Shown one piece after another: positions 1 through 64,000 of a stretch of 64,000 bases of DNA (positions are counted from its first letter, which is position 1; every line of letters begins with the position of its first letter). The notes under the pieces were generated by a model. That model was not told the DNA's origin. It was given only the letters and a program-made list of their open reading frames with translations, and searched no databases. The DNA is taken from contig JAUZSP010000007.1 in NCBI GenBank assembly GCA_030949385.1, positions 317,210 to 381,209 on the forward strand. Reading direction: 5' to 3'. Source of the DNA: Gammaproteobacteria bacterium (GTDB lineage Bacteria > Pseudomonadota > Gammaproteobacteria > JAUZRS01). Both the position numbers and the translations under genes were made by a program.

Positions 1-30
1 GAACAGCGTGTTACTCATGACAACAATCAT
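1..30 (-). CDS. Possible first codons of a leftward gene running off the window edge
   Basis: On the minus strand ATG codons at 30 and 18 are in one open frame to the window edge, and a GGAG lies next to the first and about 12 bases before the second. Only 6–10 codons are visible (reading MSNTLF from the second ATG), so neither product nor reality can be judged. Confidence 0.22.
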   Translation of the reverse strand, partial: MIVVMSNTLF

Positions 31-270
31 CTCCAAACAATGTAGGGGGCAATAACCTTGTTGGCCATCACCCAATAATGCAGCGCTCTTGCTGTCCGTT
101 AAACCCACTTTTTCTGATTCTATTGATGGGCAAGATCAGCTAAAATTTTGCTGGCAAAAAAAAGGGGGAGGCTGGTATTTTCACACTGCTTAGCTCAAAT
201 ACTGGTTTTAATAAAATTAGTCTATAGAATAACGCTTCTTGAAGATACTGACAGCGAAGTAAAAAAAACC

Positions 271-867
271 GTGAACCACAAACCTTACTCCGAAGCCTGC
301 GATCAAAACGCCCAACCCATTTTTGACCTTCTCAGCCAAAAAACACCGCCCAACAGCACTCTGCTGGAGATCGGCAGCGGCAGCGGCCAACACGCGGTCT
401 ATTTTGGCAAAGCCTTGCCCAGCGTCACTTGGCAAACCAGCGACCGCCAACAGAATCACAGTGGCATCACCCTCTGGCTGGAAGAGTACGCCCTAGACAA
501 TGTCCTGCCACCCTTGGCACTGGATGTCTTAAACGACCCGTGGCCAAAACAGCAATACGATACCGTTTACAGCGCCAACACCGCCCACATCATGCCCACC
601 GCTGCGGTAGAAGCGATGTTTCAAGGCGTAGGTCAGGTGCTGCAAGAGAAGGGGCTGTTTCTGCTCTACGGGCCTTTTATGGACAACGGACAACAAACCA
701 GCGTCAGCAATGAACGTTTTGAACTCTGGTTAAAAGCACAAAACCCACAACAGGGGGTAAGAGACAGCGTTTGGCTAAAAGAGTTGGCGGAAAGCGCCGG
801 TTTAACATGGCTTGATGATGTTCAATTGCCAGCGAATAATCGCATTTTGATTTGGCAGAAACGCTAA
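271..867 (+). CDS. DUF938 family SAM-dependent methyltransferase-like protein
   Basis: 198 residues from a GTG start. The frame is open further upstream, but family members begin with a motif like the NHKPYSEACDQN seen right after this GTG, and the extra upstream residues look non-coding. The SAM-binding glycine motif LLEIGSGSGQHAVYF lies at about residues 32–46, and the rest follows a class I methyltransferase layout (TVYSANTAHIM, LLYGPF). The substrate of this family is not established. It stands alone, with a weak hairpin after the stop. Confidence 0.85.
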   Translation: MNHKPYSEACDQNAQPIFDLLSQKTPPNSTLLEIGSGSGQHAVYFGKALPSVTWQTSDRQQNHSGITLWLEEYALDNVLPPLALDVLNDPWPKQQYDTVYSANTAHIMPTAAVEAMFQGVGQVLQEKGLFLLYGPFMDNGQQTSVSNERFELWLKAQNPQQGVRDSVWLKELAESAGLTWLDDVQLPANNRILIWQKR

Positions 868-875
868 CAGAATCG

Positions 876-900
876 CTGCACCAAGCGATTAACGGTGCAG
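876..900. terminator. Weak hairpin between convergent genes
   Basis: CTGCACC and GGTGCAG form a 7-bp stem with an 11-base loop between the methyltransferase stop and the stop of the leftward small ORF. There is no T-run on either strand, so it is at best a weak bidirectional terminator. Confidence 0.3.
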
Positions 901-908
901 CAGACCCC

Positions 909-1022
909 TTATGCGGCAAAAAACAGCATCAGAGTTGAAAGTGAAAACGCGGCAGCGGTTAACAACAGTTGGTAACGCACCTTTCTTTTCTCATCAAACG
1001 TCGATATTTCAGAACTGTTCAT
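909..1022 (-). CDS. Small single-pass membrane protein (37 aa)
   Basis: A 37-codon ORF with a GGAGAG ribosome-binding site about 9 bases before the ATG. The product has a charged N-terminal half (STFDEKRKVRYQ) followed by one hydrophobic helix (LLLTAAAFSLSTLMLFFAA) at the C-terminus, as in small tail-anchored membrane proteins. I do not recognise a family. A near-consensus CRP site lies 142–157 bases upstream, so carbon-source control is plausible. Proteins this short are easily missed; the RBS and composition are the only support. Confidence 0.5.
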   Translation of the reverse strand: MNSSEISTFDEKRKVRYQLLLTAAAFSLSTLMLFFAA

Positions 1023-1163
1023 TGTTGTTGCTCTCCATTGAAGGGATATTCCCTTCCTAATTCCCTAATAAAATAGACTTCAACCCTTTTGCAAGGAATT
1101 GAACTACTTTTATACCAGACTCAAAGGAATTTTAGTAGCATTACAATCCAAAAAATTACCAAA

Positions 1164-1179
1164 TGTGATCCAGATCACA
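1164..1179. promoter_or_regulatory. Near-perfect CRP (cAMP receptor protein) binding site
   Basis: TGTGATCCAGATCACA matches the symmetric CRP consensus TGTGA-N6-TCACA in all ten core bases, and the flanks (AAA on the left) also fit. It sits between two leftward small ORFs, upstream of the one at 909–1022, so it most likely serves that gene. CRP itself is not in the window. Confidence 0.7.
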
Positions 1180-1182
1180 TCA

Positions 1183-1204
1183 TTTGATCAGAATTTGATC
1201 AGAA
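1183..1204. repeat. Two tandem 11-bp copies of TTTGATCAGAA next to the CRP site
   Basis: TTTGATCAGAA occurs twice back to back, three bases after the CRP palindrome. The TTGATCA core resembles an FNR half-site, but the copies are direct, not inverted. It may bind a second regulator; this is inference. Confidence 0.5.
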
Positions 1205-1270
1205 AAACACGATGGCGTTACGGTTTGATTAACGCCAATTGTGGCTGCAACAGAGCGGCACCCAGCTGAT

Positions 1271-1387
1271 TTAAGGGTGCGTCGTCCCTGCGTAGGTAAA
1301 GATGCCGTTAATCGCCGTCAGCAGCAGAATCACCACTGCAATCAAACGCCCAATGCCAATCGCACTTTTTGATACTGTTTTGTTCAT
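1271..1387 (-). CDS. Small single-pass membrane protein (38 aa)
   Basis: A 38-codon ORF with GAGGAA about 10 bases before the ATG. A short basic N-terminus (MNKTVSKS) is followed by a hydrophobic helix (IGIGRLIAVVILLLTAI) and a short polar tail. It has the same orientation and size as the ORF at 909–1022 but no clear sequence similarity to it. A 32-bp palindrome lies about 75 bases upstream and may be its operator. The family is unknown. Confidence 0.5.
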   Translation of the reverse strand: MNKTVSKSAIGIGRLIAVVILLLTAINGIFTYAGTTHP

Positions 1388-1461
1388 TCGCTTATTTCCT
1401 CATAAGAATATTTTCAAGTTTCAAGAACTGCCGGAACATCCTTATGTGTCAAAAGCCAGCA

Positions 1462-1493
1462 ATGAATAAGAATATACTAATATACTTATTCAT
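1462..1493. promoter_or_regulatory. 32-bp dyad-symmetric AT-rich sequence
   Basis: ATGAATAAG and CTTATTCAT are perfect 9-bp inverted arms around an AT-rich, nearly symmetric 14-base centre. It lies upstream of the leftward small ORF at 1271–1387 and after the hom terminator on the opposite side. Operator for a dimeric regulator is the favoured reading. A terminator is less likely because there is no GC in the arms. Confidence 0.4.
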
Positions 1494-1558
1494 AAAACCC
1501 CAAAGTGCAATTTTGAGCACCCAATCCAATAAATGCCCTTATTAAACGCCTAAAACCC

Positions 1559-1596
1559 AAAAAACCCCCGCATCAACACAATAATACGAGGGTTTT
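1559..1596 (-). terminator. Rho-independent terminator of alaC–hom
   Basis: Read leftward after the hom stop, AAAACCCTCG pairs with CGGGGGTTTT across an AT-rich loop, and the downstream arm runs into a T-rich tract. This fits an intrinsic terminator for the alaC–hom transcript. Confidence 0.65.
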
Positions 1597-1623
1597 CAGA
1601 AAAGCCGCTAAACTAAAAAACGC

Positions 1624-2940
1624 TTAACTCAACGTCTCCATACGAATGCGGCTCACCGGAGCGCCGATGCTATCAAGGGCTTCCAGATCGACAATGGCGG
1701 CGTTCATCTGCGCCTCTTGCACTCGATGGGTCAACAAAATAATCGGCACCACACGGCCCTCTGTGGCCTCTTTTTGCAACAAAGCCTCAATGCTGATGCC
1801 CTGCTCGCTCAAAATACGACTGACATCGGCCATCACCCCAGGCTGATCTGTCGCACTCAAACGTAAATAATAGGCGGTCTTCACCTGATCCATCGCCAAC
1901 ACCGGCAGATCCGACAGCGCATCGGGCTGGAAAGCCAGATGCGGCACCCGATTTTCAGGATCCACCGTCAGAGCGCGCACCACATCCACCACATCGGCCA
2001 CCACCGCTGAAGCGGTCGGTTCCGCACCGGCACCGGCACCGTAATAGAGGCTTGGGCCGAGCGCATCGGCCTGCACCAACACCGCGTTCATCACCCCGTC
2101 CACATTGGCGATCAAACGTCGTTCTGGAATCAAGGTCGGATGCACCCGCAGTTCGATGCCTGCTGCTGTACGACGTGTCACACCCAGATGTTTAATGCGA
2201 TAGCCCAGCTCGGCGGCGTAAGTCACATCTTCAGGAGTAATTTTACCAATGCCTTCGGTGTAACATTTATCAAACTGCAACGGAATGCCAAAGGCGATGG
2301 ATGCCAAAATGGTCAGTTTGTGCGCCGCATCAATGCCTTCCACATCAAAAGTCGGATCGGCTTCGGCGTAACCCAGCGCCTGCGCCTCTTTAAGCACATC
2401 GGCAAAGTCACGGCCTTTGTCACGCATCTCAGTGAGAATAAAATTACCAGTACCGTTGATAATCCCCGCGATCCACTCAATGCGGTTGGCTGACAACCCT
2501 TCACGCACCGCTTTAATAATTGGGATACCGCCCGCCACCGCCGCTTCAAAGGCCACCACCACCCCTTTGGCTTGCGCGGCGGCAAAAATCTCATTGCCGT
2601 GCAGACCAATCAAGGCTTTATTGGCGGTCACGACATGCTTGCCATTCTCAATCGCTTGCATCACCAAGGTTTTGGCCAGACCGTAACCGCCAATCAATTC
2701 AATCACCACCTCCACTTCGGGGTCATTGACCACCGCATGAGCGTCACTGCTGATTTTGGCTTCCGTCAGACCCAGCTCGGCGGCACGCTCCGTGTTCAAA
2801 TCCGCCGCATGGCTGATCACAATGCCTCGGCCTGCGCGCCGCGCAATCTCTTCTGCGTTACGCAGCAGCACCGTTGCGGTACCGCCACCGACGGTACCCA
2901 AACCCAACAGACCGACGTTTACCGGCTTCAATTCACTCAT
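1624..2940 (-). CDS. hom: Homoserine dehydrogenase
   Basis: 438 residues, the length of monofunctional homoserine dehydrogenases. It reduces aspartate semialdehyde to homoserine in the methionine/threonine branch, in the cytoplasm. The NAD(P)-binding motif GLGTVGGG is at residues 13–20, the catalytic core contains [14 protein letters not shown] and the [12 protein letters not shown] substrate-site motif, and a C-terminal ACT domain (about 355–430, beginning [16 protein letters not shown]) indicates allosteric control by an end-product amino acid. The start ATG overlaps the stop of alaC by four bases, so the two are translationally coupled; a terminator follows. Confidence 0.96.
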
Positions 2941-4130
2941 TCCTGACTACCTTTATCATTACGGAACATGTCACGAATGCCACGCAGCGCCTGCCGAGTA
3001 CGATGTTCGTTCTCGATCAAACTGAAACGCACGTGATCGTCGCCATATTCACCAAATCCAATCCCAGGTGACACCGCCACCTTGGCCTCTTTTAACAGTT
3101 TTTTCGAAAACTCCAACGAACCCATCTCTTGGTAACGCTCAGGAATTTTTGCCCAGACAAACATCGTCGCTTTCGGGATGTTCACTTGCCAACCCATGGT
3201 GTTCAGGCCGTGACAAAGCACATCACGGCGGCTCTGATACATGTCACGAATCTCAGCCACACAACTCTGATCACCGTCCAGTGCAGCAATCGCCGCCACT
3301 TGGATCGGAGTGAACATGCCGTAATCGAGATAGGACTTCATCCGCGCCAGCGCCGCCACCAACTCCTTGTTGCCGCACATAAAACCGACGCGCCAACCGG
3401 GCATGTTGTACGTTTTAGAAAGCGAATAAAACTCCACCGCCACCTCTTTGGCTCCCGGCACCTGCAAAATAGAGGGCGCTTTGTAGCCATCAAACGCAAT
3501 TTCAGCGTAAGCAATGTCCTGCACCACCCAGATCTCATGTTCACGGGCAATCGCAATTACCTTCTCGAAAAACTCCAGCTCCACACACTGCGCGGTGGGG
3601 TTACCCGGAAAGTTAAGCACCAGCATCTTCGGTTTCGGCCAGGCGTTTTTAATCGCTTTTTCCAGCTCAACAAAAAAATCCGCATCTTCGGTCAAGGGCA
3701 CATGGCGAATGTCCGCACCGGCAATGACAAAACCATAAGGGTGAATCGGATAAGCGGGGTTGGGTACCAGCACCGCATCACCCGGCCCCACGGTGGCCAG
3801 CGCCAAATGCGCCAAGCCCTCTTTGGAGCCGATGGTGGTGATGGCCTCGGTCTCAGGGTCAAGATCCACATCAAAGTTGCGTTTGTACCAGTTGCAGATC
3901 GCTTGTCGCAGCCGTGGAATGCCCCGCGACTGTGAATAACGGTGGGTGTCTTTGCGATTGGCCGCTTCCACCAGCTTATCCACAATGTGCTGCGGCGTGG
4001 GCTGGTCGGGGTTGCCCATGCCAAAGTCAATGATGTCCTCACCGCGCGCGCGCGCCTCTGCTTTCAACTCGCCGGTAATATTAAACACGTACGGTGGCAA
4101 TCTCTCGATACGTCGAAATTCGTTTTTCAA
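2937..4130 (-). CDS. alaC: Alanine-synthesising PLP aminotransferase, AlaC type
   Basis: 397 residues from a TTG start, chosen because AlaC proteins begin just before the conserved [19 protein letters not shown] and because an AAGAG lies about 5 bases upstream; the longer open frame gives residues unlike the family. It is a fold-type I aminotransferase: [11 protein letters not shown] near the N-terminus, [15 protein letters not shown] containing the Schiff-base lysine, and a C-terminal [11 protein letters not shown] arginine motif for the substrate carboxylate. It makes alanine from pyruvate and glutamate. It is first gene of a coupled pair with hom (ATGA overlap), divergent from the Mth938-like gene. 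Confidence 0.93.
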
Positions 4131-4271
4131 AGCTCTTTTTCCAGCGGTTGGTGGCGGTAATGTGAGGCGATTATAACGGCATGTTTGCGCGGATGCAGCC
4201 ACAGAGAGAAAAAAGCCCTGCAAGCCAAAACGAAACCGTATAATAGCGCCTCAAAACCCGAGGGGCGGCAG

Positions 4272-4670
4272 ATGAAATTCAGCGAAACATTTGGTGACAA
4301 CGACCATCACGTCAGCGGTTACGGCCCAGAAGGGGTTACCGTTTTAGGTCGTCGTCACCCCTACCATCTGATCGTCAATCGAGAACAGATTCAAAAGTGG
4401 CCCATTGACGGTCTCAGCAGTCTCAATCTCGACACGCTACAGGCGGTGCTGGATCTGAAACCGGAAATCGTCATTCTCGGCACCGGCGACAAACAGATCT
4501 TTCCGCCAATGGAGATCATGATGCTGTTCGCCAAACAACAGATCGGTTTTGAGGTAATGAACACCTCTGCCGCCTGTCGTACCTACAATATTCTGCTCTC
4601 CGAAGATCGTGACGTAGTAGCGGCGCTGATTCTAGATAATCCGATCATAGAAAAACCAAAGCACGCTTAA
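4272..4670 (+). CDS. Mth938-like (DUF498) domain protein
   Basis: 132 residues from the ATG that follows GAGGGG. A longer open frame exists, but its extra residues come from the divergent promoter region of alaC. The fold family (Mth938/NDUFAF3-like) is recognised from DLKPEIVILGTGDKQIFPP and the GFEVMNTSAACRTYNILLSE stretch. The eukaryotic relative helps assemble respiratory complex I; the bacterial role is not defined. It converges on the HIT gene with a 4-base overlap at the stops. Confidence 0.85.
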   Translation: MKFSETFGDNDHHVSGYGPEGVTVLGRRHPYHLIVNREQIQKWPIDGLSSLNLDTLQAVLDLKPEIVILGTGDKQIFPPMEIMMLFAKQQIGFEVMNTSAACRTYNILLSEDRDVVAALILDNPIIEKPKHA

Positions 4671-5011
4671 CCAGGTGGCCACTGCATCTGTCGTCCTGCC
4701 AACAGGTGCAAATGAATGTGGTAGACGGATTGACCACCCTGTTCACCGCAATTGATCACGGTGCGATAACCACTTTCAGCGACCCCTTCCGCTTCGGCCA
4801 CTTTTTTCGCGGCCAAAATCAACGCACCCATTACCGCGCTATCTTCACTCTCAAGATCATTTAAAGTGGCAATGTGCTTTTTCGGAATCAGCAACACATG
4901 CAACGGCGCTTGTGGGTTGAGATCACGAAAGGCCACTACCTGCTTATTTTCGTAGACAATTTCAGCGGGAATCTTGCCATCAACAATATTGCAAAACAGA
5001 CAATCAGACAT
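4667..5011 (-). CDS. hinT: HIT family nucleotide-binding hydrolase, HinT type
   Basis: 114 residues, typical for HinT. The histidine triad HIHLHLL (H98, H100, H102) forms the catalytic site that hydrolyses nucleoside phosphoramidates and adenylated lysine. The N-terminal CLFCNIVDGKIPAEIVYEN segment is characteristic. It lies 23 bases after recR in the same direction and may be the last gene of the dnaX–ybaB–recR transcript. Confidence 0.92.
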   Translation of the reverse strand: MSDCLFCNIVDGKIPAEIVYENKQVVAFRDLNPQAPLHVLLIPKKHIATLNDLESEDSAVMGALILAAKKVAEAEGVAESGYRTVINCGEQGGQSVYHIHLHLLAGRQMQWPPG

Positions 5012-5034
5012 ACACGCTCCTTCAAAACAACAGG

Positions 5035-5622
5035 CTAAATTTCTTGGCGACCGGCCAACGCATGAGACAAGGTACTGCGATCGACAAACTCCAACTCACC
5101 GCCCAAGGGGACTCCGTGGGCAATGCGCGTCACTTTGATGCCCTGCTCTTTGGCCATTTCACTGATGTAAAAGGCCGTCGCTTCACCTTCCACCGTCGGG
5201 TTGGTGGCCAAAATCAGCTCTTCAATCTCATTCGTTGCAAGGCGCTGCTCCAACAGATCCAGACCCAACTCAGCCGGACCGATGCCATCCAATGGCGACA
5301 GATGCCCCATCAGCACAAAATAAAGCCCTTCGTAGTGCGTTGCCGATTCAATCGCCATCACATCCGTCGGCATCTCCAACACACAGAGCTGCTTTTTCGA
5401 ACGACGCGGATTGAGGCACAGCTCACACACGTCCGCCTCGGTAAACGTTCGGCACGACTGACAATGACCGATGCCCTGCATCGCTTTTTGCAACAGATCG
5501 GCCAACCTCACACCACCGGCACGATCCCGTTCCAACAGATAAAAAGCCATCCGTCGAGCAGACTTCTCACCCACGCCCGGCAAACAGCGCAACGCATCAA
5601 TCAGTTGAGGTAACAGAGCCAA
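5035..5622 (-). CDS. recR: Recombination mediator protein RecR
   Basis: 195 residues, close to the usual 200. The order is a helix-hairpin-helix ([16 protein letters not shown], about 12–27), a four-cysteine zinc finger (C54, C57, C66, C69), a Toprim domain containing [19 protein letters not shown], and a C-terminal Walker-B-like segment ending near [16 protein letters not shown]. With RecO and RecF it loads RecA onto SSB-coated gaps. It follows ybaB by 12 bases, as in most gammaproteobacteria. Confidence 0.96.
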
Positions 5623-5634
5623 AATAAACGCCCC

Positions 5635-5961
5635 CTAAAAGGGCATTTTAAAACCAGGCGGCAAAGACATACCGGAGGTGACACCGGACATCATATCTTT
5701 GCTGGCGGCATCGACTTTTTTGGTCGCATCGTTAACCGCAGCGGCCAGCAGATCTTCCAACATCTCTTTGTCGTCCTCCATCAAAGCAGGATCAATATGA
5801 ACTCGGCGCAACTCATGACGACCGTTCATGCTCACCTTCACCATGCCACCACCGGCTTGGCCTTCAACCTCTAAATTGGCCACCTCTTCCTGTGCTTTTT
5901 GCATGTCTGCTTGCATCTTTTGCGCTTGTTTCATCAAGCCACCCAATCCACCTTTCATCAT
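5635..5961 (-). CDS. ybaB: YbaB/EbfC family nucleoid-associated protein
   Basis: 108 residues from the tandem ATG ATG preceded by GAGAGGCAGG. A longer frame reaches 6012 but family members start with the [15 protein letters not shown] helix seen here. The C-terminal LPPGFKMPF is diagnostic. It forms a dimeric DNA-binding protein of the nucleoid. It lies between dnaX and recR in the conserved order. Confidence 0.95.
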
Positions 5962-6033
5962 CCTGCCTCTCTTCTCAAAACCATTAAAAGTAGGGATCGA
6001 TTCCATATCCACCCTGTTTATTCAATCTAGCAA

Positions 6034-7836
6034 TTATTCGTCTCGTGGCCGCACACTGCCCGCAACCACCTCGGCACCAAACTGCTGCTGCAAGGCCTGC
6101 ACATTGCTGTCATTCATAATCGCCTGCTCCGCAGCCTGCTGACGCTCCTTGACCAACCGCTGTCGCCGTTGTGCCGGAGTTTCACCTTGCACCTCGTTCT
6201 GCGCTGCACCCTGCTCAAAACGCAACGTCACCGCGTGCTGATAATAGTCACTCAACGCCGCTGTCAGACCTTGCACAAAACGTGGCTTTTGCAGATGTCC
6301 GTGTTCCGCGTTCATCTGCAAGCGCAGCACATTCTCGCGTTTTTCCAGCAAAACGCAGTGGGTGGCCAACTCATACGGAAGACCGCGTAAATGAGCCGCC
6401 TCAATAATCTCCGCCCAACTCTGAGCTGGATTCCCTCCTCCCTTCGAGTGAAGAGGCTTAGCAACGGGCGCTGGAATTGGAACCGCAGTCGAAACAGGAG
6501 CAACAGTTGGCGAAACCACCAACTTGGTTTTAGGGGCGACCTTTACCTCTGCGACTGGCTTTTTTTTTTCAGGGTGCAGGGCGGCACGCAACATCTCGCC
6601 TCGGCTCATGCCTTCGTTTGGCGACATGACGGGAGCCACAGGAACGGATGCCACAGAAGTAACCACCGGCTCAGCAGGCGTCATCGACGGCTTTTTCTCT
6701 GGCTCGGCTCGCCCAACAAGAGGCATTTCAGTGCTCTGTTTCGTCACAGGCGCAGCGGGTCGAAACACCAGCATCCGCAACAAAATCATCTCCAGCCCCA
6801 AACGCTGCGAAGGTGCCAAAGGCAGATCTTTGCGCCCATTCAGACCAATTTGATAATAAAGTTGCAACTCTTCCGCGCTCACCTGCTTGGCCAGCGCCAG
6901 CAACGGCCTGCTGTCCAACCAGACGTGATCCAAAGCAGAGGGCACCACCTGCGCCAACACCAACTGATGAATCAATTTCAACAGCTCTTCCAATACCGAT
7001 TCGTAATCCGGCACACTCTGCGCCAAAACAGCGATGGCGGCTAAAATAGCCTCAGCATCGTTGCCAATCAACGCGCTGAGCAGACCAAGCAATTTTTCCG
7101 GATGAATGCTGCCCAACATCTGGCTCACATCGGCATCGCGCACCGTGCCATTCCCAAAGGCGATGGCCTGATCCAATAAACTCAAGGCATCGCGCATACT
7201 GCCCTGCGCAGCTTTAGCCAACTGGCGCAGAGCCAACTCATCGAACTCAATTTCTTCTTTACCTAAGACCGTCTGTAAATGCGGCGCAATCAACTCTGCC
7301 GGTAGACTTTTGAGGTTAAATTGCAGACAGCGCGAGAGAACGGTGACCGGCAGTTTTTGTGGATCGGTGGTGGCAAGCAGAAATTTAACGTGCGGCGGAG
7401 GTTCTTCCAGCGTTTTCAGCAGCGCATTAAAGCTGTGATTGGAGAACATGTGTACCTCATCAATCAGGTAGACCTTATAACGCCCTTGAGTGGGCGCGTA
7501 AGGCACGTTTTCCAACAGCTCCCGAGTCTCTTCCACCTTGGTACGCGAGGCGGCATCCACCTCGATCAGATCAACAAAACGGCCTTCATCAATGGATTGA
7601 CAGGCACTGCACACACCGCATGGGGTGGCGGTTACGCCCGACTCGCAATTGAGGCTTTTAGCCAAGATGCGCGCCAAAGTGGTCTTGCCCACCCCGCGCG
7701 TACCACTGAACAAATAAGCGTGATGCAACCGTTGGCTGTTAAGGGCATTGATCAATGCGCGCAGCACATGCTCTTGCCCCACCACTTGCTCAAAATTACG
7801 TGGCCGCCAGCGGCGCGCCAAAACCTGATAACTCAT
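6034..7836 (-). CDS. dnaX: DNA polymerase III subunit tau (and gamma by frameshift)
   Basis: 600 residues from the ATG at 7836; the frame is open to 7971, but that part overlaps the 4.5S RNA gene and DnaX starts with SYQVLARRWRP. The AAA+ clamp-loader core has Walker A GTRGVGKT (45–52), zinc cysteines C64, C73, C76 and C79, and Walker B/DEVH (126–129). The linker (about 390–480) is rich in Pro, Ala and Val, and a C-terminal domain contains the DnaB- and alpha-binding parts. An A10 tract in the linker can give a shortened gamma form. First protein gene of the dnaX–ybaB–recR run. Confidence 0.96.
   Translation of the reverse strand: MSYQVLARRWRPRNFEQVVGQEHVLRALINALNSQRLHHAYLFSGTRGVGKTTLARILAKSLNCESGVTATPCGVCSACQSIDEGRFVDLIEVDAASRTKVEETRELLENVPYAPTQGRYKVYLIDEVHMFSNHSFNALLKTLEEPPPHVKFLLATTDPQKLPVTVLSRCLQFNLKSLPAELIAPHLQTVLGKEEIEFDELALRQLAKAAQGSMRDALSLLDQAIAFGNGTVRDADVSQMLGSIHPEKLLGLLSALIGNDAEAILAAIAVLAQSVPDYESVLEELLKLIHQLVLAQVVPSALDHVWLDSRPLLALAKQVSAEELQLYYQIGLNGRKDLPLAPSQRLGLEMILLRMLVFRPAAPVTKQSTEMPLVGRAEPEKKPSMTPAEPVVTSVASVPVAPVMSPNEGMSRGEMLRAALHPEKKKPVAEVKVAPKTKLVVSPTVAPVSTAVPIPAPVAKPLHSKGGGNPAQSWAEIIEAAHLRGLPYELATHCVLLEKRENVLRLQMNAEHGHLQKPRFVQGLTAALSDYYQHAVTLRFEQGAAQNEVQGETPAQRRQRLVKERQQAAEQAIMNDSNVQALQQQFGAEVVAGSVRPRDE
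6530..6569 (-). promoter_or_regulatory. dnaX slippery A10 tract with early stop in the -1 frame
   Basis: Read leftward, the gene has GAA AAA AAA AAG (A10 at 6560–6569). After codon 426 a -1 shift reads nine more codons (ASRRGKGRP) to TAA at 6530–6532, giving 435 residues, very near the 431 of E. coli gamma; the other alternative frame also stops within five codons. Translational slippage or polymerase slippage on A10 would both work. I see no obvious downstream stem-loop. Confidence 0.65.
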
Positions 7837-7932
7837 CTGTTGGGCTTTTTCATCAAAGGGATTGTAAAACAGGGCTGATAAAAGGGGGAACGAGTATAAA
7901 CCAGATGCCATTGGAATGGCAGAAAATGAGGT

Positions 7933-8043
7933 GGCGATCCAAACCAGCCACACCTCGGCACCCAAGTCCACTGTTGCCGCTGCTCCCTTCCAGGCCTGAC
8001 GGGGTCCACAGTTTGTTGTCGCGAGGGGACCGATCAGATCACC
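7933..8043 (-). ncRNA. ffs: 4.5S RNA (signal recognition particle RNA, small bacterial type)
   Basis: The leftward strand contains GTCAGGCCTGGAAGGGAGCA, the SRP RNA apical loop and symmetric-loop motif bound by Ffh. The ends were set by complementarity: GGTGATC at the 5' side pairs with GATCGCC at the 3' side, giving 111 nucleotides against 114 in E. coli. It acts with Ffh in co-translational targeting of membrane proteins. It lies between tRNA-Ser and dnaX. Confidence 0.9.
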
Positions 8044-8088
8044 ATAACAAGGAACCAGCAGAGCCGCGTGCTGCGACCCGCTAAAAAA

Positions 8089-8178
8089 TGGCGGAGAGAG
8101 AGGGATTCGAACCCTCGATACGCGTTAGCGTATACACGCTTTCCAGGCGTGCTCCTTCAGCCGCTCGGACACCTCTCC
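8089..8178 (-). tRNA. tRNA-Ser (anticodon GGA)
   Basis: A 90-nt class II tRNA read leftward. The acceptor GGAGAGG pairs with TCTCTCC, followed by G and an encoded CCA. The anticodon arm CACGC-CTGGAAA-GCGTG gives anticodon GGA (reads UCC/UCU). The long variable arm TATACGC-TAAC-GCGTAT and the T arm GAGGG-TTCGAAT-CCCTC are intact. It is probably co-transcribed with ffs. Confidence 0.96.
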
Positions 8179-8351
8179 AATTCCCCAAAGGGATAAGGGG
8201 CGGGACTTTACCGAACCGAGCCACTTTTGTAAAGCACCAAATCGCAGACAAAATAAATGCCAGCAAATCATCTCTTCTAAAAAGAAAAGCAGACTTGTGG
8301 CATTAAAGGAGAGTACTACCTTGTAAATTCAAACATCCATACCTGCAAATA

Positions 8352-8581
8352 ACCATCCTAGTCATCCGCCACACCCTGTGGACTTATGGAGCCTCCTGCC
8401 CCAGCCTCATCCCGAAGCCGCTCCATCCTTGAACCTTATAAATTCAACTTCATACCGTTCCCAATCTTGGTATGCTCACTCCCTGAGAAGTCATGAATAC
8501 GAGTCACGACCCAATCCTTAAAAATGTAACAAATTCGATCCCATCCTTGGGAGACCCCATCCTTGTGGTCAAATCCTAAGG
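8352..8581. repeat. Gene-free stretch with clustered AAGGATGG-like motifs
   Basis: From 8179 to 8755 I find no gene. Within it the leftward strand repeats a short motif close to AAGGATGG: at 8352–8359, 8423–8431, 8461–8470 (degenerate), 8511–8520, 8541–8550, 8557–8565 and 8571–8581, at irregular spacing. Several copies are followed by short complementary stretches (CCAAGGATGGG). It could be a degenerate structured RNA or intergenic repeat; no family is assigned. Confidence 0.35.
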
Positions 8582-8755
8582 CGTCCTTTCCAAAAAGTAC
8601 CCCTTGCTGTCGGATTGAAGTTTATCCACGGCCTCTGAACTATTTCTGATAACCTTATTTCCTAGCAAAATCCAACAGCGTTTTTATATCCACATTAAAT
8701 AAGGCTACTGTTTTTCAATACAAATCAAATGGTTGGATAAAAAAAACAATAACAA

Positions 8756-9484
8756 TTACAATTCAATTAATTTATCACCAACAAAATCCACCGTTTCTTG
8801 ATAATTATAATAACCACGAGGGTTACAAACCACGCGTGTTGCTCCACAACGATAATCAGAAACCTTATGCACATGACCATGCACCCACAAATCAATCTTA
8901 AAACCGGCCATCCAGTCGGCTAAATCATTGCAGTAAGCATAACGAATGTCATTTTTGATCCCAGAAAACCAGCTCAACTCTGTCGGCGCATGATGAGTCA
9001 CCACCACGGTTTTACCCGCATAGGGTTTCGCCAACTCCTTGGCCAACCAGACTTTTGATGTCTGATGAATGGCCACCAAATCCTGCGCTTTCATCGGACG
9101 TTGATCGAAGCTAATGTGGCGAAAATCATTCACCGCCATCTCCGCCATCTCCATCACTTGCGGGTTTTGATCGTTGTAATCCGTCCAGAGGGTGCAACCC
9201 AAAAAACGCACCCCCTGCTGCTCATACACCTCGTTTTCCAAGTAGTTCACTTGGGTAAAGTGCGATTCAGCGCGAAACTCCAACACACGGTCACGCAGAT
9301 CGCCGTACCAATAGTCGTGATTACCACCGACAAACACCACCGGTTTTCCCAAAGTATCCAACCACTGAATGCCATCCGCTCCCAAGGCCACATCACCGGC
9401 TGCGATAATCACATCCGCCTCGGTCTCGGGCAGCTCCAATAAGCCAAACTCCAAATGCAGATCAGAAAAAACCTGTAAACGCAT
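8756..9484 (-). CDS. Metallophosphoesterase (calcineurin-like phosphatase)
   Basis: 242 residues with all motifs of the two-metal phosphoesterase fold: D8-LH, GD (30–31), GGNHD (53–57), VTHHAP and VHGHVHK. An AGGGAG ribosome-binding site precedes the ATG. These enzymes cleave phosphomono- or diesters; the substrate is not predictable from sequence. It lies just after the frameshifted rluB in the same direction. Confidence 0.9.
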   Translation of the reverse strand: MRLQVFSDLHLEFGLLELPETEADVIIAAGDVALGADGIQWLDTLGKPVVFVGGNHDYWYGDLRDRVLEFRAESHFTQVNYLENEVYEQQGVRFLGCTLWTDYNDQNPQVMEMAEMAVNDFRHISFDQRPMKAQDLVAIHQTSKVWLAKELAKPYAGKTVVVTHHAPTELSWFSGIKNDIRYAYCNDLADWMAGFKIDLWVHGHVHKVSDYRCGATRVVCNPRGYYNYQETVDFVGDKLIEL

Positions 9485-9548
9485 ATCAACTCCCTTTATT
9501 TACACCTCGTCCCCATGCTCCAGCGTGGGAACGCAGATCAAACGTACC

Positions 9549-10398
9549 TCAGCTCAATGCCGCCGATGTTTCGCTTGTGATTTGCCGCTGCGCGCGCGCA
9601 ATCGACGAGGGTGCAGTGACTTCAAGGTCAAACTCTGCACCGCGTTGGCCTGTTGCAGAAAGCGCTTTAAGCCACGTTTGACGACGCAGATCCACGTCAA
9701 CAAACTTGCCTATCCTCAGATCACGAGGCAGCAACAAATCGCCAAACCGCACCCGAATCAGACGGCTGACCGTCACCCCTTGTGATGTCCAGAGCCGCCG
9801 CACCTCTTGGTTACGTCCCTCTTTTAGGGTGACGTGATACCAGTGGTTGCTGCCTTGCCCACCGGCATCTTCAATGCTGTCAAATTTGGCCGGACCGTCT
9901 TCCAGCTCCACACCGTGTTTGAGATTTTTCAACATCTGATCGTCCACCTCACCCAAAATACGCACTGCGTATTCGCGCTCGATTTCACTCGACGGGTGCA
10001 TCAAACGATTGGCCAACTCACCGGAGTTGGTGAACAACAACACCCCAGAGGTGTTGATGTCCAAGCTGCCCGACCGCAATCCAGCGACCGTTTCTAAGCT
10101 GCGGCAAGCGATGAAAGACCGTTTTGCGCCCTTCAGGGTCGTTGCGGGTTGAAATCTCGCCATCGGGTTTGTGATACAGCAGCAAGCGAGGCCTCTCCTT
10201 TTCATCCAATTCGCAGACCTCATATTGGCGATCATCCACCTTGATGCGGTCTCCCACCTCGACCTTCGCTCCTAACACGGCAACCTGTTGGTTGACCTTA
10301 ATCACTCCTTGTTTAATCCACACTTCCATCGCTCGGCGAGAACCCAATCCCGCCTGCGCCAATACTTTTTGTAACCGTTCTGATGACACCAGTTTCAC
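9549..10398 (-). pseudogene. rluB: 23S rRNA pseudouridine synthase RluB-like, frameshifted
   Basis: Two frames together encode a complete RluB-like protein of about 282 residues. The first (10398 to about 10070) holds the S4 RNA-binding domain (ERLQKVLAQAGLGSRRAME) and part of the synthase domain; the second (about 10070 to 9549) continues at SLDINTSGVLLFTNSGELA. They join exactly at the catalytic aspartate motif if one base in the GGG/GG region (10061–10071) is removed. The break is in the active site, so as written the enzyme is dead; a one-base sequence error would restore it. The GTG at 10398 is a tentative start, without a strong ribosome-binding site. The family modifies U2605 of 23S rRNA. 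Confidence 0.85.
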
Positions 10399-10532
10399 TC
10401 CAGACAAACCCAACAAGAGTCAGGTTATGTCATTAAATAAAACACATTTTTATTGGATTTTAGCATCCTAATGTTCCGTAGAATGCTACTTCATATTAGA
10501 AATAAACAATTTACTTAAGCTGACGTTAATAT

Positions 10533-10643
10533 TCAAGCCCTTGGGATCAAGCCCTTGGGATCAAGCCCTTGGGATCAAGCCCTTGGGATCAAGCCCTTGG
10601 GATCAAGCCCTTGGGATCAAGCCCTTGGGATCAAGCCCTTGGA
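10533..10643. repeat. 14-bp tandem repeat, about 8 copies, upstream of the RpfG-like gene
   Basis: The unit TCAAGCCCTTGGGA is repeated seven times perfectly with an eighth copy missing one base. Each unit holds an imperfect palindrome CAAG-CC-CTTG. The array ends 28 bases before the start codon of the RpfG-like gene, where a promoter, operator or leader would be. Because 14 is not divisible by 3, three units make one 14-residue period, and the frame of the gene is open through the array. Confidence 0.95.
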
Positions 10644-10671
10644 GATACCGCTCAAGGAAGCGTTGTGTACC

Positions 10672-11775
10672 ATGACAAAAAGTTGCCCTCATCACAAGCC
10701 AGCCCCAATGCCATCCTGGGTCTTGATCATCGACGACCAACAAACTGGCAGTCGCATTCTGGAAAAAATCATCCTCGGCATCGACCCCAAATTGAGCATA
10801 AAAATTTTTTCCCTGCCCAAAGAGGCCCTAATCTGGCTGGAGGAACACAGCCCCGACCTGATCCTGAGCGACTTCAAAATGCCCAGCATGAACGGAGTCG
10901 AGCTTACCCGCCAAATTCGCAAAATACCACACTGCGCCGACGTGCCACTGATGATCGTTACCATCGTCGCCGACAAACAGACCCGTTATGATGCCCTAGA
11001 AGCCGGTGCCAGCGATTTTTTAAGCCGTCCCATCGACCAGCAAGAGTGCCAAGCACGCTGTCGTAATCTACTCAAAATGCGCCAACAACACAAAACGATT
11101 CAATATCACGCCCGCTCTCTGGAAGAGCAAATTCAGCAAGCCACCCAAGAAGTCGCTCGCCGTGAACAAGAAACCCTGCTGCGACTGGCCAAAGCCGGTG
11201 AATACCGTGACGAAGAGACCGGAAATCATATGATTCGCATGGCCAAATACGCTCGTTTTATCGCCGAAGCACTGAATCTAGACACCAAATGCTGCGAAGA
11301 GATTGAACGTACCGCCCCCATGCACGACATCGGCAAAATCGGCATCCCCGATCACATTCTGCTCAAACCGGGAAAACTGAATGCCAATGAGTGGAAAATC
11401 ATGAAAACTCACACCACCATCGGCTACAACATTCTGAAACAAAGCGACTCTCATTACATTCAACAAGGTGCCACCATCGCCCTTACCCACCATGAAAAAT
11501 TCGATGGCAGCGGCTATCCAGCAGGCATCAAGGGCAATAAAATTCCCTTGGTCTCTCGCATCATCGCCTTGGCCGATATGTACGATGCCCTCACTTCCAT
11601 TCGCCCTTACAAACCGGCATGGAGCTCTGAAAAAGCCGCCCAACACATCGAGTCGCTCCGTGGCAGTCACTTTGACCCCGACTGCGTTGATGCTTTTTTT
11701 CAGCAATTGGATAAAATCCGCGTTGTTGAAGAGCGGCTCCGCGATCAAGTGCCCACGGCCAAAGCTCATCCTTAA
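10672..11775 (+). CDS. RpfG-like response regulator: REC + HD-GYP c-di-GMP phosphodiesterase
   Basis: 367 residues from the ATG after the tandem repeat. The receiver domain (about 15–130) has the DD acid pocket at 21–22 and phospho-acceptor D67 in LSDFKMPSM. The HD-GYP domain (about 170–350) has HD at 218–219 in MHDIGKIGIPD and HHEKFDGSGYP at 273–283, the full motif of active c-di-GMP phosphodiesterases. It is followed after 6 bases by an RpfC-like hybrid kinase, its likely phospho-donor. Start choice: AAGGAAG lies 11 bases before this ATG; the upstream open frame is only repeat-encoded. Confidence 0.9.
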   Translation: MTKSCPHHKPAPMPSWVLIIDDQQTGSRILEKIILGIDPKLSIKIFSLPKEALIWLEEHSPDLILSDFKMPSMNGVELTRQIRKIPHCADVPLMIVTIVADKQTRYDALEAGASDFLSRPIDQQECQARCRNLLKMRQQHKTIQYHARSLEEQIQQATQEVARREQETLLRLAKAGEYRDEETGNHMIRMAKYARFIAEALNLDTKCCEEIERTAPMHDIGKIGIPDHILLKPGKLNANEWKIMKTHTTIGYNILKQSDSHYIQQGATIALTHHEKFDGSGYPAGIKGNKIPLVSRIIALADMYDALTSIRPYKPAWSSEKAAQHIESLRGSHFDPDCVDAFFQQLDKIRVVEERLRDQVPTAKAHP

Positions 11776-11781
11776 CCCTAC

Positions 11782-13854
11782 ATGAGCCATGAAAGAGAGC
11801 AAGCCAAATGGCGCATCGTCATTGGCAGTTTGGCTTTTACCCACTTTATTTTCGCCCCTCAAACCGAACTCTCCCACCTGCTGCCACCCCAACTGATCAG
11901 TGGTCTGTTTCTGCTCTACGCACTGCTGAACGGTTTGAGCCTGAAACTTCGCCCCTCGCCCTGCAATCTGCGCCGCAGGATAAATATGCTCATGGACCTC
12001 GGGGCGACCTCTCTGGTCATCGGCAGTGCCGGTGAAGCAGGCACACCGCTGATCGCCATCTACCTCTGGGTGATTATGGGCAACGGTTTTCGTTACGGCG
12101 TTGGCGAGTTGCGTCACGCTGCGGCCATTGGCCTGTTTGGTTTTGCCTTGGTGGTGCTGCTCAGCGACTTTTGGTCAAAACACCTCTTTTTTAGCAGTGG
12201 ATTTCTGATTGTTCTGTTTGCCATCCCCTACTACATGAGCAAATTGATCGGCGATCTGCACCAAGCCATTGAGAACGCCACCCGCGCCAACCGCGCCAAA
12301 TCTGAATTTTTATCCAATATCAGTCACGATCTGCGTACCCCACTGAACGGCATTACCGGCATGAACGACATGCTCGCCGAAACCGACCTCAACCAAGAGC
12401 AACGGGAGTGCTGCGAGGTCATTCATAGATCCGCTCAGAGCTTACTCGAACTGATCGAACGACTGCTGGTACGCGCACAAATTGAAGCCGGTAAACAGCA
12501 GATATCAGAACGCGCCTTTGATTTAGACGAACTGCTGGCCGACCTCAGCGGCCTGTTTAAAAAACGCACCGAAAGCAAAAACCTACGCTACCTCTGTCAA
12601 ATGAACCAAGATGTTCCCAAGCAATTACACGGTGACCCCCAGCTGCTCAAACAAATTCTAAACAACCTGCTCGGCAACGCGCTTAAATTTACCCAGCAGG
12701 GTCACATCGAAATCAACATCAGCTTACGACAACAGAAACCAAAACACGCCTTGATCCGGTTTGAAATCAACGACACGGGCATCGGCATCAGTAAAACCAA
12801 CCAACAAAAGATTTTTGAACGTTTTCAACAAGCCAACGATGAAATCAACTCCCGTTACGGCGGCAATGGCTTAGGAATGACCATTGTTAAAGAGAACATT
12901 GAAACCATGGGCGGCACGCTTGGACTCGAAAGCACAGAAAATGTCGGCAGCCATTTTTGGTTCGAACTCGATTTTGAGGTGATAACCGCAAAACCAAAAA
13001 AACGGCATCTGGTAAAAAGCGAACCAATGCCCTTTTCCATTGAAGCCTACCAACAGGCTAAAAACCCCCATTTAAAATTGGAGATTTTAGCCGCCGACGA
13101 CAATGAACTGAATCGAACCATCATCAAAAAAATACTGCAACGGGCCGGTCACCACGTCACACTGGTCAATGATGGCAGCGAAGCACTGGAAGCACTTGAA
13201 CAACAGGGTTTTGATCTGGCCATTTTAGACATCAATATGAATCATCTGGGCGGTCTTGATGTATTAAAAACCCATCGTTTCAAATACCCCAATGACAGCA
13301 CACCAATGTTGATGCTCTCCGCTGACGCAACAGAATTAACCGTCAACCGTTGTCTCACCGCAGGGGCAGCGTATTACTTAACCAAACCCATCGACAGCAA
13401 ACGTCTATTGGATGCCATCAACAGTTCAGCATTAAAAAGCCAACAAACCACTTCAATCTTTAAAATCCAAACCGAAGGCGCTCTTACAAAGATTGCTCTG
13501 CTCAACAGCCAAACTCTGGCTGAACTCTCCAGCATTGATCCGCACGGCAATTTTGTTGCTGATTTAATGCAAGGTTTTCAACACGATGGCGATAAATTAC
13601 TGGAAAAAGTACACCAATCTCTACACACACCGATTGATTTTATCAGCTTCAAAAACGGCGTACATGCTCTAAAAGGCAACGCGGCGGAGCTGGGTGCAGA
13701 CAAACTGTTTAAATTCTGTCAACAAGCAGAAAAAACCTCCCTACGCGAACTGCACCAGCAGAAAAATCAAGCACTTTATAACGAACTGGAACAACTCTAC
13801 CGCGAAACACTCGCCGCATTCAAACAGCACGCCGAAGAATCTTCCGCCTCTTAA
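11782..13854 (+). CDS. RpfC-like hybrid sensor histidine kinase
   Basis: 690 residues: membrane region of about five helices (10–160), HisKA with H182 in ISHDLRTPLNG, HATPase with DTGIGIS and GGNGLGMTIVKE, a receiver domain (about 430–555, LAILDINMNHLGG) and a C-terminal HPt with H628 in HALKGNAAELG. The sensor part contains YLWVIMGNGFRYG, which resembles the corresponding segment of Xanthomonas RpfC, the receptor for diffusible fatty-acid signals. Order of domains and pairing with RpfG support that match. No RpfF-type signal synthase is in the window. It lacks its own ribosome-binding site and is probably coupled to the RpfG-like gene. Confidence 0.88.
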   Translation: MSHEREQAKWRIVIGSLAFTHFIFAPQTELSHLLPPQLISGLFLLYALLNGLSLKLRPSPCNLRRRINMLMDLGATSLVIGSAGEAGTPLIAIYLWVIMGNGFRYGVGELRHAAAIGLFGFALVVLLSDFWSKHLFFSSGFLIVLFAIPYYMSKLIGDLHQAIENATRANRAKSEFLSNISHDLRTPLNGITGMNDMLAETDLNQEQRECCEVIHRSAQSLLELIERLLVRAQIEAGKQQISERAFDLDELLADLSGLFKKRTESKNLRYLCQMNQDVPKQLHGDPQLLKQILNNLLGNALKFTQQGHIEINISLRQQKPKHALIRFEINDTGIGISKTNQQKIFERFQQANDEINSRYGGNGLGMTIVKENIETMGGTLGLESTENVGSHFWFELDFEVITAKPKKRHLVKSEPMPFSIEAYQQAKNPHLKLEILAADDNELNRTIIKKILQRAGHHVTLVNDGSEALEALEQQGFDLAILDINMNHLGGLDVLKTHRFKYPNDSTPMLMLSADATELTVNRCLTAGAAYYLTKPIDSKRLLDAINSSALKSQQTTSIFKIQTEGALTKIALLNSQTLAELSSIDPHGNFVADLMQGFQHDGDKLLEKVHQSLHTPIDFISFKNGVHALKGNAAELGADKLFKFCQQAEKTSLRELHQQKNQALYNELEQLYRETLAAFKQHAEESSAS

Positions 13855-14726
13855 TCAAGCCAGTACATCACCTCCTGCTGCTCTAAAAACCGCTCGGCTC
13901 CAGCTCCCTGCAACAACGCCAAAGTGGCCAACATGCCCGCTTCCACACAACTGGATGCCGCCACGGTGACGCTGCCAACCATTTGCTGCACCGGCCAGCC
14001 TGTGTGTGGATTGAGAATGTGGCTGTAACGCACCCCCTCGTTGAGCAGGTAACGGTGGGAATCACCGCTGGTGGCCAATGCACCTGAATGCAGAGCCAAA
14101 ACACGCCCCTGCCGCCCTCTGCCACGACAAGCCACTCGCCAAGCCGAACCGTCTTTTTTGCCGCACGTCAGCGCCAAATCACCGCCAAAATTGACCAACA
14201 CACTGGCCTCGCTCTGCTGGGCAATCAATTGGCTCACTCGATCCACCGCATACTCTTTGCCGATGCCACCCAGATCAATTTCCATCCCAGTGGGCAGTTG
14301 CAGATAGGGGCTTTTCCAATTGACTTTTGACCAACCCACCAAGGGTAAAATGGCATCAATTTGCGTTTGTGTCGCCAGTGCAGTGGTGCCGTCAAAAGAC
14401 CAGATGCGGCGCAACACCCCGGCGGTAATATCAAACAGACCTTTACTCAAGCAGTGAAACCGGTCAGCACAATCCAATAGACCCGCGCTCTCTTCATCCA
14501 GACGAATTTTTTTACCCGCAGAAGTGTTGATTCTGGCAATGATGTTGTCATCACGATAACGACTGAATTTGGCCTCAATACGCTGAGCTTCACCCATCGC
14601 AAGGCTCAACAGATCCGAGGCCAACCCTTGACCCTCTACTTCCATCAGGATCTCACAAGGAGTGGCCATCGCCTGAAAACTGCCCAGCCAATACCCCCCA
14701 CAGCGTTCTAAACTGACTGCAGACAA
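13851..14726 (-). CDS. apbE: FAD:protein FMN transferase (ApbE family)
   Basis: 291 residues. Family motifs: IDLGGIGKEYAVDRV, GGDLALT, and ATSGDSHRYLLNEGVRYSHI followed by NPHTGWP. ApbE attaches FMN to a threonine of proteins such as NqrB, NqrC or RnfG. There is no signal peptide or lipobox, unlike most ApbE lipoproteins, so either the enzyme is cytoplasmic or the real start is different; the start used is a TTG with AAAGGA upstream. It overlaps the stop of the convergent kinase gene by 4 bases. No Nqr/Rnf target gene is in the window. Confidence 0.88.
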   Translation of the reverse strand: MSAVSLERCGGYWLGSFQAMATPCEILMEVEGQGLASDLLSLAMGEAQRIEAKFSRYRDDNIIARINTSAGKKIRLDEESAGLLDCADRFHCLSKGLFDITAGVLRRIWSFDGTTALATQTQIDAILPLVGWSKVNWKSPYLQLPTGMEIDLGGIGKEYAVDRVSQLIAQQSEASVLVNFGGDLALTCGKKDGSAWRVACRGRGRQGRVLALHSGALATSGDSHRYLLNEGVRYSHILNPHTGWPVQQMVGSVTVAASSCVEAGMLATLALLQGAGAERFLEQQEVMYWLD

Positions 14727-14778
14727 AATACACCGTTCCTTTCTAAGTCTGAAGATGTTTATTATCGAGCAAAACGCA

Positions 14779-14812
14779 AAAAGGGCAAAACGTTTTCACG
14801 TTTTGCCCTTTT
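14779..14812. terminator. Bidirectional intrinsic terminator after the porin gene
   Basis: AAAAGGGCAAAACG and CGTTTTGCCCTTTT form a perfect 14-bp stem with a 6-base loop, with T-runs on both strands. It ends the leftward porin transcript before apbE. Confidence 0.88.
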
Positions 14813-14855
14813 AAGACTTCCGTTTTTCAGTCAGGCATCAAAGCCTGCAAAAAAC

Positions 14856-15854
14856 TTAGAAGCTTTGTACAACACCCACTGACAGACCAGAACGGTCGGT
14901 GATCACAGCAACATCATCATAAGCAACGCTGGTGAAGATGGCGCTTAAACGGGTTTTAGGCAGGACATTGTAGAATGCACCCACTGAGAAGCCAGTACCT
15001 GTAGCGTCAAAACCCATGCCGGTTGTGCCGTCGGTCACAGAACCAAAAGAAGCAGCAATTTTCATAGCAGAGCTGACTTTGAAAGAACCGTTAACGTGCA
15101 CGTAGTTACGGCTGTTAGCTGCACCGGTATCGACGGTTTCAAAAGAAGCGCCAACGGTGATGCCAGACAGTTTAGCTGAACCGTAAACACGAGTTGCGGT
15201 ATCAACACCAGCGCCCTTAGCTACGATGGCACCATTAGTTGCATCGGCTGCATCATCACCAATTGAAAGCACAGAAACACCGGCTTTGAACATTTTGTTA
15301 GAGAATTCTGCACCAAAACCGATGTCATGGTCGTCGTTACCAGAATCATCAATGCTCAAGCTGCCGTGCACACTGATTGCGCCGCCAATTTTAGAAGAGT
15401 AGAACGCGATGCTGTTGTCGGTGAAACCGTTGTTCAAACCAGAGTAACCGTAGTTAGAACCACCGTTACCAGGACCTGCACTGGTATCATAGAAGGGATC
15501 TTGTTTTACACCGGCCATTTTGTAAGGAGTAGACAAACGACCGTAGATCACTTTACCAAAACCGCCTTTCAAACCAGCGAAGTAAAAACGTGATGAAAGA
15601 GCTGCACCACCACCGTCGTTGTTAGCACCCATCTGCATGTGGTAGATGCCTTTCAGGCTATCGGTACCTGAAGAACCTTTCACACCCAAACGAGACACGT
15701 TGTTTACAACACTGAGGCCATTATCAGCGCCATTCAGATCACCGAAGTTCATAGAAGCACGGAAGTTACCATACACCTTAGGATCAGCCATTGCAGAACC
15801 TGCAAACAAAGCACTTAGCGCGACAGCAAGTACGGTCTTTTTCATTTTATTCAC
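14856..15854 (-). CDS. Gram-negative outer-membrane porin
   Basis: 332 residues. Signal peptide MNKMKKTVLAVALSALFAG ending SAMA|DPKVYG, then beta-strand-rich sequence with porin features (LGVKGSSG, FYFAGLKGGFGKVIYGRLSTP) and the terminal phenylalanine (VGVVQSF) needed for BAM recognition. It forms a diffusion pore in the outer membrane, presumably a trimer. AAGGTG precedes the ATG. It is a single gene with a strong terminator, consistent with high expression. Confidence 0.93.
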   Translation of the reverse strand: MNKMKKTVLAVALSALFAGSAMADPKVYGNFRASMNFGDLNGADNGLSVVNNVSRLGVKGSSGTDSLKGIYHMQMGANNDGGGAALSSRFYFAGLKGGFGKVIYGRLSTPYKMAGVKQDPFYDTSAGPGNGGSNYGYSGLNNGFTDNSIAFYSSKIGGAISVHGSLSIDDSGNDDHDIGFGAEFSNKMFKAGVSVLSIGDDAADATNGAIVAKGAGVDTATRVYGSAKLSGITVGASFETVDTGAANSRNYVHVNGSFKVSSAMKIAASFGSVTDGTTGMGFDATGTGFSVGAFYNVLPKTRLSAIFTSVAYDDVAVITDRSGLSVGVVQSF

Positions 15855-15933
15855 CTTAAATCAGTTATTTAACAAATAAAAAAATTTAGTTTTTCTTGCC
15901 AGATGTTCCGAATCGTCCTAACAAAGCAACAAA

Positions 15934-16032
15934 TTAGGTCAAACCACGAAGTTTTGTGGTAAACAACCATGCAACTGCGGCGAACAATAGCAAACCCGTT
16001 GCTCTAAAACAACTCTTTTTTGCTTTTTTCAT
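15934..16032 (-). CDS. Possible small membrane peptide (32 aa) upstream of the porin
   Basis: The stretch 15855–16404 has no certain gene. A 32-codon leftward ORF reads MKKAKKSCFRATG, then a hydrophobic run LLLFAAVAWLF and a short basic tail. Composition suits a small membrane protein, but no good ribosome-binding site precedes the ATG. The rest of the interval presumably holds the porin promoter and the promoter of the response-regulator gene. Confidence 0.28.
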   Translation of the reverse strand: MKKAKKSCFRATGLLLFAAVAWLFTTKLRGLT

Positions 16033-16404
16033 AAAAATGTCAGGAATTTTGTACAGAAGAACAGCACCAAAGACGCTTAAAGGCCGATCTAATGCCGGTT
16101 ATAAGTTTAATCATCACGTTTGGAGCCCCACACAGTTGCTAAAAAGCAACACCTTCCAATGCAGTTGTTTTTGCAACAAAATTACCCAACAACAGACAAA
16201 CCACAATACAAGCCATTTTCACGCGAAAATACATCAGTTTCACCCCTCCTGACAAAATTCTACAAATCATAACCACCAGACCCTTACTAGAGAACACGTT
16301 GAGCGCTAATTTGCTATCATCAACACCCGTTTAAGCTACCCTAGAATTCCTAAGTGATGCACAATCACAGAATACCGCACAGTTTTATTAAGAGGTGTTT
16401 CACA

Positions 16405-17079
16405 ATGCGCGTTTTATTGGTCGAGGATGATGTTCTGCTGGGTGACGGCATTCACACAGGCTTACGCAACGACGGTTACGCCGTTGATTGGGTCAAAGAC
16501 GGTGAAACCGCTCGACGAGCCCTGCAAGACAATGAATTTCATGCCGTGATTCTTGACCTGGGTCTGCCAAAACTGCCCGGCCTTGAGGTCTTAAAAGAGT
16601 TCCGTGAGCAGGGCAAGTCCACCCCCGTATTGATTCTCACCGCACAAGATGGCATTAACGACCGCATCGGTGGGCTGGATGCCGGTGCTGATGACTATCT
16701 GGTCAAACCCTTTGATCTGGAAGAACTCTGCGCTCGTTTGCGTGCGTTGATCCGCCGCGCTCATGGTCGTACCGACAGTGTCCTGCAACACGGCGATTTG
16801 GTGCTTGATCCCGCCGCTCACACCCTGCGACAGAATAAGCGAAATGTGACGCTCTCCAGACGTGAATTTGCCGTGTTGCAAAACCTGCTCGAAAATCGTG
16901 GCCGAGTGCTCTCCCGTGAACGGCTGGAACAGAGTCTTTATGGCTGGAGTGACGAAGTGGAGAGCAACGCCGTCGAAGTGTACATACATCACATCCGCAA
17001 AAAACTCGGCAGCAAACTGATTCGAACCATTCGCGGTGTGGGTTACATGATCGACAAACCCCAGAGTGATACGGAATAA
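16405..17079 (+). CDS. OmpR-family response regulator (QseB/PmrA-like)
   Basis: 224 residues from the ATG preceded by AGAGGTG; the frame is open further upstream but the receiver domain starts at MRVLLVEDD. Phospho-acceptor D51 (ILDLGLP), conserved K in LVKPFDL, and a C-terminal winged helix ending RTIRGVGYMIDKP. It is followed by its kinase gene after 2 bases. The QseB/PmrA subgroup often controls lipid A modification genes; an eptA homologue at 39.4 kb is a possible target, by inference. Confidence 0.92.
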   Translation: MRVLLVEDDVLLGDGIHTGLRNDGYAVDWVKDGETARRALQDNEFHAVILDLGLPKLPGLEVLKEFREQGKSTPVLILTAQDGINDRIGGLDAGADDYLVKPFDLEELCARLRALIRRAHGRTDSVLQHGDLVLDPAAHTLRQNKRNVTLSRREFAVLQNLLENRGRVLSRERLEQSLYGWSDEVESNAVEVYIHHIRKKLGSKLIRTIRGVGYMIDKPQSDTE

Positions 17080-17081
17080 CC

Positions 17082-18494
17082 ATGTCTCTCCGTCGTCGCT
17101 TACTGAGCCTGTTATTGCTGACCGTTACCGTCACCGGAGCCATCAGCCTCTGGAGCAGCTACGAAGGTGCAGAACACGAAACCTTGGAACTGTTTGATGC
17201 TCAACTGGCCAGCTCCACCCGTCTGCTACGCTCCATCATCATCTCCGATCTCAAACAGAAAAAAAAGATCGACTATCTGAGTGAAATCAAATTAGAGGAT
17301 CGTTTTACCGTTGAAGGTGAAGAGCATGGCCACAGCCACGATTTTAATTTCACACTGGTGTTCCAAGTTTTCGACCGCCAAGGCCAACTGATCTTGCACT
17401 CGATCAACAGCCCAGACACACCGATGCAGAAGCTGGATCACGACTACAGCAGCACCTTTGGTTTTAGCGACCTGATGTTTTTCGGTGAACGGTGGCGCAC
17501 CTATGGAACTTGGGATGAGGCAGAAGAGTATCTCGTCATCAGTGCCCAACCTTATAATTTACGTGACAGACTGACCCACGACATCCTGCGTGAAATCACT
17601 TTTCCTTTTGTTCTCCTTCTGCCCATCCTCTCCGTCTTACTCTGGATTGCCGTCACGCAAGGCCTAAAACCCCTTAAACAGGTCACCGCCGAACTCTCGC
17701 AGCGAGATGAAAACAACCTCAACCCGCTAACACTGAGTAAAACCCCCAAAGAAATTCTGCCCCTTAGCAAAGCGCTAAACCGACTTTTTTTACGTCTGCA
17801 ACATTCACTGCAAAAAGAGCGGCGTTTCACCTCCGACGCCGCTCACGAACTGCGTACGCCACTGGCGGGGTTGCGTACCCACGCCCAATTGGCACTCGCC
17901 GCTAAAGAAGCCGCCCCCAGAAAACACGCCTTAAAACAGCTGCTGCAAGGGGTTGATCGTGCCAGCCATTTGATTGATCAACTGCTGACCATGGCGCGCT
18001 TAGAGCCCGAAAACCAGACCCAACAACACGGCCCGCTGAATCTGCACACGTTGGCGGTGGATGCCATTGTGCAATCCACGCCGATGGCGCTGGAAAAACA
18101 GATTGACCTCAGTCTGGCCGACGACAGTGATCGCCACTATCTGTTTGGCAGCTCAGCTGCCTTGCGAATTTTACTGCGCAACTTGATCGACAACGCCCTT
18201 CGTTACACCCCTGATCATGGCCAAGTACAGGTCAGCATCGTTAAAACAGAACATCAACTGCGCCTGAGCGTCTGTGACAGCGGCCCTGGTATTCCAAAAG
18301 AAGAACGCGAACAGGTTTTCAGCCGATTTTATCGGGGCGAAGACCCACAAGCAGCGGGCTGTGGCATCGGCCTCTCCATTGTCAAACGCATTTGTGATCT
18401 GCACAACGCCAAAATCGAGCTGCACCGAGCCGAACTGGGGGGGCTACAGATTGCAGTGAGCTTTCCCAATGTCACTTCACACGCTGCAAAATAG
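17082..18494 (+). CDS. Sensor histidine kinase (QseC/PmrB-like)
   Basis: 470 residues: TM helix 1 (about 8–24), periplasmic domain (25–170), TM helix 2 (172–192), a HAMP-like linker, HisKA with H255 in SDAAHELRTPLAGLRTH, and HATPase with DSGPGIP and GIGLSIVKR. The periplasmic loop carries EEHGHSHDF at about 80–88, three histidines plus acidic residues that could bind a divalent metal. Pair with the preceding regulator. Its 3' end overlaps convergent rlmD by 23 bases. Confidence 0.92.
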   Translation: MSLRRRLLSLLLLTVTVTGAISLWSSYEGAEHETLELFDAQLASSTRLLRSIIISDLKQKKKIDYLSEIKLEDRFTVEGEEHGHSHDFNFTLVFQVFDRQGQLILHSINSPDTPMQKLDHDYSSTFGFSDLMFFGERWRTYGTWDEAEEYLVISAQPYNLRDRLTHDILREITFPFVLLLPILSVLLWIAVTQGLKPLKQVTAELSQRDENNLNPLTLSKTPKEILPLSKALNRLFLRLQHSLQKERRFTSDAAHELRTPLAGLRTHAQLALAAKEAAPRKHALKQLLQGVDRASHLIDQLLTMARLEPENQTQQHGPLNLHTLAVDAIVQSTPMALEKQIDLSLADDSDRHYLFGSSAALRILLRNLIDNALRYTPDHGQVQVSIVKTEHQLRLSVCDSGPGIPKEEREQVFSRFYRGEDPQAAGCGIGLSIVKRICDLHNAKIELHRAELGGLQIAVSFPNVTSHAAK

Positions 18495-19794
18495 CCACAC
18501 TCTCAATGTGATGGGTTTGCGGAAACAGATCAAAGGTCTGTAGCTTCTCCAGCACCCAACCCTGCGCCAGCAACTGCTTTAGGTCTCGCGCCAAGGTCAC
18601 TGGATCACAAGAGACGTAAGCCATCTGTTCAATGCCCAGCGCCTTGATGGAGGGCAACAACGCCGCCGCACCCTGCCGTGGTGGGTCTATCACCAGATGA
18701 CTGAATTTTTCACCTTTTTCCACCAGCTTTTCTGCCAACAGACCGGCATCGCCTTTTTGAAAACGACAATTTTCCAGACCCGCCTCTTTGGCGTTGAGCC
18801 GCGCCATGCGCATCGCTCCGCCTTGAGAATCTATCCCCAACAGTTCATGACAGCGTTCTGCTAACGGCAGAGAAAAATTACCTACCCCGCAGTAGAGATC
18901 CAACACTCGGCTCGTCTTATCCAGCTCTAAATGCTGCTTTACATAATCCAACATAGTTTGGTTCTGGGGCAGATTGACCTGAAAAAAGCGCCCCGTCTCC
19001 CAGCTTACCCGCCGCCCATCAATGTGAGCACTTAGCAGCAAAGCCTCACTGCCCTCAGCACGTTTACCATCAGCCGTAAACACACCGCGATTTTTCACCT
19101 CAGCGAACACCGCCTCCACACCGTCGTGCTGCACCGCCCAACGGGCAAAGGCCTTTAGCTCCAAACGCAAAAAATCCAAATCACAATAAAGCATCAGCTT
19201 TACCCCTGAACTCTCCGGGTTCAGTTGCAATGAGATGGCATCACACAGGCCGCGTTTCGCCTGCCAAGGGTAATCGCTCACCACCTGCATCAAAACCTCG
19301 TTGAGCGGTTCTGCCGCCAGCAAGCAGCGCTTGATCGGCACCACCCGCTGAGACTTTTTCATTCGATAACCAAAACCGTTTTTGGATGCGTGCAGACGAA
19401 TCCGCTGTCGATAGAAAAAAGCGGTTTCTGACTCAATGGGTAAAGGCATTGCCTCAGCCACCTCAGCAGGCAACCCCGCCACTCGCTGCAACGCATCACT
19501 GACCATCTGCTGTTTAACCCGCAACTGAGCAGGGTAAGCCGCGTGTTGTAAATTGCAGCCACCGCAACGGGCTTCATAACGACATTCTGGTTTTACCCGC
19601 TGTGCAGCCGCCTGCACAATCTGTTCAGGCTCCGCGATGACATGATTTTTTTTCTCACTGAGCAAGCGCAACTGCACACGCTCATCAAGTAAAACGTCAC
19701 TGACCAACACACTCTTGCCACTGTCAAGGTGCGCCAGACCCAAACCACCGGCCACCATTTTTTCAATCACCACCACAGGCGAGGTTTCATTCAT
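18472..19794 (-). CDS. rlmD: 23S rRNA (uracil-1939-C5)-methyltransferase
   Basis: 440 residues. N-terminal TRAM domain, [4Fe-4S] cysteines C71, C77, C80 (CRYEARCGGC) and a fourth in IKRCLLA, SAM motif LDLYCGVGNFSLPLAE, DPPRQGA and the catalytic-cysteine motif YVSCDPVTLARDL. It methylates U1939 of 23S rRNA with SAM. AAGGTG precedes the ATG. Single gene, convergent with the kinase gene. Confidence 0.95.
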   Translation of the reverse strand: MNETSPVVVIEKMVAGGLGLAHLDSGKSVLVSDVLLDERVQLRLLSEKKNHVIAEPEQIVQAAAQRVKPECRYEARCGGCNLQHAAYPAQLRVKQQMVSDALQRVAGLPAEVAEAMPLPIESETAFFYRQRIRLHASKNGFGYRMKKSQRVVPIKRCLLAAEPLNEVLMQVVSDYPWQAKRGLCDAISLQLNPESSGVKLMLYCDLDFLRLELKAFARWAVQHDGVEAVFAEVKNRGVFTADGKRAEGSEALLLSAHIDGRRVSWETGRFFQVNLPQNQTMLDYVKQHLELDKTSRVLDLYCGVGNFSLPLAERCHELLGIDSQGGAMRMARLNAKEAGLENCRFQKGDAGLLAEKLVEKGEKFSHLVIDPPRQGAAALLPSIKALGIEQMAYVSCDPVTLARDLKQLLAQGWVLEKLQTFDLFPQTHHIESVAILQRVK

Positions 19795-19982
19795 AAGACA
19801 CCTTATTCAGTCAGCCAAAAACAGAAAAAGCGGCCATTAATGCCCGCTCACCCCCCTTTCGTCAAGCCAATACGCTTCTGGATTATGGGATTATGACTTT
19901 TATCAGCAAAAGGGGCTTATATTATGCTTTTGAGTTCCATTCTTGCTTTAGCTATCTACGTTATTTTCAATGAGGAGAAACC

Positions 19983-20699
19983 ATGCTTATCAAAGGACTC
20001 TTGGCCATCGGGGTCATTCTTACCTATATTTTTATCTATCAAGCCGACCCTAATTACATTGTCGTCTTGGGTGATGAAGACCATCCCATCGAATACATGA
20101 GCGCCCTGTTTCTGTTCACCACCTTTGTCACCTTCACCTACCTCTACATACGCTCCAAACAAACCGAGAATCAATTTTTTGGCAAAAAAACCCAGCGCAA
20201 CGTCTACTTTGTCTTACTGGCGCTGTTTTTCTTTGTCTGTTTTGGTGAAGAACTAAGCTGGGGACAACGCATTTTTGGCTGGGAAACACCGGAAAATTTC
20301 AAGGAGATGAACGCACAAAAAGAGACCAACCTACATAACATCTGGGCTTTTTACGATGAAGACGCCGCAGGCGAGAAAAAATCGTTCCTCAGCTTGATGC
20401 TGAGCATGAACCGGCTGTTTGCCCTGTTTTGCCTGATCACCACCGTCATTATTCCGCTCACCCATCGTTACATTAAGCCGATGCGAACGTTTTATCGCTA
20501 CGCAGGCATTCCCATCGCTCCGATCTGGATCGGCGGCCTGTTTGTGCTCAACTACATCGCTTTTAAAATCACCGGTGTCTACGGGGATCCGATACTCGTT
20601 TACCCATTAGATGAATTTAAGGAGTTTTTCTACGCGATGTTTTTTATGGTCTTAGCCTTTTGGTTCACTCTGGAAGCAAAGCGCAACGAACCGCAATAA
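19983..20699 (+). CDS. Conserved-looking multi-pass membrane protein with GEELSWGQR motif
   Basis: 238 residues with a GAGGAG ribosome-binding site. About six hydrophobic segments (near 3–20, 40–57, 74–90, 141–160, 178–197, 212–230). A striking motif FGEELSWGQRIFGWETPEN follows the third helix, then NLHNIWAF. I recall similar EELSWGQR motifs in uncharacterised bacterial membrane proteins, but no function. The residue spacing does not fit CAAX-type intramembrane proteases. It is monocistronic, ended by a hairpin. Confidence 0.8.
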   Translation: MLIKGLLAIGVILTYIFIYQADPNYIVVLGDEDHPIEYMSALFLFTTFVTFTYLYIRSKQTENQFFGKKTQRNVYFVLLALFFFVCFGEELSWGQRIFGWETPENFKEMNAQKETNLHNIWAFYDEDAAGEKKSFLSLMLSMNRLFALFCLITTVIIPLTHRYIKPMRTFYRYAGIPIAPIWIGGLFVLNYIAFKITGVYGDPILVYPLDEFKEFFYAMFFMVLAFWFTLEAKRNEPQ

Positions 20700-20708
20700 A
20701 ACAACCAT

Positions 20709-20737
20709 CCGTGCAATAGGCTCTGCTTATCGCACGG
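20709..20737. terminator. Hairpin between convergent genes
   Basis: CCGTGCAATA pairs with TATCGCACGG (one mismatch) around a 9-base loop, between the membrane-protein gene and the end of the efflux operon. T-runs are poor on both strands; probably a bidirectional terminator. Confidence 0.45.
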
Positions 20738-20747
20738 GTAACGAAAT

Positions 20748-21053
20748 TTACTCGATACGCCCCGCCGCCATCACCGGCGTTAACCAATAGTGAACTCCCA
20801 TCCCAGGAAAACTCTCTTTCAACTCCTGCAACAGCGTTTCTGCAACAGCGTAGTTCAACTGGATATGAAACATCACCTGTCGACGACGACCACTGACCTG
20901 CTCGGCCAAGCTCAAATGCATGTGATCTCTGCTGTGACCATCAATTTTATGGCTGGAAAAACCGCTCACCTCAACACGCCCCAAAAGCCAATCCAACAAA
21001 CTCTCTTCCACCTCAGGGCTGGAGACCAAGGTCATCAAACAAGACTCAGACAT
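20748..21053 (-). CDS. DUF3240 family protein, last gene of the metal-efflux operon
   Basis: 101 residues from the ATG that overlaps the end of the RND pump gene by 8 bases. It begins MSESCLMTLVSSPEVEESLLDWLL and contains SSHKIDGHSRDHMHLSLAEQVSGRR, the pattern of DUF3240, small cytosolic proteins usually encoded next to heavy-metal RND pumps. The His/Asp-rich stretch and PII-like size suggest a metal-sensing accessory, but no function is established. Confidence 0.78.
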   Translation of the reverse strand: MSESCLMTLVSSPEVEESLLDWLLGRVEVSGFSSHKIDGHSRDHMHLSLAEQVSGRRRQVMFHIQLNYAVAETLLQELKESFPGMGVHYWLTPVMAAGRIE

Positions 21054-24000
21054 ACGCTTTTCCCTTTTCAATTCCAAAACGACGGTACAAAATCGGCAAC
21101 AGATAGAGCGTCAATAACGTAGAGGTCACCAAACCACCGATCACCACCACCGCCAACGGCTTTTGAATTTCAGACCCAGGACCGGTGGCAAACAGCAACG
21201 GTACCAGCCCAAAAGCCGCAATGGTGGCGGTCATTAACACCGGTCGTAAACGCCGTTTCGCTCCCTCTAAAACCACCTCTGCCATCGGTACCCCATGCGC
21301 CAACAACTGATTAAAGTAGGTCAGCATCACCACGCCGTTCAAAACCGCAATCCCCAACAGGGCGATAAAACCCACGGAAGCCGGTACCGACATGTATTCA
21401 CCGGAAAACCAGAGCGCAAACACGCCGCCAATCATGGCAAACGGAATATTGGTCAATACCAAAGCCGCCTGCCGTGCCGAACCAAAGGTGGAAAAAAGCA
21501 GCAAAAAGATCAAACCAATCGCCACCGGCACCACCAAACTCAAACGGGTTGCCGCACGCTGTTGATTCTCAAACTGCCCACCCCAAGCCAACTGGTAACC
21601 ACTGGGCAATTGCACTTGCTGCTGCACCGCTTGCTTCGCCTCCTCCACAAACCCCACCAGATCACGACCTCGCACATTGGCCGCCACCACCACCAACCGT
21701 GCCCCTTGCTCACGATTGACCTGTACCGGCCCCTCTACGCGACTGATGTCCGCCACCAAAGAAAGCGGCACATTACGACCGTCCTCCAAGGTCAGCAGCA
21801 GGTTTTTAAACTCCGAGGCGGATTGACGCACCTTGTCATCGCCGCGCAACACCAAGGCGGTGCGCCGCGCCGATTCATGGATCGTACCGATCACTGTGCC
21901 TTCCAGCTGAACCCGCAAAATCGCTTCAACGGCTTCAACAGAGAGACCCAAACGGCCAATAGCGGCACGATTCAGAGCCACTTTCAGGTATTGCACACCG
22001 TCGTTTTCGGTGTAAAAAACATCTTCCGAACCGCGCAGACCGCGCAGCACATCGGCGATCTGCTGCGCGGCCAGATTGAGCTTATCCAGATCGTCACCAA
22101 ACAACTTCACCGCCACATCACCGCGCACACCGGTCAACATCTCCGACACCCGCATCTCAATGGGCTGGGTAAAACCAAAGGAAACCCCAGGAAAACCCTC
22201 CATCACCAAGCGCAGCTTTTCGATCAACGCTGCTTTATTTTCAACCTGCCATTCATCTTCGGGGCGCAGCATCAAAAACGTGTCGGTCTGATTCAACCCC
22301 ATCGGATCCATACCAATCTCATCGGAGCCGGTGCGCGCCACCACTCCTTCCACCTCATGCACCGACATCAAACGTTTTTCCACCCGCAGATCCATTGCCA
22401 TCGACTCTTCCAAGCTGATGGAGGGCAGTTTTTCCAACTGCAAAATAATGCTGCCTTCGTCCATCGTCGGCATAAAGGTTTTGCCGATCTGACCGTAAGC
22501 CAAAGCCGTGGCCACCAGCCCCAGCAACGCACTGCCGATCACCACCTTGCTGTTCTGCAATGCCCATTGCAATGAAGGGGCATACATGCGATTTAAACCC
22601 CGCACCAACCACGGCTCAGTGTGCGTCACTTTGGTCATTAAAAACGCACTCAACACCGGAATCACCGTCAACGACAACACCAAAGAAGCACCCAAAGCAA
22701 ACACAATGGTCAACGCCACAGGGATAAACAGTTTGCCTTCCAGCCCTTGCAAGGTCAGCAAGGGCAAAAAGACCAGCATAATAATAATGATGCCAGAGGT
22801 GACGGGCACCGCCACCTCACGCACCGCGCGATAAATCAGATGCAGACGAGGCAGTTTTTTGCGTTTTTCATCGTCCGACAAATAGACCATGATGTTCTCC
22901 ACCACCACCACCGAGGCATCCACCAGCATACCGATGGCAATGGCCAGACCACCCAAGCTCATTAAATTGGCAGTCAAACCAAACTGAGACATCAAAATAA
23001 ACGTTGCCAACGCCGCCAAAGGCAAGGAGAGCGCCACCACCAAAGAGGCGCGCGCGTCACCCAAAAAGAGCAGCAACAAAATCACCACCAAAACAATCGC
23101 TTCCGTCAACGCTTTCGAAACCGTATTGACCGCCCGTGACACCAGATCACCACGATCATAAAAAATATCGGTGTGAATGCCTTCCGGTAACGAGGATTGC
23201 AACTCCTCCAGTTTCAGGCGAACGCCTTTCACCACTTCATTGGCATTGGCACCGCGCAGACCCAACACCAGCCCTTCCACAGCTTCACCCTCACCGTTAC
23301 GGGTCACACCACCGTAACGGGTCATGGAACCCAATTGCACCTTGGCTACATCACTGACCTTAACCGTCACCAAACCGTCCTGCTTCACCACGATGTCAGC
23401 CACATCCTGCAAGGAACGAATGCTGCCCTCGCTGCGCACCAACAGCACCTCTTCACCTTCGTTAAGACGACCAGCACCGTCGTTGCGGTTGTTGTTTTTC
23501 AACGCCTCCATCAACAGAGCATAACTGACCCCACGAGCCGCCATTTGCGCGTTATCGGGCACCACCTCAAAGCTGCGTACCAAACCTCCCAACGAGTTGA
23601 CATCCGCCACCCCTGGCACCCCGCGCAATGCGGGGCGAATCACCCAATCCAGCAACGAACGTTTTTCTTGCAAGGTGAGAGTGTCGCCCTCCACGGTGAA
23701 CATGAACATCTCACCCAGTGGGGTGGTCAACGGCGCAATACCACCGCTGATGTCCTGCGGTAAATCAGCCCAAATACCGCTCAGACGTTCAGCCACTTGC
23801 TGACGTGCCCAATAAATATCCGTGCTGTCCTCAAAATCCACCGTAATGTCCGTCAAAGCGTATTTGGCCACCGAGCGCAACATGGTCTGCTGCGGGATGC
23901 CCAACATCTCCACTTCAATCGGAGCGGTAATACGCGCCTCCACCTCTTCTGGGGTCATGCCAGGCGCTTTGATAATGATTTTTACCTGAGTCGAAGAGAC

Positions 24001-24123
24001 ATCGGGAAAGGCATCAATGGGGATGTTTTTCACCGCGCCAATGCCCACACCCACCAACAGCAACACCAACAACATCATCAACAGGCGTTGGGTTAAGGCA
24101 AACTGCACCACTCTGGAGAGCAT
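21046..24123 (-). CDS. Heavy-metal RND efflux pump, CzcA/CusA family
   Basis: 1025 residues, the usual length. Twelve-helix RND transporter: N-terminal helix then NIPIDAFPDVSSTQVKI, GIPQQTMLRSVAKYAL, TM4 AIGMLVDASVVVVENIM containing the proton-relay acidic residue, and a second half repeating the fold (FVEEAKQAVQQQV, ALLGIAVLNGVVMLTYF). It exports metal cations from periplasm or cytoplasm using the proton gradient, with the CzcB- and CzcC-type partners encoded just upstream. Which metal is not readable from sequence with confidence. Confidence 0.95.
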   Translation of the reverse strand: MLSRVVQFALTQRLLMMLLVLLLVGVGIGAVKNIPIDAFPDVSSTQVKIIIKAPGMTPEEVEARITAPIEVEMLGIPQQTMLRSVAKYALTDITVDFEDSTDIYWARQQVAERLSGIWADLPQDISGGIAPLTTPLGEMFMFTVEGDTLTLQEKRSLLDWVIRPALRGVPGVADVNSLGGLVRSFEVVPDNAQMAARGVSYALLMEALKNNNRNDGAGRLNEGEEVLLVRSEGSIRSLQDVADIVVKQDGLVTVKVSDVAKVQLGSMTRYGGVTRNGEGEAVEGLVLGLRGANANEVVKGVRLKLEELQSSLPEGIHTDIFYDRGDLVSRAVNTVSKALTEAIVLVVILLLLFLGDARASLVVALSLPLAALATFILMSQFGLTANLMSLGGLAIAIGMLVDASVVVVENIMVYLSDDEKRKKLPRLHLIYRAVREVAVPVTSGIIIIMLVFLPLLTLQGLEGKLFIPVALTIVFALGASLVLSLTVIPVLSAFLMTKVTHTEPWLVRGLNRMYAPSLQWALQNSKVVIGSALLGLVATALAYGQIGKTFMPTMDEGSIILQLEKLPSISLEESMAMDLRVEKRLMSVHEVEGVVARTGSDEIGMDPMGLNQTDTFLMLRPEDEWQVENKAALIEKLRLVMEGFPGVSFGFTQPIEMRVSEMLTGVRGDVAVKLFGDDLDKLNLAAQQIADVLRGLRGSEDVFYTENDGVQYLKVALNRAAIGRLGLSVEAVEAILRVQLEGTVIGTIHESARRTALVLRGDDKVRQSASEFKNLLLTLEDGRNVPLSLVADISRVEGPVQVNREQGARLVVVAANVRGRDLVGFVEEAKQAVQQQVQLPSGYQLAWGGQFENQQRAATRLSLVVPVAIGLIFLLLFSTFGSARQAALVLTNIPFAMIGGVFALWFSGEYMSVPASVGFIALLGIAVLNGVVMLTYFNQLLAHGVPMAEVVLEGAKRRLRPVLMTATIAAFGLVPLLFATGPGSEIQKPLAVVVIGGLVTSTLLTLYLLPILYRRFGIEKGKAYV

Positions 24124-25224
24124 TTATTCACCCCCTCCCAAACCCAACCAAATCGCTTTCAGAGCCGAAACCCCAGTGACTGCGAACAGATCGCTGCTGT
24201 TCAGCCGCGCACTGACCAAAGCTCTGTCCTCCTGCTGACTCACCACGGCCACCGAACGCACCACAAACCCCGAAGCATCCCGCACCATCAGATACACCTG
24301 TCCATCACGACGCAACAGCGCCGAACTGCTCACCTCAAACTGAGAGGCCTGCGCCTCCAGCGCCAAGCGCGCCTCAACAAATTGCCCTGGACGCAACTGC
24401 TCAACCCCCTTAGTCACTTCCGCTCGCAACATCACCGTTTGATTATTTGGGTTCACCTCTCGACCGATCAAAATCAACCGCGCCTGCACTTCAGGTTCCA
24501 CCAATTGCACCACCGCACCCACACGCACGCCTTTCAACTGGGTCAAAGGCAGATACATCTCCAGCCACAACGGCTCTAGTTTCGCCAAACGGTAAATCGG
24601 TGTCATACGGTCAAGCTGTTCACCGGGTGTCAACAAACGCTTCATCACCACCCCATCGGCAGGCGCACGAATCACCAACTGACTGGAAAGCTTGCGGCTG
24701 CTTTTTAAAACATCAATTTCATCCATTTTCATCCCAGACAACATCAGCGCCTGCCGACCTTCATCTTCAACCGCTTGCAACTCTGAGTAACGACTCTGCT
24801 TTTGCAACAGACGACGTTTCGCAATCACCCCCTCTTTGTAGAGCTTTTGATCACGCCGTTTGTCACTCAAGGCCAGAGCCAACTGCGTCACGGTCTGTAA
24901 ATAATCGCGCTGCAATACCATCAATTCTGGGCTTTCCAGACGCGCCAACGGCGCTCCTTCAACGACCATCTCCCCCTCCGCCACCAGCAACGCTTGCAAC
25001 AGACCCGCTTGCGGTGCACTGACAATACGCACTTGCGCCGGAGGGATCACCATCTGACCTGGATGACGTGCGCCCAACGTCACATCCACCACCACCGGCT
25101 GCTGTAACGTTACCCCCAACGCCAAAAATTGCTGTGGTTGCACGTCAATGTGATCAGCCTCAGAGGCATTTACGTGTACAAAGGCTGCGCTCATCAACAG
25201 CACTAATCCTAAAATTCGTTTCAT
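24124..25224 (-). CDS. RND efflux periplasmic adaptor, CzcB/CusB family
   Basis: 366 residues. Signal peptide MKRILGLVLLMSAAFVHVNA, lipoyl half-motifs (IVSAPQAGLLQALLVAEGEMV and VIRAPADGVVMKRLLTPGEQL) flanking an alpha-helical hairpin (QRDYLQTVTQLALALSDKRR), then beta-barrel and membrane-proximal domains. It bridges the inner-membrane pump and the outer-membrane channel. The stop is immediately followed by the pump start and the start overlaps the channel gene by 4 bases. Confidence 0.93.
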   Translation of the reverse strand: MKRILGLVLLMSAAFVHVNASEADHIDVQPQQFLALGVTLQQPVVVDVTLGARHPGQMVIPPAQVRIVSAPQAGLLQALLVAEGEMVVEGAPLARLESPELMVLQRDYLQTVTQLALALSDKRRDQKLYKEGVIAKRRLLQKQSRYSELQAVEDEGRQALMLSGMKMDEIDVLKSSRKLSSQLVIRAPADGVVMKRLLTPGEQLDRMTPIYRLAKLEPLWLEMYLPLTQLKGVRVGAVVQLVEPEVQARLILIGREVNPNNQTVMLRAEVTKGVEQLRPGQFVEARLALEAQASQFEVSSSALLRRDGQVYLMVRDASGFVVRSVAVVSQQEDRALVSARLNSSDLFAVTGVSALKAIWLGLGGGE

Positions 25225-26477
25225 AACGATGCTCCCGCAGCTTGATTCAAACGGGAAATTTCCCGTTGCAATTGTAATTGATGCAAATGTAAATTTCGTT
25301 CGACGCTAAACGCACGCGCCTTAACCCGTAACAACTCCACCAAGTCCACCTCACCCGCCTGAAAAGCCGATGTTGTTAGGCGCACGTTTTTTTGCAGCAG
25401 ATCGTGACGCTGTTGAGCCACCGCCAAGGCCTCACGACTGACCTCCAAAGCGTGTTCAGCGTGATGCAGTGCTTTGTGCAGCGAACGTCTTTTGTCAGCC
25501 AGTTGACGCTGTGATTGTGCGATGAACAATCGACCTTGTGCCTCCGCTTTAGCTGCGCGAGTACCGCCGCCCAGGGGCATCGTCAGACCCAAACCGACAC
25601 TCTGAACCGCTTCATCTTGACGATTGAAACGCTCTTGGCGCAGATTGAATTGCAACTCAGGTTCACCCTTTGCCACAAGGCGTTCCAGCATGGCTTGCGC
25701 CTCTGCTCGCCCCTTTTTTGCTGCCAACAAAAGCAACTCAACATGCTGCATTAATGGCTGCGCCAAGCGATTCACTGGCTCTTGAAATTCAGCGGGAATC
25801 TGCTCCAAGCCGGTCAAAGATTGATAATGGTATTGCGCGTGTTTGACTTTCTCCAGCGCATGAAACAACTCTCCTTGGCGCGCCAAGCTCTCCTCTTGCG
25901 CTAACAGAAGATCTCGGTATGCCAACTCCCCCAGATCCACCCGCTTTTTCACATCAATCTGCAACTGCTTCGCCGTCTGCCATGCCGCATTGACCAAAAC
26001 GTAATCGTTGTGACTGATGATCAACCCCCACAGGCTCTCTCGAACCAGCCCCGAAAGACGCAAATGCAACGCCGCTTTTTTGTGTGTCAGCAATTGCGCT
26101 TCAAAACGCAAGACACTCTCTGTTGCGGTTTGGCTTCCAAAGCGCTTGAGAGGCAGCGTCAATCCCAGCTCCCACTCTTCCAAACCTTGATCCTGCAATA
26201 ACAGATCATTTTGATGCTTCACAGCCATTCGAACGTTATCGGATAACCACGACGTGCTGTATTTTTGAGCGGCCAATAATGCCTGCGACTCCGCCTGCAA
26301 CAGTTGCGCTTCTGGCGTACGGCTCAACGCTGCACCCACTACCTGCGGCAAGCTCAACGCCTGTGAACGCAACAAAGGTACGACAACATCGTGTTTATTG
26401 GCCTTATGATCGGCAAAAACCGGTAAAAAAGAGAAAGATAACAACAGCAGGCTGATACGCCCAAAAGTAAAAAACAT
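25221..26477 (-). CDS. TolC-family outer-membrane efflux channel, CzcC/CusC type
   Basis: 418 residues. Signal peptide ending PVFA|DHKANK, then two repeats of the outer-membrane efflux protein fold with long helices (ALSRTPEAQLLQAESQALLA; KALHHAEHALEVSREALAV). AGGA precedes the ATG. It is first gene of the operon channel–adaptor–pump–DUF3240, all overlapping or abutting. No metal-responsive regulator is adjacent. Confidence 0.92.
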   Translation of the reverse strand: MFFTFGRISLLLLSFSFLPVFADHKANKHDVVVPLLRSQALSLPQVVGAALSRTPEAQLLQAESQALLAAQKYSTSWLSDNVRMAVKHQNDLLLQDQGLEEWELGLTLPLKRFGSQTATESVLRFEAQLLTHKKAALHLRLSGLVRESLWGLIISHNDYVLVNAAWQTAKQLQIDVKKRVDLGELAYRDLLLAQEESLARQGELFHALEKVKHAQYHYQSLTGLEQIPAEFQEPVNRLAQPLMQHVELLLLAAKKGRAEAQAMLERLVAKGEPELQFNLRQERFNRQDEAVQSVGLGLTMPLGGGTRAAKAEAQGRLFIAQSQRQLADKRRSLHKALHHAEHALEVSREALAVAQQRHDLLQKNVRLTTSAFQAGEVDLVELLRVKARAFSVERNLHLHQLQLQREISRLNQAAGASL

Positions 26478-26671
26478 AACCGTCCTAACGCTAAAAACAA
26501 TTTTAAATATTTTGCTCCATCACCAACATGGCAGCAGCAAAGAGGCGCAGAATAATCCTTATTTCTTAGCCAATACTTAATAGTTTTTACAGAATAAACA
26601 CAACCTAAAAATATGTGATAGAGATCTCATAGCCCTACTGTACGAAGGACAATAGAGGCGATTGATTATTA

Positions 26672-28336
26672 TCAATCGCGCAACGCTCGGCGCAAAATTT
26701 TACCCACGTTATTTTTCGGCAATTCACGCCGAAATTCGATTAAATGCGGCACTTTATACGCAGTTAAATTACGTTTGCAGTGTTCAATTAATCGCTCTTT
26801 TTCAACGATTTTCCCTTGTTTCAGTACCACAAATACCTTTACCGCCTCACCACTTTTAGGGTCTAACACCCCAATACAGGCGGCTTCATCAACGCCATCA
26901 CACTCTACCAGCACCGATTCGATTTCATTTGGGTAGACATTAAATCCCGAAACAATAATCAGATCTTTTTTCCGGTCCACAATGCGCACAAAACCCTGTT
27001 CATCCACACACGCCACATCACCCGAATAGAGCCAACCGTCACGCAACACTTTCTCACTCTCATCTGGCCGTTGCCAATACGCCGACATTACCTGCGGACC
27101 ACGAATGCAGAGTTCTCCCGCCTCACCTTGTGGTAAAACCTCACCCGCATCATTACGAATGGAAATCTCAGTGGAGGGCAGAGGCAGGCCAATCGAAGCG
27201 GTAAAATGATCAACCGAAACAGGGTTAACACAGACCACCGGTGAACACTCCGTTAAACCGTAACCCTCCACCATCGTCTGCCCAGTCAGGCACTGCCAAC
27301 GTTCAGCCACCGATTTTTGCAACGCTGTGCCACCGGCCACACTCAACTTCAAAGCTGAAAAATTCAATTTGGCAAAGTCAGGGTGATTCATCAGAGCATT
27401 GAAGAGGGTATTAACCCCTGAAATCACGCTAAAAGGCCAGCGAGACAGCTCTTTTATAAACGCCGGAATGTCTCTAGGGTTGGTAATCAACACCATCAAT
27501 GCACCCTGCTTCATAAAGGTCAGGCAATTACAGCTTAAACAGAAAATGTGGTAGAGCGGCAAAGCGGTAATCACAACTTCTTGCCCCTCTTTTATCACCG
27601 GCTTTAACCAAGCAGAAACCTGTTCAATGTTGGCCAACATATTTCGATGGCTCAACACCGCACCCTTAGCCACTCCCGTGGTACCGCCAGTGTATTGCAA
27701 AAAAGCCATATCCTCTGCATCAACGTTTACTGGACTCAACGCCTGTTTTTCGCCCCGAGAAAGCACCGTTTTAAAGGTCACAATCTGCTCACGAGGCAAT
27801 TGAAACGCAGGTACAGCACGTTTAATCCAACGCAAAACAAAATTCACCACCGAGCCTTTAATAACCGGCAACAAATCCCCCACCTGCGTCAAAATAATGT
27901 GTTCAATGCGAGTTTGTTCCAACACTGGCTGCAAAACATGGGCAAAATTAGCCAAGATCACAATGGCTTTGGCACCAGAATCGTGCAGTTGATGTTGCAG
28001 TTCACGTGAGGTGTAAAGCGGGTTGATGTTGGTCACCACCAAACCGATGCGCAAAGCGGCAAACATCGCCACAGGGTATTGCAATAAATTGGGCATCATC
28101 AGCGCCAGCCTATCGCCCTTTTTCAGCTGCAGATCCTGTTGCAGATAAGCCGCAAACGCACGACTCCGTTGATCCAACTGTCGATAACTAAGCAACGCAC
28201 CAAAATTGCTAAAGGCAGGTTTGTCTTCATACAACTGACAGTTTATTGCTAAAAAATGCCCCAAGGAGTCATAAACATCAGATTCGATCTCATTGGGTAC
28301 CCCTTCTGGATAGTGATCCAACCCTATTTTTTTCAT
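26672..28336 (-). CDS. fadD: Long-chain fatty acid–CoA ligase
   Basis: 554 residues. AMP-binding motif YTGGTTGVAKGAVLSHRN, YGLTECSPVV, and the C-terminal LYSGDVACVDEQGFVRIVDR plus the acyl-transfer lysine region NNVGKILRRALRD. It activates fatty acids with ATP and CoA at the inner membrane. GGAGG lies 8 bases before the ATG. Monocistronic, divergent from the chemotaxis-like gene. Confidence 0.93.
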   Translation of the reverse strand: MKKIGLDHYPEGVPNEIESDVYDSLGHFLAINCQLYEDKPAFSNFGALLSYRQLDQRSRAFAAYLQQDLQLKKGDRLALMMPNLLQYPVAMFAALRIGLVVTNINPLYTSRELQHQLHDSGAKAIVILANFAHVLQPVLEQTRIEHIILTQVGDLLPVIKGSVVNFVLRWIKRAVPAFQLPREQIVTFKTVLSRGEKQALSPVNVDAEDMAFLQYTGGTTGVAKGAVLSHRNMLANIEQVSAWLKPVIKEGQEVVITALPLYHIFCLSCNCLTFMKQGALMVLITNPRDIPAFIKELSRWPFSVISGVNTLFNALMNHPDFAKLNFSALKLSVAGGTALQKSVAERWQCLTGQTMVEGYGLTECSPVVCVNPVSVDHFTASIGLPLPSTEISIRNDAGEVLPQGEAGELCIRGPQVMSAYWQRPDESEKVLRDGWLYSGDVACVDEQGFVRIVDRKKDLIIVSGFNVYPNEIESVLVECDGVDEAACIGVLDPKSGEAVKVFVVLKQGKIVEKERLIEHCKRNLTAYKVPHLIEFRRELPKNNVGKILRRALRD

Positions 28337-28502
28337 CAGCTAAGCCTCCACAAAGATGCAAAAAAACAGCGCATCATTATTCAATCATACGCCCCAGACC
28401 CATCAATTTTTAAACCATATTATCCTTAAGAGCCGTGATAAGTCGTCGCTAACAACAGATATAACCTGCTCCCTAAAACCCGATCATTAATGAGTTAAAA
28501 TC

Positions 28503-29474
28503 ATGAAACTATTTGCTAATCCTTGGTTAATTGTCACCGCCACCGCCTTTTTACTGCTGTACGCGCTAACCGATGCCTACTTTGGCCACCTGTTTGTCTC
28601 CCATGCTTTGCTGCTGATTTCCATTGTGCTGCTGATGTTCAATGTTCATCTGCAATTCAAAGCCGACAGACAGCGCCCTAACTCAAAGGGAGACAATGAA
28701 CACAACAGCGTAGTTCATACCGCGCTTGAGGAGATTGCCAATCAATGCGCTTTTTTTAAAGATGAACTGCAACAGGTGCAAAGCATTGTCAGCAGCGCCA
28801 GCGATAACTTAACCGGCAGTGTGTCAAGTCTGGATAATAACAATAAAAATCAACAAGATATTTTACAAAAGCTGGTTAACAACCTACGCGCCATTATTGT
28901 CGATACCGGCAGTACGGTGGAAAATAACAGCGACATCAACACCTTTCCTCATCAGACCGAAGTGATCGTTGAGAGTTTTATTGACACCATCATTCATCTG
29001 CAAAAAAACAACAATACGCTGCAAAAGCAAATTGATCAGGTCACACTAAAATTCAATGCAATCCAACAACTACTGCATCACGACAGCTCTGAAATCCCTC
29101 TCACCGAAGAGGTGTTTAAACATAAATTTTATCAAATCAACAGCACCGTCAAGGGCATACACAGCAACATCAATACGATTCGTTCACTGCTGAAAGAGCT
29201 CAACCAAACGGACATCACCATCATCAAAAAGGCACAACTGGACGTACACAGCATGTGGAATAAAACCAGCCAATTTAATCAAGAAATATCTGCCTATTCG
29301 CACAATCTCTCTCAACTCGGTGAAGAGATTCAACAACACATCCTCAACAGCGTCACTTCACTGCAATCGGAAGACGTCATCCTGCAACTAACCGAACACA
29401 TGGTCAAACGATCACAGCAGATGGAAACCGCACTAAACAGCCTACAACGACTGCATCAAGCCGCAAAAAAATGA
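28503..29474 (+). CDS. Chemotaxis-like coiled-coil membrane protein, 3' end frameshifted
   Basis: 323 residues in the frame as written. Two closely spaced N-terminal TM helices (about 7–23 and 30–47), then long coiled coil with Gln/Asn-rich heptads and the helix SLQSEDVILQLTEHMVKRSQ, similar to the LQFEDI-type helix seen in methyl-accepting and CheZ-like proteins. No canonical MCP signalling hairpin. It stops right after an A7 run (29465–29471); removing one A continues the frame to 29613 and yields a 369-residue protein with a C-terminus I recognise from relatives (see next entry). Confidence 0.7.
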   Translation: MKLFANPWLIVTATAFLLLYALTDAYFGHLFVSHALLLISIVLLMFNVHLQFKADRQRPNSKGDNEHNSVVHTALEEIANQCAFFKDELQQVQSIVSSASDNLTGSVSSLDNNNKNQQDILQKLVNNLRAIIVDTGSTVENNSDINTFPHQTEVIVESFIDTIIHLQKNNNTLQKQIDQVTLKFNAIQQLLHHDSSEIPLTEEVFKHKFYQINSTVKGIHSNINTIRSLLKELNQTDITIIKKAQLDVHSMWNKTSQFNQEISAYSHNLSQLGEEIQQHILNSVTSLQSEDVILQLTEHMVKRSQQMETALNSLQRLHQAAKK

Positions 29475-29613
29475 CCCCTTTCCACAAAGCGAAGCAGAAC
29501 GATTGGCCCGTTTTAAAAATTTGAGCTGCACTCTAAAACAAAATTTTTCCAAACTCACCAACAACCCTGTGGCGCAAAAAAACATGACCCCAGGCGAGAT
29601 CGAGCTGTTTTAA
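29472..29613 (+). other. Frameshifted C-terminal tail of the chemotaxis-like gene
   Basis: In the frame reached by deleting one A from the A7 run, 46 further codons read NDPFPQSEAERLARFKNL and end VAQKNMTPGEIELF before TAA at 29611–29613. The ending (VxQxxMxxGEIELF) is a conserved tail of this chemotaxis-like family as I recall it. Its stop meets the end of queE, leaving no unexplained gap. Homopolymer sequence error, phase-variable tract or true decay are all possible. Confidence 0.65.
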
Positions 29614-30279
29614 ACCCCCGCGATGTCACCCCAAAGGTATTTGTGCAGCTGAATCTGAAAACGCACATTAAGACGATCACGCACAATCCAATCGGCCAAC
29701 TCGGTGGCCGACAGTTGCTCCGCCGAAGGCGAAAAAAGTACCTCACAGCGCTGATCCAAACCGTATTTTTCCACTTGTTTTTTTTGCCCACAGATAATCC
29801 GTTTCATCACAAAGAACAAATTTAAGCTGATCGTGTTGGGTCAAAAACTCAATGTTCTCATAGCGATTTTTTGACTCTTCACCCGATGCCGGTGTTTTCA
29901 GATCCATTACTCGACTGATGCGAGCATCCACCTTGCTGATGTCCAATGCACCACTGGTCTCCAAGGACACCAACAAACCGTGGTCAGCTAAACTCCGTAA
30001 AAAAGGCAAACAATTGGCTTGCGACAGTGGTTCACCGCCCGTGACGCACACCTGCTTCACACCATAAGAGAGCACGTTTTCCAACAACGCCTCCAGTCCA
30101 TACCACTCACCACCTGTAAAAGCGTATTCTGTATCGCAATACGTGCAACGCAAAGGGCAGCCGGTCAGGCGAACAAACACCGTTGGTAACCCCGCACTGC
30201 GCGCCTCTCCTTGCAAAGATAAAAAAAGTTCACTGATTTTCAGACGTGCAGGTTTAACACGATTATTTGCTTTAGACAT
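29610..30279 (-). pseudogene. queE: 7-carboxy-7-deazaguanine synthase QueE, frameshifted
   Basis: A radical SAM enzyme of queuosine/7-deazaguanine synthesis. The first frame (30279 to about 29785) has CPLRCTYC (C41, C45, C48), the iron-sulphur cluster motif, and VCVTGGEPLSQ. At an A8 run (about 29784–29791) the frame is lost; deleting one A joins it to the second frame, which reads QVEKYGLDQRCEVLFSPS and ends LHKYLWGD, the normal QueE C-terminus, giving 222 residues. As written the last fifth is replaced by an unrelated 11-residue end. It follows cpoB after a hairpin. queC is not in the window. Confidence 0.85.
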
Positions 30280-30295
30280 TCAGGAAGTGCTCAAT

Positions 30296-30329
30296 AAAAA
30301 AAGTAAGCCTCACTCAGAAAAAGTGAGGC
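30296..30329 (-). terminator. Intrinsic terminator after cpoB
   Basis: Leftward, GCCTCACT-TTTTCTG-AGTGAGGC forms an 8-bp stem followed by TTACTTTTTTT. It sits between cpoB and queE, so it ends the tol–pal–cpoB transcript or reduces read-through into queE. Confidence 0.75.
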
Positions 30330-30351
30330 GATGTTTCATAACCGCAGAAAT

Positions 30352-31194
30352 TTAATGCCCCGACTCACGAATCATCAACAGACGCTGTTCGGCCAAACGC
30401 ACCACCGACGGCGTTGGGGCATCTTCGATCAGTTGACGCAACCACTTTTCTGCCTCAGACATCTCTTTCATTTCATAATAGGTGTAGGCTACTTTCAGAC
30501 GGGCATCCGCTACCTTTGAGCTGTCGGGATAATTATTAATCACCGCGTTAAAATGCTCCAACGCTGCTGAAAAATGACGAATCACATAATTGGTTTCACC
30601 CAACCAATACTCCGCATTGTCCGCATAGGGCCCCGTTGGGTAGCGGCTCAAAAAGCTCTGAAAGGCTTCAATCGCACTCTCATAACGACCGTTTTTTAAC
30701 TGCTCAAAAGCATCTTCGTAGTCACTTTTTTGCTTACGCTGCAACTCAGGCAACAGAGCTGTTTTTGTTTCAGCAGCCGCCACCGGTTGCAACACCGTGG
30801 CGCTAGCCGAACCCAACGCCGTCGCCGAGCGCCCCCCCAGCTCAGCCACTGACGCACCTTCTCCAGCATCAACCACCGCAGCTAAAGGCGGTGATGGCGC
30901 ACCCAATTCCAGATCACGCAGACGACGATCACTGTCCTGATAAAGTTCACGCTGGCGTTTGCGCATGGACTGTAAAACATGATCCTGTTTTTCCAGCTCA
31001 CCGCGCAAGGTACGCAGCTCACTTTTTAACAGATCCACATCTTGGTTTAGTTCTACCAAGACACGACTCTCTAACAAACGCTCCAGACGCGCCAAACGTT
31101 CTTCAAAGGTCAACGGTTTTATTTTCTGTTCTGCCATCAATGACGGTGAAAAAAAAGTACACCACAGGATGGGCCAAATAATTATCTGTCTCAT
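30352..31194 (-). CDS. cpoB: Cell division coordinator CpoB (YbgF)
   Basis: 280 residues from the ATG preceded by GAAGG; the open frame upstream runs into the pal gene end. Signal peptide MRQIIIWPILWCTFFSPSLMA, an N-terminal coiled coil that trimerises (LEKQDHVLQSMRKRQ), then TPR repeats (YEDAFEQLKNGRYESAIEAF, NAEYWLGETNYV). Periplasmic; it couples outer-membrane constriction by Tol-Pal with septal peptidoglycan synthesis. Last of the tol–pal genes. Confidence 0.93.
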   Translation of the reverse strand: MRQIIIWPILWCTFFSPSLMAEQKIKPLTFEERLARLERLLESRVLVELNQDVDLLKSELRTLRGELEKQDHVLQSMRKRQRELYQDSDRRLRDLELGAPSPPLAAVVDAGEGASVAELGGRSATALGSASATVLQPVAAAETKTALLPELQRKQKSDYEDAFEQLKNGRYESAIEAFQSFLSRYPTGPYADNAEYWLGETNYVIRHFSAALEHFNAVINNYPDSSKVADARLKVAYTYYEMKEMSEAEKWLRQLIEDAPTPSVVRLAEQRLLMIRESGH

Positions 31195-31216
31195 GACAAC
31201 TGCCTTCAACTCACTG

Positions 31217-31798
31217 TTAAGGTTTTTTATAAACCAACTCGACCCGACGATTTTGTTGCCACGCGGTTTCATTATGCGCGCCCGCTTGTGGCATCTCTTC
31301 ACCGTAACTCAAAACCTGCAATTGACGGCTGTTCACACCCTCAAGCAACAACACTTTACGCACCGACTGTGCACGTCGTTCCGCCAAAGCGATATTATAC
31401 TCTCGCGAACCACGCTCATCAGCATGACCGTCCAAACGGACTTTAATGTCAGGATAACCGGCTAGAAAACGCCCATGCACTCGCAATACTTGCATAAATT
31501 CTTCCGCTATCGCCGCCCGATCAAATTCAAAATAGATCAGCCGCTGCTGCAATACACTGTCAGGATCATCCAAAGCGGAACGCGACAGCTCACAAGGAGG
31601 CAAACAGCCCCCCGTCACCAACGGGGCAATCACTGCCGCACCCAACGGACTGTTGTCTTCCAAAGCTTGACCGCTATCAGGCCCGCTCGTCTGTGGTTGC
31701 AGTGGCTCACTTACATCGGATTTAACATTTTTTTTGCCGCACGCCAGCAAGGTCGATAACAGCAACAACAGCAGAGTCGCTTTAATCATCTCTCTCAT
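31217..31798 (-). CDS. pal: Peptidoglycan-associated lipoprotein Pal
   Basis: 193 residues. The start was chosen at the ATG 8 bases after AAGGA; two earlier in-frame starts are too close to it. Lipoprotein signal with lipobox LLAC, then a Pro/Gln-rich linker and an OmpA-like peptidoglycan-binding domain (IYFEFDRAAIAEEF, VRLDGHADERGSREYN, RRAQSVRKVLLLEGV). It anchors the outer membrane to the wall and works with TolB. Confidence 0.95.
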   Translation of the reverse strand: MREMIKATLLLLLLSTLLACGKKNVKSDVSEPLQPQTSGPDSGQALEDNSPLGAAVIAPLVTGGCLPPCELSRSALDDPDSVLQQRLIYFEFDRAAIAEEFMQVLRVHGRFLAGYPDIKVRLDGHADERGSREYNIALAERRAQSVRKVLLLEGVNSRQLQVLSYGEEMPQAGAHNETAWQQNRRVELVYKKP

Positions 31799-31809
31799 GT
31801 TCATATTCC

Positions 31810-33102
31810 TTATTTTAAATAGGGTGACCAAGCCGGTTCACGCACATCGTTACCCGACAGGCTCAAGCGCTGTTTCATCCGGCCATCCAGAGATACCGCC
31901 CCCAACGTACCCCGCCCCCGATAATTTGAAGCGTATAAAATCATGCCACCGTTAGGCGAAAAACTGGGCGACTCGTCCAATGAGCCATCAGTCAAAATAC
32001 GCAAAAAACCGCTTTTACGCTCCAGCACCGCAATTTGATACTTGCCCTGCTGACGATGCAACAGGGCAATATGCCGCCCATCAAAAGAGACCGCCGCACT
32101 GCTGTTGTAATTTCCCTCAAAGGTCAAACGTTTCGCCCGTCCGCCCGTTACCGCAATTTCATACAACTGCGGACCGCCACTGCGATCCGAGGTAAAAATA
32201 ATGGACTTACCGTCGGGAGTCCACACCGGTTCGGTATCAATGGCGCTGTTACCGGTCAACTGCTGCAATTTTTTACTCTGCAAATCCAACAAATACACAT
32301 CAGGGTTGCCCTTATAAGAGAGGGTTAACGCCAGTTTTTTACCATCGGGTGACCAAGAGGGCGCACCGTTAATGCCCTTAAACGCCGCCACCTGCTGACG
32401 CTCACCGCTGTTAATCTGCTGCACATAAACCGCTGCTTTGGCTTTTTCAAAGGAGACATAGGCCAATTGACGACCATCGGGCGACCAAGCCGGAGACATC
32501 AACGGCTCTTTCGAGCTGAGAATGGTCTTCGCTCCATAACCATCGGAATCCGCCACATGCAATTTAAAGCGACGATTTTTCGCGCTGCCTTCCGCAGAGA
32601 TAAAACAGACCAAGGTATTAAACGCCCCCGGCATCCCCGTGATTTTTTCGTACACCAAATCACTGATGTTGTGTGCCACACGCCGCAGTTGCGAGGCTTG
32701 AATATTGGAAAAAAGCCGTCCTTCAAGCTGCTGACTCTGCTCTACATCGTAGAGGCGAAACTCCACTTGATAGCGATTCGAATCCGGCATAAAACGCAGC
32801 TTACCGATCAACAGATAATTCATGCCCAAGGCACGCCAATCGGCGAATCGAACCTCAAAAATCGAACCGGGTTGAGAGAGCATGTCCTCACGGTGCAGCG
32901 GTGAAAATTGACCGCTGCGCGCCAGATTGGCATCAACGATTTTAGCCAAATCCATGGGAACTTCGCCATCACCCTGCCAAGCAAATGGATTAACCGCAAT
33001 CGGCAACCCTTGCACCCCTTGGGTAATATCAATTTCCAATACCGCCCACGCATTACCGCACAGCAACAGGCTCAATATCCACACTCGGCTTAAAACACGC
33101 AT
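31810..33102 (-). CDS. tolB: Tol-Pal system beta-propeller protein TolB
   Basis: 430 residues, the E. coli length, from the ATG at 33102; a TTG seven codons upstream is the alternative. Signal peptide MRVLSRVWILSLLLCGNAWA, then an N-terminal D1 domain and a six-bladed propeller with repeated SPAWSPDGRQLAYVS, APSWSPDGKKLALT, EPVWTPDGKSIIFTS motifs. Periplasmic; it binds Pal and TolA and is needed for outer-membrane integrity. Confidence 0.95.
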   Translation of the reverse strand: MRVLSRVWILSLLLCGNAWAVLEIDITQGVQGLPIAVNPFAWQGDGEVPMDLAKIVDANLARSGQFSPLHREDMLSQPGSIFEVRFADWRALGMNYLLIGKLRFMPDSNRYQVEFRLYDVEQSQQLEGRLFSNIQASQLRRVAHNISDLVYEKITGMPGAFNTLVCFISAEGSAKNRRFKLHVADSDGYGAKTILSSKEPLMSPAWSPDGRQLAYVSFEKAKAAVYVQQINSGERQQVAAFKGINGAPSWSPDGKKLALTLSYKGNPDVYLLDLQSKKLQQLTGNSAIDTEPVWTPDGKSIIFTSDRSGGPQLYEIAVTGGRAKRLTFEGNYNSSAAVSFDGRHIALLHRQQGKYQIAVLERKSGFLRILTDGSLDESPSFSPNGGMILYASNYRGRGTLGAVSLDGRMKQRLSLSGNDVREPAWSPYLK

Positions 33103-33123
33103 ATTCAAACAACACACCTTCAA

Positions 33124-33993
33124 TTAACCTTTAAACTTAAATTTAACTTCACGCTCAAACAACGACCGTTCTGGCGCGGGCGGCAAGGCCATTAAACGCC
33201 CCATAGCCGACTCAACAGAACGCCGAAACGCCGCATCGCCACGACAATTGGCCACCTGAAAATCAATAATAGTACCACTGGAGAGCTGCACCACGCTAAC
33301 CTCACAACTCATACCGGCACTGCCACTGCTGGGCGGCACCCAATTACGCACCACCCGCTGCTGAATATCACGCATGTACTGCAATAACAGACGATTACGT
33401 CGCGCCTGCTGCGCAGAAGCCGCTTGACGCTTGGCCTCTGCCTCACGTTGGGACTTCTCTTGACGCGCTAATTCCAGCCGTTTCTGTTTATCCGCCTCTG
33501 CTTTACGCACCCGCTCCGCTTGGCGTCTCTTTTCTGCGGCGATTTTACGCTTCTCTGCCGTTTTTTTCTTTAATAGCGCCTGACGCTTCAACTCCGCTTG
33601 GCGCTCTTTTTCTGCCTGTTTTTTCGCCAACGCAGCCTTACGCTGCTGCTCCACCTCTTTTTTAACCTGCTCTTTACGCCGCTGTTCCGCTTGACGCTGT
33701 TTTAGCTCCTTAGCTTTGCGTTCAGCTACCTGCTTGCGTTGCTGTACTATTTTTTCCTGACGCAGCCGCTTTTGCTCCACTGCTCGACGTTCTTGTTGCT
33801 GCAACTGCGCCAAAGCCTGATCCAGCTGCTGCGCATCAACGGCAATCGCCTGCACTGGTTTAATCTCAGCACTGACCTTTGGCTTGGGGGTCGGACTGCC
33901 AGCAGAAAAAAACCACAATAGAAACAACACAAACAGATGAACAAAGAGAGAGATCAGCAACGATGATGATTTTTTCAACAGCTCTTTTAACAT
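33124..33993 (-). CDS. tolA: Cell envelope integrity protein TolA
   Basis: 289 residues. One N-terminal TM helix (LLISLFVHLFVLFLLWFFS), a long Lys/Glu/Ala/Gln-rich helical middle domain (about 60–200) that spans the periplasm, and a C-terminal domain with NWVPPSSGSAGMSCEV and CRGDAAFRRSVESAMGRL. It transmits proton-motive energy from TolQR to Pal/TolB. Shorter than E. coli TolA (421), mainly in the helical stretch. Confidence 0.94.
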   Translation of the reverse strand: MLKELLKKSSSLLISLFVHLFVLFLLWFFSAGSPTPKPKVSAEIKPVQAIAVDAQQLDQALAQLQQQERRAVEQKRLRQEKIVQQRKQVAERKAKELKQRQAEQRRKEQVKKEVEQQRKAALAKKQAEKERQAELKRQALLKKKTAEKRKIAAEKRRQAERVRKAEADKQKRLELARQEKSQREAEAKRQAASAQQARRNRLLLQYMRDIQQRVVRNWVPPSSGSAGMSCEVSVVQLSSGTIIDFQVANCRGDAAFRRSVESAMGRLMALPPAPERSLFEREVKFKFKG

Positions 33994-33998
33994 GACGA

Positions 33999-34427
33999 TT
34001 ACGGCTCCGCCGCTTCGGTCACCAATCCCACCTGCTGCGCACCACCCTGCTGCAAGAGAACCATGGCACGCACCACCAAACCGTAAGCGACGTTTTTATC
34101 CCCTCGCACCAAGACCTGACGCTTCGGCTGCAATCTCAACGCCTTCTCAACCAAGGCCAAAACCTGTTCTTCCGTCAACACCTGCTTTGGTTTTTGCGCA
34201 ATGTTCAAATACAGAGAACCATCCAAACTGACGGTCAACAACAGCGGTTCGGTTTTCGTTTCTGGCATCACATTGGCCGTCGCTTGTGGCAAGCTTACCT
34301 CAACACCACTTTGCAACAGCGGCGCGGTGATCATAAAAATCACCAGTAAAACCAGCATCACATCAATATAAGGCACCACATTGATCTCTGCCATCGGCTT
34401 GCGGCGCTTGTCTCGCGAACGCGCCAT
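33999..34427 (-). CDS. tolR: Tol-Pal system protein TolR
   Basis: 142 residues. Single TM helix with the proton-channel aspartate in INVVPYIDVMLVLLVIFMI, then a periplasmic domain (LVRGDKNVAYGLVVRAMVLL). ExbD/TolR family. Abuts tolQ (stop and start adjacent). Confidence 0.95.
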   Translation of the reverse strand: MARSRDKRRKPMAEINVVPYIDVMLVLLVIFMITAPLLQSGVEVSLPQATANVMPETKTEPLLLTVSLDGSLYLNIAQKPKQVLTEEQVLALVEKALRLQPKRQVLVRGDKNVAYGLVVRAMVLLQQGGAQQVGLVTEAAEP

Positions 34428-35120
34428 TTATGCGTTGTTCTCGTGCGCGACACTGAGACTTTGACGGTGCAGCAAAGTGGCAAACTCTTCGATAAAATTA
34501 TCGTAATCGTTAAGCAAACGATCGCTCTCGGTAACAAAACGGTTGTAGGCCACCACCGCAGGAATGGCGGCAAACAACCCCATCGCGGTGGCAATCAGCG
34601 CCTCTGCAATGCCAGGTGCGACCATCGCCAAAGTCGCTTGCTGCACCACCCCCAAGGCTCGAAACGAATTCATAATGCCCCAAACTGTACCAAACAGACC
34701 GACATAAGGGCTAATGGAACCCACCGTGGCCAAAAACGACAGATGCGCTTCGACCCGATCTGTCTCCCGTGACAGCACCACCCGCATCGCCCGCATCGCC
34801 CCAGCCAAGGTCTGATCTGGGTCGTGCGTTTGTTGGCGCAAACGGGCAAACTCTGAAAAACCCGCTTCAAAAATACGCTCCAAACCGTGCAAATTTTCAC
34901 GCCGAGGCGCGAGATCTTTATACAGTGAGGAGAGCTCACCCCCAGACCAGAAGCGATCTTCAAAGCGTTCAAGTTGCTCCTTGTCTTGTTTTAACTGCTG
35001 CCACTTGCGGTAAATCAACGCCCAAGAAAAAATCGAGGCCAGCAACAACAGCAACATCACCAGTTGCACCAAAAAACTGGCACCACTCACCAGATGGAAA
35101 AAAGAAAGATCTGCGTTCAC
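34428..35120 (-). CDS. tolQ: Tol-Pal system protein TolQ
   Basis: 230 residues, three TM helices; the conserved segment SISPYVGLFGTVWGIMNSF and IAEALIATAMGLFAAIPAV mark the ExbB/TolQ proton channel. Its start overlaps the stop of ybgC by 4 bases (ATGA). Confidence 0.96.
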   Translation of the reverse strand: MNADLSFFHLVSGASFLVQLVMLLLLLASIFSWALIYRKWQQLKQDKEQLERFEDRFWSGGELSSLYKDLAPRRENLHGLERIFEAGFSEFARLRQQTHDPDQTLAGAMRAMRVVLSRETDRVEAHLSFLATVGSISPYVGLFGTVWGIMNSFRALGVVQQATLAMVAPGIAEALIATAMGLFAAIPAVVAYNRFVTESDRLLNDYDNFIEEFATLLHRQSLSVAHENNA

Positions 35121-35518
35121 CGACGAAAAGCCTCCATTAAAGGTTCGGGAATGGGGCTAGGACGAAACGCCTTATGTGCGATGCAAACGACTTTTACCTC
35201 AGCCCGACAAAAAAGGTCGTCATTCTGAGCTGCCGACACCGTTTGTAGAAACGTCACGCTGACCCGCTGCAAACGCTGAATCTCAACGTCCACTTTCAGA
35301 AGGTCATCCAGCTTAGCGGGCTTTAAAAAATCAAGCTGCATAGAACGAACCGCAAACACCACTCCGCGCTGCATCAGATCACACTGCTCAAAACCCAGTT
35401 GACGCAGATATTCAGTACGTGCTCGCTCCATAAAACGCACGTAATTAGCGTGATAAACCACGCCTCCCGCATCGGTGTCTTCGTAATAAACCCGTACCGG
35501 CAACACAAAACGCTGCAT
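35117..35518 (-). CDS. ybgC: Acyl-CoA thioesterase YbgC
   Basis: 133 residues from ATG at 35518 (a TTG four codons upstream is also possible). Hot-dog fold with the catalytic aspartate in YYEDTDAGGVVYHANYVRF. It hydrolyses acyl-CoAs and is linked to phospholipid enzymes at the membrane. First gene of ybgC–tolQRAB–pal–cpoB, the standard gammaproteobacterial order. Confidence 0.94.
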   Translation of the reverse strand: MQRFVLPVRVYYEDTDAGGVVYHANYVRFMERARTEYLRQLGFEQCDLMQRGVVFAVRSMQLDFLKPAKLDDLLKVDVEIQRLQRVSVTFLQTVSAAQNDDLFCRAEVKVVCIAHKAFRPSPIPEPLMEAFRR

Positions 35519-35588
35519 AAAGAAGGTCAACTTAGCCGTTAAAGAGACGGCAGTATAAACGGCTCTGCGAAAAAAGACGCGATCACAA

Positions 35589-36329
35589 TCACTTTTTGTT
35601 TAAGGTGGCAATCAATTGTGCTGCCGGTTGGTAGCCTGCGATCAGGGATCCATCGTCTAAAATAATCATCGGTGTACCCCGCAAACCCAATGCACGACCC
35701 ACCGCCATGTGCTGCTTAACGGGATTATCACACTGACGAGCTTCGATTTTACCGCCCAATTTTGCCGTGGTTAACGCCGCTTTGGGGTCATCGGCGCACC
35801 ACGCACTGACCATGGTGTTATAACTGTCTGAACCAACACCGGCACGGGAATAGAGCAGATAACGCACCTTCACCCCAGCCTTATTCAACTCAGCAATTTC
35901 TTTGTGCAGCTTACGACAGTAACCGCAGTCCACATCGGTAAAAACGGTGATCGTATGTTGGCTCTCTTTGGGGGAAAACACCAACATACGATCCTCTCCT
36001 ACCGCCTCCAATGCTGCCAATCGCCCTTCAGAACGACGCACCTCGGTTAAATTTTCACTGGAGTGCAAATCCACCAAATCGCCATCAAACATGTAGCGGG
36101 CATCTTGACTAAGGTAGGCCACTTGCGAACCGTACAGCACCTCATAAATGCCTTTCACTGGTGTTTCGGCAATGCTTTTTACCGGCAAATTTGGCATTTT
36201 TTTCATCAAGGCAGCACGCAACAACGCCACTCCTTCAGCCTCTGGCTCCAACGACTCCGGCGGTTGAGCCTGTGCCAACGACAAAACAGTGGATAACAGC
36301 AAAACAGCGGTCAATATGGACGACTTCAT
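35589..36329 (-). CDS. dsbC: Periplasmic disulfide isomerase DsbC
   Basis: 246 residues from ATG at 36329, where a signal peptide begins (MKSSILTAVLLLSTVLSLAQA). N-terminal dimerisation domain (LPVKSIAETPVKGIYEVLYG), then thioredoxin-fold domain with active site CGYC (DVDCGYCRKLH) and the cis-proline loop GTPMIILDDG. It reshuffles wrong disulfides in periplasmic proteins, kept reduced by DsbD. It lies near xerD, as in E. coli. Confidence 0.94.
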   Translation of the reverse strand: MKSSILTAVLLLSTVLSLAQAQPPESLEPEAEGVALLRAALMKKMPNLPVKSIAETPVKGIYEVLYGSQVAYLSQDARYMFDGDLVDLHSSENLTEVRRSEGRLAALEAVGEDRMLVFSPKESQHTITVFTDVDCGYCRKLHKEIAELNKAGVKVRYLLYSRAGVGSDSYNTMVSAWCADDPKAALTTAKLGGKIEARQCDNPVKQHMAVGRALGLRGTPMIILDDGSLIAGYQPAAQLIATLNKK

Positions 36330-36420
36330 AATATTTTTATTCTCTACAAATTCATTACACGAAATACGACACACCAACACATGTCGTTGGTGCATCGAAG
36401 TTGTTACAACAGGTTATTGC

Positions 36421-36489
36421 TTAAGCGTACGCAGCGGTTGATGAAAATGCCAACAACAGTAAAATAGCGATCACTATAGATTGCATCAT
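36421..36489 (-). CDS. Tiny hydrophobic peptide (22 aa) between dsbC and xerD
   Basis: A leftward 22-codon ORF starting with tandem ATG codons, with a strong AGAGGA ribosome-binding site 10 bases away. The product is one hydrophobic helix and ends TAAYA, so it resembles a signal peptide with nothing after it. It could be a small membrane peptide, a leader regulating dsbC, or a gene remnant. Coordinates and start are clear; reality is not. Confidence 0.42.
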   Translation of the reverse strand: MMQSIVIAILLLLAFSSTAAYA

Positions 36490-36552
36490 AAGACTTTATT
36501 CCTCTTAAATTTCGGATTAAATACAACACAGCAACAAGGCCATTGCCTACCT

Positions 36553-37473
36553 CTAAGCACGCGGGTGATGCTGTGCGTGTAAACGCTTCAGACGCTCCCC
36601 AGCGATGTGACGATACATCTGGGTCGTCGTCAGGGTACTGTGACCCAATAACAGCTGCACAGTTCGCAAGTCAGCACCGTGATTAATCAAATGGGTGGCA
36701 AACGCATGGCGCAAGGTGTGTGGAGAGAGTGATTTTGTAATGCCCGTCTGTTTTGCATACCGTTTTATCAAATACCAAAACGCTTGTCGCGTCATGCCCT
36801 TACCCCGCCGTGTGACAAATAAAACATCCATAGAGTCATCAAAACCCGTCAATAACGCCTCACGACCTTGTTGCAAGTAACACTGCACCTTCTCTATGGC
36901 CTGTTCGCCCATGGGCAAAAGCCGTTTTTTACCATCAAGGCTTTCGATTAAGACCACCCCTTGCTGAAAATCCAATTGTGACAAACGCAGAGCAATCAGT
37001 TCTGAAACACGCAAACCACAAGCGTACAACAGCTCCAACATGGCTAAATCTCGCGCCCCCAATAACGTCTTTGGATCAGGAGCCAACAAGAGCGATTCAA
37101 CCTCAGCCTCGGTCAAATGCACCGGCAACGTTAAACCCAATTTGACGCTTTGCAACAGCGCACTCGGCTCTTCAAGCAACCCCCCTTGGGCAAATTGATA
37201 ACGATAAAAACGACGTAACGTTGACAACAAACGTGCCGCACTGCTGGCGCGGTTTTGCTGCTGTTTACGCTCCGCCAGATAATTTTGTAGATCTTCACGT
37301 TGAACAGCCACCAGCTCACAGGGTCTTTTCTCCAACCAGCGCGCCAAACCACGCAAGTCAGCAGCATAGGCCAACAACGTATTTTGGCTTAACGTACGCT
37401 CAGCTTTGATATGCCCAATAAAAGCAGCGATCACGCTCTCTTGACGCTCTTTAAATGACAGTGACACATTCAC
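36553..37473 (-). CDS. xerD: Tyrosine recombinase XerD
   Basis: 306 residues. N-terminal core-binding (SAM-like) domain and C-terminal catalytic domain with R in CGLRVSELIALRL, K in LDGKKRLLP, HTLRHAFATHLI (H, R), LLGHSTLTTTQMYRHI (H and nucleophilic tyrosine). With XerC it resolves chromosome dimers at dif. Followed by dsbC after a short gap. Confidence 0.93.
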   Translation of the reverse strand: MNVSLSFKERQESVIAAFIGHIKAERTLSQNTLLAYAADLRGLARWLEKRPCELVAVQREDLQNYLAERKQQQNRASSAARLLSTLRRFYRYQFAQGGLLEEPSALLQSVKLGLTLPVHLTEAEVESLLLAPDPKTLLGARDLAMLELLYACGLRVSELIALRLSQLDFQQGVVLIESLDGKKRLLPMGEQAIEKVQCYLQQGREALLTGFDDSMDVLFVTRRGKGMTRQAFWYLIKRYAKQTGITKSLSPHTLRHAFATHLINHGADLRTVQLLLGHSTLTTTQMYRHIAGERLKRLHAQHHPRA

Positions 37474-37482
37474 TCCCCCACA

Positions 37483-37509
37483 AAAAAGCGGCCACCAAGG
37501 CCGCTTTTT
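37483..37509. terminator. Intrinsic terminator between the AT-hook gene and xerD
   Basis: AAAAAGCGGCC-ACCAA-GGCCGCTTTTT is a perfect stem with A- and T-runs, working leftward for the AT-hook gene and possibly both ways. Confidence 0.85.
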
Positions 37510-37534
37510 ATCATCAGCTTACCCTCAGCTGAAC

Positions 37535-38167
37535 TTACTTTTTAGTACGGCTCTTACGCTTAGCGGGCGTGGCAGTAATTTTTGCCATCTCCGCCTTTTC
37601 CCATTTTTTTGCAAAACGGCTGATCGCTGCTTCTTTCGCTTCACCCATCTTCAGCAAAGCTTTTTCACGTTTCAAAACCGCTCTCAACTCAGACTGTAGC
37701 TCTTTTACTTCAATTTTTAGCTCAGCAGCCTGTAGCTTGAATCTGTTAGGCCCCACAGTAACCGTTGTTGCTTTGGTAGTAGCCACTGCGGTAGTTGCGT
37801 TTTTCTTACCGGGGGGACGGCCACGTCTTTTCGGTTCAGCAGCCGGTGTCGCAACTGCGGTGGTTGCGTTTTTCTTACCGGGGGGACGACCGCGTCTTTT
37901 CGGTTCAGCAGCCGGTGTCGCAACTGCGGTGGTTGCGTTTTTCTTACCGGGGGGACGACCGCGTCTTTTCGGTTCAGCAGCCGGTGTCGCAACTGCGGTG
38001 GTTGCGTTTTTCTTACTGGGGGGACGACCGCGTCTTTTCGGTTCAGCAGCGGGTGTGGCCGCCTTAGTGGTTGCATTTTTCTTACCGGGGGGACGACCGC
38101 GTCTTTTTTTAACTACTGGGGTTGTTTCGTCAGCTGCGCTGACCTTATCTGTTTCAGCCATGTTCAT
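37535..38167 (-). CDS. AT-hook repeat, histone H1-like DNA-binding protein
   Basis: 210 residues. The first two thirds are five copies of a 23-residue repeat with an AT-hook core (KRRGRPPGKK) separated by NATTAVATPAAEP-type spacers, similar to AlgP/H1-like proteins. The C-terminal part is a predicted coiled coil (AELKIEVKELQSELRAVLKR) and a basic end. It should bind the minor groove of AT-rich DNA and act as a nucleoid protein; which genes it affects is unknown. Repeat proteins of this type vary in copy number between strains. Monocistronic with a terminator. Confidence 0.85.
   Translation of the reverse strand: MNMAETDKVSAADETTPVVKKRRGRPPGKKNATTKAATPAAEPKRRGRPPSKKNATTAVATPAAEPKRRGRPPGKKNATTAVATPAAEPKRRGRPPGKKNATTAVATPAAEPKRRGRPPGKKNATTAVATTKATTVTVGPNRFKLQAAELKIEVKELQSELRAVLKREKALLKMGEAKEAAISRFAKKWEKAEMAKITATPAKRKSRTKK
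37793..38110. repeat. 69-bp tandem repeats inside the AT-hook gene
   Basis: About 4.5 nearly identical 69-bp units, each encoding one AT-hook and a spacer. The central copies differ at only a few positions, so slipped-strand changes would alter the number of hooks without breaking the frame. Confidence 0.9.
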
Positions 38168-38367
38168 ACACTCCTAATCACAAAAAAGTAACCTGAATTA
38201 TAGGTCTCTATAATCTGTTTGCAATTGTATTTCACCAAAAAAGTGAACTATTTTTGCATTTTCTTTATCATACCGCACCATGATAACCATTTAGATGCAT
38301 AATATGAACAACAACGAACGTATTTTTCTCAGACAAAAATACATTACCGAACATAAAAGCACTCAAG

Positions 38368-38396
38368 CAACACAACACAACACAACACAACACAAT
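38368..38396. repeat. Pentanucleotide microsatellite CACAA
   Basis: Five perfect copies of CACAA (38371–38395) plus partial flanks, in the 355-base non-coding gap (38168–38522) between the AT-hook gene and the divergent PAP2 operon. The rest of the gap is AT-rich and presumably holds both promoters. Confidence 0.85.
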
Positions 38397-38522
38397 ACAC
38401 TCCAATGCCAACCCCCAATACATCGACTGACATTCACTGTTAATGAGCGTTTATCCAAATAACATTGCACCCACACAAACGCTCCTATTCGTTTGACACT
38501 CACCTCACCACTGAGAAAAACA

Positions 38523-39410
38523 ATGACTTTACTTCGCGCCAAAGAAAACTCTGCCTCCAAACTGGAAAACAACACTTCCCTTTTGTTTCTGCTCTCCATA
38601 TCTCTTTTGATTTTACTGTCGTTCATTCTCTTTCTTTTTGCCCTACACCTAGATCAACTTGATCAAGCGGATTACTGGCATCTACAGGTCGAGACCTTTC
38701 TCAATCTAAATCACCTTTTATCCACTCAGTCGAACCTTTGGTTCAATTTGACTCAACTCGGTGATGCCTTTGTTCTGCTGCCGCTGTTCTCTTGTTTAAT
38801 TATTTGGCGACCTCAAGCGTGGGCAGCCATTTTTGCCGCCGTACCGCTGGCGGCCTTTTTATCGTGGATCGGAAAACTGTTGGCCGCCATGCCTAGGCCT
38901 GCCGCCGTTTTAGATCACACACTTTTTAATATCGTTGGACCCACTTTAAGTTCATCCACCAGCTTACCGTCAGGTCACACCCTCACCCTGTTTGCCGTGA
39001 TCACCGCTGTTAGCGTTATTTTACTGCCACAACTCCCCAAACGTTTTCAAACCACAGCTCTAATCAGCGCCCTCAGTCTCGCACTTTTTCTCTCCTTATC
39101 AAGAGTGGCTGTTGGCGCACACTGGCCGTTAGATCTTCTGGTTGGGGCAGCTTTGGGTATTATTTCAGGGGTTAGCGGCGCACTGTTGGTTCAAAAACAG
39201 ACAAGGTGGCAGTGGCTGTGTGCGCCCAAACAGCCTATTTTAGCCTTCATTATGTTACTATGGGCTTTGGCCTTATTGTTTCACTCATTTCGCCTAATGC
39301 AGGAAAGCGTACTGATCATCTGGCCAGCGGCTCTCTCAGCGTTGTTCGTATCCGCGCATCTGTTTGGCCTACATGCACACCTATTTTCATCTTCCAAAAA
39401 ACATCCATGA
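38523..39410 (+). CDS. PAP2-family membrane phosphatase
   Basis: 295 residues from the ATG at 38523. Six hydrophobic segments and all three PAP2 motifs: KLLAAMPRP, SLPSGHT and SRVAVGAHWPLDLLVG. Such enzymes remove phosphate from undecaprenyl pyrophosphate, phosphatidylglycerophosphate or lipid A. Its stop overlaps the start of the phosphoethanolamine transferase gene (ATGA), which points to lipid A as the substrate, an inference. Confidence 0.88.
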   Translation: MTLLRAKENSASKLENNTSLLFLLSISLLILLSFILFLFALHLDQLDQADYWHLQVETFLNLNHLLSTQSNLWFNLTQLGDAFVLLPLFSCLIIWRPQAWAAIFAAVPLAAFLSWIGKLLAAMPRPAAVLDHTLFNIVGPTLSSSTSLPSGHTLTLFAVITAVSVILLPQLPKRFQTTALISALSLALFLSLSRVAVGAHWPLDLLVGAALGIISGVSGALLVQKQTRWQWLCAPKQPILAFIMLLWALALLFHSFRLMQESVLIIWPAALSALFVSAHLFGLHAHLFSSSKKHP

Positions 39411-41050
39411 ACAGATTTTCTACCGTGTTTTACCGCAGCACTCTACAAAAAATACAGCGTCTAAAGTGGCAACTCAGCGCCAGCCAATTTGTGCTGGCCA
39501 TCACCGTGATAAATTTGGTGCTTTATCATTGGCCCCTCTATACCTTTATTCTCTCCGACCTCAACTTTTTTTCCAGCAATGGGTTTTGGACATTTTTTAC
39601 TGTCGTATTGATTGCCTCCCTCGCTACCGTCCTTGCGATCTCACTCCTGACTCTTGTTTCATTTACCTTAGCCAAGGTGTTCTGTGGTTTGGTCGCCATT
39701 GTCAACGCCCTTGCCCTCTACTTTATGCTCACCTATCAGGTCATATTGGATAAAACCATGATGAGCAATGTGCTGAATACCCAAAGCACAGAAGCACTCG
39801 CTTACCTACACCCTAAAATGCTGGTCTATGTTTTTGTTTTCGGTCTACTGCCTGCCCTACTGCTGTTCAAAGTTCAAATCATCAAAAAAAGCCGCCTCCG
39901 CTTGCTTATACACAACCTCACCTTTCTATTAATCGCGCTTGTCTTGATCTACTTGAACTCCAGTAGCTGGCTCTGGTTGGACAAAAATTCCAAGATATTG
40001 GGCAGTAAAATAGTACCGTGGTCTTATCTCATCAACACGATACGCATTCAAAATTTACACCTTGACTCTTTGGATGAGCAGCATTTATTGCCCTCTGCTC
40101 ACTTTAGCAATGATGAAAAAACCGTTGTGGTACTGGTCATCGGCGAGACCGCTCGGGCGCAAAATTTTTCTTTATACGGTTACAACAGAGCCACGAACCC
40201 TTTGCTCTCAAAACGACAAGACCTTACTGTTTTACCAAACGCCACCTCCTGCTCCACCTACACCACCGCTTCTTTACGCTGCATTCTATCGCACAAAGAC
40301 AGTCCTGATTCCGATGAACCCTTACCCAGTTATCTACAAAGAATGGGGGTTGATGTCACATGGCGCACACGCAATTGGGGAGAGCCCCCCATACACGTCG
40401 CCCACTATCAGAAAAGACAAGAACTAAAAAAAATCTGTCAAGGAATCGGCTGTAATTACGATGAAGTGCTTTTAAGTGGTCTGAAACAACAGATTTTATC
40501 CTCCAGCAAAAAAAAGGTGTTTGTTGTTTTGCACCAAAAAGGCAGTCACGGCCCCTCCTATTACTTGGAATACCCCGAGCAATTTGAGGTTTTTAAACCC
40601 AGTTGTAAATCTGTGGAACTCAGCCAATGCAGTCAACAAGAACTCATCAACGCCTACGACAACACCCTATTGTATACAGACCATTTTCTAGCCCGCCTGA
40701 TTCAACTGCTAGAAGGACTCAATAACACGTCAACCGTTATGCTCTACCTCTCCGATCACGGCGAATCTTTGGGTGAGTACGGCCTCTATCTGCATGGAAC
40801 CCCTTATTCTATTGCGCCGGATGTGCAAAAAAAGATCCCTTTTTTAGTCTGGATGTCAAAACGGTTTCGTGACAGCAGAGGTCTGGAAAAAACCCTAACG
40901 CATAAAAAATATGAGCATTCCCACCACAATGTGTTTCATAGTATTATGGGTGCATTTGCTATGGTGGGAACAATTTACAATGAAGAACGTGATATTTTCC
41001 ACAGCCCAAAAAATGAATTAAATTCTTTGCGAGATTTGGAGCAGCCATGA
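39407..41050 (+). CDS. eptA: Phosphoethanolamine–lipid A transferase, EptA family
   Basis: 547 residues, the E. coli EptA length, from the ATG overlapping the PAP2 stop. N-terminal five-helix membrane domain (about 25–180), then a periplasmic sulfatase-fold domain with the nucleophilic threonine in VIGETARAQNFSLYGY, the substrate region SCSTYTTASLRCI, and metal ligands in YLSDHGESLGE and the YLHGTPYSIAP loop. It adds phosphoethanolamine to lipid A and lowers surface charge, giving polymyxin tolerance in other bacteria. The PmrA-like regulator at 16.4 kb may control it (inference). Confidence 0.92.
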   Translation: MNRFSTVFYRSTLQKIQRLKWQLSASQFVLAITVINLVLYHWPLYTFILSDLNFFSSNGFWTFFTVVLIASLATVLAISLLTLVSFTLAKVFCGLVAIVNALALYFMLTYQVILDKTMMSNVLNTQSTEALAYLHPKMLVYVFVFGLLPALLLFKVQIIKKSRLRLLIHNLTFLLIALVLIYLNSSSWLWLDKNSKILGSKIVPWSYLINTIRIQNLHLDSLDEQHLLPSAHFSNDEKTVVVLVIGETARAQNFSLYGYNRATNPLLSKRQDLTVLPNATSCSTYTTASLRCILSHKDSPDSDEPLPSYLQRMGVDVTWRTRNWGEPPIHVAHYQKRQELKKICQGIGCNYDEVLLSGLKQQILSSSKKKVFVVLHQKGSHGPSYYLEYPEQFEVFKPSCKSVELSQCSQQELINAYDNTLLYTDHFLARLIQLLEGLNNTSTVMLYLSDHGESLGEYGLYLHGTPYSIAPDVQKKIPFLVWMSKRFRDSRGLEKTLTHKKYEHSHHNVFHSIMGAFAMVGTIYNEERDIFHSPKNELNSLRDLEQP

Positions 41051-42177
41051 CCTTGAAAAAATCAAACTCAGCCCCTCTCTTCATTCAGTCGGCTTTCGCA
41101 CTTGTTTTCCTTTTGCCAATCGACGCATTTTGCACCCCCTTCGGCAGTTACGATGCCCGCACCATAGCGATGGGTAATGCCGGTGTGGCTGCCGCCAATC
41201 TCAGCGCAGCGGCTTTTTATAATCCCGCCATGCTCGCTCTACAAGAGAGTAATAAGAAAAAATTTCACATCACCCTACCAACCCTAGCAATCAATATTGC
41301 CGATCAACACGGTGTCATTGACGACCTGAAAAACTATCAAGCCGCTCCCAGCAACAGTGTGCAACGCACCGAAATTGCCAAACAGATGCTCAATAACCCT
41401 TTTTTTGCTGAAGTTCAACTCGGCACAGTGGCAGTCTTTAAAGAAAAATCATATTCACTGGCGCTGAATTACAGCCGCCATATCGGTGCCAGTATCAAAA
41501 CCAGTGCCACCGATCTAGTGACCTATCTGGATACTAAATTAAACGTCATAGGACTGGACAGTCAAGAACTAGGATTCACTCTGGCAAAACGTTTCCACAA
41601 TAATAAAAATCGTTTTTCTGTTGGCATTAACCCTAAGCTGGTCTCTGTCACTCCCTTTTCCAGTTCAACCTTAGCAACCAGTGTGAATACCAGCAATCTG
41701 GATTTCATCAACACCGACAGCAGCCAAAATAAACAAGAGTTTATCTCCCTCGACCTCGGCCTTGCCTATCAAATGGGTTCGCAATTTCGTGCCGGTTTGA
41801 GCATTCGTGATTTAATCAGTCAGCGCTACACCACCGCCGAAGGTGAGCGTATTCGCAGCACACCCAAAGCGCGTATTGGCGTTGCTTATGAAGGCCGTTT
41901 TTACACTGTTACCGCTGATTACGACCTGAGCAATAACGACCCGATTGCATTTGAAAACTCCAGTCGTTTTTTCTCCCTCGGCACAGAACTGCGTTTTTAT
42001 ACGATCGCAAAACTGCGTTTAGGCTATCTGCACAACAGCGCGGACAGCAGCAACCCTGTACAGATGTTTACTCTTGGTGCTGGTCTTAGCCTTTTTGGGG
42101 CGGTTCTGGATCTAACCGTCATCAGTGATCAAAAAAATTCGCTCTCAGCAGCCGTGCAGAGCGGCTTCTCTTTTTAA
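41047..42177 (+). CDS. TraF-like (PF13729) outer-membrane protein
   Basis: 376 residues. Signal peptide ending AFC, then FGSYDARTIAMGNAGVAAANLSAAAFYNPAML, typical of the conjugal-transfer TraF_2 family and of FadL-like barrels, and a beta-rich body ending AVQSGFSF with terminal phenylalanine. It is most likely an outer-membrane beta-barrel rather than a conjugation protein; no transfer genes are near. It overlaps eptA by 4 bases. Confidence 0.8.
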   Translation: MTLKKSNSAPLFIQSAFALVFLLPIDAFCTPFGSYDARTIAMGNAGVAAANLSAAAFYNPAMLALQESNKKKFHITLPTLAINIADQHGVIDDLKNYQAAPSNSVQRTEIAKQMLNNPFFAEVQLGTVAVFKEKSYSLALNYSRHIGASIKTSATDLVTYLDTKLNVIGLDSQELGFTLAKRFHNNKNRFSVGINPKLVSVTPFSSSTLATSVNTSNLDFINTDSSQNKQEFISLDLGLAYQMGSQFRAGLSIRDLISQRYTTAEGERIRSTPKARIGVAYEGRFYTVTADYDLSNNDPIAFENSSRFFSLGTELRFYTIAKLRLGYLHNSADSSNPVQMFTLGAGLSLFGAVLDLTVISDQKNSLSAAVQSGFSF

Positions 42178-42203
42178 CCCATTAAACAACACAGACAACA
42201 CGT

Positions 42204-42644
42204 ATGCCTACCGAACAATCCAATTGCACTCCCGCCCCCCTGCTGCGCCGCCTTGCGGCTCTGTTTTATGACCTGTTTCTGTTAATCGCCGTGCTGTTTT
42301 TTGCCTCTGCGCTGGCCGTTGCTATCAATCAAGCGCCCATTCCAAAGCAAAACCTCGGTTTTCAACTCTATCTATTATTGGTAACGTATATTTTCTTTGC
42401 TTGGTTTTGGACACACGGCGGGGAAACCTTGGGCATGAGAGCCTGGCGATTGCAGTTGCAATCCAGCCAAGGCGGTGCCATTACCTGGCGCATCAGTTTA
42501 ATCCGTTTTATGGCCGCCATCCCCTCACTGCTTTTTTTCGGCTGCGGTTACTGGTGGGTACTCATCGACCCCAAAAAACGCAGCTGGCACGACCGACTCT
42601 CTCACAGTCAACTCTGTCTGCTGGAAAAAAAGCAGCGTTCATAA
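42204..42644 (+). CDS. RDD family membrane protein
   Basis: 146 residues. Starts with the RDD signature LLRRLAALFYDLFLLIAVLFFAS, three TM helices, and GETLGMRAWRLQLQSSQGG plus the C-terminal KKRSWHDRLSHSQL. RDD proteins are small membrane proteins, a few linked to sodium or solute transport; the role here is unknown. Last gene of the PAP2–eptA–TraF-like operon; it overlaps convergent lptG by 6 bases. Confidence 0.88.
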   Translation: MPTEQSNCTPAPLLRRLAALFYDLFLLIAVLFFASALAVAINQAPIPKQNLGFQLYLLLVTYIFFAWFWTHGGETLGMRAWRLQLQSSQGGAITWRISLIRFMAAIPSLLFFGCGYWWVLIDPKKRSWHDRLSHSQLCLLEKKQRS

Positions 42645-43697
42645 CACACGGCGTAACAAGTACACACCCGCCCCGAGGAACAAGAGCAAAGGCAAAACAG
42701 CACTGATAAAAGGCGAAAGACCATAAACCAAACCCAAGTGACCAAAAAGACGCGCCAATAGAAAATAGCCCACGCCAATCAAGGTACCTAATAAAATTTT
42801 CTGACCTGCACCCGACGAACGTAACGAACCAAAGACAAATGGCATTGCCAACAACAACATCACCAAAGCCGAAAGGGGAGCCAATAAACTGCTCCAAAAA
42901 GCCAACTCATAACGAGACGCATCTAATTCGTTATTTCTCAAGTACTCAATATAATTGTACAACTCTCGCGCTGACATACTTTCCGGTTGCACAGACAACA
43001 CATTAAACAGGTCTACGTTAATCAAATAAGGCCACTGCTGTTGTTTTAGTCTTTTAATCTCGACCCTATCTTCATTAAAGTAGCTGTAACGTAAACCCTT
43101 TAGCAACCAGTGATCCGTTTCATAATAGGCACTGACCGCCGACAACGAAAAACGTAACACCAAACCATCAAACTCATAAATCGTCACACCGCGTAAATGC
43201 AAATCGGGCAATACCGTCCTAACATTGATATAACGGCCTCCATCTTTAACCCAAAGGCCATTAGCACCTGTCAATGAAACCCGCTTTTCCAAAGCCGTGG
43301 AGCGCAGCTCTTCCGCACGTCGATCTCCCACGGGAGCCAACCACTCGCCAATCACCGCCATCATCACTGCCAACAACAACCCCACCTGCAAAACAGAACG
43401 AATAATGCGTTTTGGTGAGACCCCCGCCGAACGCATCACAATCAACTCAGAATTAGCAGCCATAGCCCCCAAACTCAACAAACTGCCGATCAACACCGAG
43501 CTGGCAAAATAATCGTGCATTCGTCTTGGAATCGTGTAAACAATGTAAAGAGCAGCATGGGTCAAGTCGTAATCCTGTTTTCCCACTGAGGAAAGCTCAT
43601 TAATCAAAGCAAACACCGCATCCACCGAGGTAATCAACAACAACACCATCAATGAGCCAGCAATGACCGCACGAGCAATATAACGATCTAAAATCAT
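42639..43697 (-). CDS. lptG: LPS export permease LptG
   Basis: 352 residues. Six TM helices with a periplasmic beta-jellyroll domain; TIPRRMHDYFASSVLIGSLLSLG and SELIVMRSAGVSPKRI (coupling helix) are typical. With LptF it forms the membrane part of the LptB2FG transporter that moves LPS to the outer membrane. Directly follows lptF. Confidence 0.93.
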   Translation of the reverse strand: MILDRYIARAVIAGSLMVLLLITSVDAVFALINELSSVGKQDYDLTHAALYIVYTIPRRMHDYFASSVLIGSLLSLGAMAANSELIVMRSAGVSPKRIIRSVLQVGLLLAVMMAVIGEWLAPVGDRRAEELRSTALEKRVSLTGANGLWVKDGGRYINVRTVLPDLHLRGVTIYEFDGLVLRFSLSAVSAYYETDHWLLKGLRYSYFNEDRVEIKRLKQQQWPYLINVDLFNVLSVQPESMSARELYNYIEYLRNNELDASRYELAFWSSLLAPLSALVMLLLAMPFVFGSLRSSGAGQKILLGTLIGVGYFLLARLFGHLGLVYGLSPFISAVLPLLLFLGAGVYLLRRVL

Positions 43698-44807
43698 CTA
43701 CGAACTGCGCCTCAACAGGATCTGTTTTGCCCAAGCAAAACCGTGCATATTTAAAATCAGTAACAAGACCAGCGAGAACATCAATAACTGCAACCACCAC
43801 ATCCCCAAATAAGGTGCGGTCACACCCTCAACCATCCAATTTTTGGATAACACCAAAAAATTGGAATAAGGCACATAGAACAACACCGCCACCACCAGTT
43901 TTCCATAACGCCCTTTGCGGGGTGTGGTGCGACTCAAAGGCACAGCCAACAACGCCAAAATCAACGCGACAAGCGGTAAATTCAGACGCCACTGCAATTC
44001 CGCTCGGTCGGCTAATTGATCCGAAGACCACAGTTCAGTGGTGGTTTTTGCTGCCCGTTTTAATGCCTGTTGCACCACCGGATTATCCATCACTACGATG
44101 CCATGCTGTTCAAACTCGGTGACTTCGTAATCAGCCTGACCAGGTTGGCCGACGTAACGCCTGCCCCGTTCGAATAAAATATGCGCACGCTGATTTTTAT
44201 CGCCTCGGACAAAGGTCGCCTGCTCAGCAACCTCTAAACTTAAACGACCATCGGCCGTTTTAGCGTGAACAAAGACATCCTCTAGAACCGTGCCATCAGC
44301 ACTCACCTGTTTAACAAACAAAACACTTTTGCCATCACGGGATTCATTAAATCGCCCCGCACTGATGTTATTCAACTCCGAACGCTGCTCAAGATTGGCT
44401 TTGAGTTTCTGCTCGATCCGAGCCGCCCACGGCGAAGCCCATAAAGTCAAACAGACGATAATCAACACCGCCAAACCAGCACAGGCCAAAACGGGGCGAA
44501 ACAACTCACGACTGCCGATGCCACAGGCGTTCATAGCTGACATTTCACTGTCTTTATAAAGTCGACCCAAACTCAACATCACACCTAAATAAAGCCCCAA
44601 GGGAATCAAGGTGACCAAAAAACCAATAACATAGGTAAAAAACAGCGGCACCACAGCGTCGCTCGGCAAAGAGCCCCCCACCGCTTTGCTCAAAATCAAC
44701 ACCAAAGAGTTGCTTACTAAAATCAGCAGTAATACCAATGTCACCGCAAACCAAGCCTGCAAAATCTCTTTAATCAAATAACGATCAATAATAGTCAGCA
44801 ACAGCAT
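43698..44807 (-). CDS. lptF: LPS export permease LptF
   Basis: 369 residues. Same fold as LptG; IIDRYLIKEILQAWFAVTLV at the N-terminus, LYKDSEMSAMNACGIGSREL coupling helix. Partner of LptG. Divergent from pepA, as in most gammaproteobacteria. Confidence 0.94.
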   Translation of the reverse strand: MLLLTIIDRYLIKEILQAWFAVTLVLLLILVSNSLVLILSKAVGGSLPSDAVVPLFFTYVIGFLVTLIPLGLYLGVMLSLGRLYKDSEMSAMNACGIGSRELFRPVLACAGLAVLIIVCLTLWASPWAARIEQKLKANLEQRSELNNISAGRFNESRDGKSVLFVKQVSADGTVLEDVFVHAKTADGRLSLEVAEQATFVRGDKNQRAHILFERGRRYVGQPGQADYEVTEFEQHGIVVMDNPVVQQALKRAAKTTTELWSSDQLADRAELQWRLNLPLVALILALLAVPLSRTTPRKGRYGKLVVAVLFYVPYSNFLVLSKNWMVEGVTAPYLGMWWLQLLMFSLVLLLILNMHGFAWAKQILLRRSS

Positions 44808-44878
44808 CTCTTCCGTTGTTTAAATTTCCATCTAAAAAAAGCATTCACACTTAAAATCTGCTGCATCATAGCGGTTTT

Positions 44879-44912
44879 TTGCCTAGAATGGGGCACTTTG
44901 CAGTATAGGCAA
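44879..44912. promoter_or_regulatory. Symmetric promoter-like element between lptF and pepA
   Basis: TTGCCTA and TAGGCAA are inverted arms 20 bases apart. On each strand TTGCCT could be a -35 with an AT-rich hexamer 17 bases on, so both divergent genes may start here with overlapping promoters. The -10 boxes are poor. Confidence 0.3.
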
Positions 44913-45033
44913 GGTCACTCTCCTGTGACGCTCTAGCAGCCGTCAGTTGATAAATCACAACGACAAATAAAGCAGAGCAGACTACGCTTACGCAACAACA
45001 CGTGGAACAGAGCCGAATAACATAGGAAATAAT

Positions 45034-46536
45034 ATGGAAATCAGCGTCAAAAGTGGCAACCCAGAAAAACAACGTACCGCTTGTATTGTATTGGGCGTCT
45101 ACCAAACCCGAAAGTTAACCCACTCCGCCGAAGAAGTTGATAAAGCCAGCGATGGCTATCTTAGCAGCCTGATTCGACGAGGCGATATGGAAGGTGAGTT
45201 GGGGCAACATCTGATGCTGCACAACGTACCCAACACCCTCTGTGATCGGGTTTTATTGGTCGGCTGCGGCAAAGAACGCAAACTCAACGAAAGCGTTTAT
45301 AAAACCATTCAAGCCAATTGCGCCAAGCGCCTCGACCAGAGCGGCGCATCCGAAGCGGTCTCTTTCTTAACCGAGCTGCACGTTAAAACCCGCGAGATAC
45401 ACTGGAAAGTACGCACCGCCGCCGAAGAGAGCCAAAAAGCCCTCTACCGTTTTGACCAGCTGAAAAGCAGCAAAAACCTGCCCCGCCGCCCACTGAAAAA
45501 AATCACCTTCAGTGTGCCGTCCCGCCGCAACCTCAGCGACGGTGAAGAGGCGGTGCGCGAAGCGATGGCCATCGCCTCTGGGATTCATTTTGCTCGTGAT
45601 CTGAGCAACATGCCCGCCAACGTCTGCACCCCCACCTACTTGGCCAAACAAGGTCAACAACTCAGTCAGCAATACCCTGGAATCAAAACCAAAATTTTAG
45701 AAGAGAGTGACATGGAGCAGCTCGGCATGGGCGCGTTTCTCTCCGTCAGCCGTGGCAGCTCAGAACCGGCCAAATTGATCGTAATGGAGTACCTCAACGG
45801 CGATCCTGACGACCAACCCGTGGTACTGGTGGGCAAAGGCGTCACCTTTGACAGCGGCGGCATCTCCCTCAAAGCCGGTGCGGGCATGGATGAGATGAAA
45901 TTCGATATGTGCGGAGCCGCCAGCGTTTTTGGCACCCTACGCAGCATTGCCGAACTGCAACTGCCGATCAATTTGGTCTGCGTTGTCGGCGCCACAGAAA
46001 ACATGCCCGTCCCCGATGCCACCCGTCCTGGCGACATCGTTACCACCATGTCAGGTCAAACCGTAGAAATTCTCAACACCGATGCCGAAGGCCGTTTGGT
46101 GCTCTGTGATGCCCTCACTTATGTGGAAAAATACGATCCCGATGTGGTGATTGACATCGCCACCCTCACCGGAGCCTGCATCGTCGCTTTGGGTCACGAA
46201 CCCTCCGGCCTGTTCAGCAACCACAGTCCACTGGCCAACGACCTGCAAAACGCTGGACGCACCAGCGGTGACCGCTGCTGGGAACTGCCCCTATGGGACG
46301 AATATCAAGAACAGCTGCAAAGTAATTTTGCCGACATGGCCAACATCGGTGGCCGCAGTGCAGGCAGCATCACCGCCGCCTGTTTTCTGTCACGCTTCAG
46401 TAAAAAGTTCCACTGGGCGCATCTCGACATCGCCGGTACCGCCTGGCACAGCGGCAAAAACAAAGGGGCAACCGGTCGCCCTGTGGGTCTGTTAAGTCAA
46501 TACTTGCTTGACTACCAACAGGATAAAAAGGCGTAA
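45034..46536 (+). CDS. pepA: Leucyl aminopeptidase PepA
   Basis: 500 residues, the family length. C-terminal M17 domain with metal-site motifs [17 protein letters not shown] and the signature NTDAEGRL. Cytoplasmic hexameric aminopeptidase; in E. coli it also binds DNA at Xer sites and the carAB promoter. First gene of pepA–holC–(small gene)–FliL-like–valS. Confidence 0.96.
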
Positions 46537-46542
46537 GAGTTC

Positions 46543-46974
46543 ATGACCCACGTTGATTTTTATCTGCTCAGCGACGAAAGCCGCAGTGAACGGCTGCGTT
46601 TTGTCTGTCGATTGGTGGAAAAAATCCACAACGTGGGGCAAGGCATTTACATTCATTGCTCATCGGAAGCGGAACAAAACAGCCTTGATGATCAGCTCTG
46701 GACCTTTAAGGCCAACGCCTTTATTGCCCATCAAATCGTCACAGCCAACGCCTATAAAAATGCTGATGCTTCGATTTGGTTGGGCATGAATTTTGAACCC
46801 GATGGCAAAGAACCGATTCTGATCAACCTTGGCATTGAAATCCCACCTTTTTTCAGCCGTTTTGAGCGGGTCTTAGAGGTGGTCAATCAAGAACAAACGT
46901 TGCGTCAGCACGGACGTGAAAAATATCGCTTTTATCAACAACGTGGTTATCTGTTACGCCACCACCCACTCTAA
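46543..46974 (+). CDS. holC: DNA polymerase III chi subunit
   Basis: 143 residues. Starts THVDFYLLSDESRSERLRFVCRLVEK, contains IYIHCSSEAEQNSLDDQLW and NLGIEIPPFFSRFERVLEVV, as in HolC. It links the clamp loader to SSB. Six bases after pepA. Confidence 0.93.
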   Translation: MTHVDFYLLSDESRSERLRFVCRLVEKIHNVGQGIYIHCSSEAEQNSLDDQLWTFKANAFIAHQIVTANAYKNADASIWLGMNFEPDGKEPILINLGIEIPPFFSRFERVLEVVNQEQTLRQHGREKYRFYQQRGYLLRHHPL

Positions 46975-46989
46975 AAAGGGCTAAATACC

Positions 46990-47229
46990 GTGAAAAACAG
47001 AAAAACACAACAGAGAATACCGATCCTACAAGACATCGTTGATAAGAATCTTGCCAGTTCAGCAAAGATCAGAAGCGAACATCAAGAGCCAAAAATTGAT
47101 GAACGCCCCAACAGCGCCGCCGTCGAGATGATCGTTAACCGCGTGTTATTAAAGTACCTGCCCAAAATTCGCCAAGAGTTGATTACCGAACTCAGCCAGC
47201 TCAACATCAAAGAAAAACCATCGGAGTGA
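46990..47229 (+). CDS. Small hypothetical protein in the holC–valS interval
   Basis: 79 residues from a GTG 9 bases after AAGGG. Charged, mainly helical, no TM segment: IPILQDIVDKNLASSAKI near the N-terminus and VEMIVNRVLLKYLPKIRQEL near the C-terminus. Small uncharacterised proteins often lie between holC and valS in this class; the function is unknown. Confidence 0.65.
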   Translation: MKNRKTQQRIPILQDIVDKNLASSAKIRSEHQEPKIDERPNSAAVEMIVNRVLLKYLPKIRQELITELSQLNIKEKPSE

Positions 47230-47268
47230 CGATACAGAGAGCAACCCTCAACACAGTGAAATTCTCTT

Positions 47269-47676
47269 ATGTCTCCTACACACCTTGTCCTAATCAGCCT
47301 ACTCACCAGCCTGATGAGCACCACCAGCAACGCTGAAGCCCCAGCCACTGAAAACAGACCTGACCCTATTTACGTCAGTATGCATCCGCACTTTATCGTC
47401 AACTTAGCCGACGATCCGCGCCATTTCATCCAAATGAAGGCCAAAGCCCAAGTCGAAGACAAAGCCACCCGCGAGGACCTGCGTCTGCACATGCCCGCCG
47501 TACACCACAATTTGATCTTACTGCTCAGCCAACTGACCCAAGCCGACATGGCCAGCGTAAAGAAAAAAGAGTTGATGCGTAAAAACGTCACCGAGTCGAT
47601 TCGCAAAACCCTAGAGCAGTACGCCGAACACCACGCGGTGAAAAACTTCTTTATTACCAGCCTGATTGTTCAATAA
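47269..47676 (+). CDS. FliL-like periplasmic protein
   Basis: 135 residues. Signal peptide (VLISLLTSLMSTTSNAEA) then a FliL-type domain: IYVSMHPHFIVNLADDPRHFIQMKAKAQV, MPAVHHNLILLLSQLTQADM, and the end VKNFFITSLIVQ. FliL regulates the flagellar stator, but here no flagellar gene is near and the membrane helix is replaced by a cleavable-looking signal peptide. Probably a solitary FliL homologue of unknown role. Confidence 0.72.
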   Translation: MSPTHLVLISLLTSLMSTTSNAEAPATENRPDPIYVSMHPHFIVNLADDPRHFIQMKAKAQVEDKATREDLRLHMPAVHHNLILLLSQLTQADMASVKKKELMRKNVTESIRKTLEQYAEHHAVKNFFITSLIVQ

Positions 47677-47786
47677 GCCCACTCCTTTTCCTCTGATGCC
47701 CCCAATAACTCAAATCGGGCTTGGGGTCATGCCCGCATTCAGGCAAAATAAGCTCCTTTTTATCACCCCACGCCTGTTGAGAGATC

Positions 47787-50618
47787 ATGGACAAAACCTA
47801 TAACCCGCACGCCCTTGAACAACGTTGGTACCAAACCTGGGAAAACAACGGCCACTTCAGCCCCAAAACCGAGGGTGACGAGAGCTACTGCATCATGATC
47901 CCACCGCCCAACGTCACCGGCAGCCTGCACATGGGGCACGGGTTTAACAACACCATCATGGACACCTTGATCCGTTTTCAACGCATGTCAGGCAAAAACA
48001 CCCTTTGGCAAGCGGGCAGCGACCATGCGGGCATCGCCACCCAAATGGTGGTGGAGCGACAACTGGAAGCGGAGGGCAAAACCCGCCACGATCTGGGACG
48101 CGAAGCCTTCATCGAACGCATCTGGAAATGGCGCGAAGAGTCTGGCAGCAACATCACCCGCCAGCAGCGCCGCCTCGGCTCTTCGCTCGATTGGCAAAAC
48201 GAACGTTTCACTATGGACGACGGTCTCTCCGAAGCAGTGCGTGAGGTCTTTGTGCGCCTGCACGAAGAGGGCTTGATCTACCGTGGTAAACGGCTGGTGA
48301 ACTGGGACACCCAACTGCACACCGCCGTCTCCGATCTGGAAGTGATCTCCACAGAAGAGAACGGCCACATGTGGCACATGCGCTACCCGCTGAGCAACGG
48401 CCAAGGCCACCTCACCGTCGCCACCACCCGCCCTGAAACTCTGCTTGGCGATTGCGCCGTAGCGGTCAATCCCAAGGACGAACGCTACCAACATCTGATC
48501 GGTGAGCTGCTGGAGCTGCCGCTCACTGGGCGTAAAATCCCCATCATCGCCGACGAAGAGCACGTCGATCCCGAATTTGGCACCGGCTGCGTCAAGATCA
48601 CCCCCGCCCACGACTTCAACGATTACGCTGTCTGGCAACGTCACCGCGACGAACTGCCCATTAGCGAGCAGCCCCACGGTGGTCTGATCAACATCTTTAC
48701 CATCGACGCCGCCATTCGCGCCAACGACCTCGAAGCCAACGAAGGCCAACTGCTGCCCGAGGCCTACATCGGTCTGGATCGTTACGTCGCTCGCAAACAG
48801 ATGGTGGCCGATCTGGAAGCCGCTGGCCTACTGGAAAAAATCGACGATCACAAATTGATGGTGCCACGAGGGGATCGCTCCAACAGCGTCATCGAACCCT
48901 TTCTCACCGATCAATGGTACGTCAAAGTGGCTCCGCTGGCCGGGCCGGCCATCGACGCGGTCAAAAGCGGCGAAATCAAATTTGTACCCGACAACTGGAA
49001 AAACACCTATTTTGAGTGGATGAACAACATTCAAGATTGGTGTATCAGCCGTCAAATCTGGTGGGGGCACCGCATCCCCGCTTGGTACGATGACGACGAC
49101 AACGTCTATGTGGGACGCAACGAAGCGGAGGTGCGCAGCAAACACAACCTGTCTGCCGACTACCCCTTACGCCAAGACGAAGACGTTCTGGACACCTGGT
49201 TCAGCTCTGCTCTGTGGCCGTTTTCCACCCTTGGCTGGCCCAACGACACCGAACGCTTGCAGGAATTTTACCCCACCAACGTTTTAGTCACCGGCTTTGA
49301 CATCATCTTCTTCTGGGTGGCGCGGATGATCATGATGGGGAAAAAATTCATGGGCGGCGCGGTACCCTTCAAAGAGGTCTACGTACACGGTCTGGTGCGC
49401 GACAGCCACGGCGATAAAATGTCCAAATCCAAGGGAAACGTACTCGACCCCATCGACCTGATCGACGGCATTGACCTAGAGAGCTTGGTACAAAAACGCA
49501 CCCAAGGCATGATGCAGCCCAAGCTGGCGAAAAAGATCGAAAAACAGACCCGCAAAGAGTTTCCCGATGGCATCGCCAGCTTTGGCACCGATGCGCTGCG
49601 TTTCACCTTCGCCGCCCTCGCCTCTACTGGGCGCGACATCAAGTTCGACATGGGACGCATCGAAGGCTATCGCAATTTTTGCAACAAGCTCTGGAACGCC
49701 TCCCGTTACGTGCTGATGAACAGCGAAGGCCACGACTGCGGCCAAAACGGCGGCGAGATTGAATTCTCCAGCGCCGACCGTTGGATTCTCTCCCAGCTGC
49801 AACAAACCAGCAGCACCGTGGGCAGCGCCCTCGAAGGCTACCGTTTTGACCACGCCGCCCAAGCGATTTACGACTTCACTTGGCATCACTACTGTGACTG
49901 GTATCTGGAGCTGACCAAAACCGTACTCACCAGCGAAACGGCCTCCGCCGCTGCCAAACGCGGCACGCGCCAAACGCTGCTGCGGGTGTTGGAAAGCCTG
50001 CTGCGCCTGAGTCACCCCATCATGCCCTTTATCACAGAAGAGATCTGGCAAACCGTGGCTCCGCTGGCCGGTGTTGAAGGCGACACCATTATGTTGCAAG
50101 CCTTCCCCAAATCCGATGAAAAGCTGATTGATCCAGAGGCCAGCAAAGAGATGGAGTGGGTGATGGCCTTTATTCTCGGTGTGCGCCGCATCAAAGGCGA
50201 GATGAACATCGCGCCAAGCAAAACCATCCCTGTTCTACTGGCCAACGCCTCCGAGCAAGATCAGAGTTGGGCAGAAAAAGCCCGCCCCTATCTGGACTTT
50301 CTGGCCAAAACCGAGTCACTCACTGTTCTCTCTGCCGACGACGAGGAGCCTGAGTCCGCCATTGCTCTGATCGGTGAGATGAAAATCTTGATCCCCTTAG
50401 CCGGTCTGATCGACAAAGAAGCGGAATTACAGCGGCTGCAAAAAGAGATTGGCAAACTGGAAAAAGAAGCAGCGCGCATCGGTGGCAAACTCAACAACGA
50501 CAAATTTGTTGCTAAAGCACCCGCCGCCGTAGTGGAAAAAGAGCGCACCAAATTGGCCGAGGTGAACTCCGCACTGGGTAATCTACAACAACAAGCGAAC
50601 AAAATCAGTGCCCTATAA
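47787..50618 (+). CDS. valS: Valyl-tRNA synthetase
   Basis: 943 residues. Class I motifs HIGH ([14 protein letters not shown]) and KMSKS ([13 protein letters not shown]), the editing domain around [17 protein letters not shown], and a C-terminal coiled coil ([18 protein letters not shown]). It charges tRNA-Val in the cytoplasm and removes threonine. I see no T-box upstream. Confidence 0.97.
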
Positions 50619-50630
50619 AAAGGAAACAAC

Positions 50631-51185
50631 ATGAATGATCTCCCCAGTCGTGAGCAACAAGTGCTCGCCGTACATGCGGAATTTATTATTAAAGTGGTGC
50701 AGTGCAGCCAAGATTTCAGCCGTCACAGCGAGCTGGATGAGCTGTTCAACTTTGCCCAAAAAAACGGCTGGGGTGATTTGGTCGCAGTGCTCCGAAAAAT
50801 CACTGCTGGCCAGAGAGAGACAAGTCTGCTGCTAACACTGGATAAAGAGGACAGCCTGATCGCCACGGCCATTCTGCGCGGTCTGCAAGACCCCAATACG
50901 CTGCCCACACTGCAAGCCCCAGCCGATGCAGGGGTGGCCGCCCCTGGTCTGGCGGCCATGATCCATGCCGCAGCCAAGGGGGATGTGCAAGCACTGGAGA
51001 TTCTGGGCAATATGGCCCAACAGATGCAGCAAGCGGGCGGGGATATGAAAAACATGGGGGGATTGTTACGCCGCTTGATCAACGGCGAACGGAATTACGA
51101 TCAATTGGGTAAAAAGCTGGGTAAACAGGCCGAAAGCCTGCTGACCTCTTTATTGGCTGAATTGGGTAAACTGGAGGCGCATTAA
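50631..51185 (+). CDS. Hypothetical protein after valS
   Basis: 184 residues, no signal or TM segment, with helical and Ala/Gln-rich composition. N-terminal SREQQVLAVHAEFIIKVVQC; middle AAKGDVQALEILGNMAQQMQ; C-terminal LRRLINGERNYDQLGKKLGK. An AAAGGAAAC lies before the ATG. Probably co-transcribed with valS. I recognise no domain. Confidence 0.75.
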   Translation: MNDLPSREQQVLAVHAEFIIKVVQCSQDFSRHSELDELFNFAQKNGWGDLVAVLRKITAGQRETSLLLTLDKEDSLIATAILRGLQDPNTLPTLQAPADAGVAAPGLAAMIHAAAKGDVQALEILGNMAQQMQQAGGDMKNMGGLLRRLINGERNYDQLGKKLGKQAESLLTSLLAELGKLEAH

Positions 51186-51201
51186 AAGTGAACCATAAGC
51201 T

Positions 51202-52812
51202 TTAAAACAAACGCAACTCCACTCGGCGATTGGCTTTACGCCCCTCTGCCGTTGAGTTATCTGCAATGGGATTGCTGTCACCGTACCCCTCTGCGGTCAA
51301 ACGATCCCCATCAACACCCAACGAGATCAAGTAATCTCGCACCGACTCCGCTCGCTGTTGAGCCAGTTGTTGATTTAACTCTTCTGAACCACTGCTGTCG
51401 GTGTAACCCGCAAGCTCTGCATGCAGATCGGGGGAGTCAATCAGACGATCAGCCACCTTTTCCCAAGCCTGTTTTGCCGACTCTGACAACAGTTGAAACC
51501 CGTAGGCTTCAAACGAAGTTTCCACCTTGTCCGAAGAAAGGTCTTGAGAATTATTTTTACACGATTCGGGTAAATCGTTGTCAACAGAAATCTGTTTTAG
51601 CGCTTGAACCAGATGCGCTTCAACACGGCGATTTTGGCTACGCCCTTCATCCAAATCGTTGCTCGCAATAGGAGCAGACTCACCATAGGCTTTGATGCGT
51701 AACTGATCGGCGTGAACCCCATGTGCCATTAAAAACCGCTGCACTGACTGAGAACGTTTTAATGAAAGACGCTGATTAAACTCATCCGTCCCTTTACTGT
51801 CCGTATGGCCAGACAATTCAACCACCACATTCGGAAATTGTTGAATCTGAGCCGCAATTTTACTCCATATTTTTTCACCAACGTCAGACAGTTCGGCAGA
51901 CGCAAATTCAAACGGTACCGCACTGCGACTCAAATCAATTTCAATCAGCGCACAACCATCGACACCCACCGATTTACCCAGTGCGGTATTGGGACAACAA
52001 TCTTGCTCATCCAAAACACCATCACCGTCGCCGTCAGATATAATTTCACGATTTTGAACAGCCATTGTTTTTTTAATCTGACAACCGTCATCATCGACCA
52101 CCACACCTGCCGGTGTGTTGACACAAAGATCAATCAGATTATAAACGCCGTCACCATCACTGTCAGAAGGCGGCGTTATTTTAACCTGAGGTTTAGGCTG
52201 TGGCTGGAGCTCTATCCGTGGTTCGGGTTTAGACGGATTAAACAGCTGGTAACGCAGACCAGCCGAAGCCACGAACGCATCCTTACCATAACTGCTCATG
52301 TCCACCAGTAAGCGCCAGTCGTTACTGAATTTCCATGCCGCTCCCAAACCAAGGTGGGCATTCAGCTGTAAATTTTGATCAAACTTAATCCGTGGATCCG
52401 TAACAGAGTGTTGTGTTGTATGCACACCTGCTTTCAAATAAGGAGAAATAACATTTCTGGCCGAAAAAGGCATCCAAGAAAGGCTGCTACCATAATATTG
52501 ATAACTCAAGTCTCCCAACAGCCCTGACCCACCAGAAACCTCAGCGGCTCCCGCATCCAGATAAAAACCACTGAATAAAAACTTCTCTCTCCAAAGGTAA
52601 TCGAGTGACAGAGAAAATCCACTTGACTGTTTATTGCTGACGCTTAAACCACTGCCATTTTCTTGTGGAGAAAGAAGGCTGGCTCCCACCAAACCACTCA
52701 CAGACCAAGGTGAGGATGCTTCTTCAGCGCTCAGTGTGTTTTGCCCTGCTGACAACGCCAGCAAAGTAAAAACAAACAAACGATTGTGGTTAAAACGCCG
52801 ACATTTCATCAT
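51202..52812 (-). CDS. OmpA-like barrel protein with TSP3 repeats and two OmpA domains
   Basis: 536 residues. Signal peptide (LFVFTLLALSAGQNTLSAEE), a beta-rich domain (about 30–200, like small outer-membrane barrels), two thrombospondin-type-3 calcium motifs (SDSDGDGVYNLIDLC, DGDGDGVLDEQDCC), then two separate OmpA C-terminal peptidoglycan-binding domains (VVVELSGHTDSKGTDEFNQR … and LHAELAGYTDSSGSEELNQQ …, each ending NRRVE). A double OmpA domain is unusual. It should anchor the outer membrane to the wall. Last gene of the five-gene surface cluster, 15 bases after its paralogue. Confidence 0.85.
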   Translation of the reverse strand: MMKCRRFNHNRLFVFTLLALSAGQNTLSAEEASSPWSVSGLVGASLLSPQENGSGLSVSNKQSSGFSLSLDYLWREKFLFSGFYLDAGAAEVSGGSGLLGDLSYQYYGSSLSWMPFSARNVISPYLKAGVHTTQHSVTDPRIKFDQNLQLNAHLGLGAAWKFSNDWRLLVDMSSYGKDAFVASAGLRYQLFNPSKPEPRIELQPQPKPQVKITPPSDSDGDGVYNLIDLCVNTPAGVVVDDDGCQIKKTMAVQNREIISDGDGDGVLDEQDCCPNTALGKSVGVDGCALIEIDLSRSAVPFEFASAELSDVGEKIWSKIAAQIQQFPNVVVELSGHTDSKGTDEFNQRLSLKRSQSVQRFLMAHGVHADQLRIKAYGESAPIASNDLDEGRSQNRRVEAHLVQALKQISVDNDLPESCKNNSQDLSSDKVETSFEAYGFQLLSESAKQAWEKVADRLIDSPDLHAELAGYTDSSGSEELNQQLAQQRAESVRDYLISLGVDGDRLTAEGYGDSNPIADNSTAEGRKANRRVELRLF

Positions 52813-52826
52813 AAAAATTCATCCTT

Positions 52827-54472
52827 TCAGCGGCTATAAAGCACCACTCTGCGGTTCTTTTTTCGTCCTTCTGGAGTCAAGTTGTCCGCAATGGGGTTGC
52901 TCTCTCCGTAGCCTTTAGCCGTTAATTGTTGTTCACCTTACACCTAGCAGAAATCAAATAATCTCGTACCGTCTCAGCGCGCTGCTGAGAAAGTTGCAAA
53001 TTAAGTTCTGCGGCACCACTGCTGTCAGTGTAACCAGCCAATTCAACTTTTAACTGAGGATTCTGTTTTAATTGCTCTGCCACCCCACTCCAAGCCCGTT
53101 TGGCTGACTCGGATAACACCTGAAAGCCATAAGCCTCAAAAGACGTCTCTACCTCTTCCAATACGGGCAGTTGAAAACGCTGCTTGCAAACAGCGGGCAA
53201 TTCATCCACAGAAATCATTTTCAATTTCTGCACGATATGCGCTTCCACTCGCCGATTGCTGCGCCGCCCCTCTTCCGTACGGTTATCCGCTATGGGTTGT
53301 GACTCGCCATAGCCTTGGACACGCAACTGTTTTTCTTGCACCCCTTTCGAGGTCAAAAATGCTTCCACTGTTTTTGCACGTTTAAGAGAGAATTTTTGAT
53401 TAAAAGTAGCGGATCCTTTGCTGTCCGTGTGGCCACCAAGCTCCACGATCACATTAGGAAACTGTTTGATTTGTTTGGCAATGTTCGCCCAAATTTTTTC
53501 TCCTATTAAAGACAGTTTCTCAGAACCAAATTCAAACGGAACCTCACTGTTACTCAAATCAATTTCTATAATGGCACAACCGTATTCATCCACCGTCTTA
53601 CCCAACGCGGTATTCGGGCAGCAATCACGACTATCAGGCACACCGTCACCGTCTCTGTCCAAGACAACAACACAGCCTTTCGCATCCACTTTGCTATTGG
53701 CCGCACTGTTTTCACAGCGGTCTTGAGCGTCAGGAATACCGTCACCGTCGCTGTCCAAGACAACAACACAGCCTTTCACATCCACTTCACTATTGGCCGC
53801 ACTGTTTTCACAGCGGTCTTGAGCATCAGGAATACCGTCCAAGTCCGTATCAAGCACACCAGTCGATTTTTTATTAAACAATTGGTAACGCAAGCCAAGC
53901 GAGGCAAAATAAGCATCTTTGCCATAAGTGGTCAAATCCAATAAAGCACGCCAATCATCACTGAACCTCCAGCTCGTACCCAAACCAAAATGGCTGTTCA
54001 CTGCATTGTCTTTTGTGTATTTTATTTTCGGATTGCTAACACTGTTTTGTGTCGAATGCAGCCCTGCCTTTAAATATGGAGAAAAATTATTTCGTACAGA
54101 AAAAGGCGACCAAGAAAGACTTCCCCCCACATATTGATAATCAAGATCACCCAATACCTGAGAACCACTGGAAACCTCGGAGGCTCCTGCATTCAGATAA
54201 AAACCACTGAGCAACAGTTGCTCATGCCAACGATAATCCAAAGCAACACCATAACCACTGGATTGTTTTGTACTGATCCATAAACCACTGTTATTTTCTT
54301 GCGGTGAGAGAGCACTTACACCCACCGTCGCACTGACAGACCAGGGTGATAACTGAGGCGTCTCTGTCAACACATTGGACTCAATGGCCAACACCTGAGA
54401 AGGCAGCAAGACCAAGGCACTACAAACAGAGAGATAAAGAGAGTTCGGATGTAAGCATCGATATTTCGTCAT
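52827..54472 (-). pseudogene. Second double-OmpA/TSP3 barrel protein, frameshifted near the C-terminus
   Basis: Paralogue of the downstream gene: signal peptide (YLSVCSALVLLPSQVLA), barrel domain, three TSP3 motifs (two in 32-residue tandem copies, DSDGDGIPDAQDRCENS) and two OmpA domains. The frame as written stops at 52922 with RCKVNNN in the middle of the second OmpA domain; the missing end (LTAKGYGESNPIADNLTPEG …) continues in another frame to TGA at 52827. Restoring one base near 52935–52945 gives 548 residues. The start ATG at 54472 overlaps the stop of the TSP3 gene before it (ATGA). Whether this is decay or a sequence error is open. Confidence 0.8.
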
Positions 54473-56655
54473 AAAAATTTTCTGCACCGCGAAACATCCT
54501 GTTTCAACGAAAAGCTCCAAAAACGGGCCAACATCAATGTGACCATAAAAAATAAAAACAGACTGCTTTGACTGCCCGCACCAAAAACAGCCGTATCCAA
54601 AACACTCGATTTCAAACACGCCTCACTATCAACACCTGGCCGACAGGAATTTAAGTTATCAAGATCCGCTTGATCGCTCAAACCATCCCCATCAGCGTCG
54701 ATCAGATTCGATTCCAGCGCATCAATAACGCCATCCCCGTCCGTGTCCGTCGGGGTGAGGCCTGTACCCACCTCAAGATTATCTGGAATACCATCACTGT
54801 CGCTGTCGCCGTTGTTCGGGTTCGTTCCCAATTGAAGTTCAACCCCATCACTGAGGCCATCACCATCACTGTCACACGCGGCGACCAAATTGGAGGGCAA
54901 ACAGGCATTATTGTTGTCCGCATCCAGTTGATCCACCACACCGTCACCATCTGTGTCGATAACATTGGACTCCAAGGCATCAATGATTCCATCCCCATCC
55001 GTATCAATCGCGCTGGCCGGATTCGCACCCACCTCAACCCCGTCATCAATACCATCGCCGTCGCTATCAGCAAGGTTAGGGTCGGTTCCCGCTTGAGCCT
55101 CTTGCGTATTAGTCAGACCATCACCATCGGCATCACAAATGCCCACCGTGGCATCAGGGTTACAGGCGTCATTGTTGGCCGGATCGAGCTGATCCACCAC
55201 CCCGTCACCATCGCTGTCCAACAGGTTGGAGTCCAACGCATCAATGATTCCATCACCATCGCCGTCCAGAGCCGCCACAGTGGGGTAATTGGCACCCACC
55301 TCAACACCGTCATCAATACCATCGCCGTCGCTGTCCGCGTTGTTCGAATTAGTGCCTAAGGCCACTTCTTGTACGTCGCTCAGACCGTCACCGTCCGCAT
55401 CGCTTAAGGCCAAACAAACGATACTGAGTGCATTAGGCAAACAGGGGTCGGCATTGGCGTTGTCTTGCTGATTGCTGAACAGATCACCGTCGTCATCGAG
55501 AAGATCCGACTCCAGCGCATCAATAATGCCATCGTTATCCGTGTCGATGGCCGCTAAAGCGGGGTAAGTCAAACCCACTTCAACACCGTCTTGCACCCCA
55601 TCGCCATCACTGTCCGCGTTGTGGGGATCGGTGCCTAACACCACTTCATCGCTGTCTTTTAGACCGTCCGCATCGCTGTCCAGTGGGCGAAAAAATAAGG
55701 GCTTCAACGACTGCTGAAAAGGCACACCAAGAGGAACAATCGCACCGGTACCCACATAAAAGAGCTGAGCATAAACGGTATAATTGCCCGCCAAAGCGGC
55801 ATTGAAAGGGAAATTAATCAAATCAATAGGCCGATTAATAATCGTATTGGCCACTGCGGTGAATGGAATTCGGATCACCATTGGCGAATTACCTTTCGGA
55901 TCAATGACCGAATACTCCAGCAAGTAATTACCCGCCTGCACAATGTTCAAGTTTGTCTGCACTTTCAGGTCGATATTGCCCCCGACCGTATTGGCACTGA
56001 CCACATTCAAAGCCGTAATCTGCCCCTGTGCGCCTGCACCGCCATCAATCACCAGCTGACCGGCGGTGACGATCACCGCCCAACTGCTGCCTTTCACCAC
56101 AGAAGGCTGAATCACCACCGTGTTATTACCCACCACCACACTGCCCAATGGGATCTTAAACACGCTGGTGCTGTAACTGGCGTTAAAACCGGTCAAATAA
56201 CTGCCCTGATTAATCGGCACATTGGCGCGATCAACAAAGCCAGTCGGCACTCCTGACCCCAGTAAAACACCGTTGAAAGTCACTGTATCCAACTCAGGAA
56301 AAGTGGGATTAGCAGGGTCATCTTCGTCCACATCAAAGGCGGTGAGGGTTAAATAGGCCGTCTGCTGTGGCAAAGCGCCGGTGACGTTGATATTGAACTC
56401 AATCGGCCCTGCTTGCTGAATACCAAAGGGTACCGCCAAGGCGTGCACCACCGGCTGTCCTCCATTGCCTTGGGCGTTACTGGTAAAAACCAGATCACCA
56501 TCAGGAATAGGGGTCACCCCGTCTTGAGCTAAGTTGTCCGCAAAGGTAATGTAGGTGTTGCCCGCATATGCCGACGGCGCACAGACAACAGCAAGCAGCA
56601 GCACGCCTCGTTTCAACCGATCACAACCCAAACTCAAAAATAATTTCCATATCAT
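54469..56655 (-). CDS. Secreted TSP3-repeat protein, paralogue C (728 aa)
   Basis: 728 residues from the ATG 11 bases after AAGGA. Signal peptide ending [14 protein letters not shown]; an N-terminal domain of about 300 residues shared by all three paralogues; then four copies of an 87-residue unit, each with four DxDxDG calcium motifs (for example [17 protein letters not shown] and [14 protein letters not shown]) and a Cys pair ([13 protein letters not shown]); then the tail [11 protein letters not shown], a hydrophobic helix and a basic end. Expected to bind calcium and be exported; the function is unknown. Coupled to the OmpA-like gene downstream. Confidence 0.8.
54625..55683. repeat. About 260-bp coding repeats, 4 copies (paralogue C)
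   Basis: Tandem units of 87 codons built of DxDxDG motifs. Units 2–4 are close to each other and to units of the two other paralogues, so exchange between genes is likely. Confidence 0.8.
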
Positions 56656-56782
56656 GATAAAAAACATCCTTAAAAAAAGAATTAAATTAAGTTGCACCAG
56701 TGTAAGTAAATAGACTGATCTATTTCTAAAGAGTCTTACTCATGAAGAATCAAAACCAGCCACTCAAAGACAAGAATAGGAT

Positions 56783-59680
56783 CTAACGATCCTCTCTCAA
56801 GCGCCAAATGGACAAACCACTCAAAAGCAACAAAAACAGCGTACTTTGACTGCCCGCGCCAAACACAGCGGTATCCAAACTGCTGGCTTGACGACACGCA
56901 TTATTATCGAGGCTCGGCAGGCAGGGATCCAAATTGGCCGAATCCGCTTGATCATTCAGGCCATCACCGTCACTGTCCAACAACGACGACTCCAAAGCAC
57001 TGATGCGTTGATCTCCATCGACATTACTCGGCGAACCAATCAAACCCACTTCAATAAAATCACTCATTCCGTCGCCATCGCTGTCAGCGTTATTCGGATC
57101 GGTACCCAATTGAAGTTCAACCCCGTCACTGAGGCCATCGCCATCGCTGTCACAAGCCGCAACCAAATTACTCGGCAAACAGGCGTTGTTATTATTTGGG
57201 TCATTTTGATCGCTGATGCCATCGCCATCTCTGTCGATCAGGTCGGACTCCGCCACATCGGGTATGCCATCGCCGTCCGTGTCTCTTGGACTCAAGCCGG
57301 TACCGATTTCAAGATTATCGGCAATGCCATCACCGTCGGTGTCGTTGTTGGTCGGGTTGCTGCCCAAACTGATCTCTAGACCATCGCTGATGCCATCACC
57401 ATCACTGTCACAGGCGGCCACCAAATTAGAAGGTAAGCAGGGGTTATTACTGTCGGCATCCAGAGCATTCACCACTCCATCGCCGTCACTGTCGCTTAGA
57501 TTGGACTCCAGCGCATCAATAATGCCGTCACCGTCGCTGTCTAATGGAGTCGCTTGGTTAGCACCCACCTCAACACCGTCGTTAATACCGTCGCCGTCGC
57601 TGTCGGCCAGATTAGGGTTGGTGCCTATGCTGATCTCAAAACCGTCGCTGAGGCCATCGCCATCGCTGTCACAGGCGGAGACTAAATTGGAGGGCAGACA
57701 GGCGTTGTTATTATTTTTATCCAGTTGATCCACCACACCGTCGTTGTCGCTGTCCGTAATATTCGACTCCAGCGCATCAATAATGCCATCATTATCTGTA
57801 TCAATCGGGCTGGCAGGATTGGCACCCACTTCCACACCGTCATTAATGCCATCGCCGTCACTGTCGGCCAGATTCGGGTTTGTCCCCGCCAAAGCTTCTT
57901 GCGCGTTTGTCAGACCATCGCCATCGACATCACAAGCAGCCACGGTATTGTCAGGATTGCATACGTCGTTATTGGCAGGGTCTAATTGATCATTGATGCC
58001 ATCGCCATCTGCATCGTTCAAGCTGGACTCCAAAGCGTCGATAAGGCCATCGCCGTCGCTGTCCGTTGGATTAGCGGCATCCACACCCACTTCAACGCCA
58101 TCATTCACTCCATCACCATCGCTGTCGGCGATGTTTACATCTGTTCCCGCCTGCGCCTCTTGGGCGTTTGTCAGGCCATCAGCATCGGCATCACAGACAC
58201 CAATGGTATTGTCAGGATTACAAGCGTCGTTATTGGCGGGGTCTAATTGATCGTTAACACCATCGCCATCGCTGTCCAAAAGATTGGAATCCAGCGCATC
58301 AATAACTCCATCGCCGTCGCCGTCCAGAGCCGCCACAGTGGGGTAATTGGCACCCACTTCCGCACCGTCATCAATGCCATCAGCGTCACTGTCGGCCACA
58401 TTAGGGTTCGTTCCCAAAGCCGCTTCTTGCGCGTTGCTGAGACCATCGCCGTCGGTATCGGTCAAGGCCAAACAGGCAGTACTGAGTGCGTTGGGAATAC
58501 AAGAATCTAGATTATCCGAATCCTCATGATTCATAAATCCATCAGCGTCCGTATCAATAATATTCGACTCCAGCGCATCAATGCCTCCCGTGCCATCGGT
58601 ATCAAGAGCCGCTACGGTAGGGTAGGTCAACCCCACTTCAACGCCGTCTTGAATACCATCGCCATCACTGTCGGCGTTGTGTGGATCGGTGCCTAAAACC
58701 ACTTCATCCGTGTCTTTCAGACCGTCTGCATCGCTGTCCAGTGGACGAAATAATAATGGGTTTAACGACTGCTGAAAGGGCACTCCAACCGGTACTGTTA
58801 CCGTACCACTCAGATAAAAAAGTTGAGCATAAATCGTATAGTTGCCTGTTAAGGCCGCGTTATAAGGAAAGGGCAGCGTATCAACCAGACGGGTAAAAAC
58901 AGAGTTGGCAGGCAGAGTAAAAGGAATATTAACCACCATAGGTGAATTGCCATTGGGATCAATGACCGAATACTCCAGCTCGTAATTGCCTGCTTGTATA
59001 ATATTAAACGCAGTCTGTACCTGCAGGTTCAGGTTAGCCCCTGCTGGATTCGCACTAATAACATCAAAAGCTGTGATCTGCCCCTGCGCACCTGCGCCGC
59101 CATCAATCACCAAATGACCACCATAAACGATCACAGCCCAAGTCGAATTATTTACAACGGAAGGATTGATGACCACCGTGTTATTACCCGCCACCACACT
59201 GGCCAATGGCAATTTAAAAACACTGGTACTGTTAACACCATTAATGCCCGTCAGATAACTGCCCTGTTTAATTGGCAGCCCCGCAGCAGTAAAAAAGGCG
59301 GTATTAATCGCGCCACCCAAAGGCACACCATTAAACTCGACTGTATCCAACTCTGGAAATGCCGGAAAGGCAGGATTATCTTCATCCACATCAAAAGCAG
59401 TAAGGGTTAAATAAACCGACTGCTGAGGTAGCGCACCCGTGACATTAATATTAAATTCAACAGGTCCTTTCTGCTGAGTTGCCGTAGGTACATTTAGTGG
59501 GTTTACCACCGCAACACCCAGATCATTATCAGCTACGGGTAAACCACCTTGGCCTAAATTATCAACAAAGGTAAGGTAAGTCGATCCTGCATAAACGGGC
59601 TGAATAAAAAAAGTGAATATAAAAATAGCCACAATTTTTAGATAAAAATCAGCTCGAATCCATATTTTTTCTATATTCAC
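56783..59680 (-). CDS. Secreted TSP3-repeat protein, paralogue B (965 aa)
   Basis: 965 residues from a GTG with AAGGA 8 bases upstream; this start aligns the signal peptide with the other two paralogues (ATG at 59689 or 59722 are alternatives). Signal peptide ending FFIQPVYA|GSTYLTF, N-terminal domain, seven 87-residue TSP3 units with 28 or so DxDxDG motifs and paired cysteines, and the tail [20 protein letters not shown] followed by SIWRLREDR. The C-terminus has the tripartite form of a sorting signal. 91 bases after paralogue A in the same direction. Confidence 0.8.
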   Translation of the reverse strand: MNIEKIWIRADFYLKIVAIFIFTFFIQPVYAGSTYLTFVDNLGQGGLPVADNDLGVAVVNPLNVPTATQQKGPVEFNINVTGALPQQSVYLTLTAFDVDEDNPAFPAFPELDTVEFNGVPLGGAINTAFFTAAGLPIKQGSYLTGINGVNSTSVFKLPLASVVAGNNTVVINPSVVNNSTWAVIVYGGHLVIDGGAGAQGQITAFDVISANPAGANLNLQVQTAFNIIQAGNYELEYSVIDPNGNSPMVVNIPFTLPANSVFTRLVDTLPFPYNAALTGNYTIYAQLFYLSGTVTVPVGVPFQQSLNPLLFRPLDSDADGLKDTDEVVLGTDPHNADSDGDGIQDGVEVGLTYPTVAALDTDGTGGIDALESNIIDTDADGFMNHEDSDNLDSCIPNALSTACLALTDTDGDGLSNAQEAALGTNPNVADSDADGIDDGAEVGANYPTVAALDGDGDGVIDALDSNLLDSDGDGVNDQLDPANNDACNPDNTIGVCDADADGLTNAQEAQAGTDVNIADSDGDGVNDGVEVGVDAANPTDSDGDGLIDALESSLNDADGDGINDQLDPANNDVCNPDNTVAACDVDGDGLTNAQEALAGTNPNLADSDGDGINDGVEVGANPASPIDTDNDGIIDALESNITDSDNDGVVDQLDKNNNNACLPSNLVSACDSDGDGLSDGFEISIGTNPNLADSDGDGINDGVEVGANQATPLDSDGDGIIDALESNLSDSDGDGVVNALDADSNNPCLPSNLVAACDSDGDGISDGLEISLGSNPTNNDTDGDGIADNLEIGTGLSPRDTDGDGIPDVAESDLIDRDGDGISDQNDPNNNNACLPSNLVAACDSDGDGLSDGVELQLGTDPNNADSDGDGMSDFIEVGLIGSPSNVDGDQRISALESSLLDSDGDGLNDQADSANLDPCLPSLDNNACRQASSLDTAVFGAGSQSTLFLLLLSGLSIWRLREDR
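56905..58742. repeat. About 260-bp coding repeats, 7 copies (paralogue B)
   Basis: Seven tandem units of the TSP3 type. Internal units are more alike than the first and last, as expected for array expansion by unequal crossover. Confidence 0.8.
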
Positions 59681-59771
59681 GACATCCATCCTTGGCACAG
59701 TAATCAGAAGTTTAATCGACATCAAGAATCATGCGGCTCAACATCAGAACCACACCCTGCCCAATAAGGGG

Positions 59772-62698
59772 TTATTTAGTCCACCTAGAACGCCCCATCA
59801 TTAAGCCACTCAACAACAATAAAAATAGGGTGTTTTGACTGCCCGCGCCAAACACAGCGGTATCCAAACTGCTGGCTCGCAGACACGCATTGTTCTCAAG
59901 ACTGGGCCGACAAGGATCCAAGTTAGCCAGATCCGCTTGATCACTCAAGCCATCACCGTCACTGTCCAATAAAGAGGACTCCAAGGCACTGATGCGCTGA
60001 TCACCATCAATATTGCCAGGCGAACCGATCAGACCCACTTCAATAAAATCACTCATTCCGTCGCCATCGCTGTCAGCGTTATTCGGATCGGTGCCTAATT
60101 GACGTTCAATCCCATCGCTGAGGCCATCGCCATCGCTGTCACAGGCCGCTGCGCTGTCGCTTGGCAGGCAAGCGTTGTTATTATTTGGGTCATTTTGATC
60201 ACTGACGCCATCACCGTCGCTGTCGATCAGGTCGGATTCCGCCACATCGGCAATACCATCGCCGTCCGTATCGGTCGGGCGTAAGACCCGTGCCGATTTC
60301 AAGATTATCGGCAATGCCATCACCGTCGGTGTCGTTGTTATTCGGGTTGCTGCCCAAGCTGATCTCCAAACCATCGCTGATGCCATCACCATCACTGTCA
60401 CAAGCAGCCACTAAATTAGAAGGCAGACAGACGTTGTTGTTATTGCTATCCAGCTGATCCACCACGCCGTCACCATCGGCATCGTTTGTATTAGACTCTA
60501 AGGCATCAATAACGCCGTCACCGTCGCTGTCCAGTGGTGTGGCGTGATTGGCTCCCACTTCAACACCGTCGTTAATACCGTCGCCGTCGCTGTCGGCCAC
60601 GTTAGGGTTGCTGCCTATGCTGATCTCAAAACCGTCGCTGAGGCCATCGCCATCGCTGTCACAGGCGGAGACTAAATTGGAGGGCAGACAGGCGTTGTTA
60701 TTATTCGCATCCAGTTGATCCACCACACCGTCGTTGTCGGTGTCCGTAATGTTCGACTCCAGCGCGTCAATAATGCCATCATTATCTGTATCAATCGGGC
60801 TGGCAGGATTGGCACCCACTTCCACACCGTCGTTAATGCCATCGCCGTCACTGTCGGCCAAATTAGGATCCGTTCCCGCTTGCGCCTCTTGCGTATTAGT
60901 CAAGCCATCGCCATCGGCATCACAGGCATGCCTACGCGTACTGTCAGGGTTGCACACGTCATTGTTGGCCGGATCGAGTTGATCCACCACACCGTCACCA
61001 TCTGTGTCGATAACATTGGACTCCAAGGCATCAATGATTCCATCCTTGTCGGTGTCTGTTGGCTTGGCCACATCAGCCCCCACCTCGGCACCATCAAGAA
61101 CGCCATCGCCGTCGCTGTCGGCAATGTTTGCATCTGTTCCCGCTTGCGCCTCTTGGGCGTTACTCAAACCATCACCATCGGCATCACAAACACCAATGGT
61201 GCTGTCGGGATTACAGGCATCGTTATTGGCGGGGTCTAATTGATCGTTAACACCATCGCCATCCGTATCCGTACTATTGGACTCCAACGCATCAATGATT
61301 CCATCGCCATCGGTATCAATCGGGCTGGCGAGATTGGCACCCACTTCCACCCCGTCATCGATGCCATCGCCGTCACTGTCGGCCACATTAGGGTCGGTTC
61401 CCAAGGTTGCTTCTTGCGCGTTGCTGAGACCATCGCCATCGGCATCGGTCAAGGCCAAACACACATTGCTAAGCGGGTTTGGCAAACAAGGATCGGCGTT
61501 GGCGCTGTCTTGTTGGTTACTGAACAGATCACCGTCGTCATCGAGAATGTCCGACTCCAGCGCATCAATAAGCTCCGTCGTTATCGCTGTCGATGGCCGC
61601 CAAGGCTGGGTAGGTCAAGCCTACTTCAACGCCATCTTGCACCCCATCGCCATCGCTGTCGGCGTTGTGTGGATCGGTGCCTAAAACCACCTCATCTGTG
61701 TCTTTCAGGCCATCGGCATCGCTGTCCAGAGGACGAAAGGCCAACAAACTCAAGGACTGCTGAAAAGGCACCCCCACCGGCACAATCGTACCGGCTCCCA
61801 CATAGAAGAGCTGAGCATAGACGGTGTAGTTTCCTGCCAAAGCGGCATTAAAAGGAAAGCTAACCAGATCAATAGGGCGGTTGATAATCGTATTGGCTGC
61901 TGCCACAAAAGGAAGATTGATCACCATTGGCGAATTGCCATTGGGATCAATCACCGAATATTCCAACAAATAATTACCCGCCTGCACAATGTTTAGGCTG
62001 GTCTGAACTTGAAGATCAACGTTAGGTACTGCCGTATTGGCACTAACCACATTCAAAGCCGTAAGCTGCCCCTGCGCACCAGCACCGCCATCAATCACCA
62101 ATTGCCCAGCGGTAACGATCACCGCCCAAGTAGAGTTTTTTACCATAGAAGGGTGAATTACCACGGTGTTATTGCCCGCCACCACGCTGGCCAACGGGAT
62201 CTGAAACACACTGGTGCTGTAACTGGCGTTAAAACCGGTCAGATAGCTGCCTTGATTGATGGGCAAATTAGCTCTGTCCACAAACCCCGTTGGCACTGCT
62301 GTTCCTAGCGGCACTCCGTTAAAGGTCACCGTATCCAATTCAGGAAAGGCAGGGAAAGCAGGGTCATCTTCGTCCACATCAAAGGCGGTGAGGGTTAAAT
62401 AGGCCGTCCGCTGTGGCAAAGCCCCAGTAACGTTGATATTGAATTCAATCGGCCCTGCTTGCTGAATGCCAAAGGGTACCGCCAAGGCGTTCACCACCGG
62501 TTGTCCTCCATTGCCTTGGGCGTTACTGGTAAAAACCAGATCACCATCAGGAATAGGAGTCACCCCGTCTTGAGCTAAGTTGTCCGCAAAGGTAATGTAG
62601 GTATTGCCCGCATATGCCGACGGCATTAGAAACAAAGAAGACAGCATTCCAATTCTTAAAAAACCGTACCCCAAATTCAGCCAACGTTTCCATTCCAT
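59772..62698 (-). pseudogene. Secreted TSP3-repeat protein, paralogue A, two frameshifts
   Basis: The same architecture as paralogues B and C, but in three frames: 62698–about 61575 (signal peptide ending [16 protein letters not shown]-terminal domain, first unit), about 61570–60280 (units 2–6), and 60279–59772 (unit 7 and tail [20 protein letters not shown] … MMGRSRWTK). The breaks are one-base gains: GGAGCTTATTG against the expected GGCATTATTG at 61570–61575, and CCC for CC at 60277–60279. Corrected length is about 974 residues. The start is the ATG 11 bases after AAGGG. First gene of the cluster. Confidence 0.78.
59905..61725. repeat. About 260-bp coding repeats, 7 copies (paralogue A)
   Basis: Seven units in total across the three frames; the unit at about 60.95 kb has two extra residues ([11 protein letters not shown]) where the other units have a fixed length. 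Confidence 0.75.
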
Positions 62699-62948
62699 CA
62701 CAACAGACACCCTTAAATAAGAATTAAATTAAGTTGCGCTAGAATAAGTGAAGTCAGCTAACATATTTCTAATGTTTTGCCGTTTGTCCCCTTAATCAAT
62801 CACTCAAAACACAAAAACCAACCCCCCATCAAACTACAGATAGAAATATTAATACAATCTTAAGCTTTACCCCATGCGATGCAGCACATAAACTGTGGTC
62901 GCTTTGCGCTCTTAAGAGCAAAACAATCATCAACCACTGGAATTTTGC

Positions 62949-63821
62949 ATGAATCCACAACTTTTACGGCTCATTTTACCCCTGATAAAAAAATTATTTG
63001 GCAGCAAAGGCGGCTTCTTGACGCTGCTCATCGGCGGCGGTGGCGGCTACTTCGGCCTCGATCATCTGCAACAGGGATCAATGTCCTATGCCGGGGTTCC
63101 CAAAGCAGAATCCTTCTCTCTTAATACCTTCACGCGCAACTTCCGCAGTGAAGGTTTTATGGTCGGCTACTCTGAATGGCGACAAAACCCACTCTGGGTT
63201 ACTTACCACCTCACCCCGATTCGTAAAAGCAAAAAGCTCAAACGCCCTTCTGGCTTCAAAGTGGATGAGCGCAGCCTGCGCCGTGTAAAACACAACGACT
63301 ACCTGCACAGCGGTTACGACCGTGGTCACATGGCACCTAACTACGCCATCTCCAATCTGTACGGCAGAAAAGGCCAGCTCGACACCTTTGTGATGACCAA
63401 CATCACCCCACAAAAACCCAAGCTGAACCAAAAGTTGTGGCAGCGGTTGGAAGATGTGGAAGCAAACAAATTTGCCAAGTGGTTTAAGGACATGTGGGTG
63501 ATCACCGGACCGATTTTTGACGATAAGATCACCAAGCTGAAATCGGGCGTGGAGATCCCCGATGCCTTTTACAAAATCTACATAAGACCGGCGAAGAAAA
63601 AAGGCGATGCGCCCAAAGTGTTGAGTTTTATTATGCCGCAGAAGGTCAAAGGCAACGAATCACTGGCCAAATTCACCAGCAGCATTGATGAGATTGAAAA
63701 ACGCACCGGCTTGGATTTTCTCTCCAAACTGGATGACAAGATCGAGAGTAAAATTGAAGCGTCTAAATCCACCTCCGGCTGGCGCTTGAAAGAGGTGGCT
63801 ACCCTGCCCTCGCGTTATTAA
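62949..63821 (+). CDS. Membrane-anchored DNA/RNA non-specific endonuclease
   Basis: 290 residues. A short N-terminal hydrophobic helix (GGFLTLLIGGGGGYFGLDHL) then a NUC1/Serratia-type nuclease domain: DRGHMAPNYA with general base H127, and metal-binding N151 in MTNITPQKP. It cleaves DNA and RNA with one Mg ion. The glycine-rich hydrophobic start suggests a membrane-tethered or secreted enzyme acting outside the cytoplasm, for nutrient or competitor DNA. Divergent from the TSP3 cluster. Confidence 0.88.
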   Translation: MNPQLLRLILPLIKKLFGSKGGFLTLLIGGGGGYFGLDHLQQGSMSYAGVPKAESFSLNTFTRNFRSEGFMVGYSEWRQNPLWVTYHLTPIRKSKKLKRPSGFKVDERSLRRVKHNDYLHSGYDRGHMAPNYAISNLYGRKGQLDTFVMTNITPQKPKLNQKLWQRLEDVEANKFAKWFKDMWVITGPIFDDKITKLKSGVEIPDAFYKIYIRPAKKKGDAPKVLSFIMPQKVKGNESLAKFTSSIDEIEKRTGLDFLSKLDDKIESKIEASKSTSGWRLKEVATLPSRY

Positions 63822-63831
63822 CTGATGTTAC

Positions 63832-63865
63832 GCACGTCATTCTCGCGCAGGCGAGAATGACGTGC
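63832..63865. repeat. Perfect 15-bp inverted repeat after the nuclease gene
   Basis: GCACGTCATTCTCGC-GCAG-GCGAGAATGACGTGC followed by A-rich sequence. It can terminate the nuclease transcript and resembles dispersed palindromic elements (CGTCATTC-type) common in gammaproteobacterial intergenic regions. Confidence 0.75.
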
Positions 63866-63884
63866 AAAAAATAAATCTCCCCTA

Positions 63885-64000
63885 ACTCCTCTTCGATTGA
63901 AGAGGGAAAACCAGATCGTGTTGTTTGAAGCTTGCTCTGAAGTCAGTGCTTGGGCTTCCCACTTTGACAAAGGGGGATTGAGGGGGATTTGCTCTAAAGC
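63885..64000. repeat. Probable dispersed intergenic repeat at the right edge
   Basis: Contains the stretch CCCACTTTGACAAAGGGGGA and TTGAGGGGGATTT, which I recognise as a type of sequence occurring many times in some bacterial genomes (TTTGACAAAGGGGGATTGAG). No ORF. It may be one end of a MITE-like element; it is cut by the window. Confidence 0.4.

Follow-up and report, generated by a model that had tools for sequence, protein, structure and literature searches.

Bacterial intergenic minisatellites, or variable-number tandem repeats (VNTRs), are head-to-tail arrays of ~10–100 bp units of high identity whose copy number varies between related genomes. The repeat arrays of the Haemophilus influenzae hmw genes reportedly act through the promoter. 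At hmw1A, repeat arrays drive phase variation (PMC8262952), and in marine Beggiatoaceae a role in translation has been proposed for intergenic TAACTGA direct repeats, heptamers found at 169 positions in a single genome, in most cases no more than several nucleotides from a start (PMC4679880). In the RpfC/RpfG system of Xanthomonas, a REC-HD-GYP regulator adjoins a HisKA-HATPase-REC-Hpt hybrid kinase (PMC3528676). In the literature, we found no tandem repeats linked to c-di-GMP genes.

Within a gammaproteobacterial window of 64,000 nucleotides (the whole stretch of DNA that was analysed), we found a tandem array directly upstream of an rpfG-like c-di-GMP phosphodiesterase gene, and we compared it with the corresponding locus of a congener. 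The features of the locus are:

9549–10398, minus strand: rluB, 23S rRNA pseudouridine synthase gene, divergent from rpfG
10399–10532, no strand: divergent promoter region between rluB and the array, 134 bp, 77% identical to the congener (23% diverged)
10453–10484, plus strand: weak promoter-like pair, TTGGAT (10453) and TAGAAT (10479), spacer 20
10533–10644, no strand: 14-bp tandem array, seven exact copies of TCAAGCCCTTGGGA and one partial copy, TCAAGCCCTTGGAG
10645–10671, plus strand: 27-nt spacer between array and ATG, with AAGGA (10654–10658) as the probable Shine-Dalgarno site
10672–11775, plus strand: REC-HD-GYP response regulator, RpfG-like c-di-GMP phosphodiesterase (Pfam HD_5, Response_reg)
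11782–13854, plus strand: hybrid sensor kinase, RpfC-like partner (Pfam HisKA, HATPase_c, Response_reg, Hpt)

TRF places the array at 10533–10642 with a period of 14, 7.9 copies, 100% matches and a score of 220, which bears out the preliminary description of about eight near-perfect head-to-tail copies and falls within the unit size and identity of a VNTR (14 bp × 7.9). The first base of the array lies 135 bp from the rluB start codon (GTG at 10398, minus strand), and 29 bp separate its end from the ATG of the rpfG-like gene (10672), essentially the positions first given (135 and 28 bases). The window holds 14 matches to TCAAGCCCTTGGGA with up to three mismatches as compared to 6 ± 2.3 in shuffles; the surplus is the eight array copies, and the array is far above chance expectation. 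In the rpfG-like protein, the HD and GYP motifs are intact (HDIGKIG and HHEKFDGSGYP are read in the sequence), and a REC-HD-GYP protein with its catalytic motifs next to an Hpt hybrid kinase is the arrangement of RpfC/RpfG genes. Crotonase-family genes are present on contigs C6 and C10 and absent from the window's contig, and none was identified as rpfF. On the other side of the array, a 1-base length difference from the congener breaks rluB (9549–10416, minus strand) into two overlapping frames; the congener's rluB frame is open over the part covered (locus L009). The split is either a sequencing error or a pseudogene.

To see how widely the array occurs, we scanned 84,980 species for an exact 28-mer and found a sole match, in the public record of the congener (JAUZRS010000116.1). 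This is a Gammaproteobacteria MAG, and the name of its isolate suggests an origin at the Arctic Mid-Ocean Ridge. A two-unit pattern with up to three mismatches, searched in 37 genomes, matched only the source locus and the corresponding congener locus. In the 2.87-Mb source genome, there is no second array of TCAAGCCCTTGGGA and no single exact copy outside the array; the preliminary description had proposed looking for the unit elsewhere in the genome, and that check leaves the exact unit confined to the rpfG locus. A genome-wide regulatory repeat would place its unit at many sites, and here the exact unit is at one locus. With two mismatches allowed, TCAAGCCCTTGGGA has 37 matches in the genome as compared to 2 for a reversed-pattern control; this surplus is probably composition, since the non-array matches in the window equal the dinucleotide-shuffle expectation. 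A strong rpfG match is present in 55 of 369 genomes of the class, and in most of the rpfG orthologue loci examined an RpfC-like kinase adjoins it. We found no comparable upstream array in ~28 such loci from other families (a few with incomplete upstream regions), including one (L045) where rluB is likewise divergent from rpfG with no array between them; the array is thus not part of the RpfG system. A search of Rfam and a search of viral contigs gave no match, and plasmids gave only weak HD-domain coding matches.

In the congener, the array at the corresponding position has 9 units as compared to 8 in the source genome. Unit 1 is TAAAGCCCTTGGGA, unit 7 is ACAAGCCCTTGGGA (with ACAAG) and the last unit is TCAAGCCCTTGGAG, as in the source genome. 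The earlier proposal of a length-variable array before the c-di-GMP phosphodiesterase gene therefore gains support, and the extra unit in the congener speaks for a minisatellite of variable length, although the comparison comprises two genomes, one per species, and is a small basis for rates or selection.

The two genomes are 94% identical over 8 kb, and divergence is uneven: 1–2% in the array and rpfG, 4% in rpfC, 6% in rluB and 8% in an ApbE-like gene. The array and rpfG (10533–11775) form a low-divergence block between the species, with fewer differences in rpfG than in rpfC (Fisher p = 2e-5) and in array plus rpfG than in rluB (Fisher p = 3e-8), and the dS of rpfG is 0.038 as compared to 0.12, 0.19, 0.18 and 0.57 in four neighbours. 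The adjoining region at 10399–10532 is unusually diverged, far more so than the array, rpfG or rluB, while the 27-nt spacer before the ATG is identical in the congener. The simplest reading of the block is recent sharing of array and rpfG by recombination, or unusual constraint; alternatively, selection acting jointly on rpfG and its leader, and not recent exchange, could account for it. Because array substitutions (2/126) match the rate of rpfG (17/1104; Fisher p = 1.0), there is no extra constraint on the array, and its sameness is no separate evidence of function. An OmpR-type regulator gene in the window (16354–17079) has a dS of 0.57 against the congener, strikingly above its neighbours.

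When we surveyed 0.8 Mb of the source genome for arrays, we found that other many-unit arrays lie mostly inside reading frames. One clear intergenic example, 17 bp × 10.6 (G000 C3:44814-44998; L087 4814-4998), lies just downstream of a 438-aa gene resembling rimO and directly beside a GCGAAGGCGGGAATCC-type inverted repeat (GTCATTCCCGCGAAGGCGGGAATCC). This array has ~11 units in the source genome and 3 in the congener, indicating that in this genus intergenic minisatellites do form and vary in length. We also observed repeats of other kinds. In the window, the minus strand at 37535–38167 encodes a protein of 210 aa, without a Pfam match, in which a 23-aa unit rich in lysine and arginine (KRRGRPPGKKNATTAVATPAAEP, with an AT-hook-like RGRPP) recurs about five times, and the minus strand at 53633–61446 encodes long TSP3-repeat proteins with internal DNA repeats of 261 bp and 96 bp. 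On G000 C3 (L088 11468-12857), 28-bp repeats (TTTCTAAGCTGCCTATCCGGCAGTGAAC) with a period of ~60 bp resemble a type I-F CRISPR array.

To place the array relative to transcription, we looked for promoter elements. Under strict settings, a promoter scan gave nothing in the window; the weakly predicted promoter-like pair lies ~50 bp upstream of the array, and in the congener the pair TTGGCT-18-TAGAAT is also upstream of the array. The upstream pair, if real, places the array within the transcribed 5' leader of rpfG, so that the array is probably leader and not a promoter spacer. A length-variable promoter spacer had been among the roles first suggested, and this role is unlikely given that the sole promoter-like elements, weak as they are, are upstream.

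We favor, with a probability of about 0.6, the reading that the array is a slippage-generated, genus-specific intergenic minisatellite that is near-neutral or mildly tunes rpfG. Head-to-tail duplication of a short leader sequence of the rpfG-like gene would have started the array, which would then have grown, shrunk and been homogenised via replication slippage or unequal recombination, for which no dedicated machinery would be needed. The units are exact, with variants only at the ends and in one interior unit (congener unit 7), and from this we infer slippage and homogenisation. The array would probably be transcribed within the rpfG 5' leader and may have at most a mild quantitative effect on rpfG expression via leader length or structure. 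The RNA and palindrome features set out below are within or near chance, which also argues for a minisatellite; no dedicated switch or operator is indicated, and the tests of an RNA switch, CsrA loops, a palindromic operator and an N-terminal extension gave weak or negative results. Besides possible selection on rpfG with its leader, two observations count against this reading: the array has a similar length and near-invariant units in both species while the adjoining 134-bp region is 23% diverged, and it lies 29 bp before the start of a signalling gene, where an effect on expression is expected.

The best-surviving alternative, itself unlikely, is that the CAAG/CTTG inverted repeats serve as clustered operator half-sites through which a DNA-binding regulator controls rpfG or rluB, with copy number setting occupancy. 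CAAG and CTTG do alternate regularly, the array lies in a divergent intergenic region and the unit is nearly invariant. The unit had been called palindromic; however, TCAAGCCCTTGGGA is no palindrome. It holds CAAG-CC-CTTG and CTTG-GGAT-CAAG, two short interrupted 4-bp inverted repeats, and shuffling the unit at constant composition gives repeats as good in 13% of cases. Together with the lack of a second array or single exact unit elsewhere in the genome, mismatch matches at about the level of composition, and the absence of the array from the orthologues examined, this leaves the earlier suggestion of regulator binding sites a small probability, with neither the palindrome nor a wider distribution of the unit behind it.

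Similarly unlikely is action through the leader RNA, in which anti-Shine-Dalgarno CCUUGGG segments and GGA loops that CsrA could bind tune rpfG translation. The CCUUGGG in each unit can form 7 pairs with CUCAAGG at the Shine-Dalgarno site, and 1.2% of shuffled units reach this complementarity when only the Shine-Dalgarno context is counted; however, 29% match the whole 27-nt spacer equally well. The predicted cost of opening the Shine-Dalgarno site rises from 0.1 kcal/mol without units to 1.2–2.0 kcal/mol with units, but the predicted opening of the whole initiation region barely shifts (11.2–11.5 kcal/mol) and the folding energy of the leader does not improve on that of shuffled sequences (z = +0.5 and –0.4). 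Both genomes, source and congener, have one CsrA gene each; a GGA in a CUUG/CAAG loop is reached by 16% of shuffles and the hairpin with AAGGA in a CGCU/AGCG loop by 15%, both at chance, and a CsrA array was rejected. We also rejected an odd/even copy-number switch. Idealised leaders alternate in Shine-Dalgarno opening (~1.4 vs 2.0 kcal/mol), but the real 8- and 9-copy leaders give 1.43 and 0.55–0.73 kcal/mol, the opposite order, and the fold varies with the fragment end chosen.

It is quite improbable that the array is a contingency locus, where frequent slippage within a population would move the phosphodiesterase from one expression state to another. Slippage is usually less frequent in 14-bp units than in units of 1–8 bp, no on/off geometry is apparent for an array that probably lies outside the reading frame and downstream of the promoter, and copy number is known from two genomes, one per species. 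What speaks for such a locus is that copy number differs by one between the species and that repeat arrays switch the H. influenzae hmw genes (PMC8262952). Very improbable, too, is a model in which copy number tunes the leader RNA, repeated CCUUGGG segments competing for the phosphodiesterase ribosome-binding site and so heritably adjusting the c-di-GMP level.

The array is very unlikely to be translated, from an in-array TTG, as a variable N-terminal extension of the phosphodiesterase; such an extension had been proposed because the frame stays open. An in-frame TTG at 10555 in the window and at 843 in the congener locus (L009) each gives 406 aa. However, the open frame across the array merely follows from a unit that lacks a stop in every frame; in the window this frame is closed a short way ahead of the array, and in the congener by a TAA inside the first unit. 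The array contains no ATG or GTG start (TTG only), the AAGGA site is downstream of the array, and matches to orthologues start no earlier than residue 8 of the protein read from the ATG.

If the minisatellite did tune expression, slippage would provide a heritable c-di-GMP dial in an uncultured marine lineage, possibly affecting attachment. The array is also a possible strain-typing marker. Its near-perfect conservation across the two genomes should be read with caution, as it reflects the low-divergence block and not demonstrated selection on the repeat.

Among described systems, the array most closely resembles bacterial intergenic VNTRs, with which it shares exact head-to-tail units, a probably non-coding position and a copy number that varies between relatives; unlike them, its unit sequence, TCAAGCCCTTGGGA, was found nowhere beyond the congener in the exact 28-mer scan of 84,980 species. 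Like the TAACTGA repeats of Beggiatoaceae, it consists of direct repeats shortly upstream of a start codon in a gammaproteobacterial lineage; however, its unit has 14 bp, is unrelated in sequence and occupies one site only. As at hmw1A of H. influenzae, a length-variable tandem array lies upstream of a gene, but the hmw heptamers are in the promoter and their effect has been measured, whereas the array here is probably downstream of the promoter. The gene pair itself is of the Xanthomonas RpfC/RpfG type, although here the order is rpfG-rpfC, divergent from rluB and with no gene identified as rpfF, and in the other genomes examined the array is not part of that system.
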